Shown here: positions 1 to 60,584 of the stretch, piece after piece
How the letters are laid out: each line of letters opens with the position of its first letter
Position numbering within the stretch: position 1 is the first letter of the stretch
Notes under the pieces: generated by a model
What the model was told of the DNA's origin: nothing
What the model saw: only the letters and a program-made list of their open reading frames with translations
The model's database searches: none
From: a bacterium
Lineage (GTDB): Bacteria > Myxococcota_A > UBA9160 > SZUA-336
Reading direction: 5' to 3'
Assembly: GCA_024226335.1 (NCBI GenBank)
Contig: JAAELY010000499.1
Span: 1 to 60,584 of the forward strand
Length of the DNA: 60,584 nucleotides
Made by a program: the position numbers and the translations under genes

Positions 1-33
1 ATCGAAGCCACCGAGACGGCACTGGCCGGTTGA
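1..33 (+). CDS. C-terminal end of an upstream gene (partial)
   Basis: Frame 1 is open from the first base to a TGA at 31-33 and gives only the last ten residues, ending in ETALAG. A GC-rich hairpin follows at once, which suits the end of a transcription unit. Too little is visible to assign a function, and the reading frame is an inference from position and the following hairpin. Confidence 0.35.
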   Translation: MEATETALAG

Positions 34-36
34 ACG

Positions 37-57
37 GGGCCAAAACAACCCTGGCCC
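37..57 (+). terminator. terminator-like hairpin after the partial gene
   Basis: GGGCCA at 37-42 pairs with TGGCCC at 52-57 around a nine-base loop. There is no clear T-tract, so it may be a weak or Rho-assisted terminator. It separates the upstream gene from tRNA-Leu. Confidence 0.4.
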
Positions 58-102
58 GGGTCCCGCCATTCAGCTACCGTGCCCGCTCGCTTCGCGACAC
101 CT

Positions 103-189
103 GCCCAGGTGGCGGAATTGGTAGACGCGCTAGGTTCAGGACCTAGTTCTCGCAAGGGAGTGCTGGTTCGATTCCAGTCCTGGGCACCA
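103..189 (+). tRNA. tRNA-Leu, anticodon CAG
   Basis: The 87-nt gene has a seven-base acceptor stem (GCCCAGG pairing with CCTGGGC), a D-arm with AATTGGTAGAC, a CAG anticodon at 137-139, a long class II variable arm, a GGTTCGATTCC T-arm and an encoded CCA end. The long variable arm and anticodon identify it as leucine, reading CUG. A membrane-protein gene starts 17 bases after the CCA, so the two may be co-transcribed. Confidence 0.95.
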
Positions 190-206
190 ACCTCCCGGAG
201 TGCGCC

Positions 207-614
207 GTGTCCGCAGTGTGCATCGTGCTAGGCATCCTGATCATCGCCAGCCGCGCGCCGCTCGTCTTCGCGCCGCAGGCGACGCTCTTGTTCTATCGCC
301 AGATGGTTGCCACCAATGGGCGGGTTCGCGCACTGGGCGTCGTGGTTGCGGGCCTCGGACTGGCGATGCTGATCAGCGGCCGGAATTCGGACGCCGGGGC
401 TGAACTGGCGTTGTTCTGGTTCGGCGTGTTCATGAGCGCGGTCGCGGGCGGACTGCTCCTGATCCTGCCGGGCGCCTATCGCACGATGGCCGCGGGCGTG
501 CTCGATTTCATGGGAGATCCGGAGTCCGCCGACCTGGCCGTCACTCGCGTGGCCGGTGTCTTCGGAGTCGCTGTGGGAGGGTTCTTCGTCTACCTGGGCG
601 CTCGCGTCGTCTGA
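207..614 (+). CDS. small integral membrane protein, unknown function
   Basis: I do not recognise the family. The 135-residue product has four hydrophobic segments at about residues 1-18, 39-58, 66-89 and 111-134, so it should be a four-pass inner-membrane protein with short loops. A charged connector (GRNSDAGAE) lies between segments two and three. It starts at GTG 207, preceded by a CCCGGAG ribosome-binding site, only 17 bases after the tRNA-Leu end. The next gene is convergent. Function unknown. Confidence 0.75.
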   Translation: MSAVCIVLGILIIASRAPLVFAPQATLLFYRQMVATNGRVRALGVVVAGLGLAMLISGRNSDAGAELALFWFGVFMSAVAGGLLLILPGAYRTMAAGVLDFMGDPESADLAVTRVAGVFGVAVGGFFVYLGARVV

Positions 615-657
615 GAAGCGCGTCCGTCTGAGAACCCGCCTTTCTGAGACTCACCTG

Positions 658-1176
658 TCAGGCCGATTCCTCAAACTCCTGGTACATCGTGCGCGCGAGT
701 TCCACGCGACTGATGCCCATGGGAGCCACGCGAATGTCGAGCCGCGCACCGGGCAGATCGAACTGACGTTCCTTGAGGATCTCCTCGGAGAGATCATTCT
801 CGTCCAGATAGTCGAGCAGTTCGTCTTCGGACATCTGGAAGCGCGCGGCGACCTCGCTCGGTCTCTGCTCCCGGTAGCCATCGCGTTCGGTAATGAACAG
901 ATGGAACGCACAGAACACACTGAAGGGTGTCAGATCCGTCAGCTCACTGAGGATCGGTGCGTCTGCGCGCTCGCTACTCGAGTGGCGATTGCGATCGGGA
1001 TTCTGGCCGGACCTGCCCCCGCGCGAATGCGGCTGACCTCTACCGCCACGGCCGCGACCATTGCCTCGGCTCCCGTCTCGTCCGCTTCCATCTCGTCCGC
1101 TTGGTCGGCCCTGGCGCTCGGAGGCTCCGCCGCCCTGGGAGCTACCGCTACGACCTCGCCTTCGGGATCCGCTCAT
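658..1176 (-). CDS. hypothetical protein with Arg/Gly/Ser-rich N-terminal half
   Basis: I do not recognise a named family. With the ATG at 1176 the product is about 172 residues. Roughly the first 75 are a disordered Arg/Gly/Ser-rich stretch with RGRG and RGG-like repeats, as in nucleic-acid-binding tails. The rest is an acidic, folded-looking segment (LTDLTPFSVFCAFHLF, then SEDELLDYLDENDLSEEIL). The frame stays open upstream to GTG 1230 and ATG 1224, but those starts lack a ribosome-binding site and would place a strong hairpin (1192-1222) inside the coding region. It lies downstream of the glycosyltransferase gene on the same strand. RNA or DNA binding is an inference from composition only. 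Confidence 0.65.
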   Translation of the reverse strand: MSGSRRRGRSGSSQGGGASERQGRPSGRDGSGRDGSRGNGRGRGGRGQPHSRGGRSGQNPDRNRHSSSERADAPILSELTDLTPFSVFCAFHLFITERDGYREQRPSEVAARFQMSEDELLDYLDENDLSEEILKERQFDLPGARLDIRVAPMGISRVELARTMYQEFEESA

Positions 1177-1191
1177 TCGTTTTCCGTTTCG

Positions 1192-1222
1192 GAGTGGAGC
1201 CCCTCCAGGGGCTTCTCCACTC
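1192..1222 (-). other. strong hairpin between the glycosyltransferase and Arg/Gly-rich genes
   Basis: GAGTGGAG (1192-1199) pairs with CTCCACTC (1215-1222), and CCCC (1200-1203) pairs with GGGG (1208-1211) around a four-base loop, with a three-base bulge. It lies 15 bases upstream of the ATG at 1176 on the minus strand. It could be a leader structure, an intergenic processing site or a terminator-like element without a U-tract. Confidence 0.5.
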
Positions 1223-1308
1223 ATCGTCACGGACCGGAGTTTTCTAGATGCCGGGGGCCGAAGAATCGCCAGGCGCTACAGACCGCGGCAGAACGCCTCA
1301 GGATCGGA

Positions 1309-2520
1309 TCAGCCGCGGCGGTCGATCTCTGCGGCGTAGCGCAGATCGGCCAGGAACTCGGGCAGCGCGGCGCTCACGCGGTGCCAGTTCGGAATCAGGC
1401 GCTTGGGTGCGGGATCGCCCACGAATGTCAGGCCCGCACCGCGCAGACCGGACGTGAAGGTCTCGACCATGAGTTCTTCGTCGTGCTGGTCGAAGCGCAA
1501 TCCGTTGATCAGCGCGTCGTCCGCGTAGGAAGAAACCGTGTCCTGGGCCTGGCGCAGATAACCGGCGCACAGGGTGTTCAGGAAACCCGCATCGAACTGC
1601 ACGCCCACACTCGCCAGGTTGTGGAACAACGTCGATGCGATATCGATCACCATGCGGTGCAGACCGCGCGTGGCGTCCTCAGCGGATAGCTCCTGATGCT
1701 TGTGATCGTAGTTGTCGCAGAGTTCCACCTGACAGATTCGATGGGGTGAAGCGGTGCGGAATACTTCGGCGAGTAGACCGATCTCCAGACCCCAGTCGCT
1801 TGGAATGCGTACCTGACGCGCCAGGGCGGTCTTCATGGCGAACTCTCCGGCCAGTGGATACCGGAAGCTCGAAATGAATCCAATGAGCGGTAACTCGGTC
1901 AGAGTCTGCTTGAGGGCGGCCAGTAACGGGGTCAGGAAAAGGCGCGTCACACGACCGTGAAGTCGGTCGGTCGCTCTGCCGTAGTAACCCTTGCAGTAGT
2001 CGTAGTCGAGATTCGGATGGATGACGGGAAAGCAAAGGCGCGCCAGAAACTCGCGGTCGTAACTCAATACGTCGCAATCGTGGAATGCGAGTGCGTCGGT
2101 CTGGCCGCGCGCCAGCGCGTAGCCGGCACCGATCCAGACCGCCCGGCCCTTCCCGTCCGGCCCTGGCGCCAAACCGCTGGAACGCAACTGATTGAGCAAC
2201 TCGCCCACGGTCGGACCGCTGCTCCAGATGCAGAGCGCGTTGGGCAGGGCTTCGAAGTATTTCTGAACGTCCCGGAACTTTTCCGCGTCCGCGGTCCCCG
2301 AGACGCTGACGATCACCTCCTGCAGATAGGTGACCTCACGCAAGACCTCGAGGATGCCCGGGAGCCCGGGTCCCTGGATCTCCGTGTACAGACAGGGCAG
2401 CACCAGCCCCATGGGCCGGTCGCGCGCGAAGTGTTTCAACTCGCCCTCCAGGCGGCCCACATTGGGGGGGCCCAGCCGGTGCAGGGTGGTCGTCGCTCCG
2501 CTCTGATGGAAATCGCTCAT
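1309..2520 (-). CDS. glycosyltransferase, glucosyl-3-phosphoglycerate synthase-like
   Basis: The 403-residue protein resembles GT81-type glucosyl- or mannosyl-3-phosphoglycerate synthases, which transfer a sugar from an NDP-sugar to 3-phosphoglycerate in making glucosylglycerate-type solutes. Visible features are an N-terminal GT-A segment, the metal-binding DCD motif at 148-150 within a FHDCDVLSYD context, a KGYYGR segment and the acceptor-side YPLAGEFAMK segment. The length suits the family. It starts at ATG 2520, with the patatin gene divergent only 32 bases away. The exact donor and acceptor cannot be read from the sequence. Cytoplasmic. Confidence 0.8.
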   Translation of the reverse strand: MSDFHQSGATTTLHRLGPPNVGRLEGELKHFARDRPMGLVLPCLYTEIQGPGLPGILEVLREVTYLQEVIVSVSGTADAEKFRDVQKYFEALPNALCIWSSGPTVGELLNQLRSSGLAPGPDGKGRAVWIGAGYALARGQTDALAFHDCDVLSYDREFLARLCFPVIHPNLDYDYCKGYYGRATDRLHGRVTRLFLTPLLAALKQTLTELPLIGFISSFRYPLAGEFAMKTALARQVRIPSDWGLEIGLLAEVFRTASPHRICQVELCDNYDHKHQELSAEDATRGLHRMVIDIASTLFHNLASVGVQFDAGFLNTLCAGYLRQAQDTVSSYADDALINGLRFDQHDEELMVETFTSGLRGAGLTFVGDPAPKRLIPNWHRVSAALPEFLADLRYAAEIDRRG

Positions 2521-2552
2521 TTGAATCGGCAGCTTAGCGGCTCGGCGGTCGA

Positions 2553-3554
2553 ATGACTACGCTCCGCCTCATGCAGCCTGGGAGCAAACGCAGCCAGAAG
2601 CGGCACACGCTCGGCCTGGCCCTGGGCGCGGGCGGTGCCCGAGGACTCGCCCATGTCGGGGTTCTGAAGGCTCTCGGCGAAGCCGGCGTCCAGATCGATG
2701 CGATCGTGGGCACGAGCATCGGCGCTCTGGTCGGAGCGATCTACGCCGCAGGCCAGCTCGAGAACTTCGAACGCCAGGTGGCGGAACTCGAATGGGCCGA
2801 TGTGATGCGCCTTTTCGATCCGGTCTGGCCCCGCTCCGGGCTCGTGTCGGGCGAGCGCGCCACAGAGTGGCTCCAGGGCCTGCTGGGCGATTGGCGCATC
2901 GAAGACCTGGCGATCCCGTTCGCCGCCGTCGCCGTCGATCTGGTGACCGGCGAAGAAGTCCTGATGGACAAGGGGCGCGTGGTCGACGCCGTGCGTGCGA
3001 GCATCTCGATTCCCGGCATCTTCGTACCCCATCGCATGGGCAAGCAACTGCTCGTAGATGGCGCGTTGCGCAATCCGGTACCGGTTTCGGATCTGGAATC
3101 CTTCGACGTCGATGTTCGAGTCGCAGTCAATCTGCACGCCCAACCGGTCCGCGAGATCATCTCGCGCAAGACGAACGGCACGAAACTCAGCATCGGCGGC
3201 CGGGTGTCGGAAACGATCGAGAAGGGACTCGCGCGTTTTCGCCGCAAGGGCAGCCGCTCCAATGCCGGGGCCGTAAGCGACGAGAGTGGACCGAATCTCT
3301 TCGAGGTCCTTACCGCATCGATGACGGTACTGGAACACGAACTCGCCCGGCACCGTCTGGCCAATGACCCCGTCGACGTGGTGATCGCACCCGATGTGCG
3401 CGGAATCCGCGCGCTGGAATTCCACAAGAGCAAACGCGCCATCCAGGCCGGGCACCGGGAAGTCGCTGCCCATCTGGACGACATCGAAGCCGCTCTCAAG
3501 CGCAGACGCCGAAAGCGTACGCGCCGTTACTGGTCGGCGGGCTCGATCTCGTGA
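2553..3554 (+). CDS. patatin-like phospholipase
   Basis: A 333-residue patatin-family serine lipase or acyl hydrolase. The oxyanion-hole motif GAGGARG is at about 26-32, the nucleophile lies in GTSIG (Ser55), and the catalytic aspartate is in VDGA (Asp169), giving the complete Ser-Asp dyad. The architecture matches bacterial RssA/patatin proteins, with a basic C-terminal tail (KRRRRKRTRR) that may contact membranes or nucleic acid. There is no signal peptide, so it is cytoplasmic or membrane-peripheral. ATG 2553 is used, and Met7 is an alternative start. Its 3' end overlaps the convergent PilZ gene by 28 bases. Confidence 0.88.
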   Translation: MTTLRLMQPGSKRSQKRHTLGLALGAGGARGLAHVGVLKALGEAGVQIDAIVGTSIGALVGAIYAAGQLENFERQVAELEWADVMRLFDPVWPRSGLVSGERATEWLQGLLGDWRIEDLAIPFAAVAVDLVTGEEVLMDKGRVVDAVRASISIPGIFVPHRMGKQLLVDGALRNPVPVSDLESFDVDVRVAVNLHAQPVREIISRKTNGTKLSIGGRVSETIEKGLARFRRKGSRSNAGAVSDESGPNLFEVLTASMTVLEHELARHRLANDPVDVVIAPDVRGIRALEFHKSKRAIQAGHREVAAHLDDIEAALKRRRRKRTRRYWSAGSIS

Positions 3555-3883
3555 GGCTCCGGCAGGTACTGCTGGAGCAACTCGAGTACCTCCGGATCGA
3601 TCTCCAGGAATGACAATCCCAGTTCCTGGGTAAACGTGTCGAGGTCCGTGACGCGCACCAGTTCGCCGACGATGTCGACGGTCTTGTCGCCCAGCGTCAG
3701 CGATACGCGTATCCGCTCACCGACCTGGAGATCCAGGCCGACGGTCTGGAAGCGAATCCCGCCGATCGAAACATCGAGGGCCTGGGCCAGGCTGTCGCCG
3801 GAATCCACGCGGGCGATCGACACCAGGGATTCGGTGTGTACGCGATGGAATTTTCTTCGTTCGTCGCTGCTGTCTTCGGCCAC
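3527..3883 (-). CDS. PilZ domain protein
   Basis: A single-domain PilZ protein of 118 residues, a likely c-di-GMP receptor. The N-terminal RRKFHR supplies the RxxxR motif and DVSIGG supplies the (D/N)xSxxG motif, the two parts of the c-di-GMP site; both are intact. A beta-barrel segment and an acidic C-terminal helix follow. It starts at GTG 3883 behind a GGAGGAG ribosome-binding site and is divergent from the RND adaptor gene. What it controls is not visible; PilZ proteins often act on motility, envelope or secretion systems. Confidence 0.88.
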   Translation of the reverse strand: MAEDSSDERRKFHRVHTESLVSIARVDSGDSLAQALDVSIGGIRFQTVGLDLQVGERIRVSLTLGDKTVDIVGELVRVTDLDTFTQELGLSFLEIDPEVLELLQQYLPEPHEIEPADQ

Positions 3884-4001
3884 GGCTGCTCCTCCGCTCT
3901 ACCCTTCGGAAAGCGCCCCGGGTGGGCTTTAGCGGCGTCCCTGACTTCGGTCCCGGTCGAAGCCCTTGACGGGCCCCGGCCAGGACAGGTAAACACGTGA
4001 T

Positions 4002-5183
4002 GTGCCGAGGGTTTTTCCTCACGCGCGAGGCTTCTCGAAGAGCATTCGAGGAGTTCTTGCCCTGCTGCTCGCCGTTGTCGCAACGAGCTGTTCCGACACC
4101 GCCGAGAAGAAGGGGCCGCCGGATTCGAAAGACAAGGCGACGCCTGTTGCGGTCGTGCGCGTGGTGCAAGAGCGCGTGGAGGGCGCTTTTCTCGAGCGAG
4201 AGGCCACGCTCCATCCCGTTTCACAGGTCGTTCTTTCGACGCGTCAAGAAGGCTTCGTGTTGTCGCGCCACATGGAAGACGGCGACACGTTGCACAAGGG
4301 CGACCTGGTCGTCGAGATCGATTCGACCGAACACCGCCTGGAACTCGCCGAACTGCGCGCGGCCGTGCGCAGGACATCGGCGACCCTCGACGACGCACAA
4401 CGCGCACTTGCGCGCACCCAGGCGCTGTTCAAGAAGAACGTGATCTCCGAGGGCGAGCGGGACGATAAGCGGACGGCACTCGCACGCGCCGAAGCCGACG
4501 TCGCCGAAGCCCGCGCCCGACTCACGCGCGGCGAGGAAGCACTTCGCGAATTCTCGGTGCGCGCACCCATGGACTCTGTGGTCTCGGATGTCTTCCTGGA
4601 AGCGGGCACCTATCTCGAACGCGGCGACAAGATCGTGCACCTCAAGCGCATCGACAATATGCTGGCCGTCGCCAGCATTAGCGAACGCTACCTGTCACAG
4701 ATCAAAGAGGGCATGCCGGTCGAGGTCTCCGTTACGGCCTTCCCCGGCCGAACCTTCGAAGGACTGCTCTGGAAGATCATCCCAGACGCGTCACTGGAAA
4801 GCCGCAGCTTTCCCGTACGCATTCTGGTGCCCAACCTCCGGCACGAACTCAAACCGGGCATGTCTGCAAGTGTGAAGTTCACTCACGAAATCCACGACGC
4901 CCTCCTGGTGCCAAAAGATGCAGTGATCGGCTCGAAGGCTCACCCGTACGTCTTCATCGCGAGCGAAGAACACGCAGAAAGGCGCGAGATCGAGATCGGT
5001 CAGGCCGTCGGCGACCGTTGGCATGTGCTGTCGGGCCTGACGACCGAAGACTGGGTCGTGGTCACAGGCAACGAGGAACTCTCCGAGGGCCGCGAGATCC
5101 AGATCGTAGACCTGCCCACTCCGGGTCTGCCCAAGCTACCCACCCAGCTCGAAGCAGGACGCCCCGAAGCTTCGGATTCCTGA
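4002..5183 (+). CDS. RND efflux periplasmic adaptor (HlyD/AcrA family)
   Basis: A 393-residue membrane-fusion protein linking an RND pump to an outer-membrane channel. It has a hydrophobic signal ending in a lipobox-like VVATSC (Cys30), so it is probably a lipoprotein. A lipoyl/barrel-sandwich half follows, then a long alpha-hairpin (about 110-165), the second barrel half and beta-barrel domains. It starts at GTG 4002 with only a weak ribosome-binding site. The pump gene begins 24 bases downstream and forms its operon partner. No TolC-type gene is adjacent. Substrate unknown. Confidence 0.88.
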   Translation: MPRVFPHARGFSKSIRGVLALLLAVVATSCSDTAEKKGPPDSKDKATPVAVVRVVQERVEGAFLEREATLHPVSQVVLSTRQEGFVLSRHMEDGDTLHKGDLVVEIDSTEHRLELAELRAAVRRTSATLDDAQRALARTQALFKKNVISEGERDDKRTALARAEADVAEARARLTRGEEALREFSVRAPMDSVVSDVFLEAGTYLERGDKIVHLKRIDNMLAVASISERYLSQIKEGMPVEVSVTAFPGRTFEGLLWKIIPDASLESRSFPVRILVPNLRHELKPGMSASVKFTHEIHDALLVPKDAVIGSKAHPYVFIASEEHAERREIEIGQAVGDRWHVLSGLTTEDWVVVTGNEELSEGREIQIVDLPTPGLPKLPTQLEAGRPEASDS

Positions 5184-5207
5184 GCGCGTCGCGGAGGTCG
5201 TCAAGGA

Positions 5208-8200
5208 ATGAAGCTCGTCGAGGTCTCGATCCGCTATCCGGTGAGCGTGATCGTCGGCGTGTTGTTCTGCGCCACCTTCGGAATCCTGTCGTTCTACCGG
5301 CTGCCCGTGCAGCTGATCCCGACCGTCGACAAACCAGAGATCTCGGTCGAAACCTGGTATCTCGGCGCAGGTCCACTCGAGGTCGAAGAAGAAGTCACGG
5401 CCCGCCAGGAGGAACTGCTCAACACCCTCGAGAACCTGAAGGAGATGCAATCCACCTCCTCGGAGGGTCGCAGCCAGATCGTACTCAAGTACGAGTGGGG
5501 TACGAACAAGGACGTCGCGCGCATCGACGTATCTGAAAAACTGGCGGCCGTTCGCGACCTTCCGGATGACATCGAAGAGCCGATCGTGCGCGCGGTCAAC
5601 TCCGTCGAGCAGTCGCCCGTAGGCTGGATCGTCTTGCTCGCCCCCGGGCAGGACCTCAACGATGTCCGCCCCTATGCGGACGACGTCATCAAGCCGCAAC
5701 TGGAGCGCGTTGCGGGAGTGGGCCAGGTCTGGTTCTTCGGCGGCGAGGAACGCGAAGTCCACGTAACGGTCGATCTGGCGGCGCTCGCACAACGCGGCAT
5801 CTCGGTCGACCAGGTTCGCCAGGCCCTGATCCAGGAGAATCGAACGATCAAGGCGGGCGGTTTCGACGAAGGCAATCGCCGCTACGGTGTGCGCACCGAG
5901 GGTCGATACCGACGCCTCGAGGACATCGAACAGACGATCGTCTCGCGAGATGCCTTTGGCTCGATCCGCGTCAAAGACGTGGCCGATGTCGAAATGAGCA
6001 ACGAGGAAAGAACTTTCGTCATCCGCCAGAGCGGCGAACCGGCAATCATCTTTGGCGCCATCCAGAAAACGGGTTCGAACACCCTCGACGTGATGACCAA
6101 GGTGCGCGAAGTCGTCGATCAGGTCAACGAGCGCAATCGCGACCGCGGCATCGAGTTGCGCCTGGTCTACGATGCCTCGATCTACATCGAAGAAGCACTG
6201 GCCCTCGTGCGTTCGAACGTGGTCCTGGGCGCGGCGCTCGCGATCGCCGTCCTCTTGTTCTTCCTGCGCAGCGGTCGCGCGATTCTCGTGCTGGGACTTT
6301 CGATCCCGATCTCTCTGATCTCGACATTCATCTTCATGGCGGCTCTCGGTCGATCGCTGAACATCATCTCACTCGCAGGCCTGACCTTCGTGACGGGCAT
6401 GGTGCTCGACAGTGCAATCGTGGTGGTGGAGAACGTCTTCCGACATCGAGAAATGGGCAAGGGCGCGGCGCGGGCCGCGGGAGACGCAACCACAGAAGTC
6501 TGGGGTGCCATTCTCGCTTCGACACTCACGACGCTGGTCGTCTTCTTGCCGGTCCTCCTGATCGAGGACGAGGTAGGTCAGATCTCCCGGGACATGGCGA
6601 TCGTGATCTCGATTGCGGTCGCGTTGTCGCTCTTCGTGTCCATGACCGTGATCCCGATGCTCTCGGCCAACCTGCTCAACAAGCCGCTTCGAGAGTCGAT
6701 TGGCGGTCGACTCGTGGGCCGCTTCTCTTTGTGGCTGACCGCCAAGGTGGACTGGATCCTGAAAGAGAACTGGCGCAAGGTCGCCGTGATCGTCGGTATT
6801 CCGATCGCGGCGCTCGTCATCGGCCGGGTCAGCCTGCTCGACCGGGACTACCTGCCGGAAGGCAACCGCAACCTGGTCTTCGCCTCGATTCGCACCCCAC
6901 CCGGCTATAACCTGCCCCAGATCGAACGCATTATCGGTTCCGCCGAAAGACAGATTCTCGCCCAGCCCGAGGTCTATCGAATGTTCTCGGTGGTGCGCTA
7001 TGAGCGAGCTTTCCTCGGAGTCGTTCTCAAAGAGGAACATAAGGACAAGCAGACGCTTCAGGCCTTCGTCGACACCGTGAGGGGAATCGTCACGGGGATT
7101 CCCGGGGTCAAGGGCGCCGGCGTCAGTCAGATGCCACTGATCCGCACCGGCAGAATCGGTGGGGGCAAGATCAATCTCGTCGTCACCGGACCCGAACTGA
7201 GGCAGATCCGCAAGATCGCAGACGATATCGAGTTCGACCTGGCAAAGGTCGACGGCGTGACCTTCACCGACGTGAGTTTCGAAGAAGGCAAGCCGGAGTA
7301 CGTGGTCGATGTGAATCGCGCGCGCGCCTCCGAGGTCGGACTGTCGGTTTCTGAAGTCGGAACGGTGGTCGAAGCCTCCGTCAACGGTCTGCTCGTGGGA
7401 ACCTACGACGATCAGGGCCGCGAGATCGATCTGCGCCTGCAAGCGCCCAAAGGAGCGGTCACCAGCGACCGCGAACTCGGCCACATCGTGCTCGACACGC
7501 CCGCCGGCCAGACCATCCAACTCGCCGACGTCGCGCGAGTCGATGCACGGGCAGGACCGACCAAGATCGAGCACCTGGACATGGACCGGATCGTGAAGGT
7601 CTCCCTGGGCATCGAAAAAGAGCTACCGCTGGGCACGGCCGTCGCCAATCTGGATGAGGTCTTGCGTGGGCATCGCGCCAGGCTCCCGTTGGGCTACGCC
7701 GTGGAGTTCACCGGAAATGCCGCTGACCTCGCGAGCACCGAACTTCAACTCTACGGCGTGATCGCCCTGGCGATCTTCATCACCTATCTACTGCTCGCCA
7801 GCCTTTTCGAGTCGTTCACGCTTCCGCTGGTCATCATCATGACGGTTCCGTTCGCCGTCACCGGTGGACTGGTCGGGCTCAAGCTCCTGTCGGCCTTCGA
7901 TTCCAGCGTGAAACTCGACACGATCACGATGATGGGCTTCGTCATCCTGATCGGGGTCGTCGTCAATAGCGCGATCCTCATCGTGCATCAGACCCTGCTG
8001 CGACTCGACGAAGGTCTGGAACTGAACCAAGCCGTCCTCGACGGGCTGTCGAGCCGTGTCCGGCCGATCTTCATGACCACGTGCACGACCGCATTCGGCC
8101 TACTGCCTCTGGTACTTGCGGCAGGATCGGGTTCCGAACTCTATCGCGGTCTCGGAGCGGTGCTGGTATCGGGACTGATCGTCGCCATGATCTTCACGAT

Positions 8201-8282
8201 GGTGCTGATTCCGACGCTACTGTCCGCCGCCCTCGGCTTCCGCCAGCGCGCACCCTCGGGGGTCGCCTCAGAACAGCCGTAA
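5208..8282 (+). CDS. RND efflux pump permease (AcrB/HAE1-like)
   Basis: The 1024-residue inner-membrane transporter has the RND layout: TM1 near residues 10-30 (IRYPVSVIVGVLF), a large periplasmic porter domain, a TM2-6 bundle at about 335-500, a second periplasmic half and TM8-12 at about 840-1010. The segment GMVLDSAIVVVENV in TM4 carries the conserved aspartate of the proton relay, and GVVVNSAILIVHQ is its second-half counterpart. AAGG ahead of ATG 5208 is the ribosome-binding site. It works with the adaptor encoded just upstream. It overlaps the convergent polymerase-like gene by 15 bases. The substrate range cannot be deduced; drug or lipid export is likely. Confidence 0.92.
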   Translation: MKLVEVSIRYPVSVIVGVLFCATFGILSFYRLPVQLIPTVDKPEISVETWYLGAGPLEVEEEVTARQEELLNTLENLKEMQSTSSEGRSQIVLKYEWGTNKDVARIDVSEKLAAVRDLPDDIEEPIVRAVNSVEQSPVGWIVLLAPGQDLNDVRPYADDVIKPQLERVAGVGQVWFFGGEEREVHVTVDLAALAQRGISVDQVRQALIQENRTIKAGGFDEGNRRYGVRTEGRYRRLEDIEQTIVSRDAFGSIRVKDVADVEMSNEERTFVIRQSGEPAIIFGAIQKTGSNTLDVMTKVREVVDQVNERNRDRGIELRLVYDASIYIEEALALVRSNVVLGAALAIAVLLFFLRSGRAILVLGLSIPISLISTFIFMAALGRSLNIISLAGLTFVTGMVLDSAIVVVENVFRHREMGKGAARAAGDATTEVWGAILASTLTTLVVFLPVLLIEDEVGQISRDMAIVISIAVALSLFVSMTVIPMLSANLLNKPLRESIGGRLVGRFSLWLTAKVDWILKENWRKVAVIVGIPIAALVIGRVSLLDRDYLPEGNRNLVFASIRTPPGYNLPQIERIIGSAERQILAQPEVYRMFSVVRYERAFLGVVLKEEHKDKQTLQAFVDTVRGIVTGIPGVKGAGVSQMPLIRTGRIGGGKINLVVTGPELRQIRKIADDIEFDLAKVDGVTFTDVSFEEGKPEYVVDVNRARASEVGLSVSEVGTVVEASVNGLLVGTYDDQGREIDLRLQAPKGAVTSDRELGHIVLDTPAGQTIQLADVARVDARAGPTKIEHLDMDRIVKVSLGIEKELPLGTAVANLDEVLRGHRARLPLGYAVEFTGNAADLASTELQLYGVIALAIFITYLLLASLFESFTLPLVIIMTVPFAVTGGLVGLKLLSAFDSSVKLDTITMMGFVILIGVVVNSAILIVHQTLLRLDEGLELNQAVLDGLSSRVRPIFMTTCTTAFGLLPLVLAAGSGSELYRGLGAVLVSGLIVAMIFTMVLIPTLLSAALGFRQRAPSGVASEQP

Positions 8283-9317
8283 CTGGCGATTGTCGCCGCT
8301 GTCGGAAACGCTGCGAAGCCGGGTCACCTGCAGTTTCAGGCGGCGTGCGCGACGCACGCCCGCGCGGGCCCTCACCAGGAGTTGCAACGCCACCTCGGCA
8401 ATTTCAGCGCGCGTGCTGATCGCTGGATCGACGGACTGAGTACGTGTGATCTGCGTACCATCCACGTAGGCGAGACCGAGCGTCAGAGTGCCGGCAGCGC
8501 GACGTTCGCGCGCGAGCAGGGTCTCGATCAGGCCCGCGAGTTCCTGGATTTCTTCACCTAACGAACGCAAGTCCACAGTCGGCTCATCGAGCGTGCGCTC
8601 CTGCGAGATCGACTTTGGCCGCGGATTCGGTTTGAGTGGGTCGTCGTCTTCACCCCTCGCAAGTTGCAAGAACTGATCGGCATTGCGCCCGACGATCTCT
8701 TTCAACTCCTCCACGGCGAGGTCTTGCAGGTCGGAAATGCGCTGAAATCCGCTTTCGGCCAGTTTCTCTGCGCTGCTCGGACCCAATCCCCAGATCTCGG
8801 TGACCGCGAAGCCGCCCAGGAATTCGCGCACCTCATCGAGCTTCACTTCTCGAAGACCCGACTCGCCCGAGTGATTCGCGGCCATGTACGCCACGTACTT
8901 GCTCGGACCGATGCCCGCGCATGCAGCCAGTCCCAGTTCGGTCTTCAGACGCACACAGAGTTCAGCGGCCGTCGTTACGGGATCGACGGAAGGCAGCGGT
9001 TCGATGAAGGTACCGCCGGGCTTGAACTCCTCGATGCGTTCGTGTTCGTTGCGCAATAACGCCCGGATCTCCGCGCCAACCTCGCGGTAGCGCTTGAGAC
9101 GCGTGGGCCGGATTTCCGCTTCGGGGCACAGCTTCAGGGCCTCTTCCACCCGCATGCCCGTGACGATGTCGAACTGGGCCGCCTCACGGCTCACGCTCGT
9201 GACCGTTCCGCGTTTGCCGGGATTGCCCCCGACGATCACGGGGCGGCCGCGCAAGCCGCTGTCATCGGCCTGTTCAATGACCGCGTAGAACCCCGGAACG
9301 TGGATATAGACGATCAT
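8268..9317 (-). CDS. Y-family DNA polymerase homologue lacking catalytic residues
   Basis: The 349-residue protein follows the DinB (Pol IV) layout: palm/finger region, thumb, helix-hairpin-helix near WGLGPSSAEKL and a little-finger domain. Aligned with E. coli DinB, the metal-binding Asp8 and Asp10 positions are His6 and Pro8, and Asp103-Glu104 are Gly101-Gly102. The fingers arginine of the YxARxFG-type motif is also gone (SREAAQFD). It should therefore not polymerise DNA. The C-terminus ends in QLRLF (345-349), a beta-clamp-binding motif. This resembles ImuB, the inactive scaffold of the ImuA-ImuB-DnaE2 mutasome, but the protein is shorter and more DinB-like, and no imuA or dnaE2 is nearby. 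ATG 9317 is the only plausible start. Confidence 0.85.
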   Translation of the reverse strand: MIVYIHVPGFYAVIEQADDSGLRGRPVIVGGNPGKRGTVTSVSREAAQFDIVTGMRVEEALKLCPEAEIRPTRLKRYREVGAEIRALLRNEHERIEEFKPGGTFIEPLPSVDPVTTAAELCVRLKTELGLAACAGIGPSKYVAYMAANHSGESGLREVKLDEVREFLGGFAVTEIWGLGPSSAEKLAESGFQRISDLQDLAVEELKEIVGRNADQFLQLARGEDDDPLKPNPRPKSISQERTLDEPTVDLRSLGEEIQELAGLIETLLARERRAAGTLTLGLAYVDGTQITRTQSVDPAISTRAEIAEVALQLLVRARAGVRRARRLKLQVTRLRSVSDSGDNRQLRLF

Positions 9318-9374
9318 GCGCGTCGCTCAGACCCCATGGAGTCTTGCGACCGGAGCGCGGGAGATCCCCGTCGC

Positions 9375-11747
9375 TCAGTCACCCGTCGGTCGCAATTCCC
9401 ACTTTCCAACTTGATGATAGGAAACATCGCTCCAGTGCATCCACAGGGGCCGCGCGCGACCCGCCAGCCAGTCCTGGAGCGCATCCGAATAGTTGGGGTG
9501 CCCGGCGTGCCCCGACTGTCCACCGGCCAGACCGATCTGCGCGTGGTCAGCATCCGACATATCGACGGCGTAGCGAAGCGCCGGTCCCACTTCCGCCTCG
9601 TTCTCGGGCAGGCTGCGGTGGTACATCGTCCAGGCAGAATCGGGCCCCCCGGCCGCCGGAAACGGGCCCAACCCCAGAGGTTGTCCGGCCAGCTGTACGC
9701 GCCCGATACCCAACTTCTCGAAGTCGTGCTTCAAACGAACCTGGTGTAGGCGCCCCCAGTTCCATTTCTTTGGATTGGAACTGACGTGCGTGCGCATATG
9801 ACGCCAGGTGTCGTCGAGGGCTTGCTCGACCACGCCCTTCAACTGGCGATCGCGTGCGCGGTCCAGATAGCGCGCCAGCACGATGCCCGGCAACGGACCC
9901 GTGTTCGCAGTGATCTGCTCCAACCGCTCGTCGGCCTTCTCGAAGCGGTCCTGCAAAAGCCGCACGGTGAGCCGTTGACGAAACACGTGATAGACCGACG
10001 CGCCAATCGAGTCCTCGACCGCGCGACCATCCCAATCGAGCAGGAGCGTTCGAATACGTCTGGCGTGCTCGGCCGTGGGTTCGACATCATCGACCAGATA
10101 GCGAACCGTCGAGCGGCCGCGATGGGAGCCGCGGTCTCGCTGAACCTCCAGTACGCGTTCCAGATCGATGTGCCGACTCGACGAAAGCAGCCCGCCGATG
10201 CGCCGGGCCCCCGCGGGACTGCTCCACAGCCAGACGATCGGAGCCTTGAAATCCGCAGCGTCGGGATGCGTCGACACGACGATCCACGGCTTGTCGCCAT
10301 ACGAACTGGGCAGACCGTCAAAATCCATGAATCCACGCCAGTCGTAGAAACTCGAACCGCCGGTCACCGGCAGCAGACCGGTCTCGATTGCGCGCACCGG
10401 CAGATGCCCAGCGACTTGCGTACCGATATGGCCTTCGCGATCCGCGTACAGGAAGGTCGCTGCTGGGGCGGGCAGCCGCCTCAGACTCTTGCGGAATTCG
10501 TCCCAATCGCCCGCGCGCTGCACGCGCAACAGCGCTTCGAAACCACTGCGCTTGTGATGCCCGGTCCAGCGCAGCGCAAGCGTGTGCACGCGCGTTTCTT
10601 CGGGCTCCATGGAGCGGAGTACCGGTCCGTGATGGGTCGAAAGAACTTCGACCTCGAGAGGTTCGGCGTCCTTGATCTGTATGGTCTCGACCCGACGAAC
10701 GGCCTTGCGCCAGCGACCATTGCGATCGAAACGCAGTGGATCGGTCGGATGGAAGGTCTCATCGAAGAGATCCGACACGCTGGCGTGTAGCGCGACCTGA
10801 CCCCAGGCGATCTCTCCGTTGTTTCCGGCAAAGAACAGCGGAACCCCCGGCCAGGTTGCACCGGACACGTTGTCGTCGTTCACGCGCAGATGCGCCAGAT
10901 AGAAGAGTGCGGGAACGCCGAATTGCACGTGTGGATCGTTTGCGAGAATCGCCCCACCCGTGGCCGAGCGCTCCGACGAGACGACGAAGCCCAGGCTGCC
11001 CACGGGTCCGTTCATGCCGACGATGCTCGCCAGCCGGTCGGCCGCCTTGCCGAGTTCGAGAACGGGCCCCAGCGGGTCGTGGGCTCCGTCCTCGGGTCGG
11101 GTCGGGAAGAAATCGCGCGCGGGTACGCCTCCTACTTCGCGCACCAACTGATCGAGCAGGAGACTCGCACCCAGAGAACGCCCGGTGTTCCAGGCGCGCA
11201 GGCGCAAGATCGCGAGTGTATCGGCGGGGCTCCAGGGTTCGGGTTCGTACTCCAGGAACTCGAACTCGTAGGGCAGCGGCGCCTCGCCGCTGCGAAGGTG
11301 TTCGATCCAGGAGTTCACGCCGGCGGAATAGGCATCGAGTGTCCGGGCTGCGGATCCGGACAACTGCGTCACCTCGGCCTCGGCATCGCGTCCCAGACCC
11401 AGGGTTCGAACGAGGCGATCCTCATCGACGGTACTCGCCCCAAACACCTCGGAGAGCGTTCCACGTGCGGCTCGACGCAGCATCTCCATCTGCCAGAGCC
11501 GATCCTGAGCGTGGACGAAACCGAGAGCCAGGGAGGCATCGTCGCTGCGCGTCGATTTCACATGCGGCACGCCAAGGGGATCACGCAGGATTTCCACGGC
11601 TTGTGCCAACTCGGGAATCACGCGGCTACCGCGCGCCTCCGGCCCTTCCTTCTGGGTTCCGGCGCGAAACGACCACCACTCCACCACGGCAACGATTCCG
11701 GCCAGCACAGCCACCAGCGCCAGACCCCGCATCAACCAGCGTTTCAT
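9375..11747 (-). CDS. penicillin acylase family N-terminal nucleophile hydrolase
   Basis: A 790-residue precursor of the penicillin/AHL acylase family, which cleaves amide bonds of penicillins, acyl-homoserine lactones or related N-acyl compounds. ATG 11747 follows a GGAGAGG ribosome-binding site and gives a signal anchor (MKRWLMRGLALVAVLAG). The alpha-chain motif LGVPHV and FVHAQDRLWQMEMLRR are typical. The predicted self-cleavage site is at GPVG/SLGFVV, with the serine becoming the beta-chain nucleophile and ANDPH following. Most relatives have Asn after this Ser; here it is Leu. It should mature in the periplasm. Its start overlaps the acpS stop by four bases, so the two are translationally coupled. 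Substrate not known. Confidence 0.87.
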   Translation of the reverse strand: MKRWLMRGLALVAVLAGIVAVVEWWSFRAGTQKEGPEARGSRVIPELAQAVEILRDPLGVPHVKSTRSDDASLALGFVHAQDRLWQMEMLRRAARGTLSEVFGASTVDEDRLVRTLGLGRDAEAEVTQLSGSAARTLDAYSAGVNSWIEHLRSGEAPLPYEFEFLEYEPEPWSPADTLAILRLRAWNTGRSLGASLLLDQLVREVGGVPARDFFPTRPEDGAHDPLGPVLELGKAADRLASIVGMNGPVGSLGFVVSSERSATGGAILANDPHVQFGVPALFYLAHLRVNDDNVSGATWPGVPLFFAGNNGEIAWGQVALHASVSDLFDETFHPTDPLRFDRNGRWRKAVRRVETIQIKDAEPLEVEVLSTHHGPVLRSMEPEETRVHTLALRWTGHHKRSGFEALLRVQRAGDWDEFRKSLRRLPAPAATFLYADREGHIGTQVAGHLPVRAIETGLLPVTGGSSFYDWRGFMDFDGLPSSYGDKPWIVVSTHPDAADFKAPIVWLWSSPAGARRIGGLLSSSRHIDLERVLEVQRDRGSHRGRSTVRYLVDDVEPTAEHARRIRTLLLDWDGRAVEDSIGASVYHVFRQRLTVRLLQDRFEKADERLEQITANTGPLPGIVLARYLDRARDRQLKGVVEQALDDTWRHMRTHVSSNPKKWNWGRLHQVRLKHDFEKLGIGRVQLAGQPLGLGPFPAAGGPDSAWTMYHRSLPENEAEVGPALRYAVDMSDADHAQIGLAGGQSGHAGHPNYSDALQDWLAGRARPLWMHWSDVSYHQVGKWELRPTGD

Positions 11748-12163
11748 GCCCTCTCCGTTCCGGTGGAAAGCGACTCGAGCACCACCTGGGCCACCGCGTG
11801 TCTGCGGGTCCAGGACGCATCGACCCAGGCCCGCTCGAAACCGCGTTCCCGGGCAATCTCGAGCGCACGAGCGTGCAAGCGCAGCTGGAGACCGCGTGGC
11901 GTTTCGAGGATCTCGAAGTCCGTCCAGGCTACGCCTCGTCTCCAACCCGTACCGATCGCTTTCATACCGGCTTCCTTAACGGCAAAGCGCAGCGCAAAAT
12001 GGCGTCCCGAACGAGCCCGGCGTTCGCAATCCCTGCGTTCCTGGGGCGTAAACAGGCGCTGGCGTATACGGTCGCCGCGGCGCTCCAGCGCGAGTTCGAC
12101 CCGCGCGATTTCCTGGATGTCGATGCCGGTACCGATGATCACATCGCGGAGGCTAGCCCGCAT
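11744..12163 (-). CDS. acpS: holo-[acyl-carrier-protein] synthase
   Basis: A 139-residue AcpS-type phosphopantetheinyl transferase, which moves 4'-phosphopantetheine from CoA to a serine of acyl carrier protein. The metal-binding IGTGIDI is at the N-terminus; FTPQERRDCE and RFAVKEAGMKAIGTG are the second conserved block, with the catalytic Glu in VKEA. It starts at ATG 12163 with a poor ribosome-binding site. Its ATGA overlap with the acylase gene is unusual, since acpS more often sits with pdxJ or nnrD. It is divergent from gap. Confidence 0.92.
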   Translation of the reverse strand: MRASLRDVIIGTGIDIQEIARVELALERRGDRIRQRLFTPQERRDCERRARSGRHFALRFAVKEAGMKAIGTGWRRGVAWTDFEILETPRGLQLRLHARALEIARERGFERAWVDASWTRRHAVAQVVLESLSTGTERA

Positions 12164-12232
12164 TTCCGATCAGGTCGCCCGGACACTCCTCCGGAGCGGC
12201 GGCAATGGCCCAGATGGCCGTTTTTCCGCCAA

Positions 12233-12261
12233 TTGACGCTGGTTTACCCAGGCTCTATCCT
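12233..12261 (+). promoter_or_regulatory. sigma70-type promoter of the gap operon
   Basis: TTGACG (12233-12238) and TATCCT (12256-12261) are separated by exactly 17 bases. The predicted start lies about 20 bases before the AAGGAGG ribosome-binding site of gap. This is one of the best sigma70-like matches in the window, as expected for glycolytic genes. Confidence 0.65.
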
Positions 12262-12288
12262 GCGCGCCCTGAAGGAGGAATCCCCCGC

Positions 12289-13305
12289 ATGGCTCGAGTT
12301 GGCATCAATGGATTTGGACGGATCGGGCGCTGCACGCTGCGCAGTGCTCTCAAGAGTGGAATTGCCGGTAATGGTGACCTCGAGTTCGTGGCGGTCAACG
12401 ACCTGACCGACCCCGCAACACTCGCCCATTTGCTGAAATACGATTCCGTACACGGCCGGCTCGACGCGAACGTCGAAGCGACCGACGACGGCATCCGCAT
12501 CGGCGATCGCGAAATCAAGGTCATCGCAGAACGCGATCCAGCCAATCTCCCCTGGGGCGAACTCGGTGTCGACATCGTCATCGAATCAACGGGTCTGTTC
12601 ACGAAACGGCCCGACGCCGCGAAGCACATCAGCGCTGGCGCCAAGAAGGTGATCATCAGCGCGCCGGCGGGCGAGCCGGATGCCACCATCGCCCTGGGTG
12701 TGAACGAAGAGGTCTACGAGGCGAGCAACCACCACGTGATCTCCAATGCTTCGTGCACCACCAACTGTCTGGCGCCGGTGGCCAAGGTCCTGAATCAGGA
12801 GTTCGGGCTGAAGCGCGGCTGGATGACCACCACGCACGCGTACACCAACGACCAGTCGATCCTGGACCTTCCCCACAAGGACCTGCGCCGCGCGCGCGCG
12901 GCCGGTGTGTCGATGATCCCCACCTCGACCGGTGCGGCCAAGGCCGTGGGCCTGGTCTTGCCCGATCTCGCCGGAAAGCTCGACGGTATCTCGATTCGCG
13001 TCCCGACCGCGGATGTATCGGTGGTCGACCTGGTCGCCGAAATCGATCGCTCCGCGACCGCAGAGCAGATCAACGAGGCCTTCCAGAAGGCGGCCGATGG
13101 CCCCATGAAGGGGATCCTCGACGTATCGAACGAACCTCTGGTTTCGATCGACTTCCAGGGCAACCCACATTCCTCGATCGTCGACGGCCTGAACACCAAG
13201 GTGCTCGAAGGTAATCTGGTCAAGGTGCTGTCCTGGTACGACAACGAGTGGGGCTACGCCAATCGCGTGGTTGATCTCGCTCGAATGGTCGCCTCGAAGC
13301 TGTGA
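12289..13305 (+). CDS. gap: glyceraldehyde-3-phosphate dehydrogenase, type I
   Basis: The 338-residue enzyme oxidises glyceraldehyde-3-phosphate to 1,3-bisphosphoglycerate with NAD. The NAD-binding motif GINGFGRIGR is at 5-14, the catalytic cysteine is Cys156 in SNASCTTNCLAP, and WYDNEWGY is near the C-terminus. An aspartate in FVAVNDLTD supports NAD preference. ATG 12289 follows a strong AAGGAGG site; the frame is open upstream to 12205, but that would pass through the promoter. It is the first gene of gap-pgk-tpiA-secG. Confidence 0.97.
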   Translation: MARVGINGFGRIGRCTLRSALKSGIAGNGDLEFVAVNDLTDPATLAHLLKYDSVHGRLDANVEATDDGIRIGDREIKVIAERDPANLPWGELGVDIVIESTGLFTKRPDAAKHISAGAKKVIISAPAGEPDATIALGVNEEVYEASNHHVISNASCTTNCLAPVAKVLNQEFGLKRGWMTTTHAYTNDQSILDLPHKDLRRARAAGVSMIPTSTGAAKAVGLVLPDLAGKLDGISIRVPTADVSVVDLVAEIDRSATAEQINEAFQKAADGPMKGILDVSNEPLVSIDFQGNPHSSIVDGLNTKVLEGNLVKVLSWYDNEWGYANRVVDLARMVASKL

Positions 13306-14456
13306 GTTCGGGGAAAGCGCCCCGCTCCGTCACCGACCTCGCGTTGCGAGGTCGGCGCGTCTTCATCCGCGTCGACCTGAACGTCCCCTTGCGCGATGGT
13401 CGCGTGTCCGATGACACGCGCATCCGCGCGGCGCTTCCGACGATCGAGCACGTGCGCTCACAGGGAGGTCGAGTCGTACTCGCCTCTCACCTGGGAAGAC
13501 CGAAGGGCCAGCGCGTCGACGAGTTTTCGCTGCGCCCCGTCGCACAGGCGATGAACCTGCCTCTGGCTGCGGATTGCATCGGCCCAGAAGTCGAAAAGCA
13601 GATCGATGAACTCGGCGACGGCGATGCACTGCTACTCGAAAACCTGCGCTTTCACGCGGGCGAAGAGAGCAACGAGGCGAAGTTCTGTGCCGCGCTCGCG
13701 CGACTCTGCGACGTGTACGTGAACGACGCGTTCGGGACCGCGCATCGCGCGCATGCGAGCACCGCGGGCTTGCCGGGATTGATCGAAGAGTCGGCAGCTG
13801 GACTGCTGATGGCGCGCGAAGTCGAGGCGCTGACCCGGGTGCGCGAAAACCCGGAACGGCCCTATGTATGCGTGCTCGGCGGAGCCAAGGTGTCGGACAA
13901 GCTGGCGGTACTCGAAGCACTGGCCTCGCGTGCGGACTCGATCGTGATCGGTGGCGCGATGGCGTACACATTCCTGCTGGCGCGCGGCGAACCCGTCGGC
14001 AAGTCACTCGTCGAGCCCGATCTGGTCGACACCGCACTCCGACTGCTGGACGGCAAGGCCGAGATCCTGCTACCGGTCGACCACCGGGTCGCGCCTTCGC
14101 TCGATGATCCGGAGCGAGCGGAACTGGTCGAGCAGATCCCCGCCGACCAGATGGCGCTCGACGTGGGTCCCGCGAGCATTGCCGCAATCGCGCAGCGACT
14201 GGAGTCGGCCCGCACCGTGTTCTGGAACGGCCCGCTGGGAGTGTTCGAGATCCCCCCCTTCGACCACGGCACCTGCGCGGTCGCCGAGATATTGGCCTCG
14301 TCTTCGGCGTACAGTGTGGTTGGCGGTGGCGATTCGCTGGCCGCCGTACAGGCCGCAGGGGTCGGCGAGCGCATTTCCCACCTTTCGACGGGAGGCGGCG
14401 CGTCTCTCGAGTTCCTCGAGGGCAAGACCTTGCCCGGCATCGAGGCCCTGTCGTGA
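13302..14456 (+). CDS. pgk: phosphoglycerate kinase
   Basis: The 384-residue two-domain kinase transfers the acyl-phosphate of 1,3-bisphosphoglycerate to ADP. RVDLNVPL and ASHLGRPKG are the substrate-binding signatures; VLGGAKVSDK and the C-terminal VVGGGDSLAAV and STGGGASLEFLEG form the nucleotide-binding site. The start is GTG 13302, which overlaps the gap stop (GTGA), so translation is coupled. Slightly shorter than typical 390-400 residue homologues but with all core motifs. Confidence 0.96.
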   Translation: MSSGKAPRSVTDLALRGRRVFIRVDLNVPLRDGRVSDDTRIRAALPTIEHVRSQGGRVVLASHLGRPKGQRVDEFSLRPVAQAMNLPLAADCIGPEVEKQIDELGDGDALLLENLRFHAGEESNEAKFCAALARLCDVYVNDAFGTAHRAHASTAGLPGLIEESAAGLLMAREVEALTRVRENPERPYVCVLGGAKVSDKLAVLEALASRADSIVIGGAMAYTFLLARGEPVGKSLVEPDLVDTALRLLDGKAEILLPVDHRVAPSLDDPERAELVEQIPADQMALDVGPASIAAIAQRLESARTVFWNGPLGVFEIPPFDHGTCAVAEILASSSAYSVVGGGDSLAAVQAAGVGERISHLSTGGGASLEFLEGKTLPGIEALS

Positions 14457-14477
14457 CCGGCCAACGGAGAGAAAACG

Positions 14478-15245
14478 ATGAGAACGCCGCTGATCGCAGC
14501 CAACTGGAAACTGCACAAGACCGTGGCAGAGGCCGAGAGCTTCGCCAAGGAACTCGGCGCCCAGCTCGGTGAGCTCTCCGGCGTAGAAGCGGCCATTGCC
14601 CCGCCCTTCACGGCGCTTGCGGCTCTGGGACGTGCTCTCAGCGGGACCAGCGTGGCACTCGCCGCCCAGAACGTGCATCCCGAGCCCAAGGGCGCCTTCA
14701 CAGGGGAGATCTCCGTCGGGATGCTCGCCGAATTTCAGGTTCGCTACGCGATCGTGGGGCATTCGGAGCGCAGGCACGTCTTCGGCGAGACCGATGCCTT
14801 CATCGCAGCCAAGGTCCGGGCCGTCCAGGACGGCCGAATGCGCCCCATTCTGTGCGTGGGCGAGACCTTCGAGGAGCGGGAAGCCGGGCGAACTTTCGAC
14901 GTTCTGCGAGCCCAGATCGAGGGCTCGCTGGCACAGGCGGACCCGGAGTGCTCCTCGGAACTGGTGGTCGCCTACGAGCCGGTGTGGGCAATCGGCACCG
15001 GCCAGACGGCGACTCCGGAAATGGCCCAGGAAGCCCACGCGTTCCTTCGCGACCGTCTGCAGGCCAGGCTCGGAGCCGCGGCAGCCGCGGAGATCCGAAT
15101 CCAGTACGGTGGCTCAGTCAAGCCGGAGAACGCAGCGGAACTCATGGCGCAAGCGGACATCGATGGGGCCCTGGTGGGGGGCGCTAGCCTTGACCCCGCC
15201 AGCTTCTGCGCCATTATCCGCTTCTCGGATCGCCCCCAGGAGTAA
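14478..15245 (+). CDS. tpiA: triosephosphate isomerase
   Basis: A 255-residue TIM barrel interconverting dihydroxyacetone phosphate and glyceraldehyde-3-phosphate. Catalytic Lys11 lies in NWKLHK, His95 in IVGHSERR and Glu167 in AYEPVWAIGTG; the phosphate-binding IQYGGSVKPEN and GALVGGASL follow. ATG 14478 is preceded by an ACGGAGA ribosome-binding site. Third gene of the glycolytic operon and two bases short of touching secG. Confidence 0.97.
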   Translation: MRTPLIAANWKLHKTVAEAESFAKELGAQLGELSGVEAAIAPPFTALAALGRALSGTSVALAAQNVHPEPKGAFTGEISVGMLAEFQVRYAIVGHSERRHVFGETDAFIAAKVRAVQDGRMRPILCVGETFEEREAGRTFDVLRAQIEGSLAQADPECSSELVVAYEPVWAIGTGQTATPEMAQEAHAFLRDRLQARLGAAAAAEIRIQYGGSVKPENAAELMAQADIDGALVGGASLDPASFCAIIRFSDRPQE

Positions 15246-15248
15246 GGT

Positions 15249-15653
15249 TTGGAGTATCTGATCACGATCCTGCACGTTCTGACGTGCCTCTGCCTGATTG
15301 CCATCGTGCTCTTGCAGCACGGCAAGGGCGCCGACATCGGCGTGGCCCTGGGTGGAGGGGCCAGCCAGACGGTTTTCGGTGCGCGCGGCGCGGGCAGCTT
15401 CCTGACGAAGCTGACCACCGGTGCGGCCATCCTGTTCATGATCACCAGTTTCACGCTCTCGCGCATGGGCGGAAGCTCGGACGTGGAAAGCATCATGGCA
15501 CCGGCCAGCGAGGCGCCCGTGGCCCCGGCCGAGGTTCCCGAATCGAGTTTCCCCGAAGCCGCACCCATCGAGCAAGACGCTGACGCACCGTCGGGTTTCG
15601 AAGCCATCGAACCTCCGGCTACCGAAACCGAGTCAGACAAGAGCAAAGAGTAA
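15249..15653 (+). CDS. secG: preprotein translocase subunit SecG
   Basis: A 134-residue SecG, the accessory subunit of the SecYEG channel. It has two membrane helices (about 1-20 and 52-72) joined by the conserved loop LLQHGKGADIGVALGGGASQ. The C-terminal 60 residues are an acidic, Pro/Ala-rich tail longer than in E. coli. The start is TTG 15249 with an AGGAG site overlapping the tpiA stop. The tpiA-secG-tRNA-Leu order is common in related bacteria. Confidence 0.93.
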   Translation: MEYLITILHVLTCLCLIAIVLLQHGKGADIGVALGGGASQTVFGARGAGSFLTKLTTGAAILFMITSFTLSRMGGSSDVESIMAPASEAPVAPAEVPESSFPEAAPIEQDADAPSGFEAIEPPATETESDKSKE

Positions 15654-15674
15654 GGCGAACGCTTCTTTCGGATC

Positions 15675-15694
15675 GGCGCTGCCCGAGCGGCGCC
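15675..15694 (+). other. hairpin between secG and tRNA-Leu(GAG)
   Basis: GGCGC (15675-15679) can pair with GCGCC (15690-15694); the inner CGCT/AGCG offers an alternative pairing. No T-tract follows. It may help separate secG mRNA from the tRNA precursor rather than terminate transcription. Confidence 0.3.
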
Positions 15695-15702
15695 TTCCAC
15701 CT

Positions 15703-15791
15703 GCCCAGGTGGTGAAATTGGTAGACACGCCAGGTTGAGGGCCTGGTCCTGATTATTCGGGGTGCTGGTTCGAATCCAGTCCTGGGCACCA
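15703..15791 (+). tRNA. tRNA-Leu, anticodon GAG
   Basis: An 89-nt class II tRNA with the GCCCAGG/CCTGGGC acceptor stem, an AATTGGTAGAC D-arm, a GAG anticodon at 15737-15739, a long variable arm, a GGTTCGAATCC T-arm and encoded CCA. It reads CUC/CUU leucine codons. It shares its acceptor sequence and immediate 5' flank (CACCTGCCCAGGTGG) with the tRNA-Leu(CAG) at 103-189, suggesting an old duplication. Confidence 0.95.
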
Positions 15792-16120
15792 AGTCCCTCA
15801 AGTGCTTCCCGTCAGCAGAAGTCGGACATCGAGCACTACGCGCCGATGGTCTCGGACGGGGGATACCTGGTGCTGGGCGACGCATCCGCGTTCCTGGAGG
15901 GTTCCCGATTCTGGAAGGGCTACGCTTCCGTCTCCAGGGCGGCCCGCTGTCTCCCTGACCGGGCGGGCTCGAGAACGTGCTCAACGTGGATCACAAGCGC
16001 ATCTACCGAGCCTGCGGTCCGGATCCCCACGCCGAAGGCACCGGCGCGGGCTCAACCCGGGCCACGCCGGTCTGGAGCCCGCCGATGGTGCGGCGCCTCC
16101 CGAAGGCCAAATAGGGTAAG
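15792..16120 (+). pseudogene. frameshifted C-terminal gene remnant, possibly a class I methyltransferase
   Basis: Directly after the tRNA CCA a protein-like reading frame appears without any start codon. Frame 3 from 15822 reads SDIEHYAPMVSDGGYLVLGD, then DASAFLEGSRFWKGYASVSR. Near 15955-15970 the sense shifts to another frame, reading LENVLNVDHKRIYRACGPDP. The Asp...PMVSDGGYLV pattern followed by an aromatic FWKG segment and a closing NVDHKRIY strand resembles the C-terminal part of a Rossmann-fold methyltransferase or related enzyme; this assignment is inference. The absent N-terminal half, the frameshift and the junction at a tRNA end suggest a decayed fragment left by a recombination event. 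Confidence 0.5.
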
Positions 16121-16237
16121 CAATTCAAGCCCCGCTTTTGACCCGGCCGATAACGCGCAACCAGGGAAACGGACGAGTAGAGTCCGAGAGCAATGAAGTA
16201 GTTCACAGTGTGGCGAACGGGCTGCGGATAGAATCCA
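16121..16237 (+). other. intergenic stretch upstream of the hypothetical protein
   Basis: Between the gene remnant and the GTG at 16238 there is AT-richer sequence with no open frame, no clear promoter pair and no strong hairpin that I can see. Together with the remnant it forms the longest stretch of the window without an intact gene. Confidence 0.4.
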
Positions 16238-16645
16238 GTGAGACGATCTACTGGAAAGAAGCGGCTCTTGACCAAGCCGGCTCGCGAAACAGCCCGCTCA
16301 CTTCTTCTGAAGCTGCAGCGAGATTTGCGCCGCGCCTCGATCGACGAACTGATTCGACTGATCGGGTCAGAGCATTTCAAACGCGTAAAGGAATGCGACA
16401 TCCGTGCGGTCGCTCAGTACGGCGCGCTCGAATTCGACGGCGAGCACTTCTTCGAACGGGCCTTCTCCACTGGCAAGGAAGCCGCTTCCAGTCTCGCACT
16501 CGCTCACGTCATCGGCCCGGAAGTGGTGCTCGAAGACCTGCGCTCCCTGAGATCGAGCGGGTTCGGACCCGACCCTCTTTCAGAAAGAGAGCCGGGCGCT
16601 GTAGCGCCACCGACCGGTTCTACAGTCAAGCCGGAACCCAGGTAG
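16238..16645 (+). CDS. hypothetical protein
   Basis: I do not recognise the family. The 135-residue product has a basic N-terminus (RRSTGKKRLLTKPARETARS), a predicted helical middle with LIGSEHFKRVKECDIRAV and FFERAFSTGKEAASSLALAHVIGPEVVLEDLRSL, and a Pro-rich tail. It has no signal peptide or membrane segment. It starts at GTG 16238 with a weak GGATAG site. It lies between a gene remnant and the PQQ dehydrogenase and has no obvious operon partner. The regular amphipathic pattern supports a real gene. Confidence 0.6.
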   Translation: MRRSTGKKRLLTKPARETARSLLLKLQRDLRRASIDELIRLIGSEHFKRVKECDIRAVAQYGALEFDGEHFFERAFSTGKEAASSLALAHVIGPEVVLEDLRSLRSSGFGPDPLSEREPGAVAPPTGSTVKPEPR

Positions 16646-16715
16646 CCGCAACCCCATTCGCCGGAGATCGGGTCGGAGTACACTGGGGCCCCTCATCCTC
16701 CTGGAGACACTCTTC

Positions 16716-18875
16716 TTGGCACGCCAATCGGTAGGAGTTCTGATCGCTTCTTTGTATTTCGCACTGGCCTGCGGGCAGAGTTCGAGGGACGCCGAGCCAG
16801 TGGTCGAAGTGCCCGTCGATGCAGAAGCTGAAGCGACACCCTTCTCGATCCCCGGCAATATCGATGGCGAGCGCATCGCGTCCGCGGACACAGACACCGA
16901 AGCCGACCAGTGGCTCAGTCATGGGCGTACCTATTCAGAGCAGCGCTTCAGCCCGCTGAAAAAGATCGACCGCAATACCGTCGCGGGGCTCGGGCTGGCC
17001 TGGAGCTACGATCTGGAATCGACGCGCGGCGTAGAAGCGACGCCGATCGTAGTGGATGGAGTCATGTACGTCTCGGCTCCCTGGAGCAAGGTACACGCGC
17101 TCGACGCCGCCACGGGGAAGAAGATCTGGAGTTTCGATCCCGAAGTGCCTCCGGATACCGCCCACAAGGCGTGTTGCGACATCGTCAACCGCGGAGTCGC
17201 CGTCTGGAAGGGATCCGTCTTCGTCGCAACGCTGGATGGACGACTCGTATCGATCGACGCAAAGAACGGGCGCATGAACTGGAGTGTGCAGACCGTCGAC
17301 ACGAAGCGTCCCTATACGATCACGGGTGCACCCCGTGTGGTGAAGGATTTCGTGTTCATCGGAAACGGGGGCGCTGAATTCGGCGTTCGCGGATACATCA
17401 CGGCCTATCACGCCCAGACCGGAGAACAGGCCTGGCGTTTCTACACAGTGCCCGGCAATCCGGCTGAGCCGTTCGAACACTCGGAACTCGAGCGGGCCGC
17501 GAAGACCTGGACCGGCAAGTGGTGGGAAGTCGGGGGCGGCGGAACCGCCTGGGATGCCATGGCGTACGACCCCGATCTCGACCTGCTCTACGTCGGCACA
17601 GGCAACGGTTCTCCGTGGACTCGTTATGCCCGCAGTCCCGGTGGTGGCGACAATCTCTACCTGTCGTCAATTCTCGCCCTGCGTCCCGCGACTGGAAAAC
17701 TCGTCTGGCACTACCAGGTCAACCCGGGAGACAACTGGGACTACACCGCGACGCAACCCATCATCCTGGCGGATCTCGAAATCGAAGGCGAACTCCGCAA
17801 AGTCCTCATGCAGGCGCCGAAGAACGGCTTTTTCTACGTACTGGATCGTGAAACCGGAGGCCTGATCTCCGCCAGACCGTACGTATCCGTCAACTGGGCG
17901 AGCAAGATCGACCCCAAGACCGGCCGCCCGGTCGAAACCGAGATCGCGAACTACGAAAAGGAAGCGCGCAAGATTTCTCCCGCACCCCAGGGCGCACATA
18001 GTTGGCACCCGATGGCGTTCAGTCCCGAGACGGGTCTGGTCTACGTACCCGCGCGAGAGCTACAGGCCTGGTTCATCAACGATCCGAAGTTCCCGGGCGC
18101 ACGCCCGGGCGAGTGGGCGCTGGGAACGGACGTGGACCGGGTGATCGATAAGACGCTGGACTCACCTCCGGAGCCGTCGGGCTTCATTCTCGGCTGGGAC
18201 CCGATCGCCCAACGCGAGGTCTGGCGCGTAGAGCACGAGGATTTCTGGAACGGCGGTGTGCTTGCGACTGCGGGCGGACTCGTCTTTTCAGGCACGGGAG
18301 CGGGTCGCATTGCGGCCTACGACGCTGAAAACGGTCGCACTCTCTGGGAAGTCCATTCGCAGACGGGAGTGATTGCGGCTCCGGTGAGCTATGAGATCGA
18401 CGACGAGCAGTACATCGCTGTGGCCGCGGGTTTTGGGGGTGGAGTCATCGCCGCAGGTCGCGTCGAGAATGCGATCATCAACCGCTACCACAACGAGGGA
18501 CGCATCCTGGCCTTCAAGCTAGGCGGCACCGAAATCATGCCGCAGAATCAGAGCCGCGATCAGACCGTGCCCGCACCTCCGCCAGTCATGATTTCCGCTG
18601 AACAGCTCACGCAGGGCAAGAGCTTGTACAACCGGTTCTGCATGCAGTGTCACGGCTTCGCCGCAGCGTCGAGCTGGCTGACACCCGATCTGCGCTACCT
18701 GAGCCCGGAACGGCACGCCGCTTTCCAGGCGATCGTGCGCGGCGGAATTCTGTCGGGCAAGGGCATGCCCCGATTCGAAGATCTGCTCAGCTCCGAGCAG
18801 GCCGACCTCATCCATGAGTACGTGAACTCAGAAGCGCAGAAGCTCTACGACTCGGAGAGCAAACCGAGCGGCTGA
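16716..18875 (+). CDS. PQQ-dependent alcohol dehydrogenase with C-terminal cytochrome c domain
   Basis: A 719-residue quinohaemoprotein of the type II alcohol dehydrogenase family, oxidising alcohols in the periplasm and passing electrons through an attached haem. The N-terminus is a hydrophobic export signal ending in ALAC (Cys19), possibly a lipid anchor. The eight-bladed propeller carries the vicinal disulfide Cys153-Cys154 (HKACCDIVNRG) that sits over PQQ, GDNLYLSSI and the catalytic aspartate region NWDYT (Asp342). The residue two after this Asp is Thr344, not the extra Asp of lanthanide XoxF/ExaF enzymes, so calcium is expected. The haem motif CMQCH is at 642-646. It starts at TTG 16716 with a GGAGA site. 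Substrate not certain. Confidence 0.9.
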   Translation: MARQSVGVLIASLYFALACGQSSRDAEPVVEVPVDAEAEATPFSIPGNIDGERIASADTDTEADQWLSHGRTYSEQRFSPLKKIDRNTVAGLGLAWSYDLESTRGVEATPIVVDGVMYVSAPWSKVHALDAATGKKIWSFDPEVPPDTAHKACCDIVNRGVAVWKGSVFVATLDGRLVSIDAKNGRMNWSVQTVDTKRPYTITGAPRVVKDFVFIGNGGAEFGVRGYITAYHAQTGEQAWRFYTVPGNPAEPFEHSELERAAKTWTGKWWEVGGGGTAWDAMAYDPDLDLLYVGTGNGSPWTRYARSPGGGDNLYLSSILALRPATGKLVWHYQVNPGDNWDYTATQPIILADLEIEGELRKVLMQAPKNGFFYVLDRETGGLISARPYVSVNWASKIDPKTGRPVETEIANYEKEARKISPAPQGAHSWHPMAFSPETGLVYVPARELQAWFINDPKFPGARPGEWALGTDVDRVIDKTLDSPPEPSGFILGWDPIAQREVWRVEHEDFWNGGVLATAGGLVFSGTGAGRIAAYDAENGRTLWEVHSQTGVIAAPVSYEIDDEQYIAVAAGFGGGVIAAGRVENAIINRYHNEGRILAFKLGGTEIMPQNQSRDQTVPAPPPVMISAEQLTQGKSLYNRFCMQCHGFAAASSWLTPDLRYLSPERHAAFQAIVRGGILSGKGMPRFEDLLSSEQADLIHEYVNSEAQKLYDSESKPSG

Positions 18876-18880
18876 GGACG

Positions 18881-18899
18881 GCCCGCGAAAAATGCGGGC
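18881..18899. terminator. terminator-like hairpin between convergent genes
   Basis: GCCCGC (18881-18886) pairs with GCGGGC (18894-18899) around an A-rich seven-base loop, between the stops of the PQQ dehydrogenase and the second RND pump. No long T-tract; it could act in both directions. Confidence 0.45.
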
Positions 18900-18902
18900 A
18901 GC

Positions 18903-21900
18903 TCAGGTAGCGGATGCAGGCTGCTCAGAGGTCGCTGTGTCGCGCGAGGATCGCCGCATGAATCGCGTGAGATCCTCGACGATCAAACAGCCGCACGGCA
19001 CCAGAAACAGTGTGATCGCCGTAGCGGCCACCACTCCGAAGGCCAGCGAGATCGCGATCGGAACCACGAAGTAGGTCGCCTCGGATGCGCTGAAGATCAG
19101 CGGCAAAAGACCTGTAAAGGTCGTCGCAGAGGTCAGAAAAACGGCGCGGAAGCGCTTCATACCCGCCGAACGAACCGCATCCGATAGCACGAGCCCTCTC
19201 GCCCGTTCGCGATTGATGAAGTCGACCAGCACCAGGCTGTCGTTCACGACGACACCTGCGAGTGCGACGATTCCCAGGAGCGAGAAGAACACCAGATTCC
19301 AGCCCATGATGAAATGCCCGATGATCGCGCCGACCGCGCCAAAGGGAATCGCGGCCATGATCACGAGCGGCTGCACGTAGGAACGCAGCGGGATCGCCAG
19401 CAGGGTGTAGATGACCAGGAGCGCGAGCACGGCACCGCGGAACAGTCCTGTGAGGGCCTTGCTGCGCTCGCGCTGCTCACCCTCGAGGGAGTGCGTGAGA
19501 CCGGGGTATTTCTTCAGGATCTTCGGCAACGGCCCGGTGAGCACGCTCTTCATGATTTCTTCCGGCGTGACGGTCGTGCGGTCGATATCGGCAGTCACTT
19601 TCAGAACCCGTTTGCCATTGTTGCGGCGAATCGTCGCAAAGCCACGGCCCAGTTCCGCGCGGGCCACCGCACCGATCGGAATCTCGGTACCGTCGGGCGT
19701 ACGGATGCGCATGTTCTCCAGGTTGCCCAGTGAGCGCCGCTCTTCTTCGGGATAGCGGAGCATCACGCGCACATCGTCCGTGCCGCGTTGGATGCGCTGA
19801 ACCTCGACGCCGTAAAAAGCCGTTCGCACTTGCCGGGCCAGATCGTTGAACGTGATCCCGAGTGGCTCGGCCTCCGGGAGCAGCGAGAGCCTCACCTCCT
19901 GCTTCCCGGGTCGAAAGGAATCCGCGATGTCGAACACACCCTCGTATCCTGCGAGCGCGGTGCGCAACTCTTGTGCCGCAGCTTCTAAATCCTGGGCATT
20001 GTCCGAACTGAGCTGAATGCCAAAGGCATCGCCCGCGTGCATGGTGAAGGCTTCGAATTTCAACTCGACGGCGTCGGTAATCGGTCCCGTGAGGTCCCGC
20101 CAGACCTGAGTGACCTCGCGAGTCTTGACGTCGCGCTCGTTCCAGGGCGCGATTTCCACGACCACCTGGGCGAGGTGAGTTCCGCCCCCTCCTTCGCCAC
20201 TTCGACGCGGGCCGTCGCGCCCCACCTGCTTTCCAATCGATGACAGCACGTGGCGAACCATCGCCCCTTCGCTTTCATCTTCCAGTTTCACCCGCGTGGC
20301 TTCCGCGGCGCTTTCAATTTTTCGAACCGCCGCTTCCGTGGTTTCCAGCGGTGTACCCTGTGGCATCGTCAGCGTGGCGTAGATGCGATCACCCTCGATT
20401 CCGGGAAAGAACTGAAACGCCATGCGCCCACTCGCGAATAGCGATGCTGTAAGAACGACGACGCCCAGCGCAACCGATAGGGCCAGGTAGCGCCAGTGAA
20501 GAACCCACTCGAGCGCCGGTTGGTAGTAGCCCGCCACAAAGGCTTCGAAGCCGCCTGATACACGGTCCTGGATCTCGGCCCAACGGCCCCTTCGTTCGGA
20601 CCGAGAACTTTTGTGGCGACGCGCGAGATGCGCCGGCAGGATCAGTTGTGCTTCGACCAGTGACATGATCAGGCACAGGATCACCGTGCCCCCGAGGACC
20701 GTGAAGAACTGGCCCATGCGCCCGGGCACGAAGATCAGTGGAGAAAACGCGGCGATCGTCGTCAAGACACCGAAGATCACCGGAATGGAAACCGCGCTCG
20801 TGCCGTCGATGACCGACGTCCGCAACTCGCTACCGGCCTGTTCATGTGCGTAGACGCTCTCACCCACGACGATCGCATCGTCGACCACGATCCCCAGCAC
20901 CAGAATGAAGCCCATGATGGCCAGCGTGCTGATGGCGTAACCGAAAGCAGGAAAGAGCATGACCGCACCGAGCATCGAAATCGGGATCCCAGCTGCAACC
21001 CAGACGGCGATCCGGAAGCGCAGAAGCAGAGCCAGGACCAACAACACGAAGGCGAGTCCCCCGGATGCGTTGCGCAGCAGCGCATCCACGCGATCGCGCA
21101 AACTCTCGGCTTCGTCGCTCCAGATGGTCAACTCGATGCCTTCGGGCATGCGTGTGCGAGCCTGCTCGACGTAGGCCTTCACGGTCGCTGCTACCTCGAG
21201 GATGTCCTCTTCCCCGATGCGATTGACCTGGACCATGACGGCGGGTTTGCCGTCGAAGAAGGCGCGAATATCGTCGTCACGAAAGCCATCGCGAACAGTC
21301 GCGATGTCGCCGAGATTGACGGAGGTGCCATCCGAGCGGGTCAGGACCACGATCGAAGCGAACTCCGCACCGCGGTACGCCTGTCCCTTGGAGCGCAAGA
21401 GGATTTCGCCGCCTTCGGTCTTGACCGAACCTCCGGGCAAGTCGAGTGAAGAAGAGCGAACCGCCGCCGCGACCTGCTCGAAATTCAGACCGTGCCGACG
21501 CAGCATCTGTTCGGACACTTCGATCGAAATCTCGTACGGCCGGACATAGCTCAATTCGACCTGCGAGACACCCGGAAGCGCGGCGATCTCGTCGCGCATC
21601 GTCTGGCCGATGACCTTGAGGGAGCGTTCATCTGCATCGCCCGAGATCGCGATGCGCAACACGTCACCCAATAAGACCAGATACGACACGACCGGCTTTT
21701 CCGCTTCGGCGGGCAGGGTCGAAACATTGCTGATGCGGCCTTCGATCTCCGAGAGTGCCCAGTTCGAATCGGTTCCTTCCACGAGTTCGATGTTCAGGAC
21801 ACAGGTTCCCTCGACCGCAATCGTACTCACCCGATCGATATGGGGCGTGCCATCGATCGCATCCTCGAGGCGGATGCAGACGGCCTGCTCGACTTCTTCC

Positions 21901-22070
21901 GGGGATGCGCCAAGGTGGGAAACGCTGACCTGCACCACCTCGGTGTCCATGCTGGGAAACTCTTCCTGACGGATCGAAAACAGCGAGAGCCCGCCACCGA
22001 TCAACAGCACCGCCATCAGCAGGTTCGCAGCGACGGGATTGTCGACGAACCAGGTGATGATCCGTCTCAA
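18903..22070 (-). CDS. RND efflux pump permease (second system)
   Basis: A 1055-residue RND transporter with the usual two-fold layout: TM1 (ITWFVDNPVAANLLMAVLLIGG), a periplasmic half, a TM2-6 bundle containing GIVVDDAIVVGESV, a second periplasmic half and a final TM bundle containing GVVVNDSLVLVDF. The paired acids in TM4 are typical of the proton relay. The start is taken as TTG 22070, which overlaps the adaptor stop (TTGA) and follows GGGGAGGA; the frame is open upstream but runs inside the adaptor gene. It differs clearly from the pump at 5208-8282. No outer-membrane channel gene is adjacent. Substrate unknown. Confidence 0.92.
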   Translation of the reverse strand: MRRIITWFVDNPVAANLLMAVLLIGGGLSLFSIRQEEFPSMDTEVVQVSVSHLGASPEEVEQAVCIRLEDAIDGTPHIDRVSTIAVEGTCVLNIELVEGTDSNWALSEIEGRISNVSTLPAEAEKPVVSYLVLLGDVLRIAISGDADERSLKVIGQTMRDEIAALPGVSQVELSYVRPYEISIEVSEQMLRRHGLNFEQVAAAVRSSSLDLPGGSVKTEGGEILLRSKGQAYRGAEFASIVVLTRSDGTSVNLGDIATVRDGFRDDDIRAFFDGKPAVMVQVNRIGEEDILEVAATVKAYVEQARTRMPEGIELTIWSDEAESLRDRVDALLRNASGGLAFVLLVLALLLRFRIAVWVAAGIPISMLGAVMLFPAFGYAISTLAIMGFILVLGIVVDDAIVVGESVYAHEQAGSELRTSVIDGTSAVSIPVIFGVLTTIAAFSPLIFVPGRMGQFFTVLGGTVILCLIMSLVEAQLILPAHLARRHKSSRSERRGRWAEIQDRVSGGFEAFVAGYYQPALEWVLHWRYLALSVALGVVVLTASLFASGRMAFQFFPGIEGDRIYATLTMPQGTPLETTEAAVRKIESAAEATRVKLEDESEGAMVRHVLSSIGKQVGRDGPRRSGEGGGGTHLAQVVVEIAPWNERDVKTREVTQVWRDLTGPITDAVELKFEAFTMHAGDAFGIQLSSDNAQDLEAAAQELRTALAGYEGVFDIADSFRPGKQEVRLSLLPEAEPLGITFNDLARQVRTAFYGVEVQRIQRGTDDVRVMLRYPEEERRSLGNLENMRIRTPDGTEIPIGAVARAELGRGFATIRRNNGKRVLKVTADIDRTTVTPEEIMKSVLTGPLPKILKKYPGLTHSLEGEQRERSKALTGLFRGAVLALLVIYTLLAIPLRSYVQPLVIMAAIPFGAVGAIIGHFIMGWNLVFFSLLGIVALAGVVVNDSLVLVDFINRERARGLVLSDAVRSAGMKRFRAVFLTSATTFTGLLPLIFSASEATYFVVPIAISLAFGVVAATAITLFLVPCGCLIVEDLTRFMRRSSRDTATSEQPASAT

Positions 22071-23230
22071 GCGCCATCCTCCCCGGCTTCGGCACCGACC
22101 GGCAACACGCTCATACCGTCGACAGGCGCCGGAATCGAGGAGATACAAACGCGCTCACCGTCTTTGAGACCGCTGCGCAACAGGACCTGCTCACCGTCGA
22201 TTCGCAGCACTTCCACAGCCCGGAAACGCAGGCGGTTCTCGTCGTCGAGTACCAACACGCGTTCATCGTTCAATAGCGCCTGGCGCGGAACTGCCGCTAC
22301 ATCGGTCGCAACCCGACCGGTGATTCGCGCTTGCACGAAGAGCCCGACAGGTAGCGGCGACTGAACCTGAGTCTGCGTATTGGGAACACGGGCGACGATA
22401 TTGACCAGACGACTCTTGGAATCAATTTCGCCCTCGGTGCGCACGATGCGACCGACCCAGGTGCGAAGCTGGCCTGCGAAACTCGCGGAAAGCGTGACCT
22501 CGGGAAGCAGGTCTTCTGCAGGGGGAACTCGCGACCAGAGAGGCAGCTCGAGGTAGGCGAGTTGCGAATCCGCGATCGGCAGTCTTACCTCGACGAAGTC
22601 AGTCGCGTACAAAGTCGCATAGGACTGACCGCGATTCGCGAACTGCCCGACGTCGACATGCTCTTCTCGAACCCGGCCGTCGAACGGTGCCGGAACCTCC
22701 GTTCGGTCGAGGTCGCGCTGAGCTTGTTCGAGAGCTACGCGTGCTTCGCTCGCGCCGGCCTCGGCCACCTGGGAGGTGCGTTCCGCATCGTCGAGTGCCG
22801 CACGACTCACCACGTTTCGTTCTTTCAGGTTGCGCTGGCGTGCGAGCGTCTGGCGTGCGTGTTTCAGTTCACCGCGAGTCCGAGCCAATGCGGCACGTGA
22901 GCGTGTGACGTTCGCCTCGTAGTCGGTGCGATCAATGCGCAGCAGCGCTTCGCCCTTCTCGAAGTAGCCGCCGGAAACCAGTTTCGGCGAGGTCCAGACG
23001 ACCCGGCCGGAGACCTCGGGGATCAACTCGCTTTCGGTGCGAGGTGCCACAGTCCCCTGCGAACGCACTTCGAGTTGCACGGTCCGGTTTTCGACGAGCG
23101 CAACTCGCACGGAGCGAAGCTGGCGCTCAGTCGGGCGACCTTCTACGGGTGATGAGGTCGCGACGACGATCGCAGCCAGAACACAGAAGGCACCAAACAC
23201 GGCGACGGGAAGGATGACTCGGGAATTCAT
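22067..23230 (-). CDS. RND efflux periplasmic adaptor (second system)
   Basis: A 387-residue membrane-fusion protein with an N-terminal signal anchor (about 6-25), barrel-sandwich halves around GRVVWTSPKLVSGGYFEKGE and PAPFDGRVREEHVDVG, a coiled-coil hairpin (about 105-165) and beta-barrel and membrane-proximal domains. It starts at ATG 23230, overlaps the upstream regulator gene by four bases (ATGA) and overlaps the pump start. The gene order regulator-adaptor-pump in overlapping frames indicates one operon. Confidence 0.9.
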   Translation of the reverse strand: MNSRVILPVAVFGAFCVLAAIVVATSSPVEGRPTERQLRSVRVALVENRTVQLEVRSQGTVAPRTESELIPEVSGRVVWTSPKLVSGGYFEKGEALLRIDRTDYEANVTRSRAALARTRGELKHARQTLARQRNLKERNVVSRAALDDAERTSQVAEAGASEARVALEQAQRDLDRTEVPAPFDGRVREEHVDVGQFANRGQSYATLYATDFVEVRLPIADSQLAYLELPLWSRVPPAEDLLPEVTLSASFAGQLRTWVGRIVRTEGEIDSKSRLVNIVARVPNTQTQVQSPLPVGLFVQARITGRVATDVAAVPRQALLNDERVLVLDDENRLRFRAVEVLRIDGEQVLLRSGLKDGERVCISSIPAPVDGMSVLPVGAEAGEDGA

Positions 23231-24021
23231 GGGAGGGCTCCTGCGCTCGTGCGTCGCGGCAACGCGGCGTTTTCTCGGGAGGTTTCGAGCACCTGGCGGA
23301 CGCTTGCGCGGAAACGCGTCCAGATCTGATGCACCGCTTCATAACCGGCCAGTCCATCGCGCGTCTCTAGCGCGTGCGAGAACGCTTCGATGTGCGCTTT
23401 CACATCGACGAAACCCGCGAGCATGATCTGATGCGTCGCCGCCGAGTTCTGCCCGTCCACTCCCCCAGCGCGAGCACTCTCACGGACCGCCTCGAGACGT
23501 GACAAGATTTCCGTGCGCAGATCCCGTCGCACAATGCGCATCACCAGATTGTCGGTCGCGTCCATGAACGCATGGGCGAAGTCGTGAACGATCTGGTGCA
23601 TCTGCTCGTGTTCGAGGTCGGGGCTGCCGAGTTTTGCGATCAACTCCTCGACGCGCTCCAGCTTTTCGGACTCGGCCCGTTCAATGGTCATGCGCACGTT
23701 CGCGGCCACCAGCGCACCGACCACCTCCAGGACCTGATCCACGAGGTTCGGGTCGGGCGGGCTCTCGAGTTCTATCAGGTGCCCGATCACTTCGAGACTC
23801 GATTCGCCCAGCGGTTGCACGCGAGCGCCTCCCGGCTGAATCGCGACCATGCCCATCTGCTCGAGTTTCTTCAGAGCGATCCGGGCCACGCCGCGCGTCG
23901 TCTCGAAGCGCGAAGCCAGTTCCCGCTCCGACGGAAGTCGCTCCCCGGCCCGATACTGACCGCGCAAAACCTCTTCGCGCAACACTCGCGTGACGTCTTC
24001 TGTCCTGCTGATTTCGCTCAA
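23227..24021 (-). CDS. GntR/FadR-family transcriptional regulator
   Basis: A 264-residue regulator with an N-terminal winged helix (EVLRGQYRAGERLPSERELA, then RFETTRGVARIALKKLEQMG) and a helical C-terminal ligand domain of the FCD type. It heads the second RND operon and is the likely controller of it. TTG 24021 is chosen because it starts just before the helix-turn-helix and follows an AGGA site; the frame stays open to ATG 24336, but that would cross the operator region and overlap the divergent gene. Two TGG-N5-CCA half-site pairs upstream fit autoregulation. The effector is unknown. Confidence 0.85.
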   Translation of the reverse strand: MSEISRTEDVTRVLREEVLRGQYRAGERLPSERELASRFETTRGVARIALKKLEQMGMVAIQPGGARVQPLGESSLEVIGHLIELESPPDPNLVDQVLEVVGALVAANVRMTIERAESEKLERVEELIAKLGSPDLEHEQMHQIVHDFAHAFMDATDNLVMRIVRRDLRTEILSRLEAVRESARAGGVDGQNSAATHQIMLAGFVDVKAHIEAFSHALETRDGLAGYEAVHQIWTRFRASVRQVLETSRENAALPRRTSAGALP

Positions 24022-24066
24022 GTGACCGATTTTCCTGACTTTTCTGTTTCCTGGAGCTTCTGGCAC

Positions 24067-24095
24067 TTTGGACCCGCCAAATTGGGAGTACCAGA
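24067..24095. promoter_or_regulatory. tandem FadR-type operator candidates
   Basis: TTTGG-ACCCG-CCAAA (24067-24081) is a perfect inverted repeat, and ATTGG-GAGTA-CCAGA (24081-24095) is a second TGG-N5-CCA element. Their centres are 14 bases apart, and they lie 46-74 bases upstream of the regulator's TTG. FadR-subfamily GntR proteins commonly bind TGG/CCA-type palindromes. Binding here is an inference. Confidence 0.5.
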
Positions 24096-24218
24096 TTGGA
24101 CCCCCTATGTTTAGCACGTCTTCACCTCTTCGCTGGTTTCCACCAGGTAAAGCTGTGTGAAGCCTCGAGTGAAGGCCTGAGCAACGGATCGAGCTCCCTC
24201 GGAGGGCGGCTACAAAAA

Positions 24219-24232
24219 TAGAACGTGTTCTA
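24219..24232. promoter_or_regulatory. TetR/KstR-like palindromic operator
   Basis: TAGAACGTGTTCTA is a perfect 14-base palindrome 49-62 bases upstream of the nitronate-monooxygenase-family start. A TAGTAT hexamer at 24231-24236 could be a -10 element overlapped by it. The palindrome fits TNNAACNNGTTNNA, the motif known for the actinobacterial steroid-catabolism repressor KstR. The regulator here is unknown and need not be KstR. Confidence 0.55.
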
Positions 24233-24280
24233 GTATGCTGCTCCGAGCCTTCGAACGGCCATCGCCCAGGGAGAACGAGC

Positions 24281-25402
24281 ATGCGAACCCCAATCTGTGA
24301 CCAACTCGGGATCGAGTTCCCGATCTTTGCTTTCACCCACTGCCGCGACGTGGTCGCCGCCGTCAGTCAGGCCGGAGGACTCGGCGTGCTGGGCGCAGTC
24401 GGCTTTACGCCCGAACAACTCGAAATCGAGTGCAAGTGGATCGACGAACACGTCGGTGACAAGCCCTACGGTGTCGACATCGTCATTCCGGGCAAGTACG
24501 AAGGCATGGACGAACTCGACCCGGCCAAGCTCGAAGAGCAGCTCAAGGCCGCCATCCCCGCCCAGCATCGCGAGTTCGCAGCGAAGCTACTGAGCGACTA
24601 CGGCGTTCCCGAACTTCCCCCGGAAGACAAACACCACGAGCTTCTGGGCTGGACGGCCGCCACGGCTTCCCCGCAGGTGGACATCGCGTTGCAACATCCG
24701 AAGGTGCGGCTGATCGCAAATGCGCTGGGCACGCCTCCCGACGATGTCATCAAACGCGTCCAGGATTCGGGAAGATTGATCGCGGCACTCTGTGGTCGAG
24801 CCGACCAGGCGTTGAAGCACAAGGCCGCGGGGATCGACATCATCATCGCTCAGGGCTACGAAGGTGGAGGACACACCGGCGAGATTGGCAGCGTCGTACT
24901 CTGGCCGCAGGTCATCGATGCAGTGGCTCCCACGCCTGTGCTGGCGGCCGGGGGAATCGGAACGGGACGTCAGATTGCAGCCGCGCTTTCCATGGGTGCG
25001 GCCGGAGCCTGGACGGGATCACTGTGGTTGACGGTCGAAGAAGCCGAGTGCCCGCCCGAGCAGATGGACTCCTACCTGGAGGCGACGAGTCGCGACACGG
25101 TTCGCTCGCGCTCGTTCACGGGCAAGCCGTGTCGAATGCTGCGCAACGAATGGACCGCGGCCTGGGAAAACCCCGACAACCCCGACCCACTGGGCATGCC
25201 GTTGCAGGGGATGGTGACCATGGACGCGGTACAGCGCACTCACAAGTACGCGAAGTCCGCACAGAAGGTCGCGTTCAACCCCGTGGGTCAGATCGTGGGT
25301 TCGATGAACGACCTCAAATCCGTGCGCGAATTGATGGTGGAACTGGTGACGGAGTGCCTCGACTCCTTCGAAAGAGTGCAAAAGCTACTGCCGACGGAGT
25401 AA
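24281..25402 (+). CDS. nitronate monooxygenase family flavoprotein
   Basis: A 373-residue FMN TIM-barrel protein of the nitronate monooxygenase/2-nitropropane dioxygenase family. The N-terminal DQLGIEFPI and AVSQAGGLGVLGA segments, the central AAGIDIIIAQGYEGGGHTGE and the phosphate-binding VLAAGGIGTGRQIAAALSMGA are characteristic. Members often act in acyl-CoA or nitroalkane metabolism; one mycobacterial relative takes part in steroid ring degradation. It starts at ATG 24281 behind a GGAGAA site and is monocistronic, facing a flavin reductase gene. The specific substrate cannot be assigned. Confidence 0.85.
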   Translation: MRTPICDQLGIEFPIFAFTHCRDVVAAVSQAGGLGVLGAVGFTPEQLEIECKWIDEHVGDKPYGVDIVIPGKYEGMDELDPAKLEEQLKAAIPAQHREFAAKLLSDYGVPELPPEDKHHELLGWTAATASPQVDIALQHPKVRLIANALGTPPDDVIKRVQDSGRLIAALCGRADQALKHKAAGIDIIIAQGYEGGGHTGEIGSVVLWPQVIDAVAPTPVLAAGGIGTGRQIAAALSMGAAGAWTGSLWLTVEEAECPPEQMDSYLEATSRDTVRSRSFTGKPCRMLRNEWTAAWENPDNPDPLGMPLQGMVTMDAVQRTHKYAKSAQKVAFNPVGQIVGSMNDLKSVRELMVELVTECLDSFERVQKLLPTE

Positions 25403-25403
25403 C

Positions 25404-25415
25404 CGCGAATTCGCG
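25404..25415. repeat. perfect 12-bp palindrome between convergent genes
   Basis: CGCGAATTCGCG lies just after the TAA of the nitronate-monooxygenase-family gene and before the stop of the flavin reductase. It has no loop, so it is a poor terminator; it may be chance. Confidence 0.3.
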
Positions 25416-25442
25416 CGCAAAGACCGGCGACGGCTTTCCCGC

Positions 25443-25919
25443 TCACACCAGGCCGCGATAGGCTCCGCGGAAGTAGACCAGCGGATCGCTTTCGCTGATT
25501 TCGGCGGCCTCGACCAACCCGATGTAAACGATGTGGTCACCCGCTTCGACGGCGCGCTCGACGCGACAGTCCAGATAGGCGAGCGCATCGGGGATCCTCG
25601 GACAGCCGGTCGCCCCGGGCGGACAGTCCAGACCCTCAAAGCGGCTCGCCTCTTTCGATTTGCTCGCGAAAAGATTCGAAACCCCGTCCTGATTCGCGGC
25701 CAGCACGCTCACCTGAAAGACCTTCGAGTCCCGGATCATGGCGTGGGTTCGCGAGCCCTTGTCCGCACAGATCAGGACCAGCGGGGGATCCAGGCTGACC
25801 GACGCGAACGCGGAAACGGTCATGCCATGCCGTTCTCCGTCGAGTTGCGACGTGACGACCGTAACGCCGCTGGCAAAGCTCGCGAGTGTCTGTCGAAATA
25901 CTTCGGGATCGATGCTCAT
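25443..25919 (-). CDS. flavin reductase-like domain protein
   Basis: A 158-residue protein of the HpaC/NTAB flavin reductase family, which supplies reduced FMN/FAD to a partner monooxygenase. The segments RQTLASFASGVTVVT, MTVSAFASVSLDPPLVL and a HAMIRDSKVFQVSVLA strand-helix are typical, as is the C-terminal LVYFRGAY. It starts at ATG 25919, eight bases after the stop of the monohaem protein gene, so it is probably the last gene of the leftward array. A reductase role with the convergent nitronate-monooxygenase-family protein is possible but only by neighbourhood. Confidence 0.87.
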   Translation of the reverse strand: MSIDPEVFRQTLASFASGVTVVTSQLDGERHGMTVSAFASVSLDPPLVLICADKGSRTHAMIRDSKVFQVSVLAANQDGVSNLFASKSKEASRFEGLDCPPGATGCPRIPDALAYLDCRVERAVEAGDHIVYIGLVEAAEISESDPLVYFRGAYRGLV

Positions 25920-25927
25920 GGAGTTCC

Positions 25928-26737
25928 CTACTGCACTGCAATCTGCAGGATATCGCTGAACTTTACACGACCGGAGTTGGCGGTGAAGCCACCGAGGGGT
26001 TGCTTGCCGCGTCCGGGAACTTCTACGGAGCCATTCGGCGAACCTTTCTCGGTGCCGTAGAAGAACACCGCGCCTAACGGATAGGTACCCGCGCCGGCCG
26101 GTGCCTTGAGTCGATAGGTGACGCGAACGCTGCCGAACTGATTATTGGCCGGATCCGCACTCACGCCGTACACGTTGACGTAGGAGATCCCTGGTGCGAG
26201 TGCCTTGTTCCGCCTGTCGGTGAACTCGGTCTGGGTATCCCCTTTCTGGCCCAGGATGGTTGGCGCCTCCAATACCTGCCAGCCACGCGACGGTGCAGGA
26301 CTCGCCTGCCAGCGCTGATTCGAGTCGACCAGACCGATGCCCACGACGGGACCGCCCCCTCCCGTGGCTTCGACCGTGACTTCGATGATCGCACCCGCCT
26401 TCACGCTCAAAGGAGCCAGGACTTTCACATTTGACACCGCGTCGATTCTCTTGATCGCGTCGATGAGTTCGGCGCGTTGTGATTCGCTCAGCTTCTCGTA
26501 CGGGCTGCCGGTCTTGGCAGCTTCGATCTTGGCCAGGTGCTTGGTCGCTGCGAGTTCATTGCGAACTCGCCCCTCGGGCACACCGATCAACTGGCTATCC
26601 GACGTAGATGAATGGCAGCTCGCGCAAAACGGAGCGACATCGGCGACGTAACCCGGCGTACCTCCGGCATAGGCGGAGGCCAGGGCAGGAACGAACCCGA
26701 TGGCGAAGCTCAGGGCGAAAGAAACCAGGCGACTCAT
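25928..26737 (-). CDS. exported monohaem cytochrome c-like protein
   Basis: A 269-residue secreted protein with a signal peptide (SRLVSFALSFAIGFVPALASA) and one CASCH haem-binding motif near residue 40. The rest is a beta-rich domain with ITVEATGGGGPVVGIG-like repeats and many Gly/Pro residues; I do not recognise a named family for it. ATG 26737 is chosen because a GAGGAG site lies seven bases upstream; it starts one base after the pentahaem gene's stop, so the two are coupled. A role as periplasmic electron carrier or redox sensor beside the pentahaem protein is inferred. Confidence 0.75.
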   Translation of the reverse strand: MSRLVSFALSFAIGFVPALASAYAGGTPGYVADVAPFCASCHSSTSDSQLIGVPEGRVRNELAATKHLAKIEAAKTGSPYEKLSESQRAELIDAIKRIDAVSNVKVLAPLSVKAGAIIEVTVEATGGGGPVVGIGLVDSNQRWQASPAPSRGWQVLEAPTILGQKGDTQTEFTDRRNKALAPGISYVNVYGVSADPANNQFGSVRVTYRLKAPAGAGTYPLGAVFFYGTEKGSPNGSVEVPGRGKQPLGGFTANSGRVKFSDILQIAVQ

Positions 26738-26738
26738 T

Positions 26739-27302
26739 TCAGAACTCCTCATGACATAACTGACAGGCTCGATTTACCGGCCGCTCGATCAAAAAGCTGA
26801 AAGCCTCGTTACCACCTTTTGGGTGAGCCAGGTGGCACTCGACACAGCGGACATCAAAATCCGCGCGATTGTGAACTCCGATAGCGTGGTAGGCGTCTTC
26901 TCGCTCGGGATCATACCCCGGATGACACTGAACGCAGTCCTCGTCCCAGAGCGGCTGTTTCATCCGTTCGGGTTCCCCAAAACGACCCAGCACGAACAGT
27001 AGAGCATCCCGCGCTGCCACGGCCTTCACGCGCAACCGATTCCCCAGTCCCGCGCCTCGATGACAGGTGATGCAACGGAACTGAGGATCTGCGAGACGGT
27101 GAACGGAGGCGAGATTGACGGGTCGCAGACTCTCGAAATCCGCCAACTTGTCCGCGTGCAGGACCGTCGCCGCGTCGAGATGACAAGAGACGCAGAAGCC
27201 ATCGTGCGACTCGAGTTCTTCGCTGGCCAGCCAGCCCAACGGCGCAGCGATCACACTGCCCAGAAGAAGCGCCTGCCAGAGCCTTTTCCTACTGCTCGAC
27301 AC
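26739..27302 (-). CDS. membrane-anchored multihaem (five CxxCH) cytochrome c, NapC/NirT-like
   Basis: The 187-residue protein has a short N-terminal membrane anchor (about 8-26) and five haem motifs in order: CVSCH, CITCH, CVQCH, CVECH and CQLCH. The single anchor and small size recall NapC/NirT/NrfH quinol dehydrogenases, most of which have four haems, so it probably passes electrons from the quinol pool to periplasmic proteins. The start is GTG 27302, overlapping the glycerate kinase gene by 14 bases. The last motif lies almost at the C-terminus. No dedicated terminal reductase is adjacent. Confidence 0.85.
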   Translation of the reverse strand: MSSSRKRLWQALLLGSVIAAPLGWLASEELESHDGFCVSCHLDAATVLHADKLADFESLRPVNLASVHRLADPQFRCITCHRGAGLGNRLRVKAVAARDALLFVLGRFGEPERMKQPLWDEDCVQCHPGYDPEREDAYHAIGVHNRADFDVRCVECHLAHPKGGNEAFSFLIERPVNRACQLCHEEF

Positions 27303-28569
27303 GGTTCTCGCGCAAACAGAACAACGCCAGATCGTTCACGTTCGTGCGCGTGGGACCCGTGCGATACAGATCGCGACAGACCTCGAGTAGAGGATGGGAG
27401 TCGTTGCGCGCCAGCGAATCCGCCGGATCGAGCCCGGCCTCCCGTGCGCGCGTGAGTGTTTCACCGTCGCAGAAGGCACCCGCGGCATCCGTGGGGCCAT
27501 CGCTTCCATCCGTCCCGGCAAACAGTGCCGTCACGTCCGCATCCCCGTCGATCTCGAAAGCGCAGGCAAGTGCCAGTTCCTGGCAGCGCCCGCCCTTCCC
27601 TCGCCCGCGCAGGGTCACTATCGGCTCACCGCCGGCGATCAGGATTTCGATGCCGTCGCGTCGCGCGCGCTTCAACTCGCGTGCGAGCTCAGGTGCCAGA
27701 TCACGCGCCTCGCCGTACAGCAACGGACCGAGGCTACGCGTACGAAGACCCAGCCCGCGAGCGCAGTTCGCCGCCGCAAAAAGGGCCGCGCCCAGCGACG
27801 TGATCACGTGATACTCCGAACGCCGGGGGGCGCCGTTGCGAGGCGGGCCCTCGTGATCCAGATACTCCAGCAGCACTCCAGACACATCGGGCTCCGCAAT
27901 TTCGTACTGCCGGAGGATCCGAAGCGCCTCTCGCTCCTTCGGATCTTCAAACACCGTCGGCCCGGAGCCGATCGCCTCAGGCGGATCACCCGCAACATCC
28001 GAAACCGCAAGCGTCGTGACCGATCCGGGCGGTAGCCCGCGAACCAGGCCGCCCCCTTTGATGCGCGAGAGTGCCCTGCGGACTGTGTTGAGTTCGCGAA
28101 TCGTCGCCCCACTGCGCAGGAGCGCCTCGGTGCAGCGCTGCTTGTCTTCGAGGTCGAGACCCTTGGCCGGCGCACACCAGAGTGCCGATGCGCCCCCGGA
28201 TAACAACACCAGCAGGTGGTGGGATTCGGGAAGCGCCGCGGCAAAGGAAAGCGCAGCATCGGCCGCTTCGAGACTCGCCCGATCGGGTACGGGATGTCCG
28301 GCCTCGCGCACTCGGAAGCCCTCGACGGGAAAGCCGTAGGAGTGTTTGGTCGTGAGTTCACCCGCGACGATACGCGTACCGAGGACCTTGCGCGCCCCCT
28401 CGGCCATCGCCGCAGCCGCTTTGCCGGCGGCCAGCACGTGAATCGGCCGACTCGCGAGCGCGTGGTGTCCCGGCAGCAACCTGCGCAGTGCGCGCTCGAC
28501 TGCCTTTCCGGCATCGGCGACCTCGAGGGCCGCGCCGTGCAGCCGGATCAGTACCTCGCGATCGATCAA
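27289..28569 (-). CDS. glycerate 2-kinase (GckA/MOFRL family)
   Basis: A 426-residue kinase of the MOFRL/DUF4147 family, phosphorylating D-glycerate to 2-phosphoglycerate with ATP. The N-terminal VLAAGKAAAAMAEGA and LLVLLSGGASALW glycine-rich segments, the TLAVSDVAGDPPEAIGSGPT signature and the C-terminal FAGTDGSDGPTDAAGAF are characteristic. ATG 28569 overlaps the OmpA-like stop (ATGA). It can feed glycerate into lower glycolysis; the GpgS-like gene elsewhere in the window could be a source of glycerate via glucosylglycerate, but that is speculation. Confidence 0.93.
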   Translation of the reverse strand: MIDREVLIRLHGAALEVADAGKAVERALRRLLPGHHALASRPIHVLAAGKAAAAMAEGARKVLGTRIVAGELTTKHSYGFPVEGFRVREAGHPVPDRASLEAADAALSFAAALPESHHLLVLLSGGASALWCAPAKGLDLEDKQRCTEALLRSGATIRELNTVRRALSRIKGGGLVRGLPPGSVTTLAVSDVAGDPPEAIGSGPTVFEDPKEREALRILRQYEIAEPDVSGVLLEYLDHEGPPRNGAPRRSEYHVITSLGAALFAAANCARGLGLRTRSLGPLLYGEARDLAPELARELKRARRDGIEILIAGGEPIVTLRGRGKGGRCQELALACAFEIDGDADVTALFAGTDGSDGPTDAAGAFCDGETLTRAREAGLDPADSLARNDSHPLLEVCRDLYRTGPTRTNVNDLALFCLRENRVEQ

Positions 28570-29348
28570 CGCTCCCCTTCGGGAACCAGCAGGATCTCGA
28601 TGCGTCGATTGCGCGCGCGACCTTCGTCGGTGTCGTTGCTCTCGATCGGGGAGAACTCCCCAAAACCCGAAGCCGAGATCTTCGCGGGATCGACCCCCTG
28701 TTCCACCAGAAAACGCACGACACCAATGGCGCGATCTGCGGAAAGGTCCCAGTTCGAAGGAAACTCTTGAGTGGCAATCGGCACGTCGTCAGTATGCCCT
28801 TCGACGCGCGTGCGGTGTCCCGAAAGATTTACGATCTGCCGGGCCACAGCCGAAAGCACTTCTCGGCCGATCGGCTTTACGATCGCGCTCCCGGACGCGA
28901 ACAGGATCTCGTCCGATGCGCGCAACTGGATTCCGTTGCGCAGAGTCTGGATCTCCAGCTGTCCAGCTTGGAGTTCACTCTCGAGTTCCTCCACTACGCT
29001 TGTGTAGGTGCCCGCGACTTCCTCGAGTTCGGCTTCCTTCTGCTCGCGAATTCGGCGCTCGAGTGCGAGATCGAGCGAGATCTGCTCATTGCCCTCGCGC
29101 AGTTTCTCGAGGCTATCGAGCAACTCGATGCGCTCCTGGTCCAGGGACGAGCGCTCGAGCTTGAGCTTCACACCGGACTTCAAGAGATCGCGATTGCGCT
29201 GCTCGAGCACGCCGTAGCGCTTTTCACACGCTTCAATCCCGTGTTCGAGGGCGCGCGTCCGAGCGACCTCGGCTTCGAAGTTCGACCGGGTGACCAGACA
29301 GCCGCTCGTGGAGAGCAGAACCAGCGGAAGGATGCATCGGAGATTCAT
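28566..29348 (-). CDS. OmpA/MotB-domain lipoprotein with coiled coil
   Basis: The 260-residue protein has a lipoprotein signal ending in STSGC (Cys17), a long coiled-coil stretch (about 25-135, rich in Glu/Leu/Arg) and an OmpA peptidoglycan-binding domain with LSGHRTRVEGHTDDVPI and NWDLSADRAIGVVRFL. It should be tethered to a membrane and reach the cell wall through the coiled coil. ATG 29348 overlaps the lon stop (ATGA). The domain order resembles flagellar/gliding stator-like or Pal-like proteins; which one is not determinable. Confidence 0.88.
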   Translation of the reverse strand: MNLRCILPLVLLSTSGCLVTRSNFEAEVARTRALEHGIEACEKRYGVLEQRNRDLLKSGVKLKLERSSLDQERIELLDSLEKLREGNEQISLDLALERRIREQKEAELEEVAGTYTSVVEELESELQAGQLEIQTLRNGIQLRASDEILFASGSAIVKPIGREVLSAVARQIVNLSGHRTRVEGHTDDVPIATQEFPSNWDLSADRAIGVVRFLVEQGVDPAKISASGFGEFSPIESNDTDEGRARNRRIEILLVPEGER

Positions 29349-31738
29349 GACGAGATGATGTCTTCTCCAAACGCCGAGCGCAGCACTTCTTCGATACGTT
29401 CGACCGGCTGGACCTTGAGATCCGCGATTTGATCTTCTGGAATCTCGATCAGGTCCTTCTCATTCCCCTTGGGAATCAGCACGTGGCTTATCCCGGCGCG
29501 CTTCGCCGCCAGGATCTTCTCCTTGATTCCGCCTACCGGCAGGACCTTGTCTCGCAGAGTGATCTCACCCGTCATGGCGAGCCCGGGAGGCACCGGCCGC
29601 TCGGTCAGGAGACTGGTGAGAGCCGTCACCATCGCAACTCCAGCACTCGGCCCATCCTTGGGTGTTGCCCCGGACGGAACGTGGATATGGATGTCGCTCT
29701 CAGCGAACAATCCGGGGTCCAGGCCGAGTTCCTTCGCGCGCGTGCGCACCAGGGTGACCGCAGTCTGTGCAGATTCGCGCATCACATCGCGCACCGAGCC
29801 CGTGATCTTCAGGTTCCCCTTGCCCTTCATGCGCGTGGCCTCGATGAACAGGATCTCGCCACCGGCGCCCGTCACGGCCAAGCCGACCGAAACGCCGGGA
29901 ATCTGTACGCGCCCGGCGACCTCGGGTTCGAAGCGCTGTGGCCCGAGCAACCCCTGCAGACTCTTCACGTCGATGTGGGGCGGGTCGATGTCATCCTCGA
30001 CAATCTGCCGGGCAATCTTGCGCGCGGCCTTGCCGAGTTCGCGTTCGAGGTTGCGCAGACCCGCTTCGCGAGTGTAGCCGCGGATCAACGCGCATAGCGC
30101 TTCATCGTCGATTTTCGGAGCGCGGTCGCTCAGACCGTGGCGTTCGAGCTGGCGTGGAATCAGATAGCGGCGGGCGATCTCTACCTTTTCCTCTTCGGTG
30201 TAACCCGGGAGTTCGATCACCTCCATGCGATCGCGCAGCGCCGGCGGAATGTTCTCGAGCAGATTCGCAGTCGCGATGAATAAAACCTTCGACAGATCGA
30301 ACGGCACTTCCAGATAGTGGTCGCTGAATGCGTGGTTCTGCTCGGGATCCAGCACTTCCAGTAGAGCAGAGCTGGGATCGCCGCGGAAGTCTGTGCCGAG
30401 CTTGTCGATCTCGTCCAGCATGAATACCGGATTGCGCGTACCGACACGCTTGAGGCTCTGAATGATGCGGCCGGGCAAAGATCCGATGTAGGTGCGCCGA
30501 TGTCCGCGAATCTCTGCTTCGTCGCGCACACCGCCCAGGGCGATGCGTGCAAACTCCCGATCCATGGCGCGCGCGATCGAGCGGCCGAGGGAGGTCTTCC
30601 CCGTACCCGGTGGTCCGACGAAGCACAGTATGGGGCCGCGCATATCCCGCTTGAGCTTGAGCACCGCAATGAACTCAAGCACCCGCTCCTTGACCTTCTC
30701 GATGTCGTAGTGGTCCTCGTTCAGGATGTCGCGCGCACGCGCGACATCGAGCGTATCTTCGGTTTCCTTCGCCCACGGCAGGTCTGCGATCCACTCCAGA
30801 TAGGTGCGAATCGTCCCCGCTTCCATGGCCCCCGGAGGCTGTGCACCCAGACGCCCGAGTTCGCGCTCGGCCTGGTCCATGACTTCTTCTGGCGGATCGG
30901 CTTCTTCGATACGGCGCCGCAACTCGTCGACTTGCTCCGTCGGGCTGTCGTACTCGCCAAGCTGGCGGCGAATCGCACGCGCCTGCTCGCGCAACACGTA
31001 CTCACGCTGACTTCGAGACAGCTCTTCCTGTACCTGTTCGCGGATCTCCTGCTCGAGCCCCCTCACCTCCTGCTCGCGCGCCAGATGCTCGGATAGACGC
31101 TCGAGCCGAGCCTGTACATTGAGCATCTCGAGGAGTTCCTGCCGGTCTTCGACCGAGAGACCCATATTGGAGGCAACCACCTCGGACAGCGCCGCCGGAT
31201 CCTCGAGGTTGACGACCATGGCGCGCACCGGCTCCGAGACGTCCTGGGCTTCCGCCGCGTACGCCATGAACATGCGGCTCACATTGCGATGCAATGCCTC
31301 TAGTTCGAGACCATCGATCGCTTCGTTCTCCAGCTGTTCCAGATCGCCCAGAAGATACGGTTCGGTCTGTGTGACGGCGCGGATGCGCATGCGCCGCAGC
31401 CCCTGGACCCAGAGACGCTGGGACCCGTCATCGCCCTTGACCATGCGCAGAATGCGCACGGCGGTACCGACGCTGTGAAGATCGTCCACACCGGGAATCT
31501 CGACCTCGGGATCGCGAACCGCTACCGCCAGCAGCAGGCGCGAACCGGCCAGTGCGTCGTCGACGAGGCGCCGCGCGCGGTCGGCAGTGGCCAGCATCGG
31601 CGCGACCAGGGTCGGAAACAGAACGGTGTTACGAAGTGGCAGGATCGGGAGAGAAGTCGGCAACGGCTCTTCCGAGACCTGAGCCTCGTCCGCGAACTCC
31701 TCCTCTTCCGCCTTTTCTTCTTCGAGTTCTTCGCTCAT
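29345..31738 (-). CDS. lon: ATP-dependent protease La (Lon)
   Basis: A 797-residue Lon protease: N-terminal substrate-binding domain after an acidic leader, coiled-coil, AAA+ module with Walker A GPPGTGKT and the Walker B region FMLDEIDK, and a C-terminal protease domain with the Ser698-Lys741 dyad in DGPSAGVA and GGIKEKILAAKR. It degrades misfolded and regulatory proteins in the cytoplasm. Its ATG 31738 shares a base with the hsp20 stop (TGATG), so it is translationally coupled to the chaperone genes upstream. All key residues are intact. Confidence 0.97.
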   Translation of the reverse strand: MSEELEEEKAEEEEFADEAQVSEEPLPTSLPILPLRNTVLFPTLVAPMLATADRARRLVDDALAGSRLLLAVAVRDPEVEIPGVDDLHSVGTAVRILRMVKGDDGSQRLWVQGLRRMRIRAVTQTEPYLLGDLEQLENEAIDGLELEALHRNVSRMFMAYAAEAQDVSEPVRAMVVNLEDPAALSEVVASNMGLSVEDRQELLEMLNVQARLERLSEHLAREQEVRGLEQEIREQVQEELSRSQREYVLREQARAIRRQLGEYDSPTEQVDELRRRIEEADPPEEVMDQAERELGRLGAQPPGAMEAGTIRTYLEWIADLPWAKETEDTLDVARARDILNEDHYDIEKVKERVLEFIAVLKLKRDMRGPILCFVGPPGTGKTSLGRSIARAMDREFARIALGGVRDEAEIRGHRRTYIGSLPGRIIQSLKRVGTRNPVFMLDEIDKLGTDFRGDPSSALLEVLDPEQNHAFSDHYLEVPFDLSKVLFIATANLLENIPPALRDRMEVIELPGYTEEEKVEIARRYLIPRQLERHGLSDRAPKIDDEALCALIRGYTREAGLRNLERELGKAARKIARQIVEDDIDPPHIDVKSLQGLLGPQRFEPEVAGRVQIPGVSVGLAVTGAGGEILFIEATRMKGKGNLKITGSVRDVMRESAQTAVTLVRTRAKELGLDPGLFAESDIHIHVPSGATPKDGPSAGVAMVTALTSLLTERPVPPGLAMTGEITLRDKVLPVGGIKEKILAAKRAGISHVLIPKGNEKDLIEIPEDQIADLKVQPVERIEEVLRSAFGEDIISS

Positions 31739-32178
31739 CAGCCTGGCTCTACCTTGATCTTGTGCGGTTCCGACTGTCTTCGAGGCAACTCAACCGTGAG
31801 CAGACCGGCATCGAATTTGGCAACCACGCGCTGCGAATCGTATGGGGTGCGCAATCGCAACACGCGCTCGAAGTAGCCCTGGGGAATTTCCATTTGCACG
31901 TGGCGCACGGGCGTGGAACCACCCTCGGCGACGCGACGTCCGCTGATCTGGAGATACTCGCCGTCGACAGTCAGGCGTACGTCCTCGCTGCGGACACCCG
32001 CCAGTTCGACGCGCACGACCGTCGCGCCCTCGATTTCAAAGACGTCGATCGCAGGCCGGAACGAATCGCCAGAGGCCGGCAGACGCACGCCCGGTTCGAA
32101 CACGCGCTCCAACGCGCGCTCCATCCGTTCTTCGAGCGCGGCCAGTTCTCGTGCGACTTCGCCCCGGAGTACCTCCAA
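31738..32178 (-). CDS. small heat-shock protein (Hsp20 family)
   Basis: A 146-residue alpha-crystallin-domain chaperone. The core is at about 40-130 with RPAIDVFEIEGATVVRVELAG and the closing FDAGLLTVELPR (the GxLxxxxP-type motif), followed by a short C-terminal extension IKVEP that resembles the IxV oligomerisation motif. It holds unfolding proteins for DnaK. It starts at TTG 32178, only six bases after the dnaK stop, with no strong ribosome-binding site, so translation probably depends on coupling. Confidence 0.9.
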   Translation of the reverse strand: MEVLRGEVARELAALEERMERALERVFEPGVRLPASGDSFRPAIDVFEIEGATVVRVELAGVRSEDVRLTVDGEYLQISGRRVAEGGSTPVRHVQMEIPQGYFERVLRLRTPYDSQRVVAKFDAGLLTVELPRRQSEPHKIKVEPG

Positions 32179-32184
32179 CCCGGC

Positions 32185-34089
32185 TCACTTCTCCTCAGTG
32201 AACTCGGCGTCGACCACGTCGTCGCCATCATCACTGGGCGCGGCTTGTTCGCCTCCGCCCTCAGCCTCCGCCTTTTGCGCGTTTTCCTGCTCCTGGTACA
32301 GAATCTGACTGACCGCGTGGAGGGAGGTCTGTAGCTTCTCCGAGACCGCCTGAATCTCTTCGAGTGACGCACTCTCGTTCTGGAGCAGGGTCTTGCACTC
32401 TTCAAGCGCGGATTCGCAACTGTTCAGATCGTTGACCGGGATCTTTTCCTTGTGCTCGGCGATGGTCTTCTCGCCTTCGTAGACCATGCTGTCGAGGGAG
32501 TTGCGCGAGTCGATGGACTCGCGGCGTTGTTTGTCGTCGCTGGCATGGGATTCGGCTTCCCGCATCATCCGGTCGATTTCGTCCTTCTCCAGACCGCCGG
32601 AACCCTCGATACGGATCGACTGCTCCTTGCCGCTGGCCTTGTCCACGGCCGAGACCGAAAGGATGCCGTTGGCGTCGATATCGAACGAGACCTCGACCTG
32701 CGGGACTCCGCGCGGCGAAGGCGGCAAGCCGTCGAGAATGAAACGACCGAGCGTGCGATTGTCGGCGGCCATCTCGCGCTCCCCCTGCAGCACGTGGATC
32801 TCCACCTGCGGCTGGTTGTCGGCCGCCGTCGAGAACACCTGACTGCGCTTGGTGGGAATCGTGGTGTTGCGCTCGACCAGCTTCGTCAACACACCTCCGA
32901 GCGTTTCGATGCCCAGAGAGAGCGGTGTCACATCGAGCAGCAAGACGTCGCTGACATCGCCCGTGAGCACACCGGCCTGGACCGCGGCTCCGATCGCCAC
33001 GACCTCGTCGGGATTCACGCCGCGATTCGGTTCCTTGCCAAAGAAGTCGGCAACCAGTTTGGCCACCCTGGGAATGCGCGTGGAGCCACCGACCAGAACC
33101 ACCTCGTCAATCTCACCCGGCTGCAGGCCCGCGTCCTGGCAGGCCTGTTTGATCGGCGCCAGAGTGCGGTCGATCAGGTCGTCCACGAGCTGCTCGAACT
33201 TCGAGCGCGACAGCTTCAAATTCAAATGCTTGGGACCCGCCTGGTCTGCCGTGATGTACGGCAGGTTGACCTCGGATTCGGTGACTGTGGACAGTTCGAT
33301 CTTGGCCTTTTCCGAGGCTTCCTTGAGCCGCTGCATGGCCATTGCATCCTTCGCCAGGTCGATGCCCTGGTCCTTTTTGAACTCGTCGACCAGGTAGCGA
33401 ATGATGCGATCGTCCAGATCGTCGCCGCCCAGATGGCCATCCCCGTTGGTCGACATGACCTCGACCGTATTGTCTCCGACCTCGAGGATCGAGATGTCGA
33501 AGGTTCCGCCTCCGAAGTCGTAGACCGCGATCTTTTCCTCGGTTTTCTTGTCCAGCGAGTAGGCCAGCGACGCCGCCGTGGGCTCGTTGACCAGGCGCAA
33601 GACCTCCAGGCCGGCCACCACACCGGCGTCCTTGGTCGCCTGGCGCTGGGAGTCGTTGAAATACGCGGGAACCGTAATCACCGCCTGAGTCACGGTTTCG
33701 CCCAGATACGCTTCCGCTGCCGCTTTCAGCTTCTGGAGCACCATGGCGGAAATCTCGGGCGGCGAGTACTCGGTGCCGAGGGCCTCGACTACCGCCAATT
33801 CGCCCTTGCCCCGTTTTACGGTGTAGGGAACGAGCTTCATCTCATCGCTCACCTCATCGTATCTGCGACCCATGAAGCGCTTGATCGAGAAGATGGTGTT
33901 CTCGGGGTTCTGAATGGCCTGGCGGCGCGCGATCTGTCCGACCAGCCTCTGGCCGTCTTTGGTAAAAGCGACCACGGAAGGGGTCGTGCGCCCCCCCTCC
34001 TCGTTCGCGATGACTTTTGGCTCTCCGCCTTCCATGATCGCGACCACCGAGTTGGTGGTTCCGAGATCGATTCCGATGACCTTCGGCAT
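32185..34089 (-). CDS. dnaK: chaperone protein DnaK (Hsp70)
   Basis: The 634-residue Hsp70 has the N-terminal ATPase signatures [28 protein letters not shown] and [13 protein letters not shown], the linker region [10 protein letters not shown], the substrate-binding beta domain and a helical lid ending in an acidic tail. It refolds proteins using ATP, with DnaJ and GrpE partners that are not in this window. It is the first gene of the leftward array (dnaK-hsp20-lon and beyond). ATG 34089 follows the predicted heat-shock-like promoter by about 65 bases. Confidence 0.98.
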
Positions 34090-34156
34090 GTCCTAGACCC
34101 CCGATTGAAGAATCCTGTGTACCTTCGCGCCTTTACGGGCGCTCCGCGGATTCGCA

Positions 34157-34184
34157 AACTAGGGACGGCACGCCAGGTGTCAAG
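34157..34184 (-). promoter_or_regulatory. heat-shock sigma32-like promoter of dnaK
   Basis: On the minus strand CTTGACA is followed after 13 bases by CCCTAGTT, close to the sigma32 pattern CTTGAA-N13-15-CCCCATNT. The -35-like part overlaps the stop codon of the upstream gene. The TTGACA hexamer would also suit sigma70, but no good -10 lies 17 bases on. Confidence 0.45.
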
Positions 34185-34650
34185 AGGTTCCGAGGATAGG
34201 GCGGCCGGCAATGTCCAGGTAGGGAAATGGCCTGACCTCGAAGGGGATCCGGTGCACCTCCTGGACGTAACGCCCCCCCCACCAGGAGCGGCCGAAGACC
34301 TCCAGGCGCAGGTGATTCTTGCCGGCGACCAGCCCGACGATCGTGCCACCGGCGCCATTGCTGCCAAGGGTGAGTCGCTCGGTGATATCGTCGTCATTGA
34401 GCAGGCAGCGAAATGTGTCTACCGCCACCCGGTCGCTGTCTGGAAATCCCACCAGAACCTCGATGGACCCCACCGGCACCTGAGTGCCAGCGGCCGGCAG
34501 TCGGATCTCGAGCAGCGGGGAGCCCACGTAGAGCACCCGGCCCAGGCGCTCAGCGAGCGTTCCGGAGCCGGGCAAAAGCACGGCGGCCGTGGCGACAGCT
34601 ACGCCGAAAAGGATTGAAATTCCTACGAATAACCTGGTTGCTTTAACCAT
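34180..34650 (-). CDS. membrane-anchored periplasmic protein, unknown function
   Basis: I do not recognise the family. The 156-residue product has one N-terminal membrane segment (about 6-30) followed by a beta-rich domain with IRLPAAGTQVPVGSIEVLVG and a NHLRLEVFGRSWWGGRYVQE segment, resembling an immunoglobulin-like fold. It is probably anchored in the inner membrane facing the periplasm. It starts at ATG 34650, is divergent from gspC and precedes dnaK on the same strand, but dnaK seems to have its own promoter. Confidence 0.72.
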   Translation of the reverse strand: MVKATRLFVGISILFGVAVATAAVLLPGSGTLAERLGRVLYVGSPLLEIRLPAAGTQVPVGSIEVLVGFPDSDRVAVDTFRCLLNDDDITERLTLGSNGAGGTIVGLVAGKNHLRLEVFGRSWWGGRYVQEVHRIPFEVRPFPYLDIAGRPILGTS

Positions 34651-34716
34651 CAGACCCGATCAACTGGTGTATCCCGTTTGCCGATGAATGATACGCCACG
34701 CGCCGGCAAAGGCTCA

Positions 34717-34745
34717 TTGCGACCTAAACCACCCGCGCGTAGACT
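34717..34745 (+). promoter_or_regulatory. sigma70-like promoter of the gsp operon
   Basis: TTGCGA (34717-34722) and TAGACT (34740-34745) are 17 bases apart, about 42 bases upstream of the gspC GTG. Each hexamer matches four of six consensus bases. It is the only reasonable candidate in the 137-base divergent gap. Confidence 0.45.
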
Positions 34746-34787
34746 GGCTCGGAATCTCTTAGGTTTTTTTCTCGGGTCCGCCACCCG

Positions 34788-35711
34788 GTGGCCCGTGCTG
34801 GGGTGAAATTGCTTCTCAGTTACGCTTTGCGCGCGATCCAGATCGCCCTGGTGGCGGCGTGCTTCTACGCCGCCTATGTAGGGGTCTCGCCGATCATCAG
34901 TTCCGTCTCGATCGCCGAGACGACCATCCCTCCTGCGGCCCCACCGCCGGAGCGCAATCTGGAATTCGCGCGTTTTCAGGTGATCGCGTCGCGCAATTTG
35001 TTCAAGAGCAGCAAAACCGTCGCAACCGAAGTCGAAATCGAACAGGACGAGATCAAGGAAACCAAGCTGCGCCTCAAACTGATCGCCACCGCCGCATCGA
35101 ACCCGGTCGATTTTTCGATCGCAGTCATCGAGAACCTCGACCTGCGTCAACGTCTGGTCGTGGGAATCGGCGAAGAAGTCGCGTCCGGAGCGACGCTCTC
35201 TTCGGTCGAACCACGTCGCGCACTGATCGACAACAAGGGCGTCACGGAAGCGATTTCGATGGACGACGAAGAGGAAGTGAAGGCGCGCAATGCCAAGAAC
35301 ACCTCTCGCCAGCGCAAAGAAGAACAGCGCCGCACAGACAGGGAACGTCGTCGCCCCAACCGAACCCCCAACGCGCGGTCGTCGCGCGGCAAGAGGCCGA
35401 CCGATCGCGTGCGCGATTTGAAAAAGCAACTCACTCCCTCCCCGAAGCCCCGGATAAATGCTTTGCTCAACAGTGCCCGCGTGCTGCCACACCTCGACGA
35501 GAACGGCCAGTTCAGCGGAATGAAATTGAGCAAGATCAAGCCCAACAGCCCATTTGCCGGAATGCCGGACGGATCGGTCTGTTTTGAGATCAACAATTCG
35601 CCGATAACGAGTCAACAGGCGCTTGCACAGGCGATGAACTCGTTGGACGACGGAACCGCTTGCGTCAAGTGCAGGACGCCCGACGGTTCAGAAATTACCC
35701 GCTGCTTCTGA
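34788..35711 (+). CDS. gspC: type II secretion system protein GspC
   Basis: A 307-residue inner-membrane T2SS component connecting the platform to the secretin. It has a short cytoplasmic start, one membrane helix (about 8-32), a periplasmic HR domain (FARFQVIASRNLFKS to about residue 150), a long charged linker rich in Arg/Lys/Glu (about 165-220) and a PDZ-like C-terminal domain with GMKLSKIKPNSPFAGM. GTG 34788 is used; a second GTG 15 bases later is possible. First gene of a gapless operon. Confidence 0.88.
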   Translation: MARAGVKLLLSYALRAIQIALVAACFYAAYVGVSPIISSVSIAETTIPPAAPPPERNLEFARFQVIASRNLFKSSKTVATEVEIEQDEIKETKLRLKLIATAASNPVDFSIAVIENLDLRQRLVVGIGEEVASGATLSSVEPRRALIDNKGVTEAISMDDEEEVKARNAKNTSRQRKEEQRRTDRERRRPNRTPNARSSRGKRPTDRVRDLKKQLTPSPKPRINALLNSARVLPHLDENGQFSGMKLSKIKPNSPFAGMPDGSVCFEINNSPITSQQALAQAMNSLDDGTACVKCRTPDGSEITRCF

Positions 35712-35712
35712 G

Positions 35713-38208
35713 ATGAAAATGTTTCGACCCTCCATCCTGTTGATAGTCTTCGCGCTGCTCGCCCAGCTTCCAGGCAGCGCCTTCGCGCAACCCGCGGACA
35801 AAGACTCCAAGATCAATCTCGACTTCCAGGAGACGGAACTGACAGAGGTGATCAGCACGATCGCCAAGTTGACAGGAAAGAACTTCCTGTACGACGACCG
35901 CGTGCGGGGCCGCGTGACCGTGATCTCGCCCCAACCGGTGACCGTCGATGCAGCCTATCGCGTGTTCGAGTCGATCCTGCAGGTGAAGGGCTTCACGACC
36001 GTACCCGGCCCCGGGGGAATCCTGAAGATCGTACCGACGCGCGACGCGAAACAGTCTCCGATCGAGACGGTGCCCGGCAATCGCAGCGTGCAAAACCGCG
36101 ACCTCTTCATCACCCGCCTGCTGCCACTGAAGTACGTGAAAGCCGACGCGGTTTCGGGAACGCTGACGCCGCTGGTCTCCAAGGAAGCCAGCGTGATCGC
36201 CTACGCCCCCACCAACACCCTGATCATCACCGACACCTCCGCAAATATCCGCCGACTGATCGGCATCATCAAACAGATCGACGTCGCCAGCTATAGCGAG
36301 AAGATCAAGGTCGTTCCGATCGAATTCGCCGATGCCGGTACGCTGGCGGGACAACTCAACGAGATCTTCTCTGGCGATAGCGGAAACCAGAACACGACGA
36401 GAAGAGGTCGTCCGCGCGCGCGCGCGGCCAATCAGGCCACCGGTGCCGCGGCCGCTCTACAGGCCAACACGAACCGCGGCGTGATCGGCGCGGCGGGCAA
36501 GTCGCGGTTCATCACCGATCAGCGCACCAACTCGATCATCGTGATCGCCACGCAGACCGCGATGGGCGAAATCGGCCGCATGATCCGACTGCTGGACTAT
36601 CAGCGCAAAGGCACGGGCGGGATTCACGTCTATCGCCTGCAAAACGCCGACGCCGAGGAGATTTCCTCGACACTCGCCAGCCTCACATCGGGAAGCGGTG
36701 GAGGCGGCGCCGCACCCCGGGCCGGAGCTGCGGGTGGAGCACCCGCTGCGGGTGGGATCGTGGCAGAACTCGGCGACGGCGTGCGCGTAACGGCCGATGC
36801 GCCGACCAACTCGTTGATCATCCAGGCCAGTTCGGAAGGCTTCTCATCGCTTTCCGAAGTGATCGAGGCCCTCGACATCCGGCGACCCCAGGTACTGGTC
36901 GAAGCACTGATCATGGAAGTCGACATAACCGACGGCGCCTCCTTCGGAGCGAGCCTGTCGCACCGGGCCGCGACCCACGGCACTGGGCAGATCGGCATCG
37001 GTGGAGCGAACACCGCCAATACGCCGGATGCTCCAGCTCTATCGGGTGGTTTTGGCTCCACGACTACAACCAGCACAGGCGAGGCTTTCGCGCCTGGCCA
37101 GTTTAGCGCCGCAGTGCTAGGCAAGCTGATCGATGTGGTCCTCCCAAACGGCGACGTTATTCAGGTGCCGGTCATTCAGGGAATGCTGCAGGCGGCAGAG
37201 TCGGACGAAAACACGAACATCATCTCTGCACCGACGATCCTCACCGCTGACAACGAAGAAGCTGAGATCGTGATCGGCAGCGAGATCCCGATACCCACGA
37301 CTATCCTTTCAACCCAGGACAGTTCGAACGACGGCTTCCAGACCTCTCAGGACATCGCGCGCCAGAACGTTGGCGTCACACTGCGCGTCACCCCGCAGAT
37401 CAGCGAAGGCGATACCGTGCGCCTGAACATCTTCCAGGAGATCAGCGAGGTCACCAGCAACGATCCCGATCTCGGACCGACCACGAGCAATCGCCAGGTA
37501 GAGAACACCGTGTACGTGCGCGACGGCGAGGCCGTGATGATCGGCGGCATCCTCAGCGAGGTACAGAGCGAGTCCGAGAACAAGGTGCCGTTCCTGGGCG
37601 ACATTCCGATCCTGGGCTGGGCGTTCAAGGGCGTGAGCCACTCGACGCGCAAGGTGAACCTGCTCGTCGTCCTGACGCCGCGCATCGTGCGCGACCCGAA
37701 CGACCTGAATCGCCTGACGGTCGAGAAACGCGAGCGCTTCCGCGATTCCGCCAGCGATACGCTTTCCTATGGCGAAGAAGAGCGGGAAGAGCGCGAAGCG
37801 GCCCTGCGCGCGGGCGTCGAACTTCCGGCCGACTCCAATCCCGTGCGTCGCGAGATGGACCGCCACGACACCCAGTATCCGATCGAGTCGCTACCCGAAA
37901 TGCGTCGGCAACAGGAAGAGCGCGAAAAACAGCGCGTCGAAGAGATCGAGAGACTCAAGGCCAGCCAATCCGCGGGCAGCTACATCGTGCAGTTCTCCTT
38001 GTTCCGCAAAGTCGACGGGGCCGTCACCTTATTGGAGCGGCTGACACGTGAAGGGTATGACGGTTCCATCTACTCTCTTCAGGAAGCGGGTGAACCGGCC
38101 CATTACGTTCAACTCGGACCCTATGCGACCGAAGTCAAAGCCCTGGCCGTAGTGCGTGAGGTTCGAGCAGGGATGGACTTGAGCGCGATCGTGATCGTCG
38201 AGCCCTAG
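35713..38208 (+). CDS. gspD: type II secretion secretin GspD with C-terminal SPOR-like domain
   Basis: An 831-residue outer-membrane secretin. A signal peptide (about 1-25) leads to N0-N3 domains, including TGKNFLYDDRVRGRVTVISP and the repeated ADAVSG/ADAEEISS modules, and the secretin core with VRLNIFQEISEV, VYVRDGEAVMIGGIL and VNLLVVLTPRIVRDP. After a charged coiled linker (about 690-750) comes a unique tail at 753-831: YIVQFSLFRKVDGAVTLLER, then a HYVQLGPYATEVKAL repeat. This matches a SPOR peptidoglycan-binding domain. SPOR fusion to GspD is unusual and could anchor or position the secretin at the cell wall. Confidence 0.92.
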   Translation: MKMFRPSILLIVFALLAQLPGSAFAQPADKDSKINLDFQETELTEVISTIAKLTGKNFLYDDRVRGRVTVISPQPVTVDAAYRVFESILQVKGFTTVPGPGGILKIVPTRDAKQSPIETVPGNRSVQNRDLFITRLLPLKYVKADAVSGTLTPLVSKEASVIAYAPTNTLIITDTSANIRRLIGIIKQIDVASYSEKIKVVPIEFADAGTLAGQLNEIFSGDSGNQNTTRRGRPRARAANQATGAAAALQANTNRGVIGAAGKSRFITDQRTNSIIVIATQTAMGEIGRMIRLLDYQRKGTGGIHVYRLQNADAEEISSTLASLTSGSGGGGAAPRAGAAGGAPAAGGIVAELGDGVRVTADAPTNSLIIQASSEGFSSLSEVIEALDIRRPQVLVEALIMEVDITDGASFGASLSHRAATHGTGQIGIGGANTANTPDAPALSGGFGSTTTTSTGEAFAPGQFSAAVLGKLIDVVLPNGDVIQVPVIQGMLQAAESDENTNIISAPTILTADNEEAEIVIGSEIPIPTTILSTQDSSNDGFQTSQDIARQNVGVTLRVTPQISEGDTVRLNIFQEISEVTSNDPDLGPTTSNRQVENTVYVRDGEAVMIGGILSEVQSESENKVPFLGDIPILGWAFKGVSHSTRKVNLLVVLTPRIVRDPNDLNRLTVEKRERFRDSASDTLSYGEEEREEREAALRAGVELPADSNPVRREMDRHDTQYPIESLPEMRRQQEEREKQRVEEIERLKASQSAGSYIVQFSLFRKVDGAVTLLERLTREGYDGSIYSLQEAGEPAHYVQLGPYATEVKALAVVREVRAGMDLSAIVIVEP

Positions 38209-38221
38209 GAGCGATGGTACG

Positions 38222-39964
38222 GTGACGACACGTCTTCAGCTTCACTCCGCACTACTCGGGTACACCTCGCTCAGCGAGGAAGGACTCGAGCAGGCATTGA
38301 AGCGCCAGGAGCAGAGCGGCAAGCGTCTGACCGACCTGCTGCTCGATCTCGAACTGGTGCCGGAGGGTGAACTTCTGGGCGCCCTCGCGGGTCTGTACAG
38401 CATCCCGGTGCTCGACAGCCTGAAGCCCGAAGAGGTCGACGCGGAACTCGCCACGCAGCTTCCCATCTCCTTTGCCAAACAGCATCACATCCTGCCGATC
38501 TCTCTCGAGGACCGACAACTCAAGGTCGCGATCGCAGATCCGCTATTGACCGATCCACTCGACGATCTGCGCCTCATCTTCCCCGGGGTCGAGTGCAAGC
38601 CCGTTCTGGTGACGCGTCGCGCCCTGCTCTCCTGCATCAATCACGTCTATGACTCGTCGACCACGGCCGAAGACGTCGCGGGTTCGATGTCGGAAGAAGA
38701 ACTCGAAGACGTCGCTTCCGAACTGATCCACGAACCCGAAGACCTGCTCGACTCCAGCGAAGACAGCGCGCCGGTCATCCGGCTGGTCAACTCGCTGCTG
38801 CAGCAAGCGGTCAAAGAGCGCGCGAGCGACATCCACATCGAGCCACAGGAGCGCGAGGTCGTCGTGCGCTTCCGCACAGACGACATCCTGCACGAGCCGA
38901 TCCGCCCACTGCCTCGACGCCTGCAACAGTCGATCGTTTCGCGCATCAAGATCATGGGCAAGCTCGACATCGCCGAAAAGCGCCTGCCCCAGGACGGTCG
39001 CATCGTGCTGAAGATCGCGGGTCGCGACTACGATGTGCGCCTGTCGACGATCCCCACGCAGTACGGCGAGCGCTGCGTACTGCGCCTGCTGCCGCGCACT
39101 CAAGAACTCCTGAGCATCGAGCGCATCGGCCTGTCGCCCTCGCATCAGGCCACGCTGCGCAAGCTGATCCGGCGCAGCAACGGCATCGTCCTGGTCACGG
39201 GCCCGACCGGTTCCGGAAAGACCAATACGCTTTACGCGGGCCTGGCCGAGATCAACGAACCCGAAACGAACATCATCACGATTGAAGACCCGGTCGAAAT
39301 CCGGCTCGATGGCATCGGCCAGATCGAGATCAAGCCGAGCATCGGCCTGACGTTTGCGGCGGGGCTGCGCTCGATCCTGCGCCAGGATCCCAATGTGATT
39401 CTCGTCGGTGAGATTCGCGACCTGGAAACCGCTGAGATCGCCATCCAGGCCAGCCTCACCGGCCACCTGGTGTTCAGTACGCTTCACACGAATGACTCCG
39501 CGGGCGCAGTCACGCGGTTGATCGATATGGGGGTCGAACCCTTCCTGATCAGCTCGTCACTTGCGGCCGTCGTTGCACAGCGCCTGATCCGCCTGCTCTG
39601 CCAAAAGTGCAGGGAAGCCTACTCGCCGGGCGTCGACGAACTGGAAGAACTGGGAATTCCTCAGAATCTGCTCCAGGGTAAGTCGCTGTACCGCGCCAAG
39701 GGCTGTGTGCATTGCAGCAATAGTGGCTATCACGGCCGTACGGGAATCTTCGAGATCCTGCCGATCGACGATCGGATCCGGAAGATGATCACCAAGGGCG
39801 TGGATTCCAAACAGATTCAGGACGCCGCAATCGCCGATGGCATGAAGTCGATGCGCAGCCACGGCGCAGATATGGTTGTCGAAGGCGTCACCTCCGTTGC
39901 GGAGATTCTTCGACAGACGGAGGAAGAAGCGGTCATCGCAATCGACCCGGAGACGAAGTTCTAA
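38222..39964 (+). CDS. gspE: type II secretion ATPase GspE
   Basis: A 580-residue cytoplasmic ATPase that powers pseudopilus assembly. It has N-terminal GspE N-domains, a central segment with VKERASDIHIEPQE, Walker A GPTGSGKTNTLY, the Asp box around IITIEDPVEI, Walker B VGEIRDLETAE and the His box FSTLHTND. The C-terminal zinc module has CQKC and CVHC pairs. GTG 38222 follows an AGGAG site. It docks to GspL. Confidence 0.96.
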   Translation: MTTRLQLHSALLGYTSLSEEGLEQALKRQEQSGKRLTDLLLDLELVPEGELLGALAGLYSIPVLDSLKPEEVDAELATQLPISFAKQHHILPISLEDRQLKVAIADPLLTDPLDDLRLIFPGVECKPVLVTRRALLSCINHVYDSSTTAEDVAGSMSEEELEDVASELIHEPEDLLDSSEDSAPVIRLVNSLLQQAVKERASDIHIEPQEREVVVRFRTDDILHEPIRPLPRRLQQSIVSRIKIMGKLDIAEKRLPQDGRIVLKIAGRDYDVRLSTIPTQYGERCVLRLLPRTQELLSIERIGLSPSHQATLRKLIRRSNGIVLVTGPTGSGKTNTLYAGLAEINEPETNIITIEDPVEIRLDGIGQIEIKPSIGLTFAAGLRSILRQDPNVILVGEIRDLETAEIAIQASLTGHLVFSTLHTNDSAGAVTRLIDMGVEPFLISSSLAAVVAQRLIRLLCQKCREAYSPGVDELEELGIPQNLLQGKSLYRAKGCVHCSNSGYHGRTGIFEILPIDDRIRKMITKGVDSKQIQDAAIADGMKSMRSHGADMVVEGVTSVAEILRQTEEEAVIAIDPETKF

Positions 39965-39970
39965 TTCCCT

Positions 39971-41194
39971 ATGCCCGTGTTTCGCTACAAGGGTGTCACC
40001 GCCGGCAATACATCGGTCAGTAGTACGATCGACGCCGACAGCTTGCGCAGCGCGCGTTTGCGTCTGCGCGCGGAAGGCATCTACCCGACGGAGATCAGCG
40101 AGGGCAAGACCTCGAACATCGTCGCCGACATCCTGGCGCGCTTCCAGTTGCCCCAGCTCTGGAAGATCCCGGATCTCGAACTCTCGATGTTCTCGAGTCA
40201 ACTCGCCACCCTGCTCAGCGCCGGCGTACCGCTCGTCCAGGCCCTGGGGGCGCTGACCGATCAGGTCGAAAACGAGCGGCTCAGAGCCATCGTCGGCGAA
40301 CTGCGCGAACTGGTAAACCAGGGCAGCACACTTGCGGACGCTCTCAACGAGCACCCGCGGGTCTTCGATGAACTCTTCGTTTCGATGGTTCGCTCGGGTG
40401 AATCCTCTGGTGCGCTGGAACTGGTCCTGAGACGACTCGGCGAGTACGTGGAAACGCGCATGGAGCTGCGCAATCAGGTCGTCACGGCCCTGATCTATCC
40501 GTGCCTGATGCTCCTGGTGTCCATGGCCGTCACCGGTGTCCTGCTGATCTACGTCATTCCGAACATCACCGTGATGCTCAACGACCTGAATCAGGAACTT
40601 CCGCTGCTGACCCGCATCGTGGCAGGTGTGTCCGATTTCTTGCGCGACTACTGGTTCCACATGGGCACTACCGTGGGGATCAGCTTCCTCGTCTTCAACC
40701 GCGTGATCCAGACACCGACCGGACGTCTGGCCTGGGACGGCTTCCGTCTGCGCCTGCCCGTGCTCGGCAAGGTGGTGCGCTATATCGCGATCTCGCGCTT
40801 CGCGCGCACTCTCTCGACTCTGGTCGCCGGTGGATTGAACATCGTGCACGCCCTGGACATCTCAAAAGACGTCTCGGGCAACGCGGTGATCGGCCAGGCG
40901 ATCGCACACGTTCGAGAGCAGATTACGAAAGGCGCCTCAATCGCGGGCACCATGCGCCAGAGTGGCGAATTCCCGGCCATGGTCACGCATATGGTAGCCG
41001 TGGGCGAAGCGTCCGGTGAACTCGATTCCATGCTGGGCAAACTCGCCGACACCTACGACAAGCTGGTCGAGGTGGCACTGAATCGCATGATGGCCCTGAT
41101 GGGGCCGGTTCTTCTGATTTTCGTGGCCGGGATCATCCTGGCGATCATCCTGTCAACCATGCTTCCGCTACTCAGTCTGACCTCGGCGCTGTAG
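39971..41194 (+). CDS. gspF: type II secretion inner-membrane platform protein GspF
   Basis: A 407-residue polytopic platform protein with two homologous cytoplasmic T2SSF domains (about 70-190 and 275-395) separated by membrane helices near 170-195, 225-240 and 378-400. Motifs such as FSSQLATLLSAGVPLVQAL and FARTLSTLVAGGLNIVHAL mark the two repeats. It links the GspE ATPase to the pseudopilus. ATG 39971 follows the gspE stop by six bases. Confidence 0.95.
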   Translation: MPVFRYKGVTAGNTSVSSTIDADSLRSARLRLRAEGIYPTEISEGKTSNIVADILARFQLPQLWKIPDLELSMFSSQLATLLSAGVPLVQALGALTDQVENERLRAIVGELRELVNQGSTLADALNEHPRVFDELFVSMVRSGESSGALELVLRRLGEYVETRMELRNQVVTALIYPCLMLLVSMAVTGVLLIYVIPNITVMLNDLNQELPLLTRIVAGVSDFLRDYWFHMGTTVGISFLVFNRVIQTPTGRLAWDGFRLRLPVLGKVVRYIAISRFARTLSTLVAGGLNIVHALDISKDVSGNAVIGQAIAHVREQITKGASIAGTMRQSGEFPAMVTHMVAVGEASGELDSMLGKLADTYDKLVEVALNRMMALMGPVLLIFVAGIILAIILSTMLPLLSLTSAL

Positions 41195-41219
41195 CGGATC
41201 GAACCGAGAGGCCTGGAAT

Positions 41220-41678
41220 ATGAATACCAGCGAGGAACTCAGAGAACAGGGCTTCACCTTTCTCGAGATCATGATCGTGGTGATCATCATCGGAATGTTG
41301 ATGACACTCGTGGCAACCAACATCCTGAGCCGCCAGGACGAAGCCAAAGTAAAGATCGCCCAGAGCCAGATCCACAAACTCGCACAGGCGCTCGAATTCT
41401 ACCGACTCGACAACGGCCGCTATCCGACCACCGATCAAGGGTTGCAGGCCCTGGTGACCCAACCGACCGGCGAACCCCGCCCGAAACGCTATCCGCCCAA
41501 CGGCTACGGGCGCCGGGCCGATCTGATCGACCCCTGGCAGTCGAACTTCCACTACGAACAACCGGGCCAGCACAACAGTCACAGCTATGACCTGTATTCC
41601 TTCGGAACCGACGGCCAGCAGGGCGGCGAAGGCACTAACGCAGACATCGGCAACTGGGACGACCCGGCCAACCTGTAA
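41220..41678 (+). CDS. gspG: major pseudopilin GspG
   Basis: A 152-residue major pseudopilin. The prepilin cleavage site is QG/FTFLEIMIVVIIIGML, with Glu at +5, followed by the long hydrophobic helix. The periplasmic part has the GspG signature LDNGRYPTTDQGLQALV and a calcium-binding-like C-terminal loop. It forms the main body of the pseudopilus after cleavage by a prepilin peptidase (GspO), which is not in this window. Confidence 0.95.
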   Translation: MNTSEELREQGFTFLEIMIVVIIIGMLMTLVATNILSRQDEAKVKIAQSQIHKLAQALEFYRLDNGRYPTTDQGLQALVTQPTGEPRPKRYPPNGYGRRADLIDPWQSNFHYEQPGQHNSHSYDLYSFGTDGQQGGEGTNADIGNWDDPANL

Positions 41679-41681
41679 CCC

Positions 41682-42251
41682 GTGAGCACGACGCGCAGCA
41701 ACTCCGGCTTCACGCTGCTGGAGGTCATGGTCGCCGTGGTCTTGATGGCCCTGCTCATGGGTGCGCTTGCCACGAGACTCGGCGGGGGCTTTGGCGTCCA
41801 CCTGAGCAACTCGGGACGCCGCCTGGCGGCCGAACTCGAGTACGTCGGACAGCGAGCGATCACGACCGGCCGACCGCATCGCTTCGTCATCGACATGCAG
41901 AAACAGGCCTTTCGTATCGAGGAACAACGCGAGAGGTCAGATAGAGATGTCGACGAACTACCCGCACACTTCGAGGACCTCGACCTGAGCATCGACCTTG
42001 CCAGCCAGGCGTTCTCGCCGATCGAGGCGAGCCAGGGCGACTGGCGTTGGCTTGACGACGGCGAAGTGGCCTTTGACGAAATCGTGATCGGCAACGAATC
42101 GTTCACCAGCGACGAGATCTCGATCGGCTTCTCTCCGGACGGCGGTGCCGAACCCGCACAGATCTGGCTGGTCGACGACGGCGGCTACTCCCTGCAGGTG
42201 CGCCTGGTCGCTTTCACCGGCGAGGTACACGTCGAGGAAGGCGAGGAGTGA
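41682..42251 (+). CDS. gspH: minor pseudopilin GspH
   Basis: A 189-residue minor pseudopilin with cleavage site SG/FTLLEVMVAVVLMALL and a GspH-like beta C-terminal domain (SLQVRLVAFTGEVHVEE). It starts at GTG 41682, three bases after gspG. It helps connect the pseudopilus shaft to the tip complex GspI-J-K. Confidence 0.88.
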   Translation: MSTTRSNSGFTLLEVMVAVVLMALLMGALATRLGGGFGVHLSNSGRRLAAELEYVGQRAITTGRPHRFVIDMQKQAFRIEEQRERSDRDVDELPAHFEDLDLSIDLASQAFSPIEASQGDWRWLDDGEVAFDEIVIGNESFTSDEISIGFSPDGGAEPAQIWLVDDGGYSLQVRLVAFTGEVHVEEGEE

Positions 42252-42799
42252 TGCGTTCGATCCCGAGACACGCCGACGGCTTCACTCTGCTCGAGGTGTT
42301 GATGGCCGTGCTCGTGGTGGGACTCGTCTACGGGTTCCTCTTGCGCTTCGTGACCCAGAACCTGGAACGCGTCGGAGACTCGCGGCGCGAGATCGAAGTC
42401 GCTCGTCTCGCCGAAATGAAACTGCGCGAGACACAGGACCGGATACTGAGCGGTGAAGCAGTCACTCCCGGCGTCGACGCCGGATTCTTCGAAGAGCCCG
42501 ACGAGGCCTACCAGTACCAGGTTTCGATCGAGCCCTTCAGCATTCCACTGCCGCCGAGTTTCAAAGGTGAGATCGCTCCATCTTCGGTGTTCACACCCAC
42601 CGGACAGCACGACCCCGCGAGAACGCCACTTTTCGTGGTGCAATCGAGGGTATTTCGCGAAGACGATGAAGTCGAACAGGCGATTCCATTTACATCGATC
42701 TTGACTCCGCCGCCCCCGCTAGCTGCCACGCCGACCGGGCCAGCGGGATCTCCGCGTCCCCAGCCTGCCCAGGCCACACCTCCGGATCCACGCCAATGA
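42251..42799 (+). CDS. gspI: minor pseudopilin GspI
   Basis: A 182-residue pseudopilin with cleavage site DG/FTLLEVLMAVLVVGLVYGFLL. The C-terminus is Pro-rich. ATG 42251 overlaps the gspH stop by one base (TGATG); GTG 42248 is an alternative start. GspI nucleates the tip complex with GspJ and GspK. Confidence 0.87.
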   Translation: MRSIPRHADGFTLLEVLMAVLVVGLVYGFLLRFVTQNLERVGDSRREIEVARLAEMKLRETQDRILSGEAVTPGVDAGFFEEPDEAYQYQVSIEPFSIPLPPSFKGEIAPSSVFTPTGQHDPARTPLFVVQSRVFREDDEVEQAIPFTSILTPPPPLAATPTGPAGSPRPQPAQATPPDPRQ

Positions 42800-43719
42800 A
42801 CCGGCGCGACGCAGACGGCTTCACGCTGATCGAGATCCTGCTCTCGCTCGCGATCATGTCCATGGTGCTGACCTTTGCCTTCCAGGCCTATATCGCCATC
42901 AAGGATGCCCAGCAGCGGCTCGCGGGAGGAATGGATCGGGACCGCGCCGCTGGAGTCCTGCTCGATCGACTCGAGCGCGAGTTCGTCGGTGCCATCATCG
43001 TGGAACGCGAGACAGGAGCGGATCCACTACTACACCCGTTCCTGTTCGTTTCGCAGGACTCGATGCACGATGAAGGCAGTGACGCGGTCCGCTTCATCAC
43101 ACAGACGCCCACGCGCATGCCCGGCACTCAGCGACGGGGTGGACTGTTGATGGTCACCTACGGTCTGCAGAGTCAGGAATCCGACATCTACGAGCTGGTG
43201 CGCAAGGAAGACCCACTTCCGGATCAGATGTACAAAGACATCAGCCTGCAGGACGGCCAGGTCGTGGCGGAGCGTCTGGCGGGCTTCAAGATGCGTTTCC
43301 AGTCCGCAAACCGCGAGTGGATGGATCGCTGGGACAGCACGGGCATCTCGGATTTCGACCAGTTGCCCAACGCAGTCGAAATCACGGTCAAACTGTGGAA
43401 CAAAAACGAATACGGCGAGCTGACCGAAGGCAACCCGCACATGCGCCAGATCCGTCTGCCCGTGCGCCCCTTCCCGCTCGCGCCAGACGACCCCAACCAG
43501 CTGCTACAGGCCTGCGAAACCGGAACCAGTGTCCAGGAATGTCTGGCCAAGGCCAGGAACGCAATCGAGTTTGATAGCGAGATGATGAAATCGATCGAAA
43601 AGGCGATCCAGAACATCACCGACGTGTGCTGGAACAGCGAAGAGCCCAGCTTCCTGCTGGGTGAAGTCAAGACCGCCTACGAAGATCAAGGCTTCGACTC
43701 CAGAGGGGAGTGCCCGTAA
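42796..43719 (+). CDS. gspJ: minor pseudopilin GspJ
   Basis: A 307-residue pseudopilin with cleavage site DG/FTLIEILLSLAIMSMVL. The globular domain includes the PulJ/GspJ-like segment GAIIVERETG and a W-rich strand. It is longer than many GspJ proteins because of a helical C-terminal extension (about 240-300) with several cysteines (ACETGTSVQECLAK). It overlaps gspI by four bases. Confidence 0.88.
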   Translation: MNRRDADGFTLIEILLSLAIMSMVLTFAFQAYIAIKDAQQRLAGGMDRDRAAGVLLDRLEREFVGAIIVERETGADPLLHPFLFVSQDSMHDEGSDAVRFITQTPTRMPGTQRRGGLLMVTYGLQSQESDIYELVRKEDPLPDQMYKDISLQDGQVVAERLAGFKMRFQSANREWMDRWDSTGISDFDQLPNAVEITVKLWNKNEYGELTEGNPHMRQIRLPVRPFPLAPDDPNQLLQACETGTSVQECLAKARNAIEFDSEMMKSIEKAIQNITDVCWNSEEPSFLLGEVKTAYEDQGFDSRGECP

Positions 43720-44774
43720 TGCGCGCACGAGATGAAGAGGGCGTGGTCTTGCTGCTGGTGATCGTGTTGATCGTGGTCACGATCAGTACGGTCTACGCAA
43801 TGGCCGCCACCTCGACTCTCGAGATCATGGGCACGCGGTATCGAATCGAACGCACCCGCGCAGATCTGCTGGCGAAGTCGGCCATGCCGATCGCAATGCG
43901 CGCGCTACACGACGACCTGAGCGTCAACGACGCATTGGCGCAGGTCGTGGAATCGGGCCAGGACGGATGGGCGCTACTCGGAGAGCAGCCGATCGTGGTC
44001 GAAGGAGGCGGGGGCCTCGACATCCGCGTGCTCGACATTGGCTCCAAGATCAATATCAACGCGATGATCGACGTGAAAGGCGAACCCATAGGCGAACAGA
44101 GCCGGAGCTTTCTGAAAGCCGCCTTGCGCCAGATCATCGATTCCACTCCCGCATTGCTCGAGGAATCGTCCTATACAGACGAGAAGGTCAACAACCTGAC
44201 CGATGGGATTCTCGACTGGATCGACAAAAACGACCAGACGCGTCTGGGAACGCCAGAAGAGGAGTTCTGGGTCGCGATCGAGAAGGCCGAGGTCCCGCCA
44301 GCGGATCGGCCTCTCTTTTCCCTGGACGAACTGGCTCCAATCCCGGGCATGGGGCCCTTGCTGCTGGAAGCCATGAAGTCCTACTTTACGACCTATCCGA
44401 TGTTCCCTCCGCCCGGAACGGGTGGCATCAACCTGAACACCGCGCCCGCTCACGTTCTCGGGCTGCTTTATCACGGAACCGCCTTGGACTCCGAATTCAT
44501 CAAAGAACGCGACATCCTGGAAGTTATGCGCGCCCGCGAGGAAGGTCGCGTGTTCTGCCCGTCCCAGGCCGATGAGCGTTGCATAGGCGTTTCGGAGGTT
44601 CTGGGCGTGGTGAGACAGGGCGAGATCTTCTTCCCGCAGATCCAATTTAAAAGCGATGTGTTCCGGATCGAGGTAGAAGCCCGGTACGGAGAAACCCGAT
44701 CCTGCCTCGCGAGCGTAGTCGACCGCAGCCGTCCGGCCGAAAACCAGACGCTTTACTACAGGCTGGGCTGTTGA
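43719..44774 (+). CDS. gspK: pseudopilus tip protein GspK
   Basis: A 351-residue minor pseudopilin that caps the pseudopilus. It has the hydrophobic N-terminus EEGVVLLLVIVLIVVTIST and the GspK-specific domains, with KININAMID and a LTDGILDWIDKNDQ segment and GGINLNTAPAHVLGLL. As in other GspK proteins, the residue five after the cleavage site is not Glu, which suits a tip protein. ATG 43719 shares a base with the gspJ stop and follows GGGGAG; GTG 43710 is an alternative. Confidence 0.9.
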   Translation: MRARDEEGVVLLLVIVLIVVTISTVYAMAATSTLEIMGTRYRIERTRADLLAKSAMPIAMRALHDDLSVNDALAQVVESGQDGWALLGEQPIVVEGGGGLDIRVLDIGSKININAMIDVKGEPIGEQSRSFLKAALRQIIDSTPALLEESSYTDEKVNNLTDGILDWIDKNDQTRLGTPEEEFWVAIEKAEVPPADRPLFSLDELAPIPGMGPLLLEAMKSYFTTYPMFPPPGTGGINLNTAPAHVLGLLYHGTALDSEFIKERDILEVMRAREEGRVFCPSQADERCIGVSEVLGVVRQGEIFFPQIQFKSDVFRIEVEARYGETRSCLASVVDRSRPAENQTLYYRLGC

Positions 44775-46342
44775 TGTTCGATCGCAGCATTCTCGGACTC
44801 GATATCGGAAGCCATTCGGTCAAGATCGCGCTCCTGCGCTCCGGCCTGCGCGACGCGTCTTTCGAGGGCTTCGACGAACTATTGCTTCCCCGGGGCGCCG
44901 CTTCCGAAGAAATCGAAGCGACGATCCAGCTCTGGGCCCAGCAGCGCGGATTCCCCTTGGAATACGTGGTCACTGCGCTGCCAGCAGACCGGATCACCCA
45001 GCGCCATCTACGCTTCCCCTTCAGCGGAGCAAAGCGCGTCAACCAGGCGATCGAGTTCGAAATCGCAGAAGACCTGCCGGTTCCGCTCGACGAGATGATC
45101 ATCGCCAGCGAACAGGTACTCTCGCGCCCCGAGCAGACCGACGCGCTCGTACTCGTCGCACCCCACACAGAGGTGCGCATGCTGCTCGACTCGATGCAGC
45201 GCATGGAATTCGAGCCTCAGATCATCGAAGCGGGTGGCGCAGCGCTCGCGAACCTGAGCGGCTACCTCGGCCTCGCGGACGTGAGCCGAATCATCCTCGA
45301 CATCGGTCACTGCAAGACGAATGTAGTTCTGCTGGTCGACGGCAAGCCGGTCATCTTGCGACGCATCGGACTCGCGGGAGAGCAGCTGACCGAAGCCATC
45401 GCGGCCGATCACCACCTGTCGTTCGAGCAGGCGGAGTCCTATAAGCACACACACGGCCTATTCGAGACCGGTGGGAACAAACCCGTGTCGCAACGAGTGC
45501 GCTTCCTGCTCGAGCAGTTGATCAGCGAAACCCAGCGTTCGATTCAAGCCGTGATCGGTGATCCACTCGATGCGATCGCGCCGACCGAGATGCTGCTGGT
45601 CGGAGGCACAAGTCGAGCCAAGGGCCTCGCCTCGTACTTCGAAGAACACGCGAGCATCAGATGCCGCGTACTGACCGCCGAAGACGCAAATCGCTCGGAT
45701 GCCCCGCTCTCGGAAGCCGGTCCCGCGCTGTACGCACAAGCGGCCGCCCTCGCCTTGCGGGGTTCGAACACCGAGCGCGTAACCCAGGTCGACTTCCGGC
45801 AGGACGAACTGGCTTACACGCCCGATATTTCGGGCATGCGCGGCCAACTTCAACTCTGTGTCGCTCTGTTCGCGCTCTTCCTGGCGTTGTGGACGGGCAG
45901 TGCCATTGCACGCAAAATGGCGAACGGTCAGAGGGTCGAACAGCTGCGCGCAGACGTCGCTTCGATCTACCAACAGACCTTCCCAGATGCGCCGCCTGTG
46001 GATGATCCGCTCCCGGTCATGGAAACGAAGGCCCGCGACATGAACGAGCTGGCAAATCACCTGGGCGTGATGAACCTGGGACTGTCCGTACTCGACGTGC
46101 TGCGAGAGATCTCCAATCGCACACCGGAAGAGCTCGACATCTCAATCGACGACCTGCGCATCGAACGACGCAATATCGTGGCGCGCGGCCGCAGCAACGA
46201 CTTCGTATCCGCCGATCAGTTCAAGGCAGAACTCGCCAAGTTCCCGGCGTTCAAGCAGGTCCTGATCACCGATGTGAAGACGGACACGCGCCGGGGCGGA
46301 AAGACCTTCGTCCTCAACATCCGCCTGGAGGATGACTCGTGA
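44774..46342 (+). CDS. gspL: type II secretion platform protein GspL
   Basis: A 522-residue protein with a cytoplasmic actin-like, PilM-type domain (LGLDIGSHSVKIALL; ILDIGHCKTNVVLLVDG; LLVGGTSRAKGLA), a membrane helix at about 360-380 and a periplasmic ferredoxin-like domain. It recruits the GspE ATPase and pairs with GspM. ATG 44774 overlaps the gspK stop; TTG 44771 is an alternative. Confidence 0.88.
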   Translation: MFDRSILGLDIGSHSVKIALLRSGLRDASFEGFDELLLPRGAASEEIEATIQLWAQQRGFPLEYVVTALPADRITQRHLRFPFSGAKRVNQAIEFEIAEDLPVPLDEMIIASEQVLSRPEQTDALVLVAPHTEVRMLLDSMQRMEFEPQIIEAGGAALANLSGYLGLADVSRIILDIGHCKTNVVLLVDGKPVILRRIGLAGEQLTEAIAADHHLSFEQAESYKHTHGLFETGGNKPVSQRVRFLLEQLISETQRSIQAVIGDPLDAIAPTEMLLVGGTSRAKGLASYFEEHASIRCRVLTAEDANRSDAPLSEAGPALYAQAAALALRGSNTERVTQVDFRQDELAYTPDISGMRGQLQLCVALFALFLALWTGSAIARKMANGQRVEQLRADVASIYQQTFPDAPPVDDPLPVMETKARDMNELANHLGVMNLGLSVLDVLREISNRTPEELDISIDDLRIERRNIVARGRSNDFVSADQFKAELAKFPAFKQVLITDVKTDTRRGGKTFVLNIRLEDDS

Positions 46343-46908
46343 ACGCCCTCCTCGATCAGATCCGTGCCTACTGGCAGGAGCGCAGTGCGCGGGAGCGCTG
46401 GCTCGTGGTGCTCGGCGGCTGTGTGATAGCACTGGTTCTCGTGCAGACCACAGTCATCGGGCAAATCGACGCGAGCGCACTCCGTGCCGAACAGGAAGCC
46501 TCCCAACTCGAAGATGATCGCATTCGCGCCACTCGTCTGGCCACAGATATTCGAGCCGTCCAGGGGGGCCTCCGGGCGGTCGAAGCCCGCATCCGGCCGG
46601 GTGAGAAAACGAACCTGCTGGCGCTTCTCGAGCGCCTGGCGACCACGGTGCAGATCTCCAAGGACCAGCTCGAGTCGATCAAGCCGCGCCAACCAGGTCG
46701 CAACCAGAAATACCCAGAGACCGGCGTGGACGTGCGTCTCCGGGGCGTGACTCTCGATCAGACCACCCGATTCCTGCACAAGATCGAAACCTCCGAGTCG
46801 CACATGATCATCCGTTCGCTGGGCATCCGCTCGCGCGCAAATGACAAGAGTCCTTCTCCACTCCTGGATGTGAAGTTCTCGGTATCGAGCTTCGAAAAGC
46901 GCGCCTGA
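46339..46908 (+). CDS. gspM: type II secretion platform protein GspM
   Basis: A 189-residue inner-membrane protein with a short cytoplasmic N-terminus containing YWQERSARERWLVV, one membrane helix (about 22-42), a coiled coil (about 45-95) and a ferredoxin-like periplasmic domain. It stabilises GspL. GTG 46339 overlaps the gspL stop (GTGA). It is the last gsp gene; gspN and the prepilin peptidase gspO are not here. Confidence 0.85.
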   Translation: MNALLDQIRAYWQERSARERWLVVLGGCVIALVLVQTTVIGQIDASALRAEQEASQLEDDRIRATRLATDIRAVQGGLRAVEARIRPGEKTNLLALLERLATTVQISKDQLESIKPRQPGRNQKYPETGVDVRLRGVTLDQTTRFLHKIETSESHMIIRSLGIRSRANDKSPSPLLDVKFSVSSFEKRA

Positions 46909-46920
46909 GGGGTCCGCGGG

Positions 46921-46939
46921 CCGTTCCTGTACCGAACGG
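46921..46939 (+). terminator. terminator-like hairpin after the gsp operon
   Basis: CCGTTC (46921-46926) pairs with GAACGG (46934-46939) around a seven-base loop, 12 bases after gspM; outer GGG and CCC can extend it with a small bulge. No T-tract. Confidence 0.4.
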
Positions 46940-46964
46940 GTCCCATTGGGATAAGCTCTCGATC

Positions 46965-47840
46965 ATGGACTCCATGCAGGGCATGAAACTCAGCGACATC
47001 GAGCGCTGGTCAGAACGCGTTTTGGTCGTCCGCGGGTTGAACCCGGGAGTTTTTCCCGGCCCCGGAACCAACACCTACCTGCTGGGTACCGGCGAGCGCC
47101 CCCTGCTTCTCGACACGGGCTCCGGAGAGGCGGACTATATTCCCCTGCTCGCGGGTGCGCTACGCGAACACTTCAAGAGCGATGTTCTGGGCGATATCCT
47201 GCTCACCCACGTCCATCCCGATCACATTGGCGGCGCAGCGTCGATCATCAAACACTTTGGACCGCGCCGGGTCTTCAAGATGCCCTGGCCGGTTCGCGAT
47301 GATGACTTCGACGTCGAACTCACCGCGACCTACGATGGCGAGGTCTTCGAATGCGAGGGCGTAACCCTGCGGGCGATCCACACCCCGGGACACGCCCGCG
47401 ATCATCTCTGCTTCTATCTGGAAGAGGAGCGCGCGCTGTTCACCGGTGACGTAATCCTGGGTGCGGGCACAACCGTCATCCCCACACCGGAGTCCGGCGG
47501 CGATCTGGCGCAATACATGGAGACACTGTCTTCACTGCTCGAGTTGGATATCGAACGCATCTATCCGGGCCACGGCCCCCTGATCGCCGAGCCGATCGAG
47601 AAGATCCGCGAGTACATCGCACACCGCAACGAACGCGAGCGGCAGATCATCGAAGCCATGAATGCCGGCGCGCAAACGGTCGAGAAGATCGTCGAGCGCG
47701 TGTACGTCGACACGCCGCGCTACCTGCACACGGCGGCAGGCGCCTCGGTGCTTTCCCACCTGATCAAGCTCGAACACGAAGACCGGGCCCAGCGCCAGAT
47801 CGACGCCGCCGGCCAGGAGCACTGGACCTGCGGGAGATGA
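46965..47840 (+). CDS. MBL-fold metallohydrolase (LACTB2-like)
   Basis: A 291-residue metallo-beta-lactamase-fold hydrolase. The metal motif THVHPDH, the downstream HTPGHARDHLCFY and the FTGDVILG and YPGHG segments supply the usual di-metal ligands. A helical C-terminal part follows (IEKIREYIAHRNERERQI), as in LACTB2-type endoribonuclease or glyoxalase-II-related proteins. ATG 46965 is used. It overlaps the next gene by four bases (ATGA). The substrate is uncertain: RNA or a small thioester are both possible. Confidence 0.88.
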   Translation: MDSMQGMKLSDIERWSERVLVVRGLNPGVFPGPGTNTYLLGTGERPLLLDTGSGEADYIPLLAGALREHFKSDVLGDILLTHVHPDHIGGAASIIKHFGPRRVFKMPWPVRDDDFDVELTATYDGEVFECEGVTLRAIHTPGHARDHLCFYLEEERALFTGDVILGAGTTVIPTPESGGDLAQYMETLSSLLELDIERIYPGHGPLIAEPIEKIREYIAHRNERERQIIEAMNAGAQTVEKIVERVYVDTPRYLHTAAGASVLSHLIKLEHEDRAQRQIDAAGQEHWTCGR

Positions 47841-48574
47841 GCGAGTCCGAAGCAGCGCTCTCCGATCTCCTCGAGCGACTCGGTTCGAAGCAGCGCAGCG
47901 AGCAACGCCGGGCGTGCGATGAGGCGACCCAACGATTGCAGAAGGATCCCGAGTTCCAGTGGGTCCTGCGCGATCTACTGCGCGACGGCAGTCGACTCGC
48001 TCGCTTTGCGACCGCCTTCGTGCTCTTCCCGTTCGAGCGACCCGGTATGCGCCTGCTTCCGGCCCTGCTCGATGCACTCGATCTCGAAGAGGGAGACATC
48101 CGCTGGCAGGCCACCCATATGCTCGCCACCCTGGGACGCATGCAGGGCGAAGTACTGCCCGTGCTCTTGCACGAATGCCGCCACGCCGAATCAGCGGTAC
48201 GACGACGAATGTCGCTCTACGCTGTGCGCGAACTCGCGCCCGAGCGCACCGAGACCGCGGAAGCACTCATGGGCGCACTGAGCGATGGCGATGCGGAAGT
48301 GCGACGCGCAGCCCTCACCTGCTTTGCAAAACTGATCGAACCCGATCGCTCGGTACTCGATCGCGTGCTCGAGATCGCGCGCGACCCCGCTGATTTGCGC
48401 ATGGCGCGAATCGCGACTGTCGTATTGCCCGACCTCGTCGGACACCACCCCGAAGCACTCGGCGAGGTCGAAGCCCTGGTCTCGGACCTCACCCGTTCCG
48501 ATGATGCATCGCTCGCGCGCGCCGCGCAGACGGCGGCCCATCGCATCGAACCCGGCTCTGCCCACGGCGCGTAG
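47837..48574 (+). CDS. HEAT-repeat protein
   Basis: A 245-residue all-helical protein with about four to five HEAT-like repeats, such as DIRWQATHMLATLGRMQGEV, AVRRRMSLYAVREL and AEVRRAALTCFAKLI. No catalytic motif is seen; it should be a cytoplasmic scaffold or binding protein. It is coupled to the MBL hydrolase upstream by ATGA overlap, so the two may act together. Specific partner unknown. Confidence 0.78.
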   Translation: MSESEAALSDLLERLGSKQRSEQRRACDEATQRLQKDPEFQWVLRDLLRDGSRLARFATAFVLFPFERPGMRLLPALLDALDLEEGDIRWQATHMLATLGRMQGEVLPVLLHECRHAESAVRRRMSLYAVRELAPERTETAEALMGALSDGDAEVRRAALTCFAKLIEPDRSVLDRVLEIARDPADLRMARIATVVLPDLVGHHPEALGEVEALVSDLTRSDDASLARAAQTAAHRIEPGSAHGA

Positions 48575-48586
48575 ACGGGAGGCCAC

Positions 48587-49171
48587 GTGTCCAATTACCC
48601 GCTGGTCCTCGCCAGCACTTCACCGCGTCGCCGCGAACTGCTCACACAGGCCGGCTTCCGCTTCCAACTCGAGAAACCCGGCATCGACGAGTTCGAACTA
48701 CCGGGCGAGAGTCCGGAGGAACAGGCGCAGCGTCTGGCCAGCGAGAAGGGACGCGCGGTCGCCGATCGCATGGAATCGGGTCTGTGTGTTCTTTCGGCGG
48801 ACACGCTCGTCGTGATCGACCGGCAGGTCCTGGGGAAGCCGGTGGACGAGGCAGAGGCAGCGCGCATGCTCTTGAGCCTGGCCGGCCGAACCCATCGCGT
48901 GCTCACGGGTTTTGCGCTCATTCTGACCGGCACGGAGCGTTTCGAGGTCGCCGTGATCGAGAGCCTCGTGCACATGCACCCGGTGACACCGGAGGAAGCA
49001 AAGGCCTATGCGCACGGCGGGGAACCGCTGGACAAGGCCGGAGCCTATGCGGTGCAGGGCGAGGGAGGACGCTTCGTCGCGGGGATCGACGGCTCGCGAA
49101 CCAACGTCATCGGATTGCCGCTGGAGGCAGTCACTCCCCGACTCGACGCCTTCGGTGTGAGGCGAATGTGA
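48587..49171 (+). CDS. Maf-family nucleoside triphosphate pyrophosphatase
   Basis: A 194-residue Maf/HAM1-like house-cleaning enzyme that hydrolyses modified or non-canonical NTPs/dTTP/UTP. The signature LASTSPRRRELL is at the start, followed by SADTLVVIDRQVLGKP and the DKAGAYAVQGEGG segment. It starts at GTG 48587 behind GGGAGG. It overlaps yggS by four bases. Confidence 0.93.
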   Translation: MSNYPLVLASTSPRRRELLTQAGFRFQLEKPGIDEFELPGESPEEQAQRLASEKGRAVADRMESGLCVLSADTLVVIDRQVLGKPVDEAEAARMLLSLAGRTHRVLTGFALILTGTERFEVAVIESLVHMHPVTPEEAKAYAHGGEPLDKAGAYAVQGEGGRFVAGIDGSRTNVIGLPLEAVTPRLDAFGVRRM

Positions 49172-49872
49172 ATCCGGCTGAGCGCATCGGCGCCATCCGC
49201 GCACGAGTCGACGCGGCCGCGCGAAGTGCGGGACGAGATCCCTCGAAAGTGCGATTGCTGGCGGTATCCAAGACTTTCGCCGCGGAGCGCGTACTCGAAA
49301 TGGCCAGCGCCGGACTCGAAGCCTTCGGCGAGAACCGCATCCAGGAAGCCAGCCGCAAGATCCCCGAAGTCGCGGCGAACTGCGAACGCAATCTCGAATG
49401 GCATCTGATCGGTCAACTGCAACGCAACAAGGCGCGCAAGGCCGTCGAGCTTTTCGACGTGATTCACACAGTCGATCGGCCGGAACTGGTGGACGAACTG
49501 GCGAAGGCGGCACGCGCTCTCTCGCGCAGGCCACGGATTCTTCTGCAACTGAACATCGACCGCGAGCCCCAGAAGGGCGGAGCCGATCCCGGCGCCCTGC
49601 CCGACCTGGTGCGACGCGTCGGCGAACACCCGGAACTCAGACTGGAAGGGCTCATGGCGATCCCGCGGGTATGCGAAGACCCCGAAGAGGTGCGACTCCC
49701 TTTTGCGCGTCTGCGAGAGTTACGCGATGCAATCAACGCGGGTCGCGCAGCGGCTGAACAATTGCGCGAGCTGTCGATGGGCATGTCGTCCGACTTCGAG
49801 GTCGCCATCGCGGAAGGCGCCACATGGGTTCGGCTGGGAACGGCCTTGTTTGGCCCGAGAGATTCGAAATGA
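49168..49872 (+). CDS. YggS-family PLP homeostasis protein
   Basis: A 234-residue PLP-binding TIM-barrel protein (YggS/PLPBP). The PLP lysine is in LLAVSKTF; FGENRIQEA, EWHLIGQLQRNK and ELSMGMSSDFEVAIAEGATWVRLGT are the classic signatures. It balances pyridoxal phosphate and amino-acid pools and has no enzymatic activity in known members. GTG 49168 overlaps the Maf stop. It precedes proC, a widespread gene pairing. Confidence 0.95.
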   Translation: MNPAERIGAIRARVDAAARSAGRDPSKVRLLAVSKTFAAERVLEMASAGLEAFGENRIQEASRKIPEVAANCERNLEWHLIGQLQRNKARKAVELFDVIHTVDRPELVDELAKAARALSRRPRILLQLNIDREPQKGGADPGALPDLVRRVGEHPELRLEGLMAIPRVCEDPEEVRLPFARLRELRDAINAGRAAAEQLRELSMGMSSDFEVAIAEGATWVRLGTALFGPRDSK

Positions 49873-49882
49873 GCGGAGAGCA

Positions 49883-50710
49883 ATGATGACGGGTCTTCCC
49901 GATAGCCTACCGAAGAGCGTCGGCACCATCGGCGCGGGAAACATGGCGGAAGCCATCTTGCGCGGTCTATTGCGCGCGGGCCTGGCACCCGAACGACTCG
50001 TGGCTTCGGATCTCGATGCGGGGCGTCGCGAACACATCGAGCGCGAACTCGGCGTGCCCACCAGCGACAGCAACGCCGATGTCGCCGAGCGCGCGGAAGT
50101 GGTGGTCCTGGCGGTGAAGCCCGCTCATCTCGAGTCCGCCAGCACAGACTTGCCGCGTGATGACGGACCTCTGTTCGTCTCGATCATCGCGGGCAAGACC
50201 TCCGCAAGCCTACAGGCTCATCTGGGCGCCGGTGCACGCATCGTGCGGGCCATGCCCAACACTCCCGCCTTGATCGGAGAGGGCATCACCGCCATCGCTT
50301 CCGATACCGGTGTCTCCGCACAGGACCTGAAGTCCGCGGAAGCCGTCTTGAGTGCGGTCGGCCGCGTCGTGCGAGTTCCCGAAGCCTTGATGGACGCGGT
50401 AACGGGCCTGTCCGGTTCCGGCCCCGCCTATGCGTATCTGTTCATCGAAGCGCTCATCGACGCCGGGGTGCGCGAAGGCCTACCCGCGGCTACGGCTCGC
50501 GAGCTTTCCACGCAGACCGTGCTCGGGGCCGCCGCCATGGTGCGAGAGACCGGAGAGAATCCGGCGCTACTGCGAGAGCGCGTCAGCTCGCCCGGCGGTA
50601 CGACGATCGCGGGCCTGGCTTCTCTTGAAGAAGGCGGACTGAGGGAGGCGATCTTCGCAGCGGTGCGCGCGGCAACGGTCCGTTCGGGTCAACTGGGCGG
50701 TGATTCGTAA
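49883..50710 (+). CDS. proC: pyrroline-5-carboxylate reductase
   Basis: A 275-residue reductase making proline from pyrroline-5-carboxylate with NAD(P)H. The Rossmann motif GTIGAGNMAEAILRG, VVVLAVKPAH, RAMPNTPALIGEGITA and the C-terminal signature LSGSGPAYAYLFIEAL, with SSPGGTTIAGL, are all present. ATG 49883 and ATG 49886 are adjacent; both follow a GGAGAG site. The frame is open upstream inside yggS, but that is not a plausible start. Confidence 0.96.
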   Translation: MMTGLPDSLPKSVGTIGAGNMAEAILRGLLRAGLAPERLVASDLDAGRREHIERELGVPTSDSNADVAERAEVVVLAVKPAHLESASTDLPRDDGPLFVSIIAGKTSASLQAHLGAGARIVRAMPNTPALIGEGITAIASDTGVSAQDLKSAEAVLSAVGRVVRVPEALMDAVTGLSGSGPAYAYLFIEALIDAGVREGLPAATARELSTQTVLGAAAMVRETGENPALLRERVSSPGGTTIAGLASLEEGGLREAIFAAVRAATVRSGQLGGDS

Positions 50711-50749
50711 AACGGCTCAAGCACGCAGCCCTTTCCTCCGATTCTGCCT

Positions 50750-51274
50750 GTGAAAGTTATGCGTCTGACCCCAATCGAAATCAGCCAGCACAAGTTCAAT
50801 GTGCGTTTCCGCGGCTTTGACAAGGACGAAGTTCACGCCCTGCTCGCCATGGTCGTGGCGGACTTCGAAGAGGTCGTGCGCGAGAATGCCCAACTCCGCC
50901 GCGAGGCCGAACGCCTGGGACGCGAACTCGATACTCACCTGGGACGCGAGCGAACGATCCAGGAAACACTGACTACGGCCCAGGGCGTGGTCGAGCAGAT
51001 GCAGCGGGCCGCATCCAAAGATTCGGAGCAGATCATCGTCGACGCGGAATTGCGCTGCGAGAAAATGGTGGCCGAAGCCCGACAGCAGTGTTCGGATCTG
51101 ACGCACAACATCGCCGAGTTACACCACCTGCGGGAGCGGCTGGACGGCGATCTTCGCAATGTGCTCGAGAGCTATCTGAAGATGGTTGACGCATTCGACG
51201 AAGCTCGCCACGATCGCAAGATGTCGTCGGTGGACCCGAGCTACTCGAACAAGGCCGACACGCGCGCCACCTGA
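50750..51274 (+). CDS. DivIVA-domain coiled-coil protein
   Basis: A 174-residue protein with an N-terminal DivIVA/GpsB-type domain: RLTPIEISQHKFNVRFRGFD, then DEVHALLAMVVADFE. A long coiled coil (about 45-155) and a short tail follow. DivIVA proteins mark curved membrane or poles and recruit division or polarity factors. It lies in a yggS-proC-divIVA-DUF167 cluster resembling the ylm/divIVA neighbourhood of Gram-positives. GTG 50750 is listed; ATG 50759 is equally plausible. Confidence 0.82.
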   Translation: MKVMRLTPIEISQHKFNVRFRGFDKDEVHALLAMVVADFEEVVRENAQLRREAERLGRELDTHLGRERTIQETLTTAQGVVEQMQRAASKDSEQIIVDAELRCEKMVAEARQQCSDLTHNIAELHHLRERLDGDLRNVLESYLKMVDAFDEARHDRKMSSVDPSYSNKADTRAT

Positions 51275-51277
51275 GCC

Positions 51278-51574
51278 GTGCCCGGCCCGGACGCTGGCTT
51301 CGATTTCTGGGTCCACGTCCATCCGCGCGCGAGTCGCGAACTCGTCGGGGGTGAACACGATGGGGCCCTGCGGGTCGCCGTGCGCGCCGCGCCCAGTGAC
51401 GGTGAGGCCAATCGGGCCGTCTGCCGGGCCGTCGCGGCCGCTCTCGAGCTGAAAAACCGGCAAATCAGCCTGATTTCGGGGGGCAAGAGTCGCCGAAAGC
51501 GCCTGCGAGCGCAGGGCGACCCGCAGGTTCTCGCATCCAGGGTTCAAGCCCTGCGCGAGACATCGAGCGTTTGA
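51278..51574 (+). CDS. DUF167 (YggU-family) protein
   Basis: A 98-residue protein of the YggU/DUF167 family, with VHVHPRASRELVGGEHDGAL, APSDGEANRAVCRAVAAAL and the closing ISGGKSRRKRL motif. Its biochemical role is not established. It starts at GTG 51278, three bases after the DivIVA-like stop, in the usual yggS-neighbourhood position. Confidence 0.9.
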   Translation: MPGPDAGFDFWVHVHPRASRELVGGEHDGALRVAVRAAPSDGEANRAVCRAVAAALELKNRQISLISGGKSRRKRLRAQGDPQVLASRVQALRETSSV

Positions 51575-51599
51575 CTGGACCCGAGTCAGGGCCTAGATT
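51571..51599 (+). promoter_or_regulatory. sigma70-type promoter upstream of the FmdB-type gene
   Basis: TTGACT (51571-51576) and TAGATT (51594-51599) are 17 bases apart. The -35 element overlaps the DUF167 stop codon. It may drive the FmdB-type gene and the folD-gcv genes beyond it. Confidence 0.65.
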
Positions 51600-51638
51600 G
51601 CGGCCTTCGCTGGCGAATTTCGCAAGGGAATCGGGCAC

Positions 51639-51995
51639 ATGCCGACCTACGAGTACGAATGCACCAAAGGGCACCACTTCGAGGTGGTGCAGCGCATCAC
51701 AGAAGAACCGCTTCAGCGATGCACGCAGTGCAAGGCCAAGGCGACCCGTCTGATCTCCGCGACCAACTTCATCTTGAAGGGCGGAGGCTGGTATTCTGAC
51801 GGCTATAGCTCCGGGGGTGGTGGGAGCAAGTCGGGCGGTTCGGAAAAACCTTCAAGCAGTTCTTCATCCAGCAGCTCGAAGTCTTCGTCTGACAGCTCGA
51901 AGTCTTCGTCTGGCAGCTCGAAGTCTTCGTCTGGCAGCTCGAAGTCTTCGTCTGGCAGTTCATCCTCGGGTTCATCTTCCTCTTCTTCCGATTAG
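51639..51995 (+). CDS. FmdB-type zinc-ribbon protein with Ser-rich tail
   Basis: A 118-residue protein. The first 45 residues are an FmdB/CxxC_CxxC_SSSS regulatory zinc ribbon: MPTYEYECTKGHHFEV, with Cys-His replacing the usual first CxxC pair, and RCTQC as the second pair. The rest is a Gly/Ser tail encoded largely by 21-bp tandem repeats (SSKSSSG units). ATG 51639 follows an AAGGGA site. Function of the family is poorly defined, and the tail is probably disordered. Confidence 0.88.
   Translation: MPTYEYECTKGHHFEVVQRITEEPLQRCTQCKAKATRLISATNFILKGGGWYSDGYSSGGGGSKSGGSEKPSSSSSSSSSKSSSDSSKSSSGSSKSSSGSSKSSSGSSSSGSSSSSSD
51872..51955 (+). repeat. four tandem 21-bp repeats in the FmdB-type gene
   Basis: Four copies of a CAGCTCGAAGTCTTCGTCTG-based unit lie head to tail at 51872, 51893, 51914 and 51935; the first ends in A and the others in G. 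They encode (S/D)SSKSSSG-like heptapeptides. The unit length is a multiple of three, so copy number can change without a frameshift. Confidence 0.85.
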
Positions 51996-52009
51996 AATCA
52001 GCCAGCAGA

Positions 52010-52043
52010 CCGGGGCACTCGCCCCGGGTGCACGAGTCCGGGG
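52010..52043 (+). promoter_or_regulatory. mutually exclusive hairpins in the folD leader
   Basis: CCGGGGC (52010-52016) pairs with GCCCCGG (52021-52027) around ACTC. The same CCCCGG (52022-52027) can instead pair with CCGGGG (52038-52043), which overlaps the G-rich ribosome-binding region of folD (GTG 52053). The two structures cannot form together. This resembles a small attenuator or translational switch; any ligand is unknown. Confidence 0.5.
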
Positions 52044-52052
52044 GGCGAACTT

Positions 52053-52904
52053 GTGACCGAGATTGTCGACGGTAGAGCGATTGCGGAGAACATCCGCGCC
52101 GAAATTTCAGAGCGCGTTCTGAAACTTTCCGGGGGCCCTCCTGGCATCGCCGTGGTTCTGGTGGGGGACGATCCCGCCTCTCAGATCTATGTGCGGAACA
52201 AGGGCCGGATGGCGCGCAAGCTGGGCATGAACTCTTTCGAGATCAAGCTGCCCGAAGAAACCAGCGAAGCCGAACTGCTCGAACAGGTCCAGCGACTGAA
52301 CGAGGACCCCAAGGTGCACGGCATTCTGGTTCAGCTCCCGGTCCCCGAGCAGATCTCCGAAGCGCGGGTGGCGGCGGCGATCCTGCCGGAAAAAGACATC
52401 GACGGATTGCATCCGGAAAACGCCGGAAATCTGCTCGCGAATCGACCGGGGTTCGCGCCGGGGACTCCCGAAGGGTGCATTCGCATCCTGGAGCACCACG
52501 AAATCGCGATCGAAGGCGCGCATGCGGTCGTGATCGGTCGCAGTGAGATCGTGGGCAAGCCGGTGGCGTTGATGCTCTTGCATCGCAACGCCACCGTGAC
52601 CGTCTGCCACTCGCGCACGAAGAACCTGCCCGAGGTGGTACGGCAGGCCGACATCGTCATCGCCGCCGTCGGCGTGCCCGAGATGATCAAGGGCGATTGG
52701 ATCAAGCCGGGTGCCGCCGTGATTGACGTCGGAACCACGAAGGTCGAGGGCAAGCTCAAAGGCGACGTCGACTTCGACGACGTAAACGGTCGCGCGGGCC
52801 TGCTGACACCGGTCCCCGGTGGCGTCGGACCGCTGACGATCGCGATGGTGTTGCTGAATACCCTGCGGGCGTTCGAGCGGCTGAACCCCCAGGTGGCCAC
52901 CTGA
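52053..52904 (+). CDS. folD: bifunctional methylene-THF dehydrogenase/methenyl-THF cyclohydrolase
   Basis: A 283-residue FolD that interconverts methylene-, methenyl- and formyl-tetrahydrofolate with NADP. The catalytic lysine lies in YVRNKGRMARKLGM; GILVQLPVPEQI, DIDGLHPENAGNL and VVIGRSEIVGKPVALMLL with the closing PVPGGVGPLTIAMVL are signatures. It starts at GTG 52053. It is placed directly before the glycine cleavage genes, which produce methylene-THF, so one-carbon flow is coupled. Confidence 0.97.
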   Translation: MTEIVDGRAIAENIRAEISERVLKLSGGPPGIAVVLVGDDPASQIYVRNKGRMARKLGMNSFEIKLPEETSEAELLEQVQRLNEDPKVHGILVQLPVPEQISEARVAAAILPEKDIDGLHPENAGNLLANRPGFAPGTPEGCIRILEHHEIAIEGAHAVVIGRSEIVGKPVALMLLHRNATVTVCHSRTKNLPEVVRQADIVIAAVGVPEMIKGDWIKPGAAVIDVGTTKVEGKLKGDVDFDDVNGRAGLLTPVPGGVGPLTIAMVLLNTLRAFERLNPQVAT

Positions 52905-52905
52905 G

Positions 52906-54000
52906 GTGAGCACTCCCCTCGCCCGCACTCCTCTCTACTCCACCCACGTCGAAGAAGGCGCCAAGCTTTCACCGTTTGCCGGTTTCGAAATGCCGGTGGT
53001 CTATTCCTCGATCATCGACGAGCACCGCGCGGTGCGCAGTTGTGCGGGGTTGTTCGACGTATCGCATATGGGCGAGGTCCGCTTCCGAGGACCTGATGCG
53101 ATCGCCCTGGCCCAACAGATCTTCAGCAATGATGTGGCCGGTACCGCTCCGGGACGCGCGCGCTACGGGATCCTGTGCCTCGATGACGGCGGTGCGGTAG
53201 ACGACGTGTTGTTGTATCGGGTGGGCGAAAACGAGGTCTTGTTCTGCCTCAATGCTTCGAACATCGCCGCAGACCTGGCCTGGATCCACGAGGTTCACGG
53301 GCGCGGCTCGCTCGAAGTCGAGATCATCGACGAGAGCGAGAGCACCGCCTTGCTCGCGATCCAGGGCCCCGCCGCGCTCGAAATCACGCACGAACTGGCC
53401 GGCCCGGATCTGAAGCCGCCGCGACGCTGGCGCTTCGCAGAAGCAGAACTCGAGGGTGTGCCGGTCTGGCTGTCTCGCACCGGCTATACCGGCGAAGACG
53501 GCTACGAGATCTACGCACCGGCCGATGGCGCGACCCAGCTGTGGAAACGCCTGAGGGAAGTGGGCGGTACCCGCCTGGTTCCCGCGGGACTCGGCGCGCG
53601 CGACACCCTGCGCACCGAGATGGGTTATGCGCTGTACGGCCACGAGCTCGATCGCACCCGCACTCCGATCGCCGCGGGCCTGGAGCGCTCCGTCGCCTTC
53701 GGCAAGGGTTTCGTGGGTGAAGCTGCGCTGGCGCGGGACCGCGACGATGGGGAAGAGCGCCTGGTGGGGCTGGTACTCGAGGGGCGCCGCGTCGCGCGCA
53801 GCGGATACCCGATCCTGACCGACGCCGGAAGGGGTATCGTCACGTCGGGAACCCACGGCCCCAGCGTCGAGCGATCCATCGCAATGGGCTACGTTCCGAC
53901 TGGAGCCGCCCGTCTCGGAGCCAAGCTCCGGGTAGAAATTCGAGATCGCGCGATACCGTGCGAGGTAGTCAAAACCCCCTTTTTCAACAGGAAGAGTTGA
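52906..54000 (+). CDS. gcvT: glycine cleavage system T protein (aminomethyltransferase)
   Basis: A 364-residue T protein that transfers the aminomethyl carbon from lipoyl GcvH to tetrahydrofolate, releasing ammonia. Typical segments are HVEEGAKLSPFAGFEMPVVY, GLFDVSHMGEVRFRG, SRTGYTGEDGYEIYAP and LRTEMGYALYGHELD. It starts at GTG 52906, one base after the folD stop. The gcvH start shares its last base (TGATG). Confidence 0.96.
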   Translation: MSTPLARTPLYSTHVEEGAKLSPFAGFEMPVVYSSIIDEHRAVRSCAGLFDVSHMGEVRFRGPDAIALAQQIFSNDVAGTAPGRARYGILCLDDGGAVDDVLLYRVGENEVLFCLNASNIAADLAWIHEVHGRGSLEVEIIDESESTALLAIQGPAALEITHELAGPDLKPPRRWRFAEAELEGVPVWLSRTGYTGEDGYEIYAPADGATQLWKRLREVGGTRLVPAGLGARDTLRTEMGYALYGHELDRTRTPIAAGLERSVAFGKGFVGEAALARDRDDGEERLVGLVLEGRRVARSGYPILTDAGRGIVTSGTHGPSVERSIAMGYVPTGAARLGAKLRVEIRDRAIPCEVVKTPFFNRKS

Positions 54001-54407
54001 TGGCAGAGACCGAGTATCAATTCCCCGATGACTGCAAGTACACCGAAGCCGACGAGTGGGTCCGCGTCGACGGCGACACGATCAAGATCGGCATCACCGA
54101 TTACGCCCAATCCGAACTCTCGGACATCGTCTTTGTCGAACTGCCCGACTTCGGCCGTGAGGTCGAGGAGGGCGAAGCATTTGCGGTCGTCGAATCGGTC
54201 AAGGCGGTCAGCGATTTATTCGCCCCGATCTCGGGCACGGTTGCAGAGGGCAATATCGATCTCGATGATCACCCGGAGTGGATCAACGAGGATCCGTACG
54301 GACGCGGCTGGATTCTCACGATGACCCCCAAGGACCCCGCGAGCCTCGAGAACCTGATGAGTTCGGAGCAGTACGCCGCTCACGTAAAGGCGCGCGCTGG
54401 AAAGTAG
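54000..54407 (+). CDS. gcvH: glycine cleavage system H protein
   Basis: A 135-residue lipoyl carrier. The lipoylated lysine is Lys68 in VVESVKAVSD; the hammerhead segment ITDYAQSELSDIVFVELP precedes it. It shuttles the aminomethyl group from the P protein to the T protein and delivers electrons to the L protein (lpd), which is not encoded nearby. ATG 54000 overlaps the gcvT stop. Confidence 0.97.
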   Translation: MAETEYQFPDDCKYTEADEWVRVDGDTIKIGITDYAQSELSDIVFVELPDFGREVEEGEAFAVVESVKAVSDLFAPISGTVAEGNIDLDDHPEWINEDPYGRGWILTMTPKDPASLENLMSSEQYAAHVKARAGK

Positions 54408-55730
54408 TTGAGCTACACCCCTCACACAGAGGATGAGATTCGCGAGATGCTTGCGCGAATCGGCGTGTCCAGCACCGCGGAGCTATTCGCGAATATTCCC
54501 GGCTCCTTGCGCAGTCGCGCAGAGCTGAAGCTGGCCCCGGCCCTGGACGAACGAGCCCTGCTCCGGCACATGCGCGGCGCAGCCGCGCAAAACCGCACCG
54601 TGAACAACGAGACGAGTTTCCTGGGCGCAGGTGCGTATCATCACTTCATTCCGGCGGCGGTTGGCGCCCTGGCGGGACGTGGCGAATTCACGACGGCCTA
54701 CACGCCCTATCAGGCTGAGATCAGCCAGGGCACTCTACAGGCGATCTTCGAGTTCCAGTCCATGATCTGTCAGCTGACGGGCCTCGATGTAGCCAACGCG
54801 TCGCTCTACGACGGCGCCAGCTCGATCGGCGAGGCCGCCCTGATGGCAATGCGCGCCACGCGGCGCCGAAAGATCTGTGTCAGCGCCGGCCTCCACCCGC
54901 ACTGGCTCCAGGTGCTGCGTACTTACGTGGAAGGCATCGGCACAGAAATCGAAATCCTGCCGCTGGGCGATGACGGTCGGACGCAGGCCTGCGCGCCGGA
55001 TGAGCAGGTAGCTGCCGTGATCCTTCAGTCGCCGAATTTTCGCGGTTGCATCGAAGATGTGGCTGCGTTCTCGCTGGCCGCCCACGACAGCGGCGCGCTC
55101 ATGGTGTTGGGTACTTCGGAAGCGCTCTCGCTCGCGCTACTGAAATCGCCCGGCGAACTCGGCGTGGATATCGCCTGCGGCGAAGCCCAGAGCTTTGGCG
55201 TCCCGCTCTCCTTTGGCGGACCGTACGTCGGCTATATGGCGAGCGTGAAGAAGCTGGTGAGACAACTCCCGGGACGATTGATCGGCCAGACCGTCGATGC
55301 CGAAGGGCATCGCGCCTTCGTCCTGACCTTGACCACACGCGAACAGCACATCCGGCGCGAGAAGGCGACCAGCAACATCTGCACGAACCAGGGCCTGATG
55401 ATGCTGCGCGCGACCATCTTCCTGGCATTGCTCGGCAAGCGGGGACTGCGCCGGATGGCGGAAATGAATCTCTCGCTGTCCAGCTACGCGCGCAGCCGAT
55501 TCGAAGCCGCGGGTCTTCACCTCATTCACTCCGCACCCACTTTCAACGAGTTCGTCGTCGAGGTTCCCGGACTCGAACAGAAGCTGGAGCGTTGTCGGGA
55601 ACAGGCGATCCAACCGGGCACGCCACTCGGGGATTTCGAAACGGGCGCAGCCGATCATCTACTGGTATGCGTAACAGAAATGAACTCGCGCGAAGAAATC
55701 GATCGCCTGGTTCGAGAGCTGGCGGCATGA
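54408..55730 (+). CDS. gcvPA: glycine dehydrogenase (decarboxylating) subunit 1
   Basis: A 440-residue alpha subunit of split P protein. Characteristic segments are ETSFLGAGAYHHFIPAAV, AYTPYQAEISQGTLQAIFE and SNICTNQGL. It works with gcvPB; together they replace the single ~950-residue GcvP of E. coli. It starts at TTG 54408 directly after the gcvH TAG. Four-base overlap with gcvPB. Confidence 0.96.
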   Translation: MSYTPHTEDEIREMLARIGVSSTAELFANIPGSLRSRAELKLAPALDERALLRHMRGAAAQNRTVNNETSFLGAGAYHHFIPAAVGALAGRGEFTTAYTPYQAEISQGTLQAIFEFQSMICQLTGLDVANASLYDGASSIGEAALMAMRATRRRKICVSAGLHPHWLQVLRTYVEGIGTEIEILPLGDDGRTQACAPDEQVAAVILQSPNFRGCIEDVAAFSLAAHDSGALMVLGTSEALSLALLKSPGELGVDIACGEAQSFGVPLSFGGPYVGYMASVKKLVRQLPGRLIGQTVDAEGHRAFVLTLTTREQHIRREKATSNICTNQGLMMLRATIFLALLGKRGLRRMAEMNLSLSSYARSRFEAAGLHLIHSAPTFNEFVVEVPGLEQKLERCREQAIQPGTPLGDFETGAADHLLVCVTEMNSREEIDRLVRELAA

Positions 55731-57226
55731 GCACTCCCGGACGCAGTGGTCTGGTTTTCGAAGAGCCCCTGCTCTTCGAGCGCTCGCGCCCGGGGCGCAA
55801 GGGTGTTTCCCTGGATGATGCTGGCGTACCCGCCATCGATCCGATCGAGGCGCTGGGTGCAGATCTGGTACGTGAGGAAATCCCGAACTTCCCCGAACTG
55901 TCCGAGTTCGACGTAGTTCGACACTTCACGCGCATCTCGCAGTGGAACTACGGCATCGATACCGGCTTCTTTCCGCTCGGTTCCTGCACGATGAAGTACA
56001 ACCCCAAAGTAAACGAAGCGATGGCCGACCTGCCGGGCATCTGCGATGTGCACCCGATGGCACCGGACGCCGATGTTCAGGGCTTCCTGGCTCTGGCGCA
56101 CGAACTCGAAAATGCCCTCGCCGAAATCGCGGGCCTCGATCACGTGACACTCCAGCCCGCGGCGGGTGCCCAGGGAGAGTTCCTGGGCATGCGCATGGTG
56201 CAGGCCTACCACCGGGCGAACTCCGAACCCCAGCGCACACGGGTCCTGATCCCCGACACAGCTCATGGCACAAATCCCGCGAGCGCGGCGCTAAACGGCA
56301 TGGAGGTCGTCGAAGTCGAGTGCGACGAGGACGGGGTGCTCCACCCCGAGATGCTCGAACCCCTACTCGACGAACGCCTTTCGGCTCTGATGCTGACCAA
56401 CCCCAATACCCTGGGATTGTTCGAACCGCACGTCGAGAGACTCTCGGAAATGGTTCACGCGGCGGGTGGACTCGTATACATGGACGGCGCAAACATGAAC
56501 GCGTTGATGGGTGCGGCCAAGCCGGGCCATATGGGCGTCGACGTGATGCACTTCAATCTGCACAAGACCTTCTCCACGCCGCACGGCGGCGGAGGTCCGG
56601 GCTCCGGGCCAGTTGCGGTGCGTGACATCCTCGCACCCTATCTTCCCGTCCCCGTCGTGCGACGTGAGGGCGAGGGAGAGGGAGAGGGGGATCGATACGT
56701 ACTCGACCGCGACCTCCCGCACACGATCGGTCGCATCCACGGATTCCTCGGCAACGCGGGTATCTGGATCCGTGCCCTCGCCTATATCCGAACACTGGGC
56801 GCAGAGGGCCTGGAAGAACTGACCGAGCGCGCGGTACTGAACGCAAACTACCTGCTGAGCGAGCTTCGGCAGGACTACGATGTGCCGCACGATCAGCGGG
56901 TCATGCACGAGTGCGTACTGACCGACAAGCGCCAGCACGATCACGGCGTAACGACCGCCGATATTGCCAAGCGTCTGATGGACTACGGTTTTCATCCACC
57001 CACGATCTATTTCCCGCTGGTCGTATCGGGCGCCTTGATGATCGAACCGACCGAGACCGAATCACTGGAGACACTCGACGGCTTCGTCTCGGCCATGCGG
57101 GCGATTGCCCGCGAGGCGGAAACGTCTCCAGAGAAGGTCACCAACGCACCGCAACGTCCCGTGGTTCGCCGACTCGACGAAGTGCTTGCAGCTCGCAAAC
57201 CTCGGTTGCGCTGGACGCCGGAGTAA
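55727..57226 (+). CDS. gcvPB: glycine dehydrogenase (decarboxylating) subunit 2
   Basis: A 499-residue beta subunit carrying the PLP lysine in NLHKTFSTPHGGGGPGSGP. GFFPLGSCTMKYNPK, TAHGTNPASAALNG and DGANMNALMG are signature segments. It decarboxylates glycine and passes the aminomethyl group to GcvH. ATG 55727 is the start; the frame is open upstream inside gcvPA. A short Gly-Glu run (about residues 308-315) is a local peculiarity. Confidence 0.97.
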   Translation: MSTPGRSGLVFEEPLLFERSRPGRKGVSLDDAGVPAIDPIEALGADLVREEIPNFPELSEFDVVRHFTRISQWNYGIDTGFFPLGSCTMKYNPKVNEAMADLPGICDVHPMAPDADVQGFLALAHELENALAEIAGLDHVTLQPAAGAQGEFLGMRMVQAYHRANSEPQRTRVLIPDTAHGTNPASAALNGMEVVEVECDEDGVLHPEMLEPLLDERLSALMLTNPNTLGLFEPHVERLSEMVHAAGGLVYMDGANMNALMGAAKPGHMGVDVMHFNLHKTFSTPHGGGGPGSGPVAVRDILAPYLPVPVVRREGEGEGEGDRYVLDRDLPHTIGRIHGFLGNAGIWIRALAYIRTLGAEGLEELTERAVLNANYLLSELRQDYDVPHDQRVMHECVLTDKRQHDHGVTTADIAKRLMDYGFHPPTIYFPLVVSGALMIEPTETESLETLDGFVSAMRAIAREAETSPEKVTNAPQRPVVRRLDEVLAARKPRLRWTPE

Positions 57227-58776
57227 TGAGCGGACGCCGCGGAGTCGTTCTCATCGCGATATGGGCCGCGCTGAGCGCCTGCAATATGGCCGCCGTTCGG
57301 GAAAACCCGCCGACGGGCGGCGATATGAGCCTCGAGAAGGAAATCGAGCTCACCGCCGAAATCCATACGAAGATTCGCTCGCAGGCCCGATTCATCAGCG
57401 ACCCGATCGTACTGGATTTTGTCTACGAACTCGCGGAAGAACTCGTTTCCGTCACAGACCCCCAGCCATTCGTCTACCGGTATTCGGTAATCGACGACGA
57501 CACGCTCAACGCCTTCACGATCGGCGGCGGCTATGTGTACATCAACTCCGAGGTCATCGCGCAGGCCGGTGATATCAGCGAACTGGCGGGCGTTCTCGCT
57601 CATGAAATCGCCCACGTGCGCGAACGCCACGTCGCCCGACGATCCGAAGGACAGGGACTCGCAACACTCATCACTCTTGCGAGTGTTGCAGCCGTTGCGC
57701 TCGCCGGGGGCGATCCCAGCTTGCTCGCCATCGGCCAGGGCATCAACGTCTCGCTCCAGCTCAAGAACACTCGCAAGCACGAGGCCGAGGCCGATCGCGA
57801 AGGCATCGGCTATATGGTGGCGACCGGCTACCACCCGGATGGCATGAGTCGCTTCTTTCAGCGAATCCTGGCGACCTACCCCAGTCGCGACGAGGAAATT
57901 CCCGCGTATCTGTATTCCCATCCCGATGTCAAAGAGCGCATCGCCGCGGCACGTGTCGAGATCGATCGCATCGGAGCGCCGCGGAACCTGCAGAGACGCG
58001 ACGAGCGGTTGCCTGCCATCCAGAGCCGACTCGCGAAGATCTCCACGATCGTTGCGGGGGGTAGCGGTCTACAGGCACGCGCGAAATTCGACCGCAGCCT
58101 GACCGATCCGCTCCTTAGAGAAGCTCACCAGGCACGCGAAGCAGAAGATTTCGAGAGCGCGGCGAAGCTGCTCGAACAGGCCAGCTCGCTCAGTCCAGAG
58201 GACCCGCGAGTTGCAATCGAACAGGGCCAGGTGCTCGAAGCGCTCAACCGCCTGGAAGAGGCACGCACTGCGCTGGAGCGCGCATTCCGGATCGACCCGA
58301 ATGTGCCCCTCGTGCAGGAGCGACTTGGCGTCCTGCATCAGCGACTCGGGAATCGCTCTCGTGCGGTGTTCTTCCTGGAACTCGCAGCCGACAGTTTCCG
58401 CCCCGGGTCGGCGGCGCGCAGACGCGCGGAGTTCGAAATCAAACGGATCTCCTTCCCTGTTCTCGCGTCGAGCACGCTTGGCGGAGTCTCCGATGTGAAG
58501 AAGACGACGCGTGTGATCCGCGGCAACAAACTCGTCTGGTGGGGTGATATCCGAAGGAGTTTCATGGGCCAGAACCCGGCGCTCATCGTTCGCTGGAGGA
58601 ATCCCGCCGGAGAGATCGCGCGAGAAGAGAACTTGCGCATGAGTCCAGCCGGCCGCGTGTCGTCGAAACTCGACACCCGGAATGCCCCATTGGGAAGCTG
58701 GAATATCGAGATACGAGTCGGCACCAGTCTGATTGAAGAACGCGAATTCGAACTGGTCGCCGCCGCGGGCATCTGA
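57226..58776 (+). CDS. M48-family metalloprotease lipoprotein with TPR domain
   Basis: A 516-residue protein with a lipoprotein signal (LSAC, Cys19), an M48 peptidase domain with zinc motif HEIAHVRERH (His126, His130) and the third-ligand region KHEAEADREG, then TPR-like repeats (about 300-400), and a C-terminal beta domain. This resembles BepA/YfgC, which checks outer-membrane protein assembly in the periplasm. ATG 57226 shares a base with the gcvPB stop (TAATG), so it is transcribed with the gcv genes though unrelated by function. Confidence 0.88.
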   Translation: MSGRRGVVLIAIWAALSACNMAAVRENPPTGGDMSLEKEIELTAEIHTKIRSQARFISDPIVLDFVYELAEELVSVTDPQPFVYRYSVIDDDTLNAFTIGGGYVYINSEVIAQAGDISELAGVLAHEIAHVRERHVARRSEGQGLATLITLASVAAVALAGGDPSLLAIGQGINVSLQLKNTRKHEAEADREGIGYMVATGYHPDGMSRFFQRILATYPSRDEEIPAYLYSHPDVKERIAAARVEIDRIGAPRNLQRRDERLPAIQSRLAKISTIVAGGSGLQARAKFDRSLTDPLLREAHQAREAEDFESAAKLLEQASSLSPEDPRVAIEQGQVLEALNRLEEARTALERAFRIDPNVPLVQERLGVLHQRLGNRSRAVFFLELAADSFRPGSAARRRAEFEIKRISFPVLASSTLGGVSDVKKTTRVIRGNKLVWWGDIRRSFMGQNPALIVRWRNPAGEIAREENLRMSPAGRVSSKLDTRNAPLGSWNIEIRVGTSLIEEREFELVAAAGI

Positions 58777-58785
58777 GCCGTTCTC

Positions 58786-59901
58786 TTGGACCGAAAGACC
58801 GCGCAGAGCTACGAGGAACGGGCTCCCAAATGGATCGCCGCGCGCTCGCCAAAGCCGATCGCTCTCCGGCGACTCTCGGTCTTCGCGAAGCAGATCAAGA
58901 AAGGCGGAACGGTTTGTGATCTGGGATGCGGACCCGGATGGTACGCAGAACGTTTCGCACGACGAGGTTTCCGGACACTCGCCCTCGACTTGAGTAGCGC
59001 CATGCTGCAGCGAGTTTCAAAGACGAATATTCAGCCGGTGAAAGCCGATCTGGCCCGATTGCCACTACGCGATGGCTCGCTCGACGGAGCCTGGGCGATC
59101 AACACCTATCAACACCTGCCCTTCGCGCAGCTTCCCTGTGCGCTGGCGCAAGTGCATCGCGCTCTGGCACCCGGCGCCGTTTTCGAATTCAGCCTGACCA
59201 ATCTCGAGCACATTCAGCCCACGACTTGCGATCAGAAACGGGGCTGGCGCGAATCAAATTTCAAGGATCAATACGGCGAAAGGTTGTTCACGGGCCTGAG
59301 CGAAACGCTGACGCGACGACTGCTCATCGGCACAGGTTTCGAGCGGGTCACAATCGATTCTCCGGGTGAAGGATTCTGGCTGTGGATCCGCGCTCGCAAG
59401 AGCTTCACCCTTCCAGACTACGTCCGCCCCAAACTGAAATTGCTGATCTGTGGACTCAACCCGTCACCGTACGCCGCGAAAACGGGAATTCCCTTTGGCC
59501 GTCCCGGTAACCGCTTCTGGCCCGCAGCCTTGCGAGCGAAGCTCGTCGAGCGCGAAAGGGATCCCCTCGATGCCCTGAATTGCGGGGTCGGCTTCAGCGA
59601 CCTGGTCAAACGCACGACGCGTGCGGCCAGTGAACTCGGAACGGAAGAATACGAACACGGACTGAAACGACTCGAAGACCTGGTTCGGCTCATGCGACCG
59701 GCGAGCCTGTGTTTCGTCGGCCTGGCCGGTTGGCGTGCCGCCGTTGAGCGCAAGGCGCAGCCGGGCTGGATCGAAAACGGTTTCGCGGGCCGCCCGGCCT
59801 ACCTGATGCCATCGACATCGGGCTTGAACACACATACCGACACTGCGGCTCTGGCGCGTCACCTGCGCCGCGCCGCAAGGCCTCCAGCAGTGGTACGATG
59901 A
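58786..59901 (+). CDS. SAM-dependent methyltransferase fused to MUG/TDG-type uracil-DNA glycosylase
   Basis: A 371-residue two-domain protein. Residues 1-205 form a class I methyltransferase with motif I VCDLGCGPGWYAERF and a post-motif LALDLSSAMLQ. Residues 216-371 match mismatch-specific uracil-DNA glycosylases: LLICGLNPSPYAAKTGIPFG and RPGNRFW (motif A, with Asn225), NCGVGFSDLVKRTTRAASEL and the second motif MPSTSGLNTH. Each half has its key residues. The methyl acceptor is unknown. It starts at TTG 58786, since this gives the usual methyltransferase N-terminus. It ends five bases before selC. Confidence 0.85.
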   Translation: MDRKTAQSYEERAPKWIAARSPKPIALRRLSVFAKQIKKGGTVCDLGCGPGWYAERFARRGFRTLALDLSSAMLQRVSKTNIQPVKADLARLPLRDGSLDGAWAINTYQHLPFAQLPCALAQVHRALAPGAVFEFSLTNLEHIQPTTCDQKRGWRESNFKDQYGERLFTGLSETLTRRLLIGTGFERVTIDSPGEGFWLWIRARKSFTLPDYVRPKLKLLICGLNPSPYAAKTGIPFGRPGNRFWPAALRAKLVERERDPLDALNCGVGFSDLVKRTTRAASELGTEEYEHGLKRLEDLVRLMRPASLCFVGLAGWRAAVERKAQPGWIENGFAGRPAYLMPSTSGLNTHTDTAALARHLRRAARPPAVVR

Positions 59902-59905
59902 ACGC

Positions 59906-60004
59906 GGAACCGCGACCTGAGCTGGTGCTGGGCTTCGACTTCAAATCGAATGGGGGGCTCGGGATCGAGTCCTCGGCGGGTTCGATTCCCGTGCGGTTCC
60001 GCCA
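59906..60004 (+). tRNA. selC: tRNA-Sec (selenocysteine), anticodon TCA
   Basis: The 99-nt gene folds like bacterial SelC. It has an eight-base acceptor stem GGAACCGC/GCGGTTCC, an anticodon arm TTCGA-CTTCAAA-TCGAA with TCA at 59941-59943, a very long variable arm of about nine pairs (GGGGGCTCG with CGAGTCCTC) and a T-arm with GGGTTCGATTCCC, ending GCCA. The D-arm pairing has one mismatch. It reads UGA at selenocysteine codons. No selA, selB or selD lies in the window. Confidence 0.93.
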
Positions 60005-60014
60005 GTCTGAACGC

Positions 60015-60020
60015 TATACT
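60015..60020 (+). promoter_or_regulatory. possible -10 element before the HPF-like gene
   Basis: TATACT lies 26 bases upstream of ATG 60046 and just after the selC end. No good -35 hexamer is found 16-18 bases further upstream, where the tRNA 3' end lies, so the assignment is weak. Confidence 0.3.
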
Positions 60021-60045
60021 GTCGATGGAGTAAATGGAGGGCGCA

Positions 60046-60354
60046 ATGAGCTTCCGAATCCACTTCCACGACGATGTTCCCCACTCGAAGCGCATCGGTG
60101 CAGAGTGCGAACGAATTTCGTCTGAATTACACGAAGACTTCCCCGAGTTGGCCAAGACCGAAGTCGCGATCTCTGTAGAAGGAGGCGAACTCGAGACCCG
60201 GGTCCACGTTCGCGGCAAGGATATCGACCTTGCGTCGACCGGCAAGGCGAAGGAAATGCACGACTCGGTCGTCGAGGCGTTTGATCGCGTAAAGAAGCAG
60301 CTGCGAAAACACCACGACAAGGTGACTTTCAAGGGGCGACGCGACGGACACTGA
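60046..60354 (+). CDS. HPF/RaiA-like ribosome-associated protein
   Basis: A 102-residue protein resembling the hibernation-promoting factor/sigma-54 modulation family: an N-terminal beta strand, a helix with CERISSELHEDFPELAK, beta strands (TEVAISVEGGELETRVHVRG) and a C-terminal helix HDSVVEAFDRVKKQLRKHHD. The charged tail is typical. It could bind the ribosome A/P site in stationary phase. ATG 60046 follows GGAGG; ATG 60034 is an alternative but lacks a site. Confidence 0.75.
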   Translation: MSFRIHFHDDVPHSKRIGAECERISSELHEDFPELAKTEVAISVEGGELETRVHVRGKDIDLASTGKAKEMHDSVVEAFDRVKKQLRKHHDKVTFKGRRDGH

Positions 60355-60584
60355 TCGGGCCCTGCCCGAGAGTCGGCCCCGGAAGTGATCCGCGAGAGCG
60401 CGAATCCGCACCGCCTCGTTACGCGCGGTGGTGAGAAATGCGGGCTAGGGAATCTCTGCACAGGGAGGAATCGAGCGAGAAGCGGGAGTCGCCGCCTGAG
60501 CAAGCAGCGTGATCCGATCGCAGATCCGTAGATCTGCAGAGGGTCGCGCGACGCAGCGCAGGCGGATGCATCGCGCTTCGCAGC
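60355..60584 (+). other. 3' intergenic region at window end
   Basis: After the HPF-like stop, CGGGC-CCT-GCCCG at about 60356-60368 can form a small hairpin, a weak terminator candidate. The rest, up to the window end, has no open reading frame, tRNA or repeat that I can support. Confidence 0.4.

Follow-up and report, generated by a model that had tools for sequence, protein, structure and literature searches.

Background

Catalytically inactive Y-family proteins besides ImuB are already known from bacteria (PMC6511836). In a 2026 survey, proteins without catalytic residues are dispersed or fall into diffuse groups, RecA-NT is found in most groups, active and inactive alike, and the inactive iPolYs are presented as partners of DnaE2 that can bind RecA (PMC12926913). 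The iPolY groups described in these articles (PMC6511836, PMC12926913), i.e. the scDinB2-like, gbDinB2-like and Kyrpidia type proteins, lie near the PolY-core and carry a QxxLF motif, as does the protein reported here. As described there, they also possess RecA-NT, partner with DnaE2 with or without ImuB-C and occur in genomes without imuA/imuB, which sets them apart from it. Inactive Y-family proteins described from bacteria have been interpreted as scaffolds of a mutasome, to which they bind RecA/ImuA and DnaE2.

Here, we analyzed a 349-amino-acid DinB-like protein, referred to as iDinB, that is encoded in a 60,584-nucleotide stretch of DNA (the window; GenBank assembly GCA_024226335.1, contig JAAELY010000499.1) from a bacterium of the GTDB lineage Bacteria; Myxococcota_A; UBA9160; SZUA-336. 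The protein shares its fold, domain order and C-terminal clamp motif with DinB (DNA polymerase IV, PolY-core), but it lacks metal and triphosphate ligands in every ortholog, with R49 lost in most. With ImuB (ImuB1/ImuB2), it has in common a dead Y-family core, a clamp motif, the loss of D8, D103 and E104 and the exchange of D10 for proline. However, ImuB continues beyond the clamp motif with a long extension (RecA-NT, ImuB-C) and is encoded with imuA/dnaE2, whereas the iDinB chain stops with the motif and its gene lies elsewhere, among acylase, PilZ and glycosyltransferase-like genes, in a genome that carries a separate ImuB on contig C551. Membership of iDinB in ImuB was therefore ruled out by architecture and linkage. 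The survey covered the genomes of one phylum, in which the class that harbors iDinB is represented by fragmented assemblies.

Results

The iDinB gene (8268..9317, minus strand, stop codon included) starts with an ATG at 9317 and runs uninterrupted for 349 codons to a stop codon at 8268-8270, which bears out the open frame of the original prediction, on the minus strand. Its product matches the Pfam families IMS (E=5.6e-27), IMS_HHH (E=9e-6) and IMS_C (E=1.8e-15) in this order, which places it in the Y-family (impB/mucB/samB) fold. The best matches in PDB and NCBIfam are all polymerase IV. Searched by sequence, PDB gives 7yll at the top (E=3e-42), and the NCBIfam polymerase IV models match strongly but give at most 180 bits, under every curated cut-off (256 or more). 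The view that the protein is more DinB-like than ImuB is supported.

Aligned to E. coli DinB, D8, M9 and D10 are replaced by H6, V7 and P8 (residues 6-8, HVP; 9294..9302, minus strand) and D103 and E104 by G101 and G102 (residues 101-102, GG; 9012..9017, minus strand), so that none of the three triad acids (D8/D103/E104) is left. On the triphosphate side, Y46, R49 and K157 are replaced by R44, A47 and G151, the second of these being the predicted loss of the fingers arginine. The original prediction had read His6, Pro8 and Gly101-Gly102 as lost metal ligands. All of these changes are seen in the alignment, but D10, despite its conservation in the Y-family, does not coordinate metal, which is the task of D8, D103, E104 and a backbone carbonyl.

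The DNA-side segments expected to remain are present, as the IMS_HHH and IMS_C matches indicate, and the palm and fingers of the fold are kept as well. The thumb with its helix-hairpin-helix comprises about residues 161-225 (8643..8837, minus strand; IMS_HHH at 161-188, HHH_5 at 173-210), and the little-finger domain covers residues 234-348 (8274..8618, minus strand). Among the iDinB family members compared with Pfam, 24/27 match IMS_HHH and 27/27 match IMS_C. An AlphaFold2 model of the window protein has a mean pLDDT of 92.7 and a pTM of 0.82, and Foldseek matches it to the Y-family polymerases DinB, Dpo4 and REV1 (E about 1e-31). The net charge of the thumb is -8 in the window copy, compared with a mean of -1.6 for the iDinBs of the class and about +0.8 for active DinBs. 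With such a reduced positive charge in the thumb, iDinB could bind DNA only weakly, and the DNA grip of the window copy may be altered. The little finger of iDinB equals that of active DinB in basic charge.

The last five residues (345-349; 8271..8285, minus strand) form the predicted sliding-clamp-type motif QLRLF. They belong to the C-terminal ten residues modeled with a pLDDT below 50, as is usual for a peptide motif. A QxxLF-type motif is conserved in 50/50 orthologs, most often as QLDLF (26), followed by QLRLF and QLELF (7 each), and is more canonical than the QLxLP found in most active DinBs outside the class. Only 0-11 residues (median 2, n=50) follow it in iDinB, compared with a median of 55.5 in the intact DinB of the class, in whose tail a RecA-NT-like stretch is recognizable by eye. 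Lacking a C-terminal extension, iDinB therefore also lacks RecA-NT and ImuB-C.

The loss of the active site is a property of the family. In an alignment of 50 iDinB orthologs and 40 active DinBs from the phylum, the complete D8/D103/E104 triad is present in 0/50 of the former and 40/40 of the latter, and three further members (G021, G025, G043) likewise lack it. Y46 and K157 are missing from all 50 orthologs and R49 from 35 of them, while all three are kept in 40/40 active DinBs. Position 8 (E. coli numbering) is variable, with E, H, Q, L and others, positions 103-104 read GA, DA, DG, GG, AG and AA, among others, and the position of E104 is acidic in 1/50. The exact His/Pro/Gly-Gly combination is thus not a family signature; only the proline at position 10 (P8 of the window protein) is nearly constant (47/50, 94%), next to V7 in 45/50. 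Further residues newly fixed in iDinB are T72 and R78 (100% each), K35 (96%) and E79 (94%). The dN/dS ratios of five iDinB pairs are 0.18, 0.09, 0.08, 0.34 and 0.15, and together with the acid losses common to the 50 orthologs they support the proposed selection for a role other than polymerization. That 50 orthologs share both the loss of catalytic residues and the C-terminal motif indicates that this loss is more than chance. Acids at both positions 8 and 103 occur in 2/50 orthologs. Selection against metal binding was considered for this rarity and set aside, as independent tree pairs gave no support and G021 carries E and D at these positions.

All ten genomes searched from the same family had matches to the window protein, nine of them full-length with 49-57% identity and one (G002) as fragments only. 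In other families of the class, the identity is about 32-40%. Of the class genomes with iDinB, nearly all give more than 300 bits with an iDinB profile. Outside the class, the matches drop to at most 337 bits, and 20 high-scoring ones inspected within the same phylum are all intact DinB. iDinB-type matches occur in 51/53 class genomes with at least 90% completeness, and iDinB was not found in the other two (G011, G391). The search of viral contigs gave no iDinB match, and the plasmid matches among those listed are ordinary DinB with about 32% identity.

The original prediction had called for a tree. With the catalytic columns removed and ImuB left out, 30 iDinBs form one clade (bootstrap 100, SH-aLRT 100), and the intact DinB of the class falls apart from it. 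In an earlier tree that included ImuB, the latter was placed near the dead clade with a branch length of 1.25. A kinship of ImuB and iDinB is not claimed from this placement, which could reflect long-branch attraction because the ImuB branch is very long and both proteins are free of active-site constraint.

The genomic neighborhood is conserved as well. Across families of the class the gene order is acpS, acylase, iDinB, PilZ and a glycosyltransferase-like gene. In the 19 genomes in which a simple gene caller recovered iDinB, it mostly follows a penicillin-amidase gene directly, acpS often lies ahead of this pair and divergent from gapdh-pgk-tpiA-secG, and PilZ and then the glycosyltransferase-like gene usually lie downstream. 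In the window, the upstream neighbor is a penicillin amidase-family protein with an uncertain start codon (9375..11945, minus strand; PF01804, E=6e-174), and the group is headed by the holo-ACP synthase gene acpS (11744..12163, minus strand; PF01648), which is kept in several relatives. The PilZ-domain protein (3527..3883, minus strand; PF07238), whose gene immediately follows iDinB in most relatives, is separated from it in the window by an RND efflux pair on the plus strand (4002-8282), consisting of a membrane-fusion protein and a 1024-amino-acid RND pump, the gene of the latter being convergent with iDinB and overlapping it by 15 bases. A 403-amino-acid protein (1309-2520, minus strand) without a Pfam match at E<=0.001 is conserved in 27/33 regions of this neighborhood; we take it to resemble a glycosyltransferase, possibly a glucosyl-3-phosphoglycerate synthase. 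The acylase/PilZ context is absent around solo active DinBs of other classes. From this conserved locus, we infer that the iDinB gene is old and vertically inherited. Its neighbors belong to metabolism or the cell envelope and do not point to a repair function, and matches in the window to a Myxococcus-type LexA box consensus are at chance level (18 seen, 19.8 expected).

The absence of imuA and dnaE2, initially taken as a mark of this locus, holds for the window and not for the genome. The source genome has three IMS-domain genes, encoding intact DinB (C47), iDinB (C499) and ImuB (C551, 535 amino acids), and it also encodes DnaE2, likewise on C551, as well as an ImuA-like protein (C240). Therefore, the absence of a mutasome does not distinguish iDinB. 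The distinguishing facts are its end at the clamp motif and its retention in genomes that lost imuAB-dnaE2. DnaE2, ImuB and active DinB each occur in the majority of genomes with iDinB. In G017, however, tkt-dinB-purN-metF-adoK are contiguous where relatives carry imuAB and dnaE2 in between, and iDinB is present. This loss of imuA, imuB and dnaE2 is clean (G017:C65, L151), in a 2.2-Mb genome with a single DnaE. In G025 and G021, iDinB is the sole Y-family gene detected, next to one DnaE, and in G025 tkt lies inside a 166-kb contig with none of the other cluster genes nearby. Both are 91%-complete metagenome-assembled genomes, so the absence of dinB-imuAB-dnaE2 is likely rather than certain, and G017 is the cleaner case. 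Its retention in these three genomes suggests that iDinB is not dependent on the ImuA-ImuB-DnaE2 complex, and perhaps on no translesion synthesis (TLS) polymerase whatsoever.

Two side observations concern other Y-family genes. In several families of the class, as at L074 (G034:C5), L072 and L155, intact DinB is clustered with imuA-imuB, dnaE2, pepF and transketolase, possibly as a combined TLS locus, and carries a C-terminal RecA-NT-like extension, recognized by eye and without a profile match. Near an intact DinB on G008:C97 (L104), a further UmuC-like Y-family protein is encoded (AVVECNDFFVSCERVF).

Discussion

The best explanation, to which we assign a probability of roughly 70%, is that iDinB is a class-wide, vertically inherited and catalytically dead DinB paralog that would serve as a DNA-binding, clamp-tethered accessory without needing a DnaE2 mutasome. 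The narrower statement that it is a catalytically dead, clamp-binding accessory is somewhat more probable. Because the residues for copying are lost, the clamp tag is kept and nearly the whole class retains the gene at one place, iDinB probably has a non-copying job at the replication machinery.

That the window copy is simply a recently broken dinB, as its lack of catalytic residues could suggest and as the original prediction named as its refutation, is practically ruled out: 50 orthologs from many families share this state with open frames, dN/dS values of 0.08-0.34 and the conserved new residues P8, T72, R78 and E79. It is also very improbable that iDinB keeps a weak or altered chemistry by means of other acids, such as the Glu at position 8. 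Of the 50 orthologs, 22 do have an acid at position 8 and 17 have one at position 103, and G021 has E at the former and D at the latter, but acids at both positions coincide in only two of the 50, the position of E104 is non-acidic in 49, Y46 and K157 are lost in all of them, and the window copy is devoid of all three acids.

Two further explanations grant that the protein is dead. It could be a DnaE2-mutasome scaffold that brings DnaE2 to the clamp, like ImuB or the iPolYs (scDinB2, gbDinB2 and Kyrpidia type). The logic of a dead Y-family protein with a clamp motif is shared, the exchange of D10 for proline is also found in ImuB (8/9), DnaE2 is present in most genomes with iDinB, and iPolY-DnaE2 modules are described in the literature (PMC6511836, PMC12926913). 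Nevertheless, we regard this role as improbable, as iDinB has no C-terminal extension and hence neither RecA-NT nor ImuB-C, is unlinked to dnaE2 where ImuB is already there for DnaE2, and was kept in G017 after the clean loss of imuAB/dnaE2 and in G025 and G021 with their single DnaE. Somewhat less unlikely is that iDinB competes for the clamp cleft and does no more than restrain active DinB and DnaE2 in this way, as a natural dominant-negative of TLS. Its frequent QLDLF motif (26/50), more canonical than the QLxLP of most active DinBs outside the class, and the coexistence of active DinB in most iDinB genomes would fit such competition. However, iDinB is retained in G025 and G021, where active DinB, ImuB and DnaE2 were not detected, and unless these assemblies are incomplete, restraint of TLS cannot be its sole role. 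Both explanations are weakened by this pattern of retention.

iDinB differs from the described iPolYs in that it has no RecA-NT, occurs alongside ImuB in most genomes and is kept with a single DnaE in G017, G021 and G025. The accessible parts of the two surveys mention no DnaE2-independent inactive PolY that is devoid of RecA-NT and conserved throughout a class (PMC6511836, PMC12926913). These surveys are based on complete or representative genomes and the class is represented here by fragmented assemblies, so iDinB may have been missed. As a purely functional comparison, eukaryotic REV1 is a Y-family protein whose scaffold role matters. Its transferase active site is intact, and it also has a BRCT domain and a C-terminal domain that binds polymerases; iDinB possesses none of these.

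As a predicted clamp adaptor, iDinB would bind DNA through its thumb and little finger and dock on the beta sliding clamp with its C-terminal peptide, while dNTP and metals would not be bound productively. It could then sit on the clamp and on primer-template DNA without synthesizing any and, together with the core replisome, control access or protect the end. A specific function at the core replisome, as a factor for polymerase switching or protection, is a tentative suggestion. Equally speculative is the most far-reaching version, namely that all chemistry disappeared from a DinB paralog in a single event, in the common ancestor of most members of the class. The protein would then have turned into a nearly universal core-replisome accessory that binds clamp and DNA and can do without DnaE2, ImuB and any active TLS polymerase, a prokaryotic Y-family protein acting as a scaffold only and outside all described mutasomes.

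iDinB has no RecA-binding tail, is about as widespread in the class as active DinB and was kept after the mutasome was lost. It offers a clean test of how a dead Y-family protein acts at the clamp. If the proposed role is true, the polymerase fold would be reusable as an independent reader of clamp and DNA.
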